DNA from: an uncultured bacterium
Lineage (GTDB): Bacteria; Bacteroidota; Rhodothermia; Rhodothermales; UBA10348
Assembly: GCA_938018055.1 (NCBI GenBank)
Contig: CALIKL010000005.1
Location: 1-37,433 of the forward strand
Length of the DNA stretch: 37,433 bases
Reading direction: 5' to 3'
The position numbers were made by a program, and so were the translations under genes. The stretch's first letter is position 1, and each line of letters opens with the position of its first letter. Positions 1-37,433 of this stretch are shown piece by piece. Below the pieces are notes generated by a model. That model had not been told where the DNA came from, did no database searches, and saw only the letters and a program-made list of their open reading frames with translations.

Positions 1-34
1 GCGCCGGCGAATGCCGGCGCGCCTTTTTCTTTTT
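1..34 (+). terminator. Rho-independent terminator of an upstream plus-strand gene
   Basis: A perfect 8-bp GC-rich stem (GCGCCGGC / GCCGGCGC) with a GAAT loop is followed by GCC and then TTTTTCTTTTT. The T-run is on the plus strand, so it ends a plus-strand transcript whose gene lies left of the window. Confidence 0.75.
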
Positions 35-92
35 CCTGGCTGCGGGGAAGGATTTCCACGGAATGGCTTGGGCGCCATCGATCCGATGGCCA

Positions 93-132
93 GAAAAAGG
101 ATGAGCCCCGCATCGTTTCCGACGCGGGGCTC
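93..132 (-). terminator. Terminator of rnpB
   Basis: A 9-bp stem (GAGCCCCGC at 103-111 with GCGGGGCTC at 124-132) is followed on the minus strand by ATCCTTTTTCTGG. It lies just beyond the 3' end of the RNase P RNA. A second small inverted repeat (GCCATCG/CGATGGC, 74-90) follows. Confidence 0.7.
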
Positions 133-145
133 GTGTAAGAAGTAG

Positions 146-552
146 CCAGTGCTGACCTGTAAGCCGAATTCTGTCTACCTGACGGTCGGCCAATCCGTCA
201 GAGAGATCATCATTTATCTGGGACTGACGTCACCGTCAGCCTCTAGCAGTCTACCCGCATCATGCAGAGCGGGCCGCTCTGCTGCCATGGGCAGCGATGC
301 TGCTTGACCTTGCACCCCACGGGGTTTACCTGGCCGACCCGGTCACCCGGATCGCCGGTGGGCTCTTACCCCACCCTTTCACCCATCACCTGTGCCCCAA
401 AGGGCCATCGGCTGGTCTACTCTCTGTTGCACGTGCCGTCACTCCGAATATCTCCGGAGCGCCTTCCCGTTAGGAAGCGCGGTGCCCTATGGTGTTCGGA
501 CTTTCCTCACCGCCGGGTTGGTAGCGGCGCGATGATCCGGTCAGCTCGCCTG
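146..552 (-). ncRNA. rnpB: RNase P RNA, bacterial class A
   Basis: This is the catalytic RNA of ribonuclease P, which trims the 5' leader from pre-tRNAs. Read on the minus strand, the hallmark GAGGAAAGTCCG lies near the 5' end (about 511-498), then AGAGAGTAGACC, GGTAAGAGCCCACCGG and GATAAATGATG. Near the 3' end is ACAGAATTCGGCTTACAGG (about 174-156). The ends pair as stem P1 (GCTGACC near 545-539 with GGTCAGC at 157-151). Length near 405 nt fits the class. The exact ends are estimated from P1. A short ORF read on the opposite strand is only a shadow of the RNA. Confidence 0.95.
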
Positions 553-590
553 AAATGAAAAACGGCGCCGCGGGTTTCCCGCGGCGCCGT
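553..590 (-). terminator. Terminator between the zinc-ribbon-family gene and rnpB
   Basis: A perfect 13-bp stem (562-574 with 578-590, TTT loop) is followed on the minus strand by TTTTTCATTTC. It ends the minus-strand gene that stops at 632. The T-run almost touches the 5' end of rnpB, leaving little room for a separate rnpB promoter. Confidence 0.8.
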
Positions 591-631
591 CAAACTGGTA
601 CGTCCAGTGAGCGGATAAGCTCATGTGAACC

Positions 632-1390
632 TTATTTGGCTGCAGCTACCGTTTCCGTGAACATATCACCGTCGACGATGATGCGTCCCGTGTGTTCGCA
701 GGCAACAATCCTGTTGCGCTGACGAATCTCCAACTGGCGCTGCGGGGGAACGGAGAAGCCGGCGGCGGCTCCGCGCTCCAGCGGTACAACAGCACGGCCG
801 TCACGAACGCGAGAGCGGAGTCGGTTGTAGGCGCGCACGTAGCGCTCATCAACTTCCTGCTCAGCCTTCTTCCGCAGTTTCTCCAGGCCAGACTGCTCGC
901 TCTTCGTGTCTTCCATGACCTCTGCGAGCTCGCCCTTTTTCTGCTCGAGCTCCGCATCGAGGCCCTTCAGGCGCTCTTCAGCTTCTTCGATCGCGGCTTC
1001 AACGGCTGGTTTCTGCAGCTCGAGCTCCTCGCCGCGGGCCGTAGCGTCCGTGATGCGCTGCTTTTGCGCTTCGATCTCCTTGGTCAGGGCATCGTATTCA
1101 CGATTGTTTCGCACCTGAAGCTGCTGCTCTTCGTATTTCTTGATGAGGCCTTCGGCATCCTTGATGTCGTTCTCGGCCTGACCGGCAGCAACGGTACTGT
1201 CTTTGACTTCCTGCTTGAGTTTCTCAAGACGCGTGGTGAGCCCAGCTTTTTCATCTTCCATGTCGCTGATCTCCTCGGGGAGATCGCCGCGCAGCTTTTT
1301 GATCTGATCGATCTTGCTGTCGATGTTCTGGAGACGAATAAGGGCAACCAGTTGGTCGGAAATCGAATGTTCGGCGGTGGTGGGTGCCAT
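632..1390 (-). CDS. Coiled-coil protein of the C4 zinc-ribbon (zf-RING_7) family with a degenerate zinc ribbon
   Basis: The protein has 252 residues. Residues about 14-190 form a long charged coiled coil rich in Glu, Lys, Leu and Gln, as in the zf-RING_7 family of small bacterial coiled-coil proteins. The C-terminal 50 residues match the family's zinc ribbon by the segment PPQRQLEIRQRNRIVACEH and the following GRIIVD. The family normally carries two Cys pairs there. Here the first pair is replaced by GAAAG (207-211), and the second keeps only Cys231, with Thr234 in the last ligand position. Zinc binding therefore looks lost. The molecular role of the family is poorly known. The gene stands alone, 147 bp after the Nif3 gene, with a strong terminator behind it. 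Confidence 0.8.
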   Translation of the reverse strand: MAPTTAEHSISDQLVALIRLQNIDSKIDQIKKLRGDLPEEISDMEDEKAGLTTRLEKLKQEVKDSTVAAGQAENDIKDAEGLIKKYEEQQLQVRNNREYDALTKEIEAQKQRITDATARGEELELQKPAVEAAIEEAEERLKGLDAELEQKKGELAEVMEDTKSEQSGLEKLRKKAEQEVDERYVRAYNRLRSRVRDGRAVVPLERGAAAGFSVPPQRQLEIRQRNRIVACEHTGRIIVDGDMFTETVAAAK

Positions 1391-1537
1391 TCTGCGTTTT
1401 ATGCAGGTTTACGGTTATGGTCAGAAGACGAAATAACGGGTGCTCCCAGATAAAGTTCACCCTAAACCCTGCGAAGAATGTGTAAGGACAGACCCGTCAA
1501 GGAGTTGGATTGCTCGGAAAAATCGGTCAGTCAGGGA

Positions 1538-2671
1538 TCAGTTTCGACCTGACACCCAGGTCTTGACTGGTGCAGTGCGATGCTTGGTCGTCATGAAACG
1601 AACACCGGGGAGCAGCGGCGTCAACCGATCTACCAGCAGATCTTCCGTGCATCGCTCTGTCTCGAAATGCCCTGCATTGACCAATGCCATCCGTGGGCTG
1701 CCCTCTCGATCCAATACTTCGAAATAGCGATGGTATGTGATATCCGCAGTTACGTACACGTCGGCTCCACTGCGCATTGCAAGCCCGATGAAGTCGCTGC
1801 CGGAACCACCACACACCGCGACGCGCCGAACAGGCATTTCTGTATCACCCACGATACGGAGTGCCGGATTGTCCAGAGCTTTCGCAACCGTATCGAGGAA
1901 TGCGCCCAGCGATACCACTTGTGGAAGATCACCAACGGCTCCAATACCGGCGTCCCGATAGGTCTGCTCTACGGGAATAACGTCGTACGCTACTTCCTCG
2001 TAGCGATGGGCCTGATTCATGGCCGCAACGACAGCGCCCAGGTTCCATCGGGCTACCTCCATTTCCATTCGGATTTCGGAGACCTGCTCACGCGGTCCAC
2101 CCGCCGACCCGATGTGAGGGTTCGTTCCATCTTCGGGCTTGAACGTGCCCGAACCTGCCGAAGAAAAAGAACATTCCGAATAGGCACCGATGCGACCGGC
2201 TCCTGCGGCAAACATGGCCTCTCGGACTTTTTCCGCCGAGTCCACCGGGCAAAAGACCACCACTTTCACGATGCTCTCCGGCAATGTTGACAAGAACTCA
2301 GGTTGTTCAACGCCCAGGTCACGCGCCAGCTGAAACGAAACGCCATCGCGCGCCGCGTCCAGATTGGTGTGTGCAACGTAGAGGGCGATTCCGGCCTCGG
2401 CAAGTCGAAGGGCCAGGGAAGACTCCAACGTATCATCCGTTAGCCGCTTCAGTGGCTTGAAGATGAGTGGATGATGGACCAGAAGGCAATCCACTTCTTG
2501 CCCAATGGCTTCGTCCACGACTTGAGGAGTCACGTCGAGCGCTACCACCACTTTGGTCACAGTCCGGCTCATTCGGCCGACCAGTAATCCTACATTGTCG
2601 TAAGACTGGGCCGTAGCCGATGGCGCCCAGTCTTCGATCACTCGATGGATGTCAGCAACGGTAATGCTCAT
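1538..2671 (-). CDS. Nif3-like dinuclear metal centre protein (DUF34)
   Basis: A 377-residue member of the Nif3/YbgI/DUF34 family, ring-forming proteins with a two-metal site; a GTP cyclohydrolase I type 2 label is often applied but the function is not settled. Visible family motifs are SYDNVGLLVG near the N-terminus, the metal ligands in VHHPLIF, HTNLDAARDGVS, and a late histidine in NAGHFETE. Length over 350 residues fits the long form, with an inserted CutA/PII-like domain (about residues 130-240) between the halves of the metal domain. Its ATG overlaps the stop of the upstream MFS gene (ATGA), indicating translational coupling. Confidence 0.9.
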   Translation of the reverse strand: MSITVADIHRVIEDWAPSATAQSYDNVGLLVGRMSRTVTKVVVALDVTPQVVDEAIGQEVDCLLVHHPLIFKPLKRLTDDTLESSLALRLAEAGIALYVAHTNLDAARDGVSFQLARDLGVEQPEFLSTLPESIVKVVVFCPVDSAEKVREAMFAAGAGRIGAYSECSFSSAGSGTFKPEDGTNPHIGSAGGPREQVSEIRMEMEVARWNLGAVVAAMNQAHRYEEVAYDVIPVEQTYRDAGIGAVGDLPQVVSLGAFLDTVAKALDNPALRIVGDTEMPVRRVAVCGGSGSDFIGLAMRSGADVYVTADITYHRYFEVLDREGSPRMALVNAGHFETERCTEDLLVDRLTPLLPGVRFMTTKHRTAPVKTWVSGRN

Positions 2672-3954
2672 GTCCGTCCCGAGGCCGCAATTCCTTCTTT
2701 CTCATCAACGCGGAGTAGCAAGGCGCCGCCAACCAGGAACAGCAGGACCACCACTACAATTCCTATCCGCATGCTGTCAAAAAGCAGCGTCATCTTGCCC
2801 AGCAGAAAGGGGCCCAGGAATGCGGTGAACTTGCCGGAGAAAGCGAAGAAACCGTAGAACTCATTTTCCTTCATTTCCGGTGTGAAGCGCCCCAGCAACG
2901 AGCGCGAGGCGGACTGGTTTGGACCAGCCAGCAATCCAACACCGATACCAGCAACCCAGAACCAGGTTACCGACCGGGTGAAGACGGCCAGCAGCGTGGC
3001 TGCAATGAGACCCACAATGGAGATGAGGATGGTTGTCTTACCGCCCAATTTGTCGTCGAGGTGCCCCATGGCCCACGCGCCAAACCCAGCTGCGAGGTTG
3101 AGCGCGATACCGAACACGATGACGTCGTCCAAGGTGAAGTCGAAAACCACTGTGGCATACAAGCCACCGAATCCGAAGATGGTAATGAGCCCATCGTTGT
3201 AGATGAGCCGAGCGACCAGCAGGCGGAAAACCTGCCTGTACTTCTTGATTTCCCGGAAGACGCGGATCAGGTCGTCCTTTGCCTCTCGAATGAGCTGACT
3301 GGCCGGTGGCGGGTTTTCCACCTTTTCGTCCTTGACGAGCAGAAACATCGGAATACTGAAGAGCGCAAACCAAGTAGCCACCAGCAAGTTGGTCGCCCGG
3401 AATTGAGCATCAGTGTCTGCATTCAACCCGAACAGGGGCGGGTCTGGCTGAACGAAAAGCACCAAGCCGGCAACCAGGCAGAAGAGGCCACCGATATAGC
3501 CCAACGCCCAACCATATCCGGAAACGCGCCCGATGCGGTCCGGTGGGGCGATGTCGGGAAGAAAGGCGTTGTAGAACACATTGGCCATTTCAAACGCCAC
3601 GTTCGCCACGATAAAGATGCCCAGTGCCATCCAAACGTCGCCTTTCTGTGGGAAGAACAAGGCGTAGGTGGCCAGAATACAGACAATCGTGGCGATGCCG
3701 AGGTAGCGTTTGCGATACCCACCACGATCTGCCATCGCGCCCATGAAAGGCGAAAGAAGGGCAACCAGCAAAGCAGATATCGTGATGCCGGTCGACCAGA
3801 GGTCTGTCCCCGTGGTTTCATCGGGCGCAATGCCTTTGGCGAAGAAGGCCGCGTATACGAACGTCACAACCAGCGTGGTGAAAGCTGAGTTGGCAAAATC
3901 GTATGTGGCCCATGCCCATATGGGCGACCTGGAAGTCGGGGTGTCTTTGGTCAA
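2668..3954 (-). CDS. MFS transporter, UMF1/Atg22-like family
   Basis: A 428-residue inner-membrane protein with about 12 hydrophobic segments. The opening WAWATYDFANSAFTTLV is the signature of the UMF1 (unknown MFS 1) family related to yeast Atg22, and the loop MGAMADRGGYRKRYL is the MFS motif between helices 2 and 3. A charged central loop (about residues 205-245) separates the two six-helix halves. The substrate cannot be inferred; Atg22 exports amino acids from the vacuole, but this does not transfer safely. It starts a minus-strand pair with the Nif3 gene, overlapping by 4 bases. Confidence 0.88.
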   Translation of the reverse strand: MTKDTPTSRSPIWAWATYDFANSAFTTLVVTFVYAAFFAKGIAPDETTGTDLWSTGITISALLVALLSPFMGAMADRGGYRKRYLGIATIVCILATYALFFPQKGDVWMALGIFIVANVAFEMANVFYNAFLPDIAPPDRIGRVSGYGWALGYIGGLFCLVAGLVLFVQPDPPLFGLNADTDAQFRATNLLVATWFALFSIPMFLLVKDEKVENPPPASQLIREAKDDLIRVFREIKKYRQVFRLLVARLIYNDGLITIFGFGGLYATVVFDFTLDDVIVFGIALNLAAGFGAWAMGHLDDKLGGKTTILISIVGLIAATLLAVFTRSVTWFWVAGIGVGLLAGPNQSASRSLLGRFTPEMKENEFYGFFAFSGKFTAFLGPFLLGKMTLLFDSMRIGIVVVVLLFLVGGALLLRVDEKEGIAASGRT

Positions 3955-4020
3955 AGCAATCCTCGCGGGTGAGGATCGAATGTACTTGCTTCGCGCCGGG
4001 GGCGCAAGGAGGTTTCGTTC

Positions 4021-5202
4021 TCAGGCCGCTACCGCCTCTGCCACCACGGAAGTAAATCTGGCCACTTCTTCCTCCGTGTTATACGCATGGACAGAAGCGC
4101 GAATCATGATCGGAAGATCGCGGGCTTCGGCGTCCAAGCGCGCCCATTTCGGAACAGCCAAATTTACGTTCATGGCGCGCTCGTCGAGGCCGGCCTTGAT
4201 CTGGCGCGCATTGATGGCGTTGTGCGAAAAAGTCACGATGCCTCCTTTACGCAGGCCGAGGTCGTACACCGAGATACCTGGTATGGAGGCGAGCTGCTCT
4301 CTCAGCAGAGCTCCATTGGCGGCAATACGCTCGTAGACCTGATCCTGGCCCAGTTCCAACAGGTACCGGACAGCCGCACCTAACGCGACCTTACCAGCAA
4401 CGTAGCCTTCCCAATTCTCGAATCGGCTTGCTCCCGCGGCCATTTCGTAGGCGTCGCGACTCACCCAGTCGGCCGCATGCAAGTCCAAGAACGGCGGTTC
4501 GATAAGGTCCAGCGCCTCCGTGCGGACATACAGGAATCCGGTGCCTCTCGGTCCCCGCAAGTATTTGCGCCCGGTGGAGGAGAGGAAGTCACATCCGATT
4601 TCATCCACATTCACAGCCACCTGCCCAACAGACTGACACGCATCAAGCAGGTAGGGCACGTTGTGTCGCCTGGCGACTTTACCCACCGCTTCGGCTGGAT
4701 TGACGAGACCGCCGTTTGTTGGAACGTGGGTCAGGCAGATCAGCCGGGTCCGGTCCGTGATGGCGGCTTCGAGCGCGGCAACATCCACTTGCCCATGCCC
4801 ATCATCTCCAATGACATCAATCTCGATGCCGTGCCGCTTTTTTTGCTGAAGCATGGCGAGGTAGTTGCTGGCATAGGACGCATGCGCTGTGATGACGCGA
4901 TCGCCCGCCTTGAAGTCCATCCCATAAAAAACCTGGTCCCACGCTCGCGTGGCGTTTTCCATCAGTGCGATCTCGGAGGCATCGGCACCGATCAACTCGG
5001 CGATGGCGGCATACGTGTCTTGATACGCTTCTTCCGCGGCATGATGTGCTTCGTACCCGCCAATCAACGATTCTCGGACCAGATGGCCGTGCAAGGCGTC
5101 GAGCACCGGTTGCGGCATGAGGCCGGCGCCGGCGTTATTGAAATGAAGCACGTGGTCGCATCCGGGTGTGTCGGCACGCAACCGAGCAAGGTCCAGGGAC
5201 AT
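4021..5202 (-). CDS. Class V aminotransferase-fold PLP enzyme (cysteine desulfurase / isopenicillin-N epimerase-like)
   Basis: A 393-residue PLP-dependent enzyme of the class V aminotransferase fold. The N-terminus has HFNNAGAGLMP, the cofactor aspartate lies in YLLDACQSVGQ, and the Schiff-base lysine is in SSTGRKYLRGPRGTGFLYV. No mobile catalytic Cys loop typical of NifS/IscS is evident, so the reaction is unassigned. An earlier in-frame ATG at 5244 would start 4 bases from the tRNA gene, so the ATG at 5202 is preferred. The reading frame then begins MSLDLARLRADTPG. Two further relatives occur in the window: the interrupted copy at 11003-12293 and the partial one at 37301. Confidence 0.85.
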   Translation of the reverse strand: MSLDLARLRADTPGCDHVLHFNNAGAGLMPQPVLDALHGHLVRESLIGGYEAHHAAEEAYQDTYAAIAELIGADASEIALMENATRAWDQVFYGMDFKAGDRVITAHASYASNYLAMLQQKKRHGIEIDVIGDDGHGQVDVAALEAAITDRTRLICLTHVPTNGGLVNPAEAVGKVARRHNVPYLLDACQSVGQVAVNVDEIGCDFLSSTGRKYLRGPRGTGFLYVRTEALDLIEPPFLDLHAADWVSRDAYEMAAGASRFENWEGYVAGKVALGAAVRYLLELGQDQVYERIAANGALLREQLASIPGISVYDLGLRKGGIVTFSHNAINARQIKAGLDERAMNVNLAVPKWARLDAEARDLPIMIRASVHAYNTEEEVARFTSVVAEAVAA

Positions 5203-5248
5203 GAGCGGGAACCGGGTTGGGGCAGTTGGTTTTCTACCCGGCAAGATA

Positions 5249-5321
5249 GCCCTCGTAGCTCAGTGGATAGAGCGTTGGTTTCCTAAACCATGCGTCGCAG
5301 GTTCGATTCCTGCCGAGGGCA
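5249..5321 (+). tRNA. tRNA-Arg (anticodon CCT)
   Basis: A 73-nt cloverleaf. The acceptor GCCCTCG (5249-5255) pairs with CGAGGGC, and the discriminator is A5321. The D-arm is GCTC..GAGC, the anticodon loop TTCCTAA gives anticodon CCT (reads AGG), and the T-arm is GCAGG-TTCGATT-CCTGC. CCA is not encoded. The outermost anticodon-stem pair is a T-T mismatch. The 3' part of the gene (from 5306) is the left copy of the island's attachment repeat, so the gene stays intact despite the insertion. Confidence 0.95.
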
Positions 5322-5334
5322 CAAAATGGATGAT
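5306..5334 (+). repeat. Left attachment site (attL) of the island
   Basis: The 29-bp sequence starts ATTCCTGCCGAGGGCA and is identical to 9496-9524; the match ends on both sides (5305 G versus A, 5335 C versus T). It overlaps the T-stem/acceptor end of tRNA-Arg, the usual crossover region of tRNA-targeting tyrosine integrases. Confidence 0.9.
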
Positions 5335-5403
5335 CAAGTCTGATCACAACGCATCAAATATAGTCCATATGCTCTTTAAAGGGCGATTTTTGTATTTTAT
5401 GAT

Positions 5404-5411
5404 TATCTTTG
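5404..5411 (+). promoter_or_regulatory. Possible -7 promoter element for the integrase
   Basis: TATCTTTG is an exact match to the Bacteroidota -7 consensus TAnnTTTG. No good -33 TTG lies at the usual spacing; TTTG at 5389-5392 is too close. It is 70 bp before the integrase start, with the TGTCACCT repeats in between. Low certainty. Confidence 0.3.
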
Positions 5412-5434
5412 ATCCGGATATTGGTGATACAAAA

Positions 5435-5466
5435 TGTCACCTATTATGTCACCTAGCGTGTCACCT
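5435..5466 (+). repeat. Three phased TGTCACCT repeats (possible integrase arm-binding sites)
   Basis: TGTCACCT starts at 5435, 5447 and 5459, an exact 12-bp period. A related inverted copy (GGTGATA) is at 5423-5429. Similar repeats with the same period lie near the right end (9419-9438). Position and spacing resemble arm-type sites of lambda-like integrases or excisionase sites. Because they lie just upstream of the integrase start, they could also serve autoregulation. Confidence 0.6.
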
Positions 5467-5480
5467 GGAATCATGGAGCT

Positions 5481-6680
5481 TTGGCCACCTTCTCGCACAT
5501 ACTCAAGTCGTGGGGTTCCGCAGGAAGCGCAGAGCATCCTATCCTACTCCGCATCCAGCACCAAGGCAAGAGGCGCTACCTCTCAAGTGGTATATCGATC
5601 GCTAAGAAGCATTGGAACGAGCGTCGATCAGAGGTTCGCAAGGACCACCCTCAGCACGAGCTCCTAAATCGTCGTTTGGCTCTGCAGCTCTCTGAGGCGA
5701 ATACGGCGTACAATGAGCTAGAGCTCGCAAGCGAAGATGTCAGCGCCGACCTCATTCAGTTGGCACTACGACCTAAAGGCGTAGAGGACTTCTGGGAGTT
5801 TGCCGAAAAGTGGCTAGAAATGATCGCCGCTCGGCCGGGCGCTTTTCACTACCCGAAACAGGCCCAATCTGTCTTGCGCAAGTTTGAGCGCTTTGTCGGG
5901 CGCCCGCTCAAATGGGATCGGCTGAGTCCGCATCTGCTTACCCGGTTTGACGAGTATATGAGGTCTGCGCTTTCAAATGGCCCCTCAACTAGGAACTCGG
6001 CCTTTAGAGTGTTGCAGAACCTCGTTAATAACGCTGTGCTCTCGGGCAAACTCTCTGCCGCCGACAACCCCTTTGCGCGCTTTACCATCCCTAAGGCAGC
6101 GCATCCGCAAAAAAGCATCCTAACCATGGAGGAAATTGCGCGGATCACTGATCTCGAGCTTCAGGCAGGAAGCAAGATCGCTCTCGCCAGAGACTGCTTC
6201 CTGGTTTCTTTCTGGTGCCGAGGAATGCGCATCTCCGACGTGCTTGCCCTGCGATGGGAAAACATTGAAGAGAGCCACGTCAGCTACGTGATGAGTAAGA
6301 ACGGTAAACTCGTACGCGTACCTCTTCACGATGAGGTAAGGACTGTTCTATCACGCTACGAAAGGGGACCGTATAGGTCCTTTATCTTTGTCAGCCAGGA
6401 TGAAAGCCTTGAAGGCAGCCTTCTCAAGAAACGCCTCATGAGCCAGGTAGCGCTCATTAATCGCTACCTCAAGAAGCTGGCAGGCCAAGCAGGCATCGAG
6501 AAGCACCTCACTTCTCACATGTCGCGGCACTCCTTTGCTAGCCAGGCGCTTCAGGCGGGTATTTCCTATGCCGCGATTAAGGAAGGCCTCATGCATGGGA
6601 GTATTTCAACAACGGAGCGCTACCTGAGAAGCCTACCGAGTGATCTGATCGACGAGGAGTTTCGATCGGCTGGCTTTTGA
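5481..6680 (+). CDS. Tyrosine recombinase / site-specific integrase of the island
   Basis: A 399-residue integrase likely to insert and excise the island at tRNA-Arg by strand exchange through a 3'-phosphotyrosine. The N-terminal arm-binding domain (about 1-75) has the Bacteroidota-type pattern ILLRIQHQGKRRYLSSGISI. A SAM-like core-binding domain follows (about 105-200), then the catalytic domain. Catalytic residues are visible: Arg250 in CRGMRISD, a beta-hairpin Lys in SKNGKLVRV, His346 and Arg349 in HMSRHSF, His372 in LMHGS and the nucleophile Tyr381 in TERYL. The start is TTG; no ATG or GTG occurs in this frame after the stop codon at 5454, and the TTG start gives the usual MATF.. opening. 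No clear terminator separates it from the tRNA, so read-through from the tRNA promoter is possible. Confidence 0.93.
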   Translation: MATFSHILKSWGSAGSAEHPILLRIQHQGKRRYLSSGISIAKKHWNERRSEVRKDHPQHELLNRRLALQLSEANTAYNELELASEDVSADLIQLALRPKGVEDFWEFAEKWLEMIAARPGAFHYPKQAQSVLRKFERFVGRPLKWDRLSPHLLTRFDEYMRSALSNGPSTRNSAFRVLQNLVNNAVLSGKLSAADNPFARFTIPKAAHPQKSILTMEEIARITDLELQAGSKIALARDCFLVSFWCRGMRISDVLALRWENIEESHVSYVMSKNGKLVRVPLHDEVRTVLSRYERGPYRSFIFVSQDESLEGSLLKKRLMSQVALINRYLKKLAGQAGIEKHLTSHMSRHSFASQALQAGISYAAIKEGLMHGSISTTERYLRSLPSDLIDEEFRSAGF

Positions 6681-6790
6681 GAAAGGGGACGCATCTCTGG
6701 CGTGCCAGTTCAGGATCAGCTACTTTCTGGGAGGTGGGCGTCAGTACCCGACGAATCCGCCAGCCGTTAAGCGTATTTAGATTTTGTCCG

Positions 6791-7111
6791 ATGAATCAGT
6801 CGCCCTGGTATCACATTAGACTTGGACTGCTTCCTCTGTCGATATCATTATCGGGCATTGTTTGGTGGATCTATGTAACCGAGTCGACTCCTGGCGGACA
6901 AAAGGAGTGGGTGGCGCGCTTCCTGGCGCCGTTTCCCGATTTCATGAGCAGTGCTGTCATTGTAACTCTCGTCCAGCTGGTGCTCTGTGGCCTTGCCTGT
7001 GTGTCGTTTTTCAAAGGGCTCGATCAGAAAGGTAAATTCAAGCTCTTCAACCTTGCAGGAATGTGTTTTTCGGGACTTGTGGGATTTTTGCTACTCTTCT
7101 CGCTGATGTGA
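6791..7111 (+). CDS. Small three-helix membrane protein, unknown function
   Basis: A 106-residue protein with no recognised family. It has three likely membrane segments: LGLLPLSISLSGIVWWIYV (about 10-29), MSSAVIVTLVQLVLCGLACV (about 51-70), and LAGMCFSGLVGFLLLFSLM at the C-terminus. The internal ATG at 6791 is chosen because a longer frame from 6677 adds a polar 38-residue stretch overlapping the integrase stop, with no family support. It lies inside the island between the integrase and the secreted cargo gene, so a link to the element or to cargo export is possible but unproven. Confidence 0.6.
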   Translation: MNQSPWYHIRLGLLPLSISLSGIVWWIYVTESTPGGQKEWVARFLAPFPDFMSSAVIVTLVQLVLCGLACVSFFKGLDQKGKFKLFNLAGMCFSGLVGFLLLFSLM

Positions 7112-7141
7112 CCGAATGAAGCGTGGTTAGTATAGTTTGTG

Positions 7142-7157
7142 GTAAACGGGCGTTTAC
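7142..7157. repeat. Inverted repeat upstream of the cargo gene
   Basis: GTAAACG-GG-CGTTTAC forms a near-perfect 16-bp palindrome 42 bp before the FG-GAP gene. The two-base centre is too tight for a good RNA hairpin loop, so a protein-binding operator is more likely than a terminator. Function unknown. Confidence 0.35.
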
Positions 7158-7199
7158 TGTTGCTTATTGATTCAAGTGCCAAAAGCGTAGACAGCTATC

Positions 7200-9323
7200 A
7201 TGAGAGGATCGATTCGGTTTTCGATGCATCCTTATTGCCGAAGACTATTCTGGGCAGGTCTCCATTTGAATACCTGTTTGTTGCTGATTCGAGTAGACTC
7301 TGCTCAGGCACAAACACCTGCATCTTCCATTGTATTTGAAACAATAGGTCGCGAGCTCAAGGGGCACATCGGGGACTATTCCAGCGCATACTACGGCGTT
7401 TCATCTTTTTCATGGCTCTCGGCCTCGTTGACCCCGGAGTTCTACCCGCCATACTTTTACCCGGATACAACCAGATGGCATCCTGGCGGGTACTACGCAT
7501 TGTTTCTGGATGCCGCCGTCGCCGGTGATTTTAACAATGACGGCCGTGAGGACCTGGCTCTTCAATGGGTTGTCTTCCCTCACACCATTGAGAGGAACAC
7601 GCTTCTGTCAATCGATATCCTCCTCAATCGGGGGGACAACACGTTTGTTCGTTCTGAAGCCTTTACTGGGTCTCCTCTTCAGATCCACATGCCATACCGA
7701 ATCAAGAAGGGGCATTTCAACGACGACGGTACGCCGGACGTGGTTTCTGGGTCGATGGGTATCATCACCAGACTAGCAGACGGATCGTATTACAACAAAA
7801 ATGAGCCTTTCCCGGTTTTGCTATCGCAGTCCGATGGAAGCTTTCTGCACGCCCACACAGGCGTCGGCGAACAAACGGAAACCGAGCCGCACCCAGGATT
7901 TTCTTTTTCTCATGACTTAAGCGTCGGCGATGTGAATGGAGATGGGTATGACGATATCTACTTGGGTAAAATGCTGTTTGTTAATGACAGCAGAGGTGGG
8001 TTCGTTGACGGGTCAAGTGCCTTACCTTCAGAAATATCCATGAGGGCAAGGCATTATGTAATGTCCTCGACGTCGGCTGATTTCAATGCAGACGGTTATG
8101 ATGATATCGCTGTTCTTCTCAGTGAGGGTGCTGATCCCCCAGGTTATGTATGGCTGTCCGATGGTAGTTCCTCCGGACTTTCCAACTGGACTCTTGAGCC
8201 GCTTCCAGTTGGCTTGTACGGACCAGAAAACACCAAATTCAATGACACGGTTGCCGCGGACTTCGATGGTGACGGAGACGTAGATCTGGTCACGGCTGTT
8301 ACTCGGGCAAACCCCTACTACGAGGGCTCGAAAATCCAGCTACTTGCAAACAACGGATTAGGACAGTTCCAAGATGTGACTCACGACTATATCTCGTACA
8401 ACTCCTCAGTTGATACCATTCATGGAGAGGGAGTCCTTTTTCCCGTGGACGTAAACGATGACGGCCGGATCGACATCCAGCACGCCCTGTCAGGTTCAGG
8501 TGGGTATAGACTCTATTTGAATACGGATCAGGGTTTCGTTGTCAGCCGGGCCGAATACTTTCCTAGGATCCAGCCCTCGGATTTAGTCTCGTGTGAACGG
8601 GGAGGTTGTTCACCCTCGTCGGACTATCATATTAAAGCGTTTCCTGTGGACATTGACGGGATTCCCCCTGTCGACTTTGTGACAACCATGAGGTTAGATG
8701 ACGACATCGTTTTTTACTCCGTGAACGCCCAAAAACCCCTCAGAACGAGTCCACCTTCCGGACTTCCTTTCTTTGAGACTGCAGATACCACAAATGTCAT
8801 TTCCTCGGCGGGATTTCGTCTTAGGTGGCATCAGCCTGCAGGCAGCGATTTTACCGAGATCGAACAAGCATCGAATGCGGATTTTGAAGCCGACTATGAA
8901 CACCGGACAGTCTTTGCAGATAGTCTCTTTATAGTCCCCGCACAGGGCTCTACAGAAGTGCATGTTCGACTGAGGTCAGGCAATAACCTTGGGTTGGGAC
9001 AAGGAGAGGTTATTCGCTCTTTTCGCGTGGTCGGTGCAACAAGTGTTGAACGTAATGATTTTGGAGAAAGCTCTCTAGCGAAAGACTCAATCAGGATCTA
9101 TCCCAATCCTGCCCAAGATGTATTGCGCTTTGATTCTATCGAGGCCGGCCGAGTTCTCATCTACGATACAACCGGAAGGGTTGTGTTGTCACAAGACGTA
9201 GGGGTAGGAATATCGAGTATCGACATCAGTACGCTGGCTACTGGACTGTATTTGATGCGTTTGGGGGATGGTATTCATGATTCCTTGCATAAGAGAACCC
9301 AAAAGATCATCGTTGCAAGGTGA
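7200..9323 (+). CDS. Secreted FG-GAP/VCBS beta-propeller protein with T9SS type A sorting domain
   Basis: A protein of up to 707 residues, predicted to be exported by Sec and then the type IX secretion system. An N-terminal signal runs to about residue 38 (hydrophobic LHLNTCLLLI, then SAQAQ); an in-frame ATG at 7224 gives a tighter signal peptide. Repeated calcium-type motifs mark an FG-GAP propeller: DFNNDGREDLA, HFNDDGTPDVV, DVNGDGYDDIY, DFNADGYDDIA, DFDGDGDVDLV and DVNDDGRIDI. The last about 75 residues are a T9SS sorting domain (IRIYPNPAQDVLRF, VLIYDTTGRVV, LATGLYLMRL). Such proteins often bind ligands, surfaces or polysaccharides, but no catalytic domain is visible. It is the only sizeable cargo of the tRNA-Arg island. 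Confidence 0.9.
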   Translation: MRGSIRFSMHPYCRRLFWAGLHLNTCLLLIRVDSAQAQTPASSIVFETIGRELKGHIGDYSSAYYGVSSFSWLSASLTPEFYPPYFYPDTTRWHPGGYYALFLDAAVAGDFNNDGREDLALQWVVFPHTIERNTLLSIDILLNRGDNTFVRSEAFTGSPLQIHMPYRIKKGHFNDDGTPDVVSGSMGIITRLADGSYYNKNEPFPVLLSQSDGSFLHAHTGVGEQTETEPHPGFSFSHDLSVGDVNGDGYDDIYLGKMLFVNDSRGGFVDGSSALPSEISMRARHYVMSSTSADFNADGYDDIAVLLSEGADPPGYVWLSDGSSSGLSNWTLEPLPVGLYGPENTKFNDTVAADFDGDGDVDLVTAVTRANPYYEGSKIQLLANNGLGQFQDVTHDYISYNSSVDTIHGEGVLFPVDVNDDGRIDIQHALSGSGGYRLYLNTDQGFVVSRAEYFPRIQPSDLVSCERGGCSPSSDYHIKAFPVDIDGIPPVDFVTTMRLDDDIVFYSVNAQKPLRTSPPSGLPFFETADTTNVISSAGFRLRWHQPAGSDFTEIEQASNADFEADYEHRTVFADSLFIVPAQGSTEVHVRLRSGNNLGLGQGEVIRSFRVVGATSVERNDFGESSLAKDSIRIYPNPAQDVLRFDSIEAGRVLIYDTTGRVVLSQDVGVGISSIDISTLATGLYLMRLGDGIHDSLHKRTQKIIVAR

Positions 9324-9418
9324 GCTATACTCAGGCCGCCTTTTCGAAAGGTTCAATATTGTACTGTGTCGGTCGGCTTTCTCAGGGAGGAGCAGACCTT
9401 GACGAGTCTTCATTAAAA

Positions 9419-9438
9419 TGTTACCGGGCATGTCACCG
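9419..9438 (+). repeat. Two phased TGTYACCG repeats at the right end of the island
   Basis: TGTTACCG at 9419 and TGTCACCG at 9431 are again 12 bp apart, in the same orientation as the left-end set. They sit 58 bp before the right attachment repeat. Shared sequence and period on both ends support a role as recombinase or excisionase arm sites. Confidence 0.55.
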
Positions 9439-9495
9439 GTCTATATCGTGATCTCCTAACCTGTTGTAGGACAACGAAAAGAGAGGGGGTGTATA

Positions 9496-9524
9496 ATTCC
9501 TGCCGAGGGCACAAAATGGATGAT
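9496..9524 (+). repeat. Right attachment site (attR) with a tRNA-Arg 3' remnant
   Basis: An identical 29-bp copy of 5306-5334. The first 16 nt repeat the 3' end of tRNA-Arg but the rest of the tRNA is absent here, so this is the displaced end of the original target. Bases after 9524 should be the original downstream flank of the tRNA. Confidence 0.9.
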
Positions 9525-9717
9525 TTGTAGAGCAATCGAATTATGGCAAAGAGTGTGGGCCGATAGTGTTGAAAATTGCTACTTTCCCACACATATAATA
9601 AACTGTTAATAATAGGCATAACTGAGGGAAATATTTTTTCAAGTGGGATTTAAACAAAAAAATTCCTTTACCTTCACGTGCCAACCGCAATGATTCTCAA
9701 AACAACCTCTTGGTCAT
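9525..9717. other. AT-rich spacer to the right of the island
   Basis: The gene-free stretch from 9324 to 9717 holds the right arm repeats and attR; the part after attR is AT-rich with several A and T runs. No convincing promoter, hairpin or RNA was recognised, though it must contain the promoter of the secreted-protein gene at 9718. Confidence 0.4.
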
Positions 9718-10866
9718 ATGAAACGGTTTTTCAGTCTGGTATTTCTTGCCTCACTAGGTTTTTCCGCTCAAGCTCAATCGAGCTGGTTTGGCAATACGAG
9801 TTGTTCTGATCACGGGGCAGCAATCGCTGATCAAGCGCTTGTCTCGTTGATCAATGTTGAACGATCCATGGCCATCGGTATGGCTCGTGCTGCGCTTCTG
9901 ATTGATGAAGGCTGCGGTATTGCAAAATTGGTACAGGCCAATGCTTCTGGAGATTCTCAAGATGCCCTTCTTAGCGAAGCGTCGGAGATGAGCTTGTCGT
10001 CGGATGAGCGCCTTTGGTTGGAGCTCATGCAAAGCGACGAACCGTGGCAGCCTGCTGCAACGGCCATCGTTGAGTCGGGTAACGAAGCGGCTTTTTTTTC
10101 CTGGATGTCCGCTTGGGATACAGGTAGAGGTACCGTTGCGGAAAATATGGAGGGTTTCGTAGAGGCCTATCCAGACCATGCCGCGAGCGCCTACAACATG
10201 CTCGCATATGCCTATGCAGATGCTAGTTGGGGTATTGAAGAGGCAAATATGGTAAGGGCTCTTCGTTACTTGGATCTGTACGATGCAGCACATGAGGGCC
10301 CTAATGCAGCCGATTCCCGGTCTGAAATACTATGGAACGCGGGCGAGACAGCAGGTGCCTGGGCTGCCATCCGCTCAGCTGTAGATAAGGGTGGTAATCC
10401 CTCTATGTACGCAGACCGGGCTGGTACTATCTGGCGCGCCATGAACGAGGAGAATCTCGCAAAGGCTATCCATGAACAGGTTCAGGCGTTCTGGTCAGGT
10501 TCAGATGAGGAGGCTGACGTGGAAGCCCGTGCAGCACTACTGGCGCCAAATTCATCGCACTGCGATTCTAATATGGAGGCATGCTACAGAGCTACCAAGG
10601 ACGAGGTTCTTGCGGCCCTTGGAGCAGGTGCTGAATGGCTCTCTCTGGAGGTTTCTGATGTCGATGTAACGTTCAACAGCGATTATCGCACGGCTGTGGC
10701 AACGCACATGAATGCAGGTCAGTACAAGACGGGCGACGGTACTATTGTAGACTACCAAGCACGCGCTTCTAGCGTCTGGAGCCTGGATCCATGGTCAGGA
10801 GACTGGCTCTTGATCCACGGGAACTTTGCTCCTTCCGGTGGCGCTGGTATTCCTTCCACAAATTAG
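9718..10866 (+). CDS. Secreted protein of unknown function, alpha-helical repeats plus a possible NTF2-like C-terminus
   Basis: A 382-residue protein with a clear Sec signal peptide (MKRFFSLVFLASLGFSAQA, cleavage before QS). The body (about 30-265) is rich in Ala, Glu and short helices in a TPR-like pattern (for example ASAYNMLAYAYADASWG). The last 100 residues contain alternating strands ending in ARASSVWSLDPWSGDWLLI and then HGNF, reminiscent of SnoaL/NTF2-like domains, where a variant HGN(F/W) end is common. No catalytic residues can be named. It lies just outside attR and is followed by a strong hairpin, so it is a single-gene unit. It could be chromosomal or part of an older insertion. 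Confidence 0.7.
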   Translation: MKRFFSLVFLASLGFSAQAQSSWFGNTSCSDHGAAIADQALVSLINVERSMAIGMARAALLIDEGCGIAKLVQANASGDSQDALLSEASEMSLSSDERLWLELMQSDEPWQPAATAIVESGNEAAFFSWMSAWDTGRGTVAENMEGFVEAYPDHAASAYNMLAYAYADASWGIEEANMVRALRYLDLYDAAHEGPNAADSRSEILWNAGETAGAWAAIRSAVDKGGNPSMYADRAGTIWRAMNEENLAKAIHEQVQAFWSGSDEEADVEARAALLAPNSSHCDSNMEACYRATKDEVLAALGAGAEWLSLEVSDVDVTFNSDYRTAVATHMNAGQYKTGDGTIVDYQARASSVWSLDPWSGDWLLIHGNFAPSGGAGIPSTN

Positions 10867-10888
10867 TTGCTGGACAGGTATCGTTGAG

Positions 10889-10930
10889 AAGAATGGGGAA
10901 TGGGACGTGTGTCCCATTCCCCATTCTTTA
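10889..10930 (+). terminator. Strong hairpin terminator between convergent genes
   Basis: A perfect 18-bp stem (10889-10906 with 10911-10928) with a GTGT loop; the 3' arm ends CATTCTTTAATC. It lies 22 bp after the stop of the secreted protein and 74 bp from the convergent aminotransferase pseudogene. The T-tail is modest, so it may block transcription from both sides. Confidence 0.65.
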
Positions 10931-11002
10931 ATCATCGGCACTACGTATCCATCGGTGATACGGGCATGGGCGGGATAGCCAGTCCGAGAGATTATTTCAA
11001 GG

Positions 11003-12293
11003 TCATGTGGAATGCATTGTCCCGCGAATACTGAGGAGATGATCCACTGCATTGTCGATTTCAGTTTTCGTATTGTAGAAGTGCGTTGAGATTCTGATCG
11101 CATTGTGCCCATCGCGCTGGTGTTCATCGATGTGCAAATTGGATTGTGCCAATCGATCAACGGCCACGAGGGCATCAACGCTGGCAACCTCGAAAATCGT
11201 GCTGCCGGGAGCGGACTGATGCCGTGTTCCGGATAAAAGAGTTACTCCGTCTTCGTTCGATAAACGGTCTTTAAGATAATCGGATAGGTGGCGGCAGCGG
11301 GCCTCAACCCTGTCCAGACCAATGGACTCAACAAACGCCAGTGCTGATCCGATTCCTGCTCTGACTGGTAAATCCGCCGTGCCCGGCGCTCCATAGACGA
11401 TTGTATCTGGATCAGCACTGAAAATTGACCTGAATTGGTCTGCTGAAGCTTGGTTGATATACATGAAACCTGTTCCACAAGGCGCTAGTGTCCATTTGTG
11501 GAGACTGGCGGCGTAAGCGTCACAGCCCAAATTCTTCAGATCCACACTGAATTGACCCACGGCTTGGGCACCATCAACCAGGCTGATAATTCCCCGTTCT
11601 CGTGCCCAGGTACAGAGCTCCTTTACAGGATAGAGATGACCTCCTCTGGTTACCTGGCAAAATGAGATCGCTCGCGTTTTTGGGGTTCTTGCTGCCTCAA
11701 ACCGAGCAAGAATATCCTCCCCTGGCGGCAGTGGACTGGGGATGTGGATTTCCTTGATTGAAATACCTTCTCGCAGGCTCCGATACGACCATGGTGCGCG
11801 TCCGGCAGGATGCTCCTGACTTGTGATGATCACCTCGTCGCCACGGCGTATATCCAAGCCGACCGCTTGGATATGCAATGCCATTGAAGCATTACGTGTA
11901 AGCGTCAGTTCAGAGGGCAACGTGCCAAAGAATTGCCCCAGTCTCGGCAGAACCTGGTCCCGAATACTGGCCTGCAGCTGATGCTTTGCATGGATCGGAT
12001 CCTCCGACTGAGCGCGGTATCCGTCAGCTACTGCCTGCACAACCACTGCAGGAGGCATACCGATGCTGGCATTATTCATTTAGGAGAGGCCACCGAGAGT
12101 GTTGAAATGAGATCGGACAGCACTCCATTGATTGCTTTCAGGATGCAGGTCGTTCGCCGAGAATGATGTCGGAGACGTTGCCTTCTCCAATCCGCACCCT
12201 GGAAGGCTTATTCCTGCGATGCCCATGGCTCCCAATTTGAGAGCCTCTCGCCTTGAAACATGGGACTGCGCAGGCGTGTGTTTTTTTGTTCAT
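11003..12293 (-). pseudogene. Interrupted Tat-signal class V aminotransferase (two lesions)
   Basis: The intact part (12079-11003, 358 aa) is a class V PLP enzyme: SLVDGAQAVGQ holds the cofactor Asp, and SLHKWTLAPCGTGFMYI holds the Schiff-base Lys. The frame upstream continues without shift as a Tat-type signal, SRREALKLGAMGIAGISLPG then CG, through FNTLGGLS. It then meets TAA (12082-12080) directly before MNNASIGMPP. Relatives have a Y/H-hydrophobic-NNA sequence here, so TAA probably replaced a Tyr codon. No ATG opens this signal frame; an ATG at 12293 is off by one because of an A7 run (12287-12281 on this strand), and six A would restore MNKK.. in frame. Downstream initiation at 12079 would lose the signal. 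Readthrough or recoding cannot be excluded, nor can an assembly error at the A-run. Confidence 0.75.
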
Positions 12294-12338
12294 GACCCCA
12301 ACGATCTGCAATGGTTAGCGGACAGAAACATACGAAGA

Positions 12339-13097
12339 TCAGCGATCAAGGCCGACTCTGAACGTCAGTATGGAGTAACTCTGGACGCGCTGACCGCCCT
12401 GAATGGCTGGTCTGAACGTATGACGCTGTGCCGCGCTCAGAACCGACTCTTCGATGCCATAACCGATGTGCTCGACGGCTTCTTTTTCTGTGCCGTCCTT
12501 GTTCAGCAGATAGCGCTCGACGACGCGTGTACCTGCCACACGTCCACGCACATCGACCAGGACTTCCACCACCACCTCGGCTCGCAGATTGCGCCGATCA
12601 GCTTCGCGCGGATACTCGGGTGTGGCAATGCGGACAGGAGAGGGGCTACGATCGGCCCGGGCTGCAACAGCCTGATTGCCAGTATCGGCCCCTTCGACAT
12701 TTTCCTCATCGGAACCGGCTTCGTTCATATCCAGGGCGACATCGGCGATTTCCAGTTCGATATCGTCGAGCACGACATCATCCGGCATGACCACGGGCGG
12801 CTGTGGAACGGGCGGCGGTGGTTTGCGCTTTTCCTGGGTCGTCTGTTGGATTTCCTCCACCTGTATCACCTCCTGGCCTCGGGTGTCGAATGTCGCACCG
12901 CTGAAGTCCACCGTCGGTGTCGGCCAGAAAAGGATACAAGCATTTACCACAAGCAGGCTCAGCGCGAGCGTGCCGAGAAAATGCAGGAGATAGCGCTCCC
13001 GACGGACGGTATTTTTCTGAAACTTGTTCAGTGCAGACCGGAGAATCGAATGGTGTCGAATGGACGGGGGCATTCTGAGCAATGCCTTACCAACCAT
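12339..13097 (-). CDS. TonB-family protein (energy transducer)
   Basis: A 252-residue protein with the TonB layout. There is a basic cytoplasmic N-terminus, one membrane anchor (about 40-60, LGTLALSLLVVNACILFW), a Pro-rich periplasmic spacer (KRKPPPPVPQPPVV, about 92-105), an acidic linker, and a C-terminal TonB domain (about 160-252: TPEYPREADRRNLRAEVVVE, later FRPAIQGGQRVQSYSILTFR). It would pass proton-motive energy from ExbB/ExbD to outer-membrane receptors; these partners are not in the window. The anchored segment lacks the SxxxH helix motif of E. coli TonB, as is common in Bacteroidota. It lies 45 bp upstream of the broken aminotransferase gene on the same strand. Alternative start at Met9. 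Confidence 0.85.
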   Translation of the reverse strand: MVGKALLRMPPSIRHHSILRSALNKFQKNTVRRERYLLHFLGTLALSLLVVNACILFWPTPTVDFSGATFDTRGQEVIQVEEIQQTTQEKRKPPPPVPQPPVVMPDDVVLDDIELEIADVALDMNEAGSDEENVEGADTGNQAVAARADRSPSPVRIATPEYPREADRRNLRAEVVVEVLVDVRGRVAGTRVVERYLLNKDGTEKEAVEHIGYGIEESVLSAAQRHTFRPAIQGGQRVQSYSILTFRVGLDR

Positions 13098-13293
13098 CCG
13101 GGGCCCCTGAAAGCCTGGCCAACATACGTCTCGGAGACTACCGAGGTCCGAGGCAGTTGCTGAATCGTACTGGCTCTACGGCAAGTGGTCATTGTGGATA
13201 ACTGATGGGTTCAGGGACGGGCGTATGCCCTGCTTTCATCGTAATTTATCGCAGACGCCGGGGTAGGTCCATGGCCTGTTGATACTGGCGCCG

Positions 13294-13301
13294 TATCTTT
13301 G
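13294..13301 (+). promoter_or_regulatory. Possible -7 promoter element of carAB
   Basis: TATCTTTG matches the Bacteroidota -7 consensus TAnnTTTG exactly. A TTG sits 15 bp upstream (13279), closer than the usual -33 spacing. Initiation near 13308 would give a leader of about 175 nt that includes the leader peptide and hairpin. From 13098 to 13293 nothing else was recognised. Confidence 0.35.
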
Positions 13302-13371
13302 ATGAAATGCTTAATCCCAAGACGACGAGACACGTGCTCTGCAAGCACCCCGACTCCGGCTTACGAACCGC

Positions 13372-13398
13372 ATGATGAACAGCCTTCCCAACAGGTAA
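13372..13398 (+). CDS. Possible 8-residue leader peptide of carAB
   Basis: ATG ATG AAC AGC CTT CCC AAC AGG TAA encodes MMNSLPNR. The coding stretch covers the whole 5' arm of the terminator hairpin, and its stop codon lies in the loop, so a translating ribosome would prevent hairpin formation. This is the geometry of pyrBI-type attenuation. Short ORFs are common by chance, so this depends on the hairpin context. Confidence 0.35.
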   Translation: MMNSLPNR

Positions 13399-13416
13399 TG
13401 GGGAGGCTTTTTTTTT
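13381..13416 (+). terminator. Intrinsic terminator / attenuator upstream of carA
   Basis: A 10-bp stem with one G-T pair (AGCCTTCCCA 13381-13390, TGGGGAGGCT 13399-13408) and an 8-nt loop, followed by nine T (13408-13416). It points toward carA and lies 65 bp before its ATG. No plus-strand gene is upstream that it could serve, since the TonB gene points away. It therefore most likely controls entry of polymerase into carAB, or ends a small leader RNA. Confidence 0.65.
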
Positions 13417-13481
13417 GACCTTTTTGGAAGGGTACCCCTCGACCAACCGCTGAAGAGCGGCAGACTTCGACCTTCAGAACC

Positions 13482-14657
13482 ATGATCAACCCACAGAACA
13501 ACGAACTCTTGCTGACACCGGCCCCGTGCAAAATGGCGCTGGCCGATGGAACAGTGGTGACGGGCAAAGCCGTCGGCTTCCGGGGCGAGACCGGGGGCGA
13601 GTTGTGTTTCAATACGTCCATGACGGGCTACCAGGAGATCTTTACCGATCCCAGCTATGTCGGCCAGATCATGATGATGACCTACCCGCACATCGGGAAT
13701 TACGGCACCATGGATATCGATATGGAGGCGCGCACCCCAATGGTATCGGGTGTGGTAGTCAGGGCCTTTTCTCCGCGCTACTCCAACATGCTTACGGATG
13801 AGTCGCTCGATGCCTTCATGAAAAAGCATCAGCTGGTGGGGATTTCAGAGATTGACACCCGAGCCCTGGTCCTGCATATCCGCTCCAAAGGAGTGATGAA
13901 CGCCGTCATATCTTCGCTTGACCTGGATGATGATTCGCTGATCGAGAAAGCCCGGAATTGGCCTTCCATGGAGGGACTGGAGCTTGCTTCACGCGTGACG
14001 ATCAACGAAGCCTACGACTTTTGCGAGGGCGCCGGCCCCAAAGTGGCCGTCTTCGATTTCGGAGTAAAGCAGAATATCCTGCGCTCATTCAAAGCGCGCG
14101 GATGCTCGGTCCGAGTGTTTCCCGCGGCAACCGAACTCAAGGACGTTTTGGCCTGGCAGCCGGATGGCATCTTCTTTTCGAATGGACCGGGCGATCCGCG
14201 CGCAATGCCCGATGCCATCGCCATGACGAAAGAGGCCATGCAGGCGAATATTCCGCTTTTTGGCATCTGTTTGGGTCATCAGCTCTTGTCCCTGGCGGCC
14301 GGTCTTGAGGTGTACAAGATGTATGTCGGTCACCGCGGCGCCAACCACCCGGTCCAGAATCTTCAGACGGGTAATGTGGAGGTATCCACCCAGAATCACG
14401 GTTTTGCGGTGGATCGGGAGTCGATCTCGGACGACATCGCCTCCATCACGCATGTTAACCTCAACGACCAGACGGTCGAGGGTGTGCGATTTGCCAAGTG
14501 CTCGGCTTTCTCCGTGCAGTACCACCCCGAGGCATCGCCCGGACCGCATGACAGCCAGTATCTCTTTGACGAGTTCATGGCCGATATCGAAAAACACAGT
14601 GGCGTCAAATCGACCCACGAGCCGACCCCTGAAATGGTGTATGCCGGCGGACGCTGA
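13482..14657 (+). CDS. carA: Carbamoyl-phosphate synthase, small (glutaminase) subunit
   Basis: A 391-residue protein that hydrolyses glutamine and channels ammonia to CarB for carbamoyl phosphate, the precursor of pyrimidines and arginine. The N-terminal CPSase_sm domain (about 10-150) contains FNTSMTGYQEIFTDPSYVGQ. The class I glutamine amidotransferase domain (about 190-375) has FSNGPGDPRAMP, the nucleophile Cys in LFGICLGHQLL, NHGFAV, and the catalytic His/Glu in VQYHPEASPGP. Full length for the family. carB follows after 55 bp in the same direction; both lie behind the attenuator-like hairpin. Confidence 0.98.
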   Translation: MINPQNNELLLTPAPCKMALADGTVVTGKAVGFRGETGGELCFNTSMTGYQEIFTDPSYVGQIMMMTYPHIGNYGTMDIDMEARTPMVSGVVVRAFSPRYSNMLTDESLDAFMKKHQLVGISEIDTRALVLHIRSKGVMNAVISSLDLDDDSLIEKARNWPSMEGLELASRVTINEAYDFCEGAGPKVAVFDFGVKQNILRSFKARGCSVRVFPAATELKDVLAWQPDGIFFSNGPGDPRAMPDAIAMTKEAMQANIPLFGICLGHQLLSLAAGLEVYKMYVGHRGANHPVQNLQTGNVEVSTQNHGFAVDRESISDDIASITHVNLNDQTVEGVRFAKCSAFSVQYHPEASPGPHDSQYLFDEFMADIEKHSGVKSTHEPTPEMVYAGGR

Positions 14658-14712
14658 GCCTCATTTCCCCTGACCTGATCACCACCTACGAACCCCGAAA
14701 GCGCACCCTTCC

Positions 14713-17541
14713 ATGCCCAAGCGTACGGACATCAAGAAAATCCTTCTCATTGGTAGCGGCCCGATCATTATCGGTCAGGCCTGCGAATTCGACTATTCCG
14801 GAAGTCAGGCCTCCCGTTCCCTGCGGGCAGAAGGGTATGAGGTCGTCCTGGTAAACTCGAATCCGGCTACGATCATGACCGATCCGGTCACGGCCGACAA
14901 GATTTACCTTCGTCCCTTGACGCCAGAGTCCATCAAACAGATTGTGGAAGAGGAAAAGCCCGATGCGGTACTTCCCACAATGGGTGGGCAGACGGCCTTG
15001 AACCTGGCCAACAAACTGCACGAGCAGGGCTACTGGGAAAAAATGGGCGTGGATGTCATCGGGGTCGACATCGACGCGATCAACATTACCGAGGACCGTC
15101 AGCAATTCCGGGACCTGATGGAAAAAATCGGTATCGACCAGGCCCGCTCACGTGTGGCAAAAAGTCTTCTCGAAGCCAAGGAGATCACTCAGGAATTGGG
15201 TGGTCTTCCGGTGGTTATCCGCCCATCGTTCACGTTGGGAGGTAGCGGTGGCGGCATCGTCTGGACGCCGGAGGAATTCGACAAGAAGGTCATGCGTGGG
15301 CTCGAATTGTCGCCTGTTCACGAGGTCCTGATCGAAGAGTGCCTCTTTGGCTGGAAGGAGTTCGAGCTGGAGTTGCTGAGGGATGCAAATGACAACGTCA
15401 TCATCATTTGCACCATCGAAAACGTGGATCCCATGGGTGTCCACACGGGAGATTCCCTCACCGTGGCTCCCAGCCAGACTCTGACGGACAAGCAGTTCCA
15501 GCGAATGCGGGACGCGGCCATTCGCATGATGCGCTCCATCGGGACGTTTGCTGGCGGATGCAACGTGCAGTTTGCGCTCGAGCCCAAGACGGGCCGCATG
15601 ATTGCCATCGAAATCAATCCACGCGTATCCCGCTCCTCTGCGTTGGCGTCCAAGGCTACGGGATATCCTATCGCCAAGGTCGCTTCGAAATTGGCTATTG
15701 GATACACGCTGGACGAGTTGAAGAACGATGTCACCGGAACGACATCCGCGTGCTTCGAGCCGTCCATCGACTACGTTGTGACGAAGATTCCTCGTTTCAA
15801 CTTCGAGAAATTCGAAGGCGTGGACGAAGAACTGACCACGCAGATGAAGGCCGTCGGCGAAGTCATGGCCATCGGCCGCACGTTTGCCGAGAGCCTGCAG
15901 AAGGCTTGGCAGAGTCTGGAAAACGGATACCATGGCCTGGGCGCGGATCGTGATGAAACCGCGCGTTTCGAAATCCGGGATCGACTGAAGAAGTCGTATT
16001 GGGATCGCACGCTACAGGTGCGAAACGCCTTCAAGCTGGGTGCGTCGGTCGAGGAAATCGCGGACATCTCGAAAGTTGACCCCTGGTTCCTCTATCAAAT
16101 CCAGGACATTGTCACGTTGGAAGGCGAGATTCGGAAAAAGGCACTTTCCCAGATTGACGAGCCCTTCATGCGCGAGATCAAGCGCTACGGGTTTTCCGAT
16201 TATCAGATTGCCTATCTGGTGCAGGATGACGTGACCCAGGACGAAGTGCGTGCACGCAGGATATCCCTTGGGGTGAAGCCATCCTATCAGGTCGTGGATA
16301 CGTGCGCCGGCGAATTCCCCGCTCAAACGCCATACTTCTACTCCTCCTACGAATCCCACACGGAAAGCGAGGTCTCCGAGAAGGAGAAGATCATCATTCT
16401 GGGAAGTGGTCCGAACCGCATCGGGCAGGGCATCGAGTTCGACTATTCCTGCGTTCATGGGGTATTGGCCTCCAAGGAGATGGGCTATGAAGCCATCATG
16501 ATCAACTGCAACCCGGAGACGGTCTCGACGGACTTCGATGTGGCAGACAAGCTGTATTTCGAGCCGGTCTACCTCGAGCGTGTCCGCGACGTAATCGAAC
16601 ACGAAAAGCCGAAGGGCGTCATCGTTCAGTTGGGCGGACAGACTGCCCTGAAACTGTCTGGCGATTTTGAACGACTCGGTATCCCGATCATCGGGACGAC
16701 GTATGACAGCATGGATCTGGCCGAGGATCGTAGCCGTTTCTCGGGCATCCTGAAAGAGCTTGAGATTCCATTCCCGCCTTACGGAGCTGCGCGCACTGAG
16801 CGCGAAGCCGTTGAAGAGGCAGAAAAGATCGGCTATCCCCTGCTCGTGCGTCCGAGCTACGTACTGGGTGGTCAAGGCATGCGCATCGCCATCAATAAGG
16901 ACGAGGTCGAGGAATACACGCAACGCATCTGGAAACTGATGCCGGACAACGTGATCCTGCTGGATCTCTTCCTGGAAAATGGTATCGAGCTGGATGTGGA
17001 CGCCATTTGTGACGGCGAAGACGTCTGGGTCTGCGGCATCATGCAGCACATCGAGCCAGCCGGGGTCCACTCAGGTGATTCGACGGCCGTACTTCCTCCA
17101 TACTCCATGTCAGACGAAGTGCAGCAGACGGTTCGTCAGTACATCAAGGAGATTGCCCTGCGACTGGGTGTGATCGGCCTGATCAATGTTCAGATGGTAG
17201 TCAAGAATGACATTGTCTACGTGATCGAAGCCAACCCGCGGGCATCACGCACCGTGCCATTCGTAGCCAAGGCAACGGGTATTCCGATCTCGAACATTGC
17301 GACCAAGGTCATGCTGGGCGAGAAGCTAAAGACGTTCCGCGAGAGCGGACAGCTGGAATCAAAGCTGGAGGGATTCGCCGTCAAAGAGCCGGTCTTCTCG
17401 TGGGACAAATTCCCCGAGGTACCGAAAGAGCTCGGACCGGAGATGAAGTCTACAGGCGAAGCCATCGCATTCATCGAAGACTTCGACGACGAAGCATTCA
17501 GGAAGCCCTTTGAAATGAGAAATCTCTACCTGTCAAGGTAG
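14713..17541 (+). CDS. carB: Carbamoyl-phosphate synthase, large subunit, short form without the MGS domain
   Basis: A 942-residue synthetase subunit with two homologous ATP-grasp halves. The first starts [20 protein letters not shown], and the second starts [20 protein letters not shown] (about residue 560). ATP-grasp signatures are visible in both ([33 protein letters not shown]), as are metal-binding [12 protein letters not shown] and [14 protein letters not shown]. coli CarB has about 1070 residues, the last ~130 being the MGS-like allosteric domain for UMP, IMP and ornithine. Here the protein ends right after [17 protein letters not shown], so that domain is absent. A 10-bp hairpin (17521-17546) spans the stop codon but has no T-run. 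Confidence 0.97.
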
Positions 17542-17546
17542 AGATT
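17521..17546 (+). other. Hairpin across the carB stop codon
   Basis: AATCTCTACC (17521-17530) and GGTAGAGATT (17537-17546) form a perfect 10-bp stem with a 6-nt loop; the TAG stop is in the 3' arm. The following bases GGGAATTGG are not T-rich, so it is not a standard intrinsic terminator. It may stabilise the mRNA end or take part in Rho-type ending. Confidence 0.4.
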
Positions 17547-17675
17547 GGGAATTGGCCGAGCCGGAGGCGAGGCCAGTGCACCTTCCTGGAGCTGTTGCAA
17601 TGATGAGATTCGGCGGAAACGATGACCTCGTCGGGATCTGAAGAGCGATGGATCGGATCGCGGAGTGACCAAAGG

Positions 17676-18137
17676 TCAATCCCGCAACTGTATGCCGGCG
17701 ATGACATTGGAAATGGTCATCCCCATTTCATCATCGGCTGCTTCCTCGATCCAGTCGATGAAAAACTCTGCTGGATAACCCTCATCTGACCAGGTGATTT
17801 CCAAGCGGTCGGCCTCGGTTTCGGCACGTTCAATCATGTCGAACACCTCATCCATCGTCTCCAGCCATTCCAGCTGATCGGCCAGTACGGGCTGATTATC
17901 ATACACCCGCAGAGCGAATACGACCTGGCCGTCTCCCACCTGGACCCAGTGTTCGCCGCCATTGACGCAGAAGCAACCCCGCATGACATTGAAGCTGTAT
18001 GAGCGGCCATACTGGGCTTCGAACTTCGCCCGATGGTCGGAAACGCTGTTCGTGTCCGGGTCATCCGGTCCGAGGATCTGGCAAGCTGAGAACGGCAACA
18101 AAAACGCGGAAAGCAGAAAAGCGCGGAATGGCGGCAT
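17676..18137 (-). CDS. Lipoprotein, DUF6174-like
   Basis: A 153-residue predicted lipoprotein. The start at 18137 gives a signal MPPFRAFLLSAFLLPFSAC, whose Cys19 is the likely lipidated residue; the longer frame from 18329 adds no signal and runs into the upstream gene. After the signal comes a compact domain with YGRSYSFNVMRGCFCVNGGE, then VQVGDGQVVFALRVYDNQPV and a helical part TMDEVFDMIERAETEADRL. This is the pattern of the DUF6174 family, whose function is unknown. It follows mtaB by 49 bp on the same strand. Lipidation would depend on Lgt, encoded at 29611. Confidence 0.72.
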   Translation of the reverse strand: MPPFRAFLLSAFLLPFSACQILGPDDPDTNSVSDHRAKFEAQYGRSYSFNVMRGCFCVNGGEHWVQVGDGQVVFALRVYDNQPVLADQLEWLETMDEVFDMIERAETEADRLEITWSDEGYPAEFFIDWIEEAADDEMGMTISNVIAGIQLRD

Positions 18138-18186
18138 GAAGTTGGAGAAAGGAAGGTTGACCAATCGTTTGTTCGAAAATCGGACG

Positions 18187-19509
18187 TCAAACCACAGGCA
18201 GCAGGTCCATTTCGGCTGACTGCACGTTTCCGGTGCCCGAAAGGACGTCGAGCGACACCGAATCGATTTGACCCACCCGATCGGCATCGTAGGGGGCTTC
18301 CACCCGGACATGATTGTCCGTGAAGCCACTCATCATCCCATCCCTATTGACGTCTTCCCAAAGCACGGGGCGCTCGCTTCCCAGGTAGGCTCGGTAGAAT
18401 GCAGCCCGCTTCTTCTCGGACAAGATTTTCAGGCGGCGGTTGCGTTTGGACCGCACCTGCTTGGGCACTACACCACCGCCCATCTTGTCGAGCTGGTCCA
18501 CGGCCGTCGTCTCTGGACGCTCGGAATACGTGAACACATGCAGGTACGAAACGGGGAGGTCAGTCAGAAAGGACACCGTGTTCTCGAATCGCTCATCCGT
18601 TTCGGTGGGAAATCCTACGATTACATCCACTCCGATGGCGGCCTCCGGCATGACCTCCTTGATTCGGCGAACCCGATTCACGTAGAGATCGCTGCGGTAG
18701 CGTCGTCGCATTTTACCCAGCACTTCGTCATCGCCACTTTGCAGCGGCAAGTGGAAGTGAGGCATGAAGGCCCGCGAGCCGGCAACGAAGTCGATGATCT
18801 CGTCCGTCAGCAGGTTCGGCTCGCACGAGGAAATTCGAAATCGGTCGATACCCGAGATCTGGTCCAATGCCTTGACGAGGTCGAGTAGGGATTCACCCCG
18901 CTCTTGTCCGAACGGACCGATATTCACGCCTGAAAGAACGATCTCCCGATATCCCGCTTCGGCGATGCTTTTTGCTTGCCGGATTACATTCTGGATGGTA
19001 TCCGAACGACTCTTCCCCCGTGCGCGAGGTATGGTGCAGAAGGAGCATATGTAGTCACAGCCGTCCTGCACTTTCAGAAAGGCACGCGTGCGCTCAGAGG
19101 CCGAATAAGCGGCACCATATACGGAAACATCGTCAATGCACGAGACGCTGATCTGCGTCTCTTCCTTCTTGGTCAGCGCATCGATGTAATTCATGACGCT
19201 GAATTTTTCGTTTGCCCCCAGCACCAGATCTACACCGTCGATTGCTGCAATCTGCTCCGGTCGTAACTGGGCAAAACAGCCCGTGACAATGACAAAGGTC
19301 TCTGAATTGGCTCGTAGCGATTTTCGGATGGCCTGTCGACACTTCCGATCTGCTTCTTCAGTTACGGTACACGTATTCAGAACCACAACGTCGGCAGGGG
19401 ATCCGAATGGCACGACGTCGTACGCATGCTCCTGAAACTGCTTTGAAATGGCACCAGTCTCGGCAAAATTGAGCTTACAGCCCAGGGTATGGAAAGAGAC
19501 AGTTGCCAC
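18187..19509 (-). CDS. mtaB: tRNA t6A37 methylthiotransferase (radical SAM)
   Basis: Converts t6A37 to ms2t6A37 in tRNAs reading ANN codons. An N-terminal UPF0004 domain has TLGCKLNFAETG, VLNTCTVT and VTGCFAQ, supplying three Cys for one Fe-S cluster. The radical SAM core has CDYICSFCTIPRARG, the CxxxCxxC cluster, then the family's FRISSCEPN, HFHLPLQSG and VGFPTETDE, and a C-terminal TRAM-like tail. The MtaB rather than MiaB or RimO assignment rests on the TLGCKLN opening and overall length. The GTG at 19509 gives the usual start (MATVSFHTLGCKLN); an ATG at 19554 would add 15 atypical residues. It is divergent from psd. Confidence 0.9.
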   Translation of the reverse strand: MATVSFHTLGCKLNFAETGAISKQFQEHAYDVVPFGSPADVVVLNTCTVTEEADRKCRQAIRKSLRANSETFVIVTGCFAQLRPEQIAAIDGVDLVLGANEKFSVMNYIDALTKKEETQISVSCIDDVSVYGAAYSASERTRAFLKVQDGCDYICSFCTIPRARGKSRSDTIQNVIRQAKSIAEAGYREIVLSGVNIGPFGQERGESLLDLVKALDQISGIDRFRISSCEPNLLTDEIIDFVAGSRAFMPHFHLPLQSGDDEVLGKMRRRYRSDLYVNRVRRIKEVMPEAAIGVDVIVGFPTETDERFENTVSFLTDLPVSYLHVFTYSERPETTAVDQLDKMGGGVVPKQVRSKRNRRLKILSEKKRAAFYRAYLGSERPVLWEDVNRDGMMSGFTDNHVRVEAPYDADRVGQIDSVSLDVLSGTGNVQSAEMDLLPVV

Positions 19510-19628
19510 GAGAGGAGGATTTGAATACGATTTTGCACAGAGTAAGGGCGGCAATCAAACGTGGTTGGTATTTTCGTGGTTTCACCCACCGACGGGCCAA
19601 GGCCCGGCTTCACTGAAACCTCGGCTGC

Positions 19629-20288
19629 ATGTTTGCCAAAGAAGGAGTTGGCCTGATACTCGGAGCGCTTACGATGTTCATCATCTTGGCAATCCTCGGA
19701 TGGCTGTCCGGCGGATGGCTTGGGCAGGCCGTTACGGCCTTCGGAGCGCTCATTTTCTTATTCACCTGCTGGTTTTTTCGTGATCCCACTCGGGTACTCA
19801 CGCAGGTGGATGACCTGACCTTGCTTTCGCCTGCAGACGGAAAGGTTGTGGTCATTCAGGATATCGAGGAGCCTCTGTATCTCAAGGGTCCAGCCAAACA
19901 AATTTCCATATTCCTCTCGCCACTCAATGTACATGTGAACCGGATCCCGGTGGGCGGTACGATTGAGTTCGACGAATATGTGCCGGGAGACTACTTGGTA
20001 GCATGGCATGAAAAAGCCAGTGAACTGAATGAGCGCAGCCAGTTGGGTGTTCGTCATGCAAAAGGACACAGAGTGCTTTTCAAGCAGATTGCCGGCGCCG
20101 TTGCCCGCCGTATCGTTTACCATGTGACGGTCGGTGACCAGGTGGAGACGGGCGAGCGCTACGGTATCGTCAAATTTGGATCCCGTATGGATATCCTTCT
20201 CCCACCTGATTCAGAGATTCTTGTGGATCTGGATGACAAGGTGCAGGGTGGTATCCACGCCATTGCTCGATTGCCGGAGGCATCGTGA
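19629..20288 (+). CDS. psd: Phosphatidylserine decarboxylase proenzyme, short type
   Basis: Converts phosphatidylserine to phosphatidylethanolamine. The 219-residue protein has two hydrophobic segments at the N-terminus (about 8-50), then the conserved LLSPADGKVVVIQ, IFLSPLNVHVNRIPVGG and a C-terminal FGSRMDILLP. Ser in the GS pair is expected to become the pyruvoyl group after self-cleavage. Length and sequence match the short, GS-containing Psd-family decarboxylases. Its stop overlaps the ATG of pssA (TGATG), so the two steps of the pathway are translated together. Confidence 0.95.
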   Translation: MFAKEGVGLILGALTMFIILAILGWLSGGWLGQAVTAFGALIFLFTCWFFRDPTRVLTQVDDLTLLSPADGKVVVIQDIEEPLYLKGPAKQISIFLSPLNVHVNRIPVGGTIEFDEYVPGDYLVAWHEKASELNERSQLGVRHAKGHRVLFKQIAGAVARRIVYHVTVGDQVETGERYGIVKFGSRMDILLPPDSEILVDLDDKVQGGIHAIARLPEAS

Positions 20289-21130
20289 TGCGACTTTCTC
20301 GAAGAAAGAATCCGCGGCCAGGCATCAAGCAGCGCCGCTTTCGGCAGCGCCTGATCACCTATCGGGAGACGCGTCGCAGACCAGCGCTGAAGGGCATCCC
20401 GCGTTCAGCCGTCCCTTCGTTTTTTACGTTGATGAACCTGTTTTGCGGCTTTTTGGCCATTATTCAGGTCAGCGAAGGGGATCTGCACAATGCGGCATGG
20501 CTGATCCTTCTGGCGGCATTTTTTGATATGCTTGACGGTATGATGGCCCGCCTGACGAACGGCACGAGTCTTTTCGGTGTCGAACTGGACAGTCTGTGTG
20601 ACGTGGTCTCGTTTGGTGTGGCCCCTTCATTCATGATTTGGGCCTTCGGATTGAAGGATCTGGGCACGGCCGGTGTGATCGTGGCTTCCCTGCCTGCTCT
20701 GGCGGGTGCGATTCGTCTGGCCAAATTCAACGTCAACTACGAAGGAACGAAGGGCGCTCATTTCTCCGGTCTTCCCATACCCACGACCGCCATGGTGATC
20801 GTGGCGATCATCCTGAATGATGAACTGGTCCGTGAATGGGTTTCGGATAGGGGAGATCTCAATTTGATTCTGACCACAGTCATCATCCTGGCGGGACTGA
20901 TGGTGACGAACATCCCTTTTGATGCGCCTCCCAAGCCGACGGCGAGTTACGCACGCACGTATCCGGCCAAAGCAATTTTTTCGGTCTTGTCCCTGATTGC
21001 GCTGATCATTTTCAAGGAGGTTGCTCTTCTCGTAGTATTGCTTCTGTACCTGGGTATTGGAATGGGGCGCGCAGGCTGGCAGATGGTTATTGCCATTCGA
21101 GATGCGGACCCTGAGGAAGAGCTCTCGTAG
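20288..21130 (+). CDS. pssA: CDP-diacylglycerol-serine O-phosphatidyltransferase
   Basis: A 280-residue membrane enzyme making phosphatidylserine from CDP-diacylglycerol and serine. The CDP-alcohol phosphatidyltransferase signature DGMMAR-x8-G-x3-D-x3-D is complete in DGMMARLTNGTSLFGVELDS plus LCDVV. Several membrane helices follow. An Arg/Lys-rich stretch of about 35 residues precedes the first helix and looks longer than usual. The ATG at 20288 overlaps the psd stop; a GTG three bases upstream (20285) is also possible. Confidence 0.95.
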   Translation: MRLSRRKNPRPGIKQRRFRQRLITYRETRRRPALKGIPRSAVPSFFTLMNLFCGFLAIIQVSEGDLHNAAWLILLAAFFDMLDGMMARLTNGTSLFGVELDSLCDVVSFGVAPSFMIWAFGLKDLGTAGVIVASLPALAGAIRLAKFNVNYEGTKGAHFSGLPIPTTAMVIVAIILNDELVREWVSDRGDLNLILTTVIILAGLMVTNIPFDAPPKPTASYARTYPAKAIFSVLSLIALIIFKEVALLVVLLLYLGIGMGRAGWQMVIAIRDADPEEELS

Positions 21131-21268
21131 GCTTTCCGAAACGGTGGGTGAATTCTCCGTCAGTCATCCATTGACGGGCCGCGATTTGGCTGGTTCATCG
21201 TATCTTTTGCATGTTCATCCATCGAGCCAGTCCCAGAACTGGCGTCATCGACCATCGCTGATATCATC

Positions 21269-21526
21269 ATGTTCAAAGCTGAGATTACTGTCACCCTCCG
21301 TCCTTCCATCCTGGACCCTCAGGGAAAAGCGGCGCATCACGCCCTTGGTGAACTCGGCTTTGAAGGCGTACACCAGGTACGCATTGGCAAATTCGTTCAG
21401 ATGGAAATTGAAGCGGGAAGTCTTGCAGAAGCTGAGCGCATCGCACGCGAGGCCGGTGACAAATTGCTCGCCAATCCCGTGATGGAAGACTTTGAGGTGG
21501 TTGTCAGTGAGCTCACCTCTGCCTGA
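21269..21526 (+). CDS. purS: Phosphoribosylformylglycinamidine synthase subunit PurS
   Basis: An 85-residue PurS, the small bridging subunit of the three-part FGAM synthase (with PurQ and PurL) in purine synthesis. The typical pattern is VTLRPSILDPQGKAAHHALG, then VRIGKFVQMEI and a C-terminal NPVMEDFEVVV. PurL and PurQ are not in the window, so the subunits are encoded apart. Its 3' end overlaps the start of clpS by about 20 bases. Confidence 0.95.
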   Translation: MFKAEITVTLRPSILDPQGKAAHHALGELGFEGVHQVRIGKFVQMEIEAGSLAEAERIAREAGDKLLANPVMEDFEVVVSELTSA

Positions 21527-21800
21527 GCATCAGCGAGAGCTTCTGGTCGAGGTTCTGGAAGAAGAGGAGGTCTCGGCCGCCTGGCGAGTGCTTTTGTTCA
21601 ACGATGAAGTACACACGTTTGAGGAGGTGATCGGTCAGATCATCAAGGCAACGGGCTGTGGGCTGGCAAAAGCCGAGCAGTTGACCTGGAAGGTCCATTC
21701 CGAAGGGAAGGCCCAGGTCTATGAGGGGGAATTCGAGGAGTGCTTGCGTGTGGAGACGGTGTTGTCGGAAATCAATCTGATTACGCGCATCGTCGGGTAA
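21507..21800 (+). CDS. clpS: ATP-dependent Clp protease adaptor ClpS
   Basis: A 97-residue adaptor that delivers N-degron substrates to ClpAP-type proteases. The core matches ClpS: WRVLLFNDEVHTFEEVIGQI (N-D-E in the N-degron pocket, usually N-D-D), then a helix and KVHSEGKAQVYEG with the pocket His. The N-terminal tail is short and acidic. The GTG at 21507 is preferred; a TTG at 21492 is the alternative. The overlap with purS suggests coupling. Confidence 0.88.
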   Translation: MSSPLPEHQRELLVEVLEEEEVSAAWRVLLFNDEVHTFEEVIGQIIKATGCGLAKAEQLTWKVHSEGKAQVYEGEFEECLRVETVLSEINLITRIVG

Positions 21801-22002
21801 AGCCGGTCGTTATCGGATACCAGTCACGCGGTTTGTGAGCTTCCCCAGCAAGACAGCGGCGAACATTTTGCCGCTCTGAGGAAAATTCTGCAGCCTTATT
21901 TCGCCTGTTTTGGTAAAAAATGGGGTTTTGGCGCCCTGATGCCCGTCGGCACGGTTGTTGGCTTTCTCGAGGCAGGACAATCAACCCCTCAGGTATTCAG
22001 CC

Positions 22003-22773
22003 ATGATCCTCTCGACTCGCAAACTCTATTCCTCCATTGGTCTCTTGCTCGCCATGTTGGTGGCAACAGCTCTCTTTCTGGCGCTGCCTTCCTTGGCCCA
22101 GGATCAGTCGGGCATTGCCACGTGGACAAACCTCAACGAACACGGTCGCATAACGGCCTCTGGTGAGCGCTACGATCATCGTGCGCTGACAGCCTCCCAT
22201 CCATCCCTGCCATTCGACTCCATGGTTCGCGTTGTAAACGTCGATACCGACGAAACCGTCGTGGTTCGCATAAATGACCGAATGGAAGACGAATCGGGTG
22301 CTGTGATCACGCTTTCTGGCGCTGCCGCACGGCAAATTGGTCTTCACCACGATGGGCCAGCAGCCGTCAATCTGCAGCTCATGGATCTGGAACAGTCTGT
22401 CATTGTCGCAGCGGAAGGCTCCTCTGATCACGTAGCCAAAGAGAGCCGGACCGTATCGATGAATACGGGTGCGTCCATCGCAGACAACTTGCCAACGGTA
22501 CCCGGGCCACAACCTGCTTCCAGAGAGGTCATACAGGATATCGAGATGACCTCCTGGTTCACGTTGCAGATTGGATCATTTGGTACACGTGAAGGCGCAG
22601 AAGTGCTGGCCGGTGGGTATGCCGAGGCGTGGGTACGCCAGGTTGATACCGAGGCCGGTTCTACGTATCGCGTCTATTTCAGCCGATTCGATAGCGAAGC
22701 TCCTGCTCGCTCAGCTCAGAATCGTCTGTGGGCAGATGGCCAGGATAGTTTCCTGCGCAAAATCGGCCCCTGA
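22003..22773 (+). CDS. RlpA-like double-psi beta-barrel protein with SPOR domain
   Basis: A 256-residue exported protein of the RlpA family (septal-ring lytic transglycosylases acting on stem-free glycan). The start at 22003 gives a good signal peptide ending PSLAQ. The DPBB domain (about 35-125) shows GRITASGERYDHRALTASHP and VVVRINDR, with the conserved His and Asp. The usual Gly-Pro after INDR is replaced by MEDESG. A SPOR domain (about 185-256, FTLQIGSFGTREGAEVLAGG) would bind denuded peptidoglycan at division sites. A strong terminator follows. The 200 bp before the gene contain a small AGCGGC/GCCGCT hairpin (about 21853-21875) but no recognised riboswitch. Confidence 0.85.
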   Translation: MILSTRKLYSSIGLLLAMLVATALFLALPSLAQDQSGIATWTNLNEHGRITASGERYDHRALTASHPSLPFDSMVRVVNVDTDETVVVRINDRMEDESGAVITLSGAAARQIGLHHDGPAAVNLQLMDLEQSVIVAAEGSSDHVAKESRTVSMNTGASIADNLPTVPGPQPASREVIQDIEMTSWFTLQIGSFGTREGAEVLAGGYAEAWVRQVDTEAGSTYRVYFSRFDSEAPARSAQNRLWADGQDSFLRKIGP

Positions 22774-22821
22774 CACACTTTATCACTTGAGGTGCATGTT
22801 TTCGTGTACCTCTGGTTTCCG

Positions 22822-22872
22822 TGCAGACAATGGGCGGGGTGGCGAATGCCTCCCCGCCCATCGTCGTTTTTG
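22822..22872 (+). terminator. Terminator after the RlpA-like gene
   Basis: ATGGGCGGGG (22830-22839) pairs with CCCCGCCCAT (22852-22861), with a further GGC/GCC inside the loop; CGTCGTTTTTGTGG follows on the plus strand. It ends the RlpA-like transcript 50 bp after its stop. Confidence 0.85.
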
Positions 22873-22923
22873 TGGTAATCCTATATTGACGGCCTCTTTC
22901 GAACCCACTTTCCAGTGATCCTC

Positions 22924-23544
22924 ATGGCCGATACACCGGCTGCATCATATCTCGTACTCGACCAGCCGGGATACGCTGAATTCAAGGTCAAGGGATCTCG
23001 ATTCATCGGAGAGGCCTTGCCTGTATCCTCGGTTGAGGAAGCGGAAGAGGCCCTGCAGAGGGTCCGAAAACGTGAGTATGATGCAACCCATCATTGCAGT
23101 GCCTGGCGTATCGACCCGGCAGGCCGGGAATTCCGATACAGCGATGATGGCGAGCCGTCCAACTCCGCTGGTACGCCCATTTTTCGTCAGATCGAAGGGC
23201 GTGCATTGAGTGGTACCATGGTCGTCGTGACGCGCTATTACGGCGGAACGAAGCTGGGGACCGGCGGACTGATACGGGCCTATGGAGAAGCAGCATCCCT
23301 GGCACTCGATGCAGCCCGCATCCTGGAAATAATCCCTCGTAAACGACTGACCTTGCGGTTTGGTTACGAGGACACATCGCCAGCCATGCATTTGATTGGT
23401 CAGTACGACACGGTGATCGCGGATACCCGCTATTCCGAAGAAACAGAGATTGACGTGGATGTTCGGGTTGGGGATGCGGACGCCTTTTCGGCGGCTTTTG
23501 TCGAGTCACTCAGCGGGCGGGGCACCATCTCCCCAACCAGCTGA
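22924..23544 (+). CDS. IMPACT/YigZ family protein (UPF0029)
   Basis: A 206-residue protein with the IMPACT domain. Conserved parts are FKVKGSRFIG, ATHHCSAWRI, YSDDGEPSNSAGTPI, and VVVTRYYGGTKLGTGGLIRA. A C-terminal DUF1949-like domain (about 140-206) completes the YigZ architecture. Eukaryotic relatives influence translation control through Gcn1, but the bacterial role is unsettled. The ATG at 22924 is chosen over a GTG at 22915. It is convergent with rnhA, ending 5 bp from it. Confidence 0.93.
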   Translation: MADTPAASYLVLDQPGYAEFKVKGSRFIGEALPVSSVEEAEEALQRVRKREYDATHHCSAWRIDPAGREFRYSDDGEPSNSAGTPIFRQIEGRALSGTMVVVTRYYGGTKLGTGGLIRAYGEAASLALDAARILEIIPRKRLTLRFGYEDTSPAMHLIGQYDTVIADTRYSEETEIDVDVRVGDADAFSAAFVESLSGRGTISPTS

Positions 23545-23549
23545 CCCCT

Positions 23550-23990
23550 TCAGCCCAATTTCAGCGCTTCGACAGCCAGTCGATCCACGCGATTATTGAG
23601 CTCATCGTCTGCGTGTCCTTTGACTTTGACAAAGCTCACATCGTGTGTTTCCATGAGGGCAAGCAAGGCCTTCCACAGATCCTGATTCTTGACTGGTTTT
23701 TTGCCTGCAGTCATCCATCCGCGTCGAATCCAGTTTTCGATCCACCCTTCATTGAACGCATTGGCGATGTAGGCGCTGTCCGTATGGACGGCTACCGTAC
23801 AGGGCTCTTTCAGCACTTTCAAGGACTCGACGACGGCTGCCAATTCCATCCTGTTGTTCGTGGTTTCTGGCTCGGCCCCGGTAACGACGCGTTCATGTCC
23901 ATTGAACATGAGAAGTCCCGCCCATCCGCCAGGACCGGGGTTGCCGCTGCATGCGCCGTCTGTGTATAAGGTTACGAGCTTCTGCGCCAC
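23550..23990 (-). CDS. rnhA: Ribonuclease HI
   Basis: Cleaves RNA in RNA-DNA hybrids. The 146-residue form starting at GTG 23990 (VAQKLVTLYTDGACSGNPGP) has the four acidic catalytic residues: Asp in YTDGACSGNPGPGGW, Glu in NRMELAAV, Asp in HTDSAYIANA and Asp in NNRVDRLA, plus KGHADDELN. Upstream in-frame ATG codons (24041, 24116) would add unconserved residues, so the GTG is preferred. It is divergent from obg. Confidence 0.95.
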   Translation of the reverse strand: MAQKLVTLYTDGACSGNPGPGGWAGLLMFNGHERVVTGAEPETTNNRMELAAVVESLKVLKEPCTVAVHTDSAYIANAFNEGWIENWIRRGWMTAGKKPVKNQDLWKALLALMETHDVSFVKVKGHADDELNNRVDRLAVEALKLG

Positions 23991-24127
23991 GTGTCTGAGG
24001 GAATGTGGAAGGAAGAGCGCAGCATACCACCGAGAGGGCATGCAGTTCACGAAGGATTGACGTTCGGGCCGATCCGCCGCCGGTTCTGTGAGTATACTCC
24101 ACCGAGCCAACAACACCGAAAGGCAGC

Positions 24128-25147
24128 ATGAAGTTTGTAGACTACGTCACGATCACCGTTCGCAGCGGGAAGGGAGGATCCGGATCGGTTTCTTTCCGTC
24201 GGGAGAAGTTCATCCCAAAGGGTGGACCGAATGGGGGTGATGGAGGAGAAGGGGGTTCCGTGACGCTTGTTGCGGATACACACCTGTACACCTTGTTGGA
24301 TCATCGCTATAACCGTCACCATTTCGCTGAAGATGGTTTCTCGGGCTCATCCAACAACAAGAAGGGTAAAGACGGACTCGATATTCTCCTTAAAGTCCCG
24401 GTCGGGACCGTTGTGAAAGACTCCGATACCGATGCGGTCATCGGGGAGTTGCTGAGCGCTGGTGAGACGCTCCTTCTGGCCAAGGGAGGACGTGGGGGCA
24501 AAGGAAATACGTTTTTCAAGTCAGCAACGAATCAGACTCCTCGACATGCACAGCCAGGAGAAGAGGGAGAGGAACGCAAAATCACGCTAGAGCTGAAACT
24601 GCTGGCCGATGTTGGACTGGTTGGTTTCCCGAATGCTGGGAAGAGTACCCTGGTATCCAGCATCTCAGCAGCTCGTCCAAAAGTAGCCGACTATCCATTC
24701 ACTACGCTTGAACCGTCACTGGGTGTGGTGGCTATGGAGGATTTCCAATCCTTCGTTATCGCTGATATTCCGGGTATCATTGAAGGTGCGGCCGAAGGAA
24801 AGGGGCTGGGAATTCAATTCCTCAAGCACATCGAACGGAATGCGGTCTTGCTATTCCTTATTCCGGTGACGTCTGAGGACCCCGCGGCTGAATATGAGAC
24901 ACTCCTCTCTGAATTGGAGGCTTTCAATACAGACATGTTGACCAAGCCAAGAATGGTTGGGTTATCCAAGCTGGACTTGTTGCCAGCCGAGGAAAAGGAG
25001 CAAGCCATCCGGGATTTTCGCGATGCATTGCCGAAGGGAGTGGAGATCATGGGATTCAGTTCAGTGGCCCGAATGGGACTGGATGAATTGCGGCACGCGC
25101 TCTGGGCGCATGTGCAACGGGCGCATTCCTTTGACCTCGAGGATTGA
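24128..25147 (+). CDS. obg: Obg-family GTPase
   Basis: A 339-residue essential GTPase tied to 50S ribosome assembly and growth control. The Gly-rich Obg fold is at 1-158 (VRSGKGGSGSVSFRREKFIP, GGPNGGDGGEGG). The G domain has G1 GFPNAGKST, G2 in DYPFTT, G3 DIPGIIEG and a G4 that reads SKLD instead of NKxD; Ser or Thr at this place is seen in other Bacteroidota Obg proteins. It ends shortly after the G domain without the extra C-terminal OCT domain. Its last bases overlap the likely TTG start of dprA. Confidence 0.97.
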   Translation: MKFVDYVTITVRSGKGGSGSVSFRREKFIPKGGPNGGDGGEGGSVTLVADTHLYTLLDHRYNRHHFAEDGFSGSSNNKKGKDGLDILLKVPVGTVVKDSDTDAVIGELLSAGETLLLAKGGRGGKGNTFFKSATNQTPRHAQPGEEGEERKITLELKLLADVGLVGFPNAGKSTLVSSISAARPKVADYPFTTLEPSLGVVAMEDFQSFVIADIPGIIEGAAEGKGLGIQFLKHIERNAVLLFLIPVTSEDPAAEYETLLSELEAFNTDMLTKPRMVGLSKLDLLPAEEKEQAIRDFRDALPKGVEIMGFSSVARMGLDELRHALWAHVQRAHSFDLED

Positions 25148-26310
25148 GACACCACCGACCAAGGATCCGGGAACGCGTGAAGACGAATTCCGGTGCCTGC
25201 TGAGGCTATCCTCTATCGACGGACTCGGTCCGCATCGGATTTCCCGTCTTGTCACGCATTTTGGAACTGCGCGAGCAGTGATGCGCTCGAGCAAGGATGC
25301 CTTGCGAGACGCTGGCCTGGTGAATCACAACGGGATAGAAGCAATCCGGGCGGTACGGGGCAAGGAGGTCAATAAGCCTGTCTTACACCGGTTCAGGACT
25401 CGAAAACCGGGTGAACGTGTCCTCCTGATCACCGATACAGCGTATCCTGCGATGCATCAGCCAACCCCCCTTATGGTTGTGGACGCGAGGCCATGGCTCT
25501 TTTGGCGACGGGCCCCGCGTGGCCATTGTGGGGTCCAGACGAGCAACACGCGTTGGGCAGGATTTGACAAGGGCATGGACGTACCGGCTGGCAGCAGCAG
25601 GAGTCACCGTGGTCAGTGGGCTTGCCAAGGGCATCGATACGGCCGCCCACCAAGGAGCGATCGATGCAAACGGAGAGACGCTTGCCGTGATGGGAACGGG
25701 TCTGGACAGGATATACCCCAAGATGAATGCTCCACTCGCGTCGGAGATTGAACAAACGGGCATGCTGATAAGTGAATTCCATCCGGCTACGGGTGCTCGT
25801 CCGCATCACTTTCCGCAGCGAAACCGCATTATTGCCGGCCTTTGCCATGCGACTATTGTCATGGAAGCGGCAAAAGGGTCCGGATCCCTCATTAAAGCTC
25901 GATTGGCGCAGGACGAGGGGCGAGACGTAGGAATCGTACCAGGACGTCCTGGGGACCGGAATGCGGCTGGATCAAACGGAAGCATTCGCGACAATATCGG
26001 CGCCCTGGTCTCTGATGTAGACGACGTCTTCACCATGCTGACGCAACAGCCTGATCTGCAATGGAAGCCTCCGTCACATGAGCAGAGATCTGGGGAGCGC
26101 GTCGCGAGGAGTCGGGAGCTACGGCAGATTCGGGGCAATACCCTCGAGAGTCGCGTTCGGGCCGTTCTTCAGGAGGGACCGCTTCCGCTCAAGGAGCTGT
26201 GTTCAATGACAGGTATTCCGCGAGCTCAAGCCGAAGAGGTTCTTCTGGATCTGCTCCTGGATGGCCATGTAGCACTTGAGGCCAATCAGCGTTATCGCTG
26301 GCGCAGCTGA
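25131..26310 (+). pseudogene. dprA: DNA processing protein DprA split by a +1 frameshift
   Basis: DprA loads RecA on incoming DNA in natural transformation. The N-terminal helical part (LLRLSSIDGLGPHRISRLV to LITDTAYPAMHQPTP) lies in one frame from about 25131 (TTG). The Rossmann domain is in the next frame: DGPRVAIVGSRRAT, VVSGLAKGIDTAAHQGAI, FPQRNRIIAG, SGSLIKARLA, then a winged-helix tail (LPLKELCSMTGIPRAQAEEV). The frames meet at a run of six C (25465-25470); five C would give an unbroken HQPTPLWLWTRGHGS. Everything else looks well conserved, so the change is recent, a sequencing or assembly slip, or a site of programmed or slippage-based expression. A TTG at 25477 can start only a truncated product. 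Confidence 0.85.
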
Positions 26311-26328
26311 ACGCCCGCAATCGGACGG

Positions 26329-26371
26329 AAAAAAGAAGGCATCCGGTCGACCCCACCGACGACCGGATGCC
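26329..26371 (-). terminator. Minus-strand intrinsic terminator with no obvious gene
   Basis: GGCATCCGGTCG (26338-26349) pairs perfectly with CGACCGGATGCC (26360-26371); read on the minus strand it is followed by TTCTTTTTTCCGTCC. On the plus strand the next bases are ATGAGATG, so it does not suit dprA. It implies a minus-strand transcript from the region before rluD. Confidence 0.7.
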
Positions 26372-26480
26372 ATGAGATGTGAAAACCGAAGGGAAGAGGT
26401 GTTGCCATTGACCCATTCGGTACACGACTTCGTGGACGGGGAATGCGAGCCAGGGTTGCAAGGCCTCGCGAAAAAACATG
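26329..26480 (-). ncRNA. Candidate small RNA, minus strand, upstream of rluD
   Basis: This stretch lacks a convincing protein-coding gene but ends in a clear minus-strand terminator. Within it is a hairpin (CATTC/GAATG outer and CACG/CGTG inner pairs, 26414-26445) and a longer-range pairing of AACCCAT with ATGGGTC. The boundaries, about 150 nt, are estimates and no promoter was found with confidence. The size and position would allow a 6S-like or a regulatory RNA, but no 6S, SRP or tmRNA signature was recognised. Confidence 0.4.
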
Positions 26481-26549
26481 GGTTTACTGATAAATGACTC
26501 TTGCCTGTTCCGTTTTTCGTCTTTCCACTGGTGTACCCTAAACTCCAAT

Positions 26550-27650
26550 ATGAGCGAACCGGCAAAGCAACCCACCTTATTCACGTACGAGGTCCCCGCT
26601 GGATACCAGGGCGGTGAACGACTGGACGTCTACCTGACGGGCTTTCTGTTGAATGCAACGCGGGCGCGTGTTCAGAAAGGCATCAAGGATGGCTTGGTAG
26701 TCGTCAATGGGGAGGTCTCGAAAAAGCCGTCCCGCGTCGTCCAAGCTGGTGATCTGATCGTTTGCACGTTGATGAAACCTCCGCCCATGGACATCCTGCC
26801 GGAAGATATTCCGCTGGACGTCCGCTACGAGGATGAGCATCTCCTGGTAGTGAACAAGGCGGCAGGAATGGTCGTCCATCCGGCGTTTGGACATCGTACC
26901 GGCACACTTGTGCATGCAGTGCTTCATCACATCGGAGCTGATCCCATTTTGGTGGAATCCGCGGAAGATCGGGATGACAAGGATGACGATGATGCGTCAT
27001 CCGAAGGGCTCTCCACGATCAATCTGGCTCCTCGTTTCGAGGGCGATCCGGTCTTGCGACCAGGTATTGTACATCGATTGGACAAGGACACGAGCGGTCT
27101 ACTAGTGGTTGCAAAACATGACAAGGCGCATGTTGGCCTTGCCAAACAGTTTGCCGAACGAACGACACGCAGGCGGTACGAAGCCATCGTCTGGGGGGTG
27201 CCCGATCCGGAGAAAGGCCGCATCGAAACGGACCTGGCCCGTGATGTGCGCGATCGGCGCAAGATGGCGACCGTGGAATCCGGTAAGGGCAAGCATGCCA
27301 TTACCCATTACGAGTTGATCGAGCCTTTCGGGTATACTTCGCTGGCCGAATTCAGGCTTGAAACCGGCCGGACCCATCAGATTCGCGTCCATGCGGCTCA
27401 CATTGCCCATCCTATCTTTGGCGATCCCGTCTACGGCGGAGACCGGATCCGCTATGGAAAGGACGAGGGGCAGCGCAGGACCTTCTACCGAAATCTGTTC
27501 ACGCTCCTGCCGCGACAGGCCCTACATGCGCGATCGCTGGGATTCACGCATCCCATCAGTGGTAAAGAGATGGATTTTGAAGCCGAATTGCCTCAAGACA
27601 TGGTTCAGGTGATAGAACGCCTGCGAACAATCGATATCGTCCGGATGTAG
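26550..27650 (+). CDS. rluD: RluD-type 23S rRNA pseudouridine synthase with an acidic insert
   Basis: A 366-residue RluA-family pseudouridine synthase; RluD modifies U1911, 1915 and 1917 in helix 69. It has an S4 RNA-binding domain (about 25-85, RLDVYLTGFLLNATRARVQK), and the catalytic Asp is in HRLDKDTSGLLVVAK. Other family motifs are NKAAGMVVHPA and LETGRTHQIRVH. Between these motifs lies an uncommon acidic stretch (about 135-165, EDRDDKDDDDASSEG), probably a surface loop. The ATG at 26550 is preferred over the upstream in-frame start at 26478. RluD versus another RluA-family member cannot be fully settled from sequence alone. Confidence 0.92.
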   Translation: MSEPAKQPTLFTYEVPAGYQGGERLDVYLTGFLLNATRARVQKGIKDGLVVVNGEVSKKPSRVVQAGDLIVCTLMKPPPMDILPEDIPLDVRYEDEHLLVVNKAAGMVVHPAFGHRTGTLVHAVLHHIGADPILVESAEDRDDKDDDDASSEGLSTINLAPRFEGDPVLRPGIVHRLDKDTSGLLVVAKHDKAHVGLAKQFAERTTRRRYEAIVWGVPDPEKGRIETDLARDVRDRRKMATVESGKGKHAITHYELIEPFGYTSLAEFRLETGRTHQIRVHAAHIAHPIFGDPVYGGDRIRYGKDEGQRRTFYRNLFTLLPRQALHARSLGFTHPISGKEMDFEAELPQDMVQVIERLRTIDIVRM

Positions 27651-27687
27651 GCCTGTCCGATTTTCGGCAGCAAAACGGGCCCATAGG

Positions 27688-27720
27688 ACAGCCTTTATCC
27701 GGCGCCAAGGGCTGTTTTTT
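27688..27720 (+). terminator. Terminator after rluD
   Basis: ACAGCCTTT (27688-27696) pairs with AAGGGCTGT (27707-27715), followed by T6. A competing upstream pairing exists (CTGTCC at 27653-27658 with GGACAG at 27686-27691), which overlaps the 5' arm. Confidence 0.75.
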
Positions 27721-27848
27721 GTAAACCTGCAACACGCAGGGCGTTTCTTGGTAGATTGCCGCCGAACTCGTTAACCTTGATCCGTCATCGAAATAAATGG
27801 ATTCTGGGCCTCTGATCTGAGGCTGTCATTCCGAATTCCTACTTCTGC

Positions 27849-28313
27849 ATGGAACTGTCCCAACTCCTGGATTTGAGCAATGTAGCTGTCGGCGTAGATG
27901 CGACCGACAAGAGCAGTCTGCTCGATGCCGTCATTGATTTGATTGCAGATCGCGATGAGGTCAATGATGCTGAACTCATGCGACAGGCCATACTGGATCG
28001 CGAATCAGCGATGTCTACGGGGGTAGGTAAGGGCCTTGGGCTTCCGCATGCGAAGACATCTGCTGTAGATGGCATTCTTGCTGCGTTGGCTATTGCCAAG
28101 GAGCCTGTGGATTATGCATCCATGGACAACGAACCCGTCCGCATCGTCTTTTTGCTCGTCGGTAAAGAGGACGCCAAGAGCCAACATGTGCGTATTCTCA
28201 GTCGCATTTCCCGCATGATGAATCAGAAAGATGAACGAGAGCGTGTCCTGGCGGCGAAGAATCCGAAGGAGTTGCTGACATTGATTCATGACATCGAATC
28301 CCAGTTGAATTAG
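27849..28313 (+). CDS. PTS EIIA type-2 domain protein (PtsN-like)
   Basis: A single 154-residue EIIA domain of the fructose/nitrogen (PTS_EIIA_2) type. The phosphoryl-accepting His is in GLGLPHAKT (His about 67), preceded by the usual MSTGVGKGLG. Without an attached EIIB or EIIC it is probably regulatory, as in the nitrogen PTS. No EI or HPr gene is in the window. It begins a compact operon with hisS (3 bp gap) and lgt. Confidence 0.9.
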   Translation: MELSQLLDLSNVAVGVDATDKSSLLDAVIDLIADRDEVNDAELMRQAILDRESAMSTGVGKGLGLPHAKTSAVDGILAALAIAKEPVDYASMDNEPVRIVFLLVGKEDAKSQHVRILSRISRMMNQKDERERVLAAKNPKELLTLIHDIESQLN

Positions 28314-28316
28314 GCC

Positions 28317-29603
28317 ATGAAGACGTTCAAATCCATTCCGGGTACGTTTGATGTCTTGCCAGATGGTCACAGTAGCGGTGGAGACACCGTCGCCCCGTCG
28401 CGCATGTGGCGTTTTCTGGAGTCCGTTGTTCACGACACCATGGCGCGCTACGGTGCCGGAGAGATCAGAACCCCCATCCTGGAGCCGACAGATCTCATTG
28501 CTCGCGGAATTGGTGCCCTCTCTGATATCGTGACAAAGGAGATGTTCGCCTTCGAGCGCGGTTCAACGCATTATGTCATGCGCCCGGAGGTGACTGCTCC
28601 GGTCATGCGCGCCTATCTGCAGCACAATCTTGCGCAGAAAGGTGGGACCCAGCGGCTGTACTACATCGGACCATGCTTTCGGGCAGAACGTCCGCAGAAA
28701 GGCCGGTATCGTCAATTCCATCAATTTGGTCTTGAGGTCATCGGATCTGAGGATGCCCGGGCAGATGCCGAGGCCATCGCATCCCTTCGAGACGTGTTGA
28801 GTGGCCTTGGACTTCAACAGTACACGTTGCGCATCAATTCCCTGGGAGATGCTGACAGCCGCCCTGCCTACAAGCAGGCACTTGTAGAATACCTGACACC
28901 TATGGCAGATGAGTTGTCAGATATCAGTCGGAAACGACTCGAATCCAATCCGTTGCGCATTCTCGATACCAAGAGCGAAAAGGAACAGGCGCTGCTTAAA
29001 GATGCTCCGCTTTTGAGCGATTTCATCGATTCGGAGAGTCGAGATCATCATGAGCAAGTGAAAGCTTATCTGTCTGATGTGGGAATCGACTTCGTTGAAG
29101 ACCCCTTTCTGGTTCGCGGTCTGGATTACTACAGCCGCACAGCGTTTGAATTCGAAAGTCCGCTTCTCGGAGCGCAGAGCTCTATTGCAGGTGGAGGCCG
29201 GTATGATTTGCTGTCGAAGGAAGTGGGATCCAAGCAGGTCGTTCCGGCTGTCGGGTTCGCTGCCGGCATGGAACGCATACTGCTGGCTTGTGCCGCAGAA
29301 GGCATTGCCGGTCCTGAAGCAGCCCGTGTCGACGTTTTTCTGGTAGCACTCGGAGACGCCGCAATTGATTGGACGTTTGGAGCTGCCTCGCGTCTGCGAG
29401 CCCAGAATCTGGAGGTCGCATTCGATCTGAAAGGCCGGTCCATGAAAGCGCAGATGCGTGAAGCGAATCGGCAAGCAGCTCGTTTCGTAGCTATCGTGGG
29501 TGACGACGAATTGGCAGCCGGCGAAGTTCAGTTGAAGGACATGGAGACGGGGGAGCAGTCGCCCGTCCGACTTGAAAACATTTCAGATCGCGTCAAAGCT
29601 TGA
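28317..29603 (+). CDS. hisS: Histidyl-tRNA synthetase
   Basis: A 428-residue class II synthetase that charges tRNA-His. Class II motif 2 is FRAERPQKGRYRQFHQFG. The histidine-specific motif is LVRGLDYYSRTAFEF, and motif 3 is in GFAAGMERILLA. The C-terminal anticodon-binding domain runs from about 335 (VDVFLVALGDAAIDW to RFVAIVGDDELAAGEVQLKD). It is cotranscribed with the EIIA gene and lgt. Confidence 0.98.
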   Translation: MKTFKSIPGTFDVLPDGHSSGGDTVAPSRMWRFLESVVHDTMARYGAGEIRTPILEPTDLIARGIGALSDIVTKEMFAFERGSTHYVMRPEVTAPVMRAYLQHNLAQKGGTQRLYYIGPCFRAERPQKGRYRQFHQFGLEVIGSEDARADAEAIASLRDVLSGLGLQQYTLRINSLGDADSRPAYKQALVEYLTPMADELSDISRKRLESNPLRILDTKSEKEQALLKDAPLLSDFIDSESRDHHEQVKAYLSDVGIDFVEDPFLVRGLDYYSRTAFEFESPLLGAQSSIAGGGRYDLLSKEVGSKQVVPAVGFAAGMERILLACAAEGIAGPEAARVDVFLVALGDAAIDWTFGAASRLRAQNLEVAFDLKGRSMKAQMREANRQAARFVAIVGDDELAAGEVQLKDMETGEQSPVRLENISDRVKA

Positions 29604-29610
29604 GGCTCGC

Positions 29611-30570
29611 ATGTATCCACGCCTGAGTGACCTGTTCACTGATTATCTAGGCTTCAGCCTCCCGATTCCCATCAATTCCTTCGGGTTCATGGTGGCTGTG
29701 GGGGCTATGGTCGGGGCGTGGCTCCTGCAAAAGGAATTTGACCGGATGTATACCATTGGTCAGCTGAATGGTGTGAAAATTCCAGATCCCGAGCATAAGG
29801 GAAAGGGACGCAAACGGATGGTAACGGTCAGTCCCTCTTTCGTTGTGGGGACCATCACCATGATCGTGATCGGTGTTGGATTCCTGGGTGCACGCCTTTT
29901 CCACATTCTGGAAAACCTGGACCAGTTCTTCCGGTCACCCGCCCAGATGATTTTCACGACCGGAGGGTTCACCTTTTATGGAGGGCTTGTCCTGGGTTCC
30001 TATGCCGTCGTGCGATATGTCAGAAAGAAGGGACTGGATCTTGGGTCCGTAGCTGACGCCATGGCTCCAGGATTGATCATTGCTTATGGCATTGGACGCA
30101 TCGGTTGTCATCTCTCGGGTGACGGTGACTGGGGAGTTGCGGCAGATGTAGCCGCCAAACCGGATTGGATTCCGATGTGGTTGTGGGCAGAGACGTACCC
30201 GAACAATATCCTCGGGATCGATCTTTCCATGACACCCGTCTACCCGACGCCGTTGTACGAATTTGCCATGGCATCGGTCATCTTTGCCATTCTATGGTCC
30301 TTCCGAAAACATGCGCATCGCACTGGATGGCTCTTCTGGGTCTATCTCGTATTCAATGGTGCCGAGCGCTTCTTTATCGAGAAGATCCGGGTCAACAACA
30401 CGATGGAGATCCTGGGGCAACCTGTTACTCAGGCTGAACTCATCGCTTTGGCGCTCATCCTCATTGGGGTTATTGGCGTTGTCAAGACATGGTCACCCGG
30501 TGATCGGGATCTGTCAACCCCGCAGCAGGGGTCGGGTGAGGCAGGTGGGACCACCGGATCCGGCGAGTGA
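29611..30570 (+). CDS. lgt: Prolipoprotein diacylglyceryl transferase
   Basis: A 319-residue inner-membrane enzyme that moves diacylglycerol from phosphatidylglycerol to the lipobox Cys. Seven or so membrane helices are visible. The signature is GIGRIGCHLSGDGDWG, the Bacteroidota form of GRxGNFxNxE; further motifs are FTFYGGLVLG and TPLYEF. A basic loop (about 50-75, PDPEHKGKGRKRMV) separates the first helices. The ATG at 29611 is chosen; a start at 29572 would overlap hisS by 32 bp. The 3' end overlaps the convergent hydrolase gene by 57 bp. Predicted substrates in the window include the DUF6174-like lipoprotein. Confidence 0.97.
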   Translation: MYPRLSDLFTDYLGFSLPIPINSFGFMVAVGAMVGAWLLQKEFDRMYTIGQLNGVKIPDPEHKGKGRKRMVTVSPSFVVGTITMIVIGVGFLGARLFHILENLDQFFRSPAQMIFTTGGFTFYGGLVLGSYAVVRYVRKKGLDLGSVADAMAPGLIIAYGIGRIGCHLSGDGDWGVAADVAAKPDWIPMWLWAETYPNNILGIDLSMTPVYPTPLYEFAMASVIFAILWSFRKHAHRTGWLFWVYLVFNGAERFFIEKIRVNNTMEILGQPVTQAELIALALILIGVIGVVKTWSPGDRDLSTPQQGSGEAGGTTGSGE

Positions 30571-31389
30571 GATATTGCGTCCGTCGTAGGTAAGGACCTG
30601 GAATCCTGCGTCTGAAAGGAGACGAATGGTCTGTGTATTTCCCATTTCGATGAGACACGTGTGTTCATCCAGAGCCAGCACATTGCCGCCCAGCGTGGCA
30701 TACTCCTCTTCTGGGACCTCGATCAGCCGAAAACCTTCTCTATCCAGGCGCTGACGGAATTCAACTGGCATGCGACGCGTGTGAACGAGCAGGGTATCTG
30801 CGCTCAAAGGTGACACGAGCGACATCACATGCAGCACGTCTGACGGACCCTGATCCCAGGGCAACGAAACCCGGATCAACTCGCTGATGGAATCTCCACA
30901 CAGGGACTCGAGCGCATCTGCTCCGAGGTGATTCGTGCGGAATCCGATGCCAACCGCAGGGAGGTCGGGACGTAACCAGACTACATCGCCACCTTCGATC
31001 AGCGCATCGGGGTTGTCCAGCGTATGTACCTCCATTCCCAACGACCGTAGATGCTGAGTAACCGCCTCTGATTCGGGTCTGCGCGCCAGTTTTCCCATGG
31101 AGGCCTGCATCAACCCTGGACCAGCGGCAATGACCGGATCGTGGACGTACATGCTGTCCAGACCTGGACAGCAGTCCGGGTCGAGGATGTCCACGGTGGC
31201 GCCGAAGTCCTCCAGAATCCCTATGAATCGATCTGATTCATTGCATGCGGCCTCGAAGTCGGGTTCAAAAAGGAAATGGAATGGTTTCCAATGGGCAGCC
31301 AACCATTGTTGCGAACGGAAACAGTCTCGCGCATGCGCTACCAGAACGCGCCGCAACGGTTGGGTCATGGAGAATCGGATGGACGACAT
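30514..31389 (-). CDS. Dimethylarginine dimethylaminohydrolase-like (amidinotransferase superfamily)
   Basis: A 291-residue member of the guanidino-modifying superfamily (DDAH, arginine deiminase). Visible catalytic features are the substrate segment YVHDPVIAAG, EGGDVVWL, the histidine in DVLHVMSLVSP, and the nucleophile Cys near 283 in GSGGPTCLTRPLLRG. This pattern best fits DDAH, which turns methylarginines into citrulline; a citrullinase or other guanidine hydrolase is possible. Met8 (31368) is an alternative start. It points against lgt and overlaps its 3' end. Confidence 0.85.
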   Translation of the reverse strand: MSSIRFSMTQPLRRVLVAHARDCFRSQQWLAAHWKPFHFLFEPDFEAACNESDRFIGILEDFGATVDILDPDCCPGLDSMYVHDPVIAAGPGLMQASMGKLARRPESEAVTQHLRSLGMEVHTLDNPDALIEGGDVVWLRPDLPAVGIGFRTNHLGADALESLCGDSISELIRVSLPWDQGPSDVLHVMSLVSPLSADTLLVHTRRMPVEFRQRLDREGFRLIEVPEEEYATLGGNVLALDEHTCLIEMGNTQTIRLLSDAGFQVLTYDGRNISLAGSGGPTCLTRPLLRG

Positions 31390-31507
31390 GCAGCACGGGA
31401 ATTTTTATGAGGCATCGGAAAGGTACGATTGGCGGCTTCCATGAGCCCGTCCTACCTTGCAGGAATTCGGCGAACTTGTCCCTGAAACATCACATTACAC
31501 CAGACGC

Positions 31508-32374
31508 ATGCCAGGACCTCGAAGAGATCAGAAAGGACGCAAGGGTCCTCATGGCAGATCAAAGGGCAGCGCGCGTCAGGGGCTCGGCGGCGGGTCGGGA
31601 CAAGGAAATCGCGAGGAAGATCGCTCCCGCTATGTTGCTGGCCGTAATCCGGCCAGAGAGCATTTGGAAACGGACGCCAGTCGGATTGAGAAAGTCCTGC
31701 TTCAGAAAGGGGGTTCTGGATCGCTCAAGCACATGGAACATCTGGCGCGCGAGGTGCGGATACCGGTGCAATTCGTGCCGAAAGCCAAATTGGACCAACT
31801 GGTTCCAGGCGTGAATCACCAAGGTGTCGTGCTGGCCGTCGCCCCGATCCAATATCTGGACGTTGACGACATGCTGAGCCGCATCGCCCCCAGCCACGAC
31901 GATGTTCGAATTCTGAAACCCGTCGTAGTGATCCTGGATCACATCCAGGATCCTCACAATTTGGGCGCCATCATTCGAAGCTGTGCGGCTACAGGTGTCA
32001 AAGGCGTCATTATTCCCGAACGGGGAGCAGCTCCCGTAACGGCCGCTTCTGTCAAGACCTCGGCTGGGACGCTTTCCCAGGTTATGGTGGCCCGCACGAG
32101 CAGCCTGCCTCAGCTCATCGAACAGCTAAAAGAGCGCGGCTATTGGATTGCCGGAGCTGACGGTGGAGGGGAGACCAAGCTGGCAGAAATGGATTGGGAC
32201 CGACCGCTGGCTCTGGTGATTGGGAGCGAAGAAAAGGGGATGTCCCGCTCCGTGGCTGGCGCATGCGATTATCGGGTTTCCATTCCAATGGAATCTGGTG
32301 TGGAATCTCTCAACGCTTCCGTAGCAGCCGCACTGCTGCTATTCCAAGCATACATGCATCGGATCAGCTCGTGA
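31508..32374 (+). CDS. rlmB: 23S rRNA (guanosine-2'-O-)-methyltransferase, RlmB/TrmH type
   Basis: A 288-residue SPOUT methyltransferase. A basic Gly-rich N-terminal tail (about 1-45) precedes the substrate-binding domain (YVAGRNPAREHLETD, then VNHQGVVLAV). The trefoil-knot SpoU domain has its three motifs: LDHIQDPHNLGAIIRSC, LVIGSEEKGMSRSV and IPMESGVESLNASVAAALLL. It would methylate G2251 of 23S rRNA. The tail is longer and more basic than in E. coli RlmB. The ATG at 31508 is used; a TTG frame from 31457 is less likely. Confidence 0.95.
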   Translation: MPGPRRDQKGRKGPHGRSKGSARQGLGGGSGQGNREEDRSRYVAGRNPAREHLETDASRIEKVLLQKGGSGSLKHMEHLAREVRIPVQFVPKAKLDQLVPGVNHQGVVLAVAPIQYLDVDDMLSRIAPSHDDVRILKPVVVILDHIQDPHNLGAIIRSCAATGVKGVIIPERGAAPVTAASVKTSAGTLSQVMVARTSSLPQLIEQLKERGYWIAGADGGGETKLAEMDWDRPLALVIGSEEKGMSRSVAGACDYRVSIPMESGVESLNASVAAALLLFQAYMHRISS

Positions 32375-32392
32375 ACTGACTTCGCCAGAGTC

Positions 32393-32448
32393 CCGAAAAC
32401 AAACGACCCCGACCAACCGATGCGATACTGCGCAAAGGCCGGTCGGGG
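32393..32448 (-). terminator. Likely terminator of the small minus-strand gene
   Basis: CCCCGACC (32407-32414) pairs with GGTCGGGG (32441-32448); read on the minus strand it is followed by TCGTTTGTTTTCGGG. It lies 125 bp beyond the stop at 32573. The loop is long (26 nt), so confidence is moderate. Confidence 0.5.
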
Positions 32449-32572
32449 CGCCCACCTTTCAAGCGTGACAGGACCCGAAGGAGCTGTCGACACCTGAAAT
32501 CGGTCCGACTGCCGATTCCATCACACGTTTTGGCGAACGCGTGCAGCAGTCGAATTTCGCTCGTCGCTTAGC

Positions 32573-32833
32573 TCAGCGACGATTCCCGTTCAGTTTGTAG
32601 ACGATTTTTCGAATCGTGTCGAATTGCAGATAGGGGTGTTCTTCCCGCAGCATTTCGATGGCATCATACGCAGGTACATCCTGGCTGCGCATCGTCTTGA
32701 ATGCCTTCCGAATCTGGTAATCCCGTACTCCTTTCTCACTCAGCAGATTGTGGTCGTCGAGTACATCGTAAATGTCGTCGCTAATCAAGCCATCCAAAGG
32801 ATTGACTTGGTCGTTATTTGTCCTTGCCTGCAT
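32573..32833 (-). CDS. Small conserved-looking protein of unknown function
   Basis: An 86-residue, charged, all-helical looking protein without signal peptide or membrane segment. The middle reads LLSEKGVRDYQIRKAFKTMR, followed by a second helical pair (PAYDAIEMLREEHPYL then FDTIRKIVYKLNG). The arrangement resembles a small helical DNA-binding or protein-binding domain, but no family was recognised. It has good coding character and its own putative terminator, and it stands alone between rlmB and the M1-like gene. Confidence 0.65.
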   Translation of the reverse strand: MQARTNNDQVNPLDGLISDDIYDVLDDHNLLSEKGVRDYQIRKAFKTMRSQDVPAYDAIEMLREEHPYLQFDTIRKIVYKLNGNRR

Positions 32834-33049
32834 GGTATCGCGGTATGAATCTGGTTCTCTTGGCGGCGGCTTAGAGCGGTGGCGACTTCCGTACGATCGG
32901 TGGGGAATCCCTTCCGTCGCAGGATAAGAGTAGGTCGCTGCGCAGGCCGTGCAACGTGAATTGACCTGAACCGTCAGGCCGGGTCCGCGAGTCGTTTCAA
33001 TGCTGATTCGAGTCGTTGGTCTTCTGGACGAGTCGTCTTGAGACGAGTC

Positions 33050-35446
33050 TCAGACGTCACCAAACCGATTCAAAATCGCCTCGATCTGCCTTCTCAGCGC
33101 AATGTCTGGTTCCTGGCTCAAGGCGCACTCCAGTTGCGCTCGTGGGACGTCTTCAAGCTCACGAGAAGCGATGGCTTCGATTGCTGCAGCCCGGCGAATA
33201 GATGACGGGTCTGTCAACCAGGCCTCTGCTGTCCTCGTCGTTCGGGGACCGTCTGGAAAAAGCCGGGCCAAGCACAGCAGGGCCGCGGCGCTGGCATCTG
33301 GAGACCCTTCCAGGTGAGGAAGGACGGCTGTTGCAAGATCGTCTTCATCAGCCGTGCCCGGACCAATGAGCTCCAGAGCCTGAAGGCGCACCAAGTCACC
33401 TTCGGATTCCGTCACCAATGCGGAGCGCAGGATCGGCCAGGCCGCTGCTGGACGCAGGGTTACCAGCGTGCGAACCGCTGCCGCAAGTTCATGAGCGTTG
33501 GATCCCGCATTTGCGACGGCGAGGGCGGCATCAAAGGCCTCGGGGGAATCAGGAAAGGCCGTCAGGGATTTGACAGCCGCCGCACGTACACGTGCACTTT
33601 CATGTGTTGTCCAGGAGATGAGCAGGGAAAGTGCAGAAGATGATGGCGCCATCTGGCCCAGAATGGGTGCAGTTTCCGCCAGAATCGCAGGATCAGTTGA
33701 TGCCGATATGATCCCGCGCAGTCCAAGCAGCAAGGAAGGATCAAGCGAAGCTCCTCCGAGCAGATGCAACGATCGAATGGTAGATGCCGCATCGATAGAG
33801 TAACGCAGCTGGGAAACCAGATCACTTTCGGCTGGGGGAGAGGCGAAATCCAATGGCACGTTCGCCAGGGCATCGGGATGAATGAACCGAGGGGCGATAC
33901 CGGTCGGCACCTGGGTGTTTCGCTCTCGTTCGTCCACGCGCAACGTGATGCTGTTGGTCTCTGCCAAGGTCGAATACTGGAACGCCGCATCGAACACGAA
34001 CGTCTCCGGTACGAGCATGCCTTCCTGGTGCTGCGTCAGTTCAAGCTTGGTGTTCTCGGTATTGGGGTTGTACTCGTATGAAAGAGAAATAATGGGGTGG
34101 CCCGCAGCGTAAACCCATGTGTCGAAGAAGCTGCCGAGATCCTCTCGGGAGACGACCTCCATGTCTCTTCTCAACGTCTCGGAGTCGACGACACCCTCTT
34201 GGGCAGCGGTGAAAAATCGCGTCATGGCTTCTTCGAAGGCATCTTCGCCCAGACGCTCATGAAGCATCCGGAATACCCACGCTCCTTTGGCTTCGGCATG
34301 ACGATCCCTGAGGTCTGAAGCAACGTGCCAGCGGTCCCAGACAAGGGGCCGGACGTAGACCGCCGATTCTTTCAGGTAGCGTTGCCTCAGTTCGTCGAGG
34401 ACCAAACCAGCCGCCGCCTCTCCTTCACTTCGTTTGATGTGTTCGATGGCCAGCCATGCACTGAAAGCGGTCTCGATCCAATAGTCAGTTGGAGACAAGC
34501 GACCCAGGGCTGGCGTAACGACAAGCTGATAGTCTCGCCATAGGGCCTCATAGGTGCGCATCCAGCCATCTTCCCGATTCAAGCTCCCTGTCGTCCGTAC
34601 ACCGAATCCGAGGAAGGCAGCCGGAATCATCTCACTGTCAACGGTCAGCAAGGTCATTGCCGTGCCGCCATCCAGTCCGAGTACTGCTTTCATCCATCCA
34701 GCGTCCATATCCATGGATGCCAGCACTTCACTGACCGACCCATTCCGTATCCCCGATTCAGCATCTGGATCCCACGCCAGAAATCCAACGGCACGGGGAA
34801 AGACGCTCGAGTACTCGGTTCGAGCAATCATTCTACCGTCCAATTCGAGCGTCGGGTCGTCCATTTCCCCGGAAATGAGAATCTGCCAATCCGCCGGTGC
34901 CGCGATGGATACGTGGTAATCTGCCGCTGCAATTTCATCCGCCGGTAGTGGCATCCACGTGGCCCGCCCCGGCAGAGATGATGTCCAGAACGCCGCAACG
35001 TCGCCAGAAGCCTGATAGGTCCGCAAGGCGCTGGCCACTCGATATGACACATCCACGCGCCAGCTCGAAACCGCGCTTTCTGGTACATCTATGTGGAGTT
35101 TTCCTCGGTCCACCCGCCAATTCGGGTCGCCCTCGAACTCAGGTGTGGAAACGGAGAGTACTTCCAGGTCAGCCACATTGAGAATCAGGACAGAATCGGG
35201 TCCCGCGGCTGCCCAAATGGAGGCTGTTCCAGCCGAGCGCGTCCAATCAGCTTCCAGAGAAAGGAAGACGCGGACGAGTTCGACCGGCACGCTTTGAGGG
35301 GCGACCGATCGGATGGGGCCACTCAGGATAAGGGACGGATCAACCTTGGGAGCGACTTGGGCATGGGCTTCGTTCTGGCCTGATGTCCCCAAGAGCAAGG
35401 TCAAGACAATGGGTAGAAAACGCGAACGGATGGAAAGTCGATGCAT
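33050..35446 (-). CDS. Secreted M1-peptidase homologue lacking the zinc motif, with HEAT-like repeats
   Basis: A 798-residue exported protein (signal MHRLSIRSRFLPIVLTLLLG.., cleavage near AHAQ). Residues about 45-230 form the N-terminal beta domain of M1 aminopeptidases (ATWMPLPADEIAAADYHVSI). The middle keeps the M1 helical layout (YWIETAFSAWLAIEHI, AKGAWVFRMLHERLGEDAFE, LGSFFDTWVYAAGHPII). The GAMEN exopeptidase motif is absent (FGVRTTGS, near 280). The HExxH zinc motif is replaced by the EALWRDYQ region (near 302); the third ligand position Glu (in WIETAF) remains. The C-terminal 230 residues are Ala/Leu-rich helical repeats like HEAT or ERAP-type domains. It is probably not a peptidase; a scaffold or binding role is inferred. 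It follows the membrane protein gene at 35463 on the same strand. Confidence 0.8.
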   Translation of the reverse strand: MHRLSIRSRFLPIVLTLLLGTSGQNEAHAQVAPKVDPSLILSGPIRSVAPQSVPVELVRVFLSLEADWTRSAGTASIWAAAGPDSVLILNVADLEVLSVSTPEFEGDPNWRVDRGKLHIDVPESAVSSWRVDVSYRVASALRTYQASGDVAAFWTSSLPGRATWMPLPADEIAAADYHVSIAAPADWQILISGEMDDPTLELDGRMIARTEYSSVFPRAVGFLAWDPDAESGIRNGSVSEVLASMDMDAGWMKAVLGLDGGTAMTLLTVDSEMIPAAFLGFGVRTTGSLNREDGWMRTYEALWRDYQLVVTPALGRLSPTDYWIETAFSAWLAIEHIKRSEGEAAAGLVLDELRQRYLKESAVYVRPLVWDRWHVASDLRDRHAEAKGAWVFRMLHERLGEDAFEEAMTRFFTAAQEGVVDSETLRRDMEVVSREDLGSFFDTWVYAAGHPIISLSYEYNPNTENTKLELTQHQEGMLVPETFVFDAAFQYSTLAETNSITLRVDERERNTQVPTGIAPRFIHPDALANVPLDFASPPAESDLVSQLRYSIDAASTIRSLHLLGGASLDPSLLLGLRGIISASTDPAILAETAPILGQMAPSSSALSLLISWTTHESARVRAAAVKSLTAFPDSPEAFDAALAVANAGSNAHELAAAVRTLVTLRPAAAWPILRSALVTESEGDLVRLQALELIGPGTADEDDLATAVLPHLEGSPDASAAALLCLARLFPDGPRTTRTAEAWLTDPSSIRRAAAIEAIASRELEDVPRAQLECALSQEPDIALRRQIEAILNRFGDV

Positions 35447-35462
35447 GCGTCTGATCGATGGA

Positions 35463-36512
35463 TTACGATTCGTTCGGTGGTGTGGTAGCGGTGAGCTTGT
35501 TTCCCATGAAAAGCAGGCCGAAAAAGCCAGCAGCGATGTAGATGATCATCTGACCCGTGTGGGTCAGCAGTGCGTACGCTGCAGCATCAGCTTGCGGCAT
35601 GGAGAACAACAGCGCAAGGGACTGGATCGTGATGAAGTGATACGTTCCAATGCCTCCTGGTGAGGGTATGATGACTCCGAATGCGCCAATCAACATCAGC
35701 CCCCAGGCTGCAATCAGGCCGATATCAAAGGTCAGGTGTTGGCCGAGCAGAATGAACGGAAGCCAGGCCATGAAACCGTAACAGATCCACATTCCGATGG
35801 TATATGCGGTGATCTGGACGGGTTTTCCAGTCCGAAGCAGACTGAGCATACCTTCGCGGAAATGCTCGGCGAGCGCACCCAGGCGGGAAGAAGGGTTATT
35901 GATTCCGCGAATCAGGAACCAGATCCCTGCTCCGCCTCCAATGACCAGCGCGACGAGAAGACCAATCAGCACCACGCCAGAGGACGCTTCGATCCACGAC
36001 TGGGTCGGAGCCGTCAAAAGGGTCCAGAGATCTCCAATTTGGTCCGCGAATACCAGCGGAAGAGTCAACAGCAGCAATCCGAATGTCACCATATCCAGTA
36101 ATCGTTCGATGACGACGGTACCGAGGACGGTTGAAAACGGCCTTTTTTCTTGACGGGCTACATTTGCTGTTCGAATGATTTCTCCGAGGCGCGGACCCGC
36201 ATAATTGGCCATATACCCAACCATCACCGAGGCAAATGCATTCGTCCGCGAAACGGGCGCGGCCACATCGTTGGCGGGGGTCGCCGCGTTCGATGCGGTG
36301 GTTGCATCCAGAAACAGGGACCAACGGACGGCTCTGAGCCAGTGACTCAGCAAGGTGACGATCACAATCGGAAGCAACCACCAATAGTTGGCCTGCGCCA
36401 GGGAAGTGACGACCGCGTTGAAGTCCACCCCCCTGAGGGCGAGCCACATCAACAGACCCGCAACTGTAAAGCTGCCGACTTGGATTGCTACGTCTTTGGC
36501 GCTCTTGGCCAT
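35463..36512 (-). CDS. LPG-synthase-type transmembrane protein (UPF0104 flippase-like)
   Basis: A 349-residue integral membrane protein of the lysylphosphatidylglycerol synthase TM/UPF0104 family. It has about eight helices. Family-typical parts are LSHWLRAVRWSLFL, GYMANYAGPRLGEIIRTANV with a conserved Pro-x-x-x-Gly-Glu, VIERLLDMVTFG, and PSPGGIGTYHFITIQSLAL. The MprF catalytic domain is missing, so lipid or glycan translocation is more likely than lysine transfer. Its ATG overlaps the lolA stop by one base (TGATG), so both are cotranscribed. Confidence 0.88.
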   Translation of the reverse strand: MAKSAKDVAIQVGSFTVAGLLMWLALRGVDFNAVVTSLAQANYWWLLPIVIVTLLSHWLRAVRWSLFLDATTASNAATPANDVAAPVSRTNAFASVMVGYMANYAGPRLGEIIRTANVARQEKRPFSTVLGTVVIERLLDMVTFGLLLLTLPLVFADQIGDLWTLLTAPTQSWIEASSGVVLIGLLVALVIGGGAGIWFLIRGINNPSSRLGALAEHFREGMLSLLRTGKPVQITAYTIGMWICYGFMAWLPFILLGQHLTFDIGLIAAWGLMLIGAFGVIIPSPGGIGTYHFITIQSLALLFSMPQADAAAYALLTHTGQMIIYIAAGFFGLLFMGNKLTATTPPNES

Positions 36513-37210
36513 CAGCCTTCTTCTCGCAAGTCTACCTGTTCCACATTGTCAGGAATCTGGAACATGAATGTATCCGGATCCAGGTCCGGGTCTACTTCTA
36601 TGCTTGAAAGTTCAAATACCATGCGAACATCATTGAGGTCCACAGCAATGAGACGGGTCACAAGGTCGTCGGAGTCCCGGATCCAGAGATCCACCTGTCG
36701 AAAAGCGGCGAAATCATCCAGCGGGTACAGTCGGAGCCGCTCGTGACCTGTTCCATCGAGCAATTCGCTTCCTTGATAAGTGGCTCGATAGTCATCCGAG
36801 AAGCTCCCCAGGAACTGTGTGAGCGAAAAAGATGACTCATCCTCGACGAAGTCATTGATGATGACCTGACGCTCTGAGCGATTGTGTACCCAGGTTGTGA
36901 TACCGTCAGTGACAATGGTTTGATTGGGCGTCTCGATGCGATAGGCTACGTCCGAGAATGTCAGTTGTCCGGAATAACGCTCATCGGTATCCATGAAAGC
37001 CGACGATGCCGTCTGGACAAAGCGAAGTCGCATGGTATCGATGGCGTCGTATCGCGACGAAAGCCTGGTAGCCAGACGCTCGGTATCCGCCTCATCCGAG
37101 GAGCGCACTTGCGCCTGTGTCGTCGGCGCCATGGCCGTGACGAGCAGTAGCGCCATCAGGGAGGAGCGTGCGAAAGCCCGAGCCCGATTTTCAAAACGAA
37201 GTATGCGCAT
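36512..37210 (-). CDS. lolA: Outer-membrane lipoprotein carrier protein LolA
   Basis: A 232-residue periplasmic carrier that takes lipoproteins from LolCDE to the outer membrane. A signal peptide ends near TTQAQ; the start at 37210 (MRILRFENRA) is preferred to the ATG at 37261. The mature part has the LolA pattern: a helical start (TERLATRLSSRYDAIDTMRL), then RFVQTASSAFMDTDERYSG, YRIETPNQTIVTDGITTWVH, and the late FELSSIEVDPDLDPDTFMF with the family's C-terminal F-x-F. It is coupled to the UPF0104 gene. Confidence 0.9.
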   Translation of the reverse strand: MRILRFENRARAFARSSLMALLLVTAMAPTTQAQVRSSDEADTERLATRLSSRYDAIDTMRLRFVQTASSAFMDTDERYSGQLTFSDVAYRIETPNQTIVTDGITTWVHNRSERQVIINDFVEDESSFSLTQFLGSFSDDYRATYQGSELLDGTGHERLRLYPLDDFAAFRQVDLWIRDSDDLVTRLIAVDLNDVRMVFELSSIEVDPDLDPDTFMFQIPDNVEQVDLREEG

Positions 37211-37300
37211 GATGACGCGGTATTGTGCGAAGGAATGCGTTCGTGTCAGACCGTCCTTCAAGGGGTATGCCGAATTGGAGTTCCACCCATTTACACCCCT

Positions 37301-37433
37301 TCAGGACACAGTAGCCCCCTCAAGAGCGTCCACTAAAGCGAGCACATCTTCTTCATCATTGTACACATGGGGTGCGATCCGGATAGCCGATCCGCGAACA
37401 GAAACTGAAACGTTGTGCGCCGCCAATGCAGCC
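37301..37433 (-). CDS. C-terminal fragment of a class V aminotransferase-fold enzyme (runs off the window)
   Basis: Only the last 44 codons are present; translation reads AALAAHNVSVSVRGSAIRIA then PHVYNDEEDVLALVDAL, ending at TGA (37303-37301). The segment SAIRIAPHVYNDEEDV matches the C-terminal strand and helix of class V aminotransferases, including the Arg before I-x-P/S-H. It is similar to the two other members in this window (IMIRASVHAYNTEEEV; AIRISTHFYNTKTEI). lolA starts 90 bp downstream. Confidence 0.8.
   Translation of the reverse strand, partial: AALAAHNVSVSVRGSAIRIAPHVYNDEEDVLALVDALEGATVS

Follow-up and report, generated by a model that had tools for sequence, protein, structure and literature searches.

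The window analyzed here, a stretch of 37,433 nucleotides from an uncultured bacterium of the order Rhodothermales, contains the carA and carB genes, whose product, carbamoyl phosphate, is the entry to both pyrimidine and arginine synthesis. carA, the gene under the control described below, was recognized from its translated open reading frame (ORF) and from relatives by tblastn; the divergent neighbor was taken from the ORF list. The genome assembly comprises 93 contigs totaling 2.42 Mb, and the named genomes closest to it are Rhodothermales MAGs. The features of the locus are as follows:

12339 to 13097, opposite direction: TonB-like gene, divergent from carA
13294 to 13301, plus strand: Bacteroidota-type −7 promoter element TATCTTTG (TAnnTTTG), assigned to the carA leader transcript from sequence, relatives, and motif enrichment
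13333 to 13350, plus strand: small hairpin CGTGC..GCAC over the GTG start, 5 pairs, −5.4 kcal/mol
13334 to 13375, plus strand: most likely leader ORF, conserved, with a GTG start (VLCKHPDSGLRTA, then stop), about 13 codons; its TGA (13373 to 13375) ends 5 nt 5′ of the terminator hairpin
13372 to 13398, plus strand: 8-codon ORF ATGATGAACAGCCTTCCCAACAGGTAA (MMNSLPNR, then stop), with its TAA in the hairpin loop
13381 to 13408, plus strand: attenuator hairpin AGCCTTCCC-loop-GGGGAGGCT, 10 pairs, −16.7 kcal/mol
13408 to 13416, plus strand: T9 tract of the intrinsic terminator
13482 to 14657, plus strand: carA, carbamoyl-phosphate synthase small chain
14713 to 17541: carB, following carA

A perfect DnaA box (TTATCCACA, 13193 to 13201, minus strand) also lies between the TonB-like gene and the carA promoter; it is conserved in four close relatives (L002 to L005), and near variants (ATTGTGGAAAACTG) occur in genus g10.

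The promoter element proposed by the original prediction is present at 13294 to 13301, and four close relatives from the same genus have TATCTTG, TATATTG, or TATATTA at the same aligned site, followed in most by GAAATG. Of 89 genomes, 40 carry TAnnTT[TG] in the interval 55 to 140 nt before the hairpin, compared with 11.8 in shuffles, and 2 carry it in the stretch from hairpin to carA, compared with 5.2; no such element is present in the window between 13417 and 13481. What this enrichment supports is the motif class, and the confinement of the motif to the upstream side argues both against an insulator role of the hairpin and against a transcription start after 13416.

The hairpin terminator with nine T residues, 65 nt from the carA start codon in the window, holds up as predicted and is conserved across the order. 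A single detector, applied within about 330 nt upstream of the gene, found a terminator at 89 of the order's 102 carA loci, all 89 with a T run of 5 to 9, and returned none on control loci from relatives before pyrE (0/22) or pyrG (0/30). The whole 2.4-Mb assembly has just four T9 sites; one of the others (L213, C40:127373-127381) lies in the sense direction about 110 nt upstream of dnaA. The strict pattern CCTTCCC-N3-9-GGGRRGG-T5 is matched in 42 of 100 genomes, nearly always at carA and usually nowhere else, with extra single matches on other contigs of G045, G034, G013, and G091; the two other stem-pattern matches in the window's own genome are both inside genes and have no T run. A generic terminator was rejected because carA is almost the only place where the stem pattern occurs and the pyrE and pyrG controls were negative. 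Judged by its conservation across the order, the hairpin terminator before carA is real, far beyond chance, and sequence comparison places it as an attenuator would be placed, between promoter and gene. The lack of such an attenuator before pyrE and pyrG means that no pyrimidine regulon can be seen. In family f14, all six genomes (G039, G049, G058, G064, G070, and G076) have carA and PyrR and no carA terminator; they may have lost this control of carA.

The stem also bears the covariation expected of a maintained hairpin. In 77 Rhodothermales hairpins the first pair beyond the core is G-C 43 times, A-T 22 times, and G-T 10 times, and core pairs 5 and 6 change from C-G to T-A in six hairpins each, so that compensatory exchanges are seen both at the outer pair and within the stem. 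The CCTT of the 5′ arm is invariant in all 77; its two T residues never vary, and their partners alternate between A and G. More broadly, the 5′ arm CCUUCC (in the window, for example, 13383 to 13389) is nearly invariant across many families, with a 3′ partner that drifts via G-U pairs. By these pair changes and the invariant T residues, the hairpin is maintained as such, with its 5′ arm conserved beyond that need; on this alignment evidence, the CCUUCC arm of Rhodothermales is under more constraint than terminator function requires.

As the leader peptide, the original prediction had chosen the 8-codon ORF with its stop in the hairpin loop. This ORF exists and does not pass the conservation check suggested with the original prediction: among close relatives it begins with ATG, ATG, GTG, TTG, TTG, and TTG; L003 and L006 are thrown out of frame by the deletion of 1 nt in the loop; and other genera lack the TAA there. 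It is thus not conserved as an ORF. The conserved frame is instead the one at 13334 to 13375, whose stop precedes the hairpin by 5 nt, and comparison with relatives makes GTG 13334 to TGA 13375 the most likely leader ORF. In family f1 (genera g1, g5, g6, and g10), the GTG, located 41 to 57 nt before the hairpin, is kept and followed by no stop before the hairpin foot in 17 of 17 genomes versus 11.8 from shuffles, an expected count that overstates significance, as genomes related within clades are not independent; the +1 and +2 frames are open in 13 and 12 of the 17, which is the chance level (11.1 and 11.4 expected). Most f1 leaders end 1 to 5 nt 5′ of the hairpin, others inside or past it, and a 12-nt insertion in the G025 leader preserves the frame. 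In most families the distance from leader stop to hairpin is 0 to 8 nt. The upstream ATG at 13307, at the transcription start, would lengthen the ORF; it was rejected as the leader start, being in frame only in G000 and G002 among g1 genomes and running to early stops in G004 and G005.

Coding signals within the leaders are uneven. Counts of changes at the three codon positions are biased to the third in genus g22 (4/4/8, and 3/2/8 when only the first ten codons in four genomes are counted) and in g12 (7/8/12), are 6/0/6 in g6, and are flat in g1 (2/3/3); as the frames were anchored by eye after looking, these counts are supportive only. A blind test for synonymous changes was defeated by alignment gaps, with p=0.16 in g22a, and order-wide an ATG- or GTG-initiated ORF is present in 76 of 89 genomes against 67 expected, barely above chance. 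In the window's own genus, the leader variation in the alignment looks as much like that of an RNA loop as of codons. The small GUGC/GCAC hairpin over the f1 GTG, whose arms are invariant and whose loop varies in g1 and g10, is perhaps a pause hairpin. Genus g22 (G038, G048, G057, G086, G093, and G099) has proline-rich leader peptides of the form MxPDIPPEPxP..., and readthrough there might depend on EF-P.

The sister order Balneolales has a carA hairpin at the same place with a quite different sequence, ATCCGAC...GTCGGAT followed by T8, in 48 of 50 loci (the pattern was built from the first ones seen). The leader ATG clusters at −49 to −52, and the ORF remains open through the hairpin and T tract in 33 of 36 genomes versus 18.9 in shuffles; these genomes are related, and such counts against shuffles are not probabilities. 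The hairpin is read in three different frames in different clades. One of these frames would run into a loop TAG; this TAG is present in 0 of the 5 genomes that use the frame and in 13 of the 31 that use either of the others. The use of three frames indicates that position, not peptide sequence, matters: these sequences show that what Balneolales preserve is an open frame across the terminator, not the peptide. Across both orders, an early transcription stop before carA is, by the same comparisons, common to almost the whole bacterial class.

Taken together, we consider that, on balance, transcription through the carAB leader is attenuated by ribosome coupling as in pyrBI, with a short translated leader that probably lets ribosomes switch off the carA terminator. 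RNA polymerase would start near 13305, copy about 75 nt, and meet the intrinsic terminator at 13381 to 13416, and the leader ORF, most likely GTG 13334 to TGA 13375, would position a ribosome at the hairpin foot. A ribosome close behind the polymerase would sit on the TGA and cover the 5′ arm, no hairpin would form, and carAB would be transcribed; were the polymerase to run ahead of the ribosome, the hairpin would form and transcription would stop. The leader ORF crosses the terminator in 33 of 36 Balneolales genomes and reaches it in 17 of 17 f1 genomes, as in the pyrBI type, and the pattern is weaker order-wide. Occlusion of the hairpin by the ribosome is deduced from this geometry and from published tests of the same geometry in Escherichia coli, where termination fell from about 90% to less than 10% once the stop codon was placed 5 bp rather than 28 bp ahead of the terminator, an effect that uncoupling translation abolished (PMC4824070). 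A study of EF-P employs pyrL as a coupling-dependent terminator (PMC5021804). From gene function and analogy with pyrBI, we infer that the signal would be the speed of the polymerase at low UTP, perhaps CTP. The leaders are, however, only mildly pyrimidine-rich in base composition (0.574 versus 0.473 upstream). They contain no sign of a competing structure: pairing of the 5′ arm with the upstream leader was 0.267 compared with 0.296 in shuffles, and the leaders showed no excess of structure (mean z, 0.07), so that neither an antiterminator nor an aptamer was seen. An unpaired arm and unstructured leaders argue against a riboswitch, a PyrR-type antiterminator, and a trp-type attenuator.

The alternative that survives best, though we consider it unlikely, is control of the terminator by a trans-acting protein (PyrR, or a factor recognizing the conserved CCUUCC arm) or by a small-molecule riboswitch. 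The retention of the CCTT arm while its partner drifts through G-U would suit a recognition site, the small upstream hairpin of g1 and g10 is invariant except in its loop, and 94 of 100 genomes encode PyrR. A Rhodothermales genome usually has two PyrR-family proteins, one of full length and one matching about 165 positions. However, the attenuator is kept in genomes with no PyrR match (G036, 99% complete, and G047, 96%, in f11; G089, 92%, in f13), the six f14 genomes have PyrR and lack the attenuator, and in the genome's own pyrR-pyrB operon the promoter element lies directly before the ATG, with no leader. The original prediction had noted no PyrR-type binding loop, and our Rfam search agrees: neither the PyrR element (RF00515 type) nor any other Rfam family matched 13150 to 13520 at E values up to 10. 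With the binding loop absent and no co-occurrence of PyrR and attenuator, control by PyrR was rejected, and a riboswitch or antiterminator was rejected on the unstructured leaders, the 5′ arm unpaired upstream, and the lack of an Rfam family; the very different hairpin sequence of Balneolales also speaks against this alternative.

Attenuation of the trp or his kind, in which a ribosome stalled at arginine codons would select between terminator and antiterminator, is improbable. carAB supplies arginine synthesis too, and arginine codons do cluster near the leader end in g12 (QLHFRRFRGG, then stop), g21 (LRR[SF]R), and g32 (RPRRR, then stop), which is suggestive in families f3 and f12 only. No arginine theme appears in g6 (VLYSSSAFGKTNF, then stop), in g22 (MxPDIPPEP...), or in the Balneolales leaders, and reading frames differ among clades; neither the shared codon theme nor the alternative antiterminator of the trp/his type was found. 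Spacing points the same way: in most families 0 to 8 nt separate the leader stop from the hairpin, but in amino acid attenuators the terminator stays more than 20 bp away (PMC4824070). Equally improbable is an unregulated role, with the hairpin as a partial terminator of constitutive action or an insulator, blocking read-in or fixing the carAB level, for although an ORF near the hairpin is often expected by chance, the promoter motif lies upstream of the hairpin and not between it and carA, so that an insulator would block its own gene, the stem is conserved across the order, and leader ORFs are in excess in Balneolales and f1.

Transcription attenuation of carAB with pyrBI-like geometry, the core of the original prediction, is well supported by comparison, with a different leader peptide from the one chosen. 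A broader formulation is attractive, though we hold it only tentatively, at somewhat less than an even chance: a class-wide carAB attenuator, not represented in Rfam, that retains nothing but the placement of a leader ORF beside the terminator, while peptide, frame, and, between orders, hairpin sequence are exchanged. Coupling itself would then be the conserved sensor, and the constant CCUUCC arm of Rhodothermales may add a recognition layer. Attenuation of the pyrBI type, known chiefly in enterobacteria, depends on a ribosome tightly coupled to RNA polymerase. If the proposed mechanism is true, such coupling operates in a deep branch of Bacteroidota (Rhodothermales and Balneolales); about 140 natural variants, differing in whether the stop lies at the hairpin, inside it, or past it, would make the distance rule testable, and the control of a step shared by pyrimidine and arginine synthesis would be explained where the PyrR operon has no leader.

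Our literature search, of incomplete coverage, found no description of carA attenuation for Rhodothermales or other Bacteroidota; related arrangements are known elsewhere. The Polynucleobacter carA motif, a riboswitch candidate, directly precedes carA as a conserved RNA element (PMC8632094), but it forms an imperfect, extended hairpin at the ribosome-binding site and is proposed to act on translation, whereas the window has an intrinsic terminator. The PyrR attenuators of Bacillus likewise place a terminator in the leader of pyrimidine genes, and PyrR is present in most genomes here; unlike them, the leaders described here have no PyrR binding loop or antiterminator, and the attenuator persists without PyrR. 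The carA leaders of Pseudomonas also have a promoter, a short leader, and a terminator before carA, a likeness that does not imply homology. In Pseudomonas aeruginosa, carA attenuation with a leader peptide has been reported, and in Pseudomonas syringae the 3′ end of the leader transcript (P32) was mapped at the terminator and removal of the stem-loop raised expression (PMC4997734); the Pseudomonas carA promoters additionally have ArgR sites, and in P. syringae no leader ORF was found. The nearest mechanistic counterpart is E. coli pyrBI with its leader pyrL. Unlike that system, the genes controlled here are carAB, the phylum is another, and the ORF in the window has about 13 codons, starts with GTG, and ends 5 nt before the hairpin. 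As in pyrBI, an intrinsic terminator lies just before a pyrimidine gene, a short leader ORF reaches or crosses it, no antiterminator hairpin is present, and the peptide sequence is unimportant; in Balneolales the ORFs cross the U tract, just as pyrL does in E. coli.
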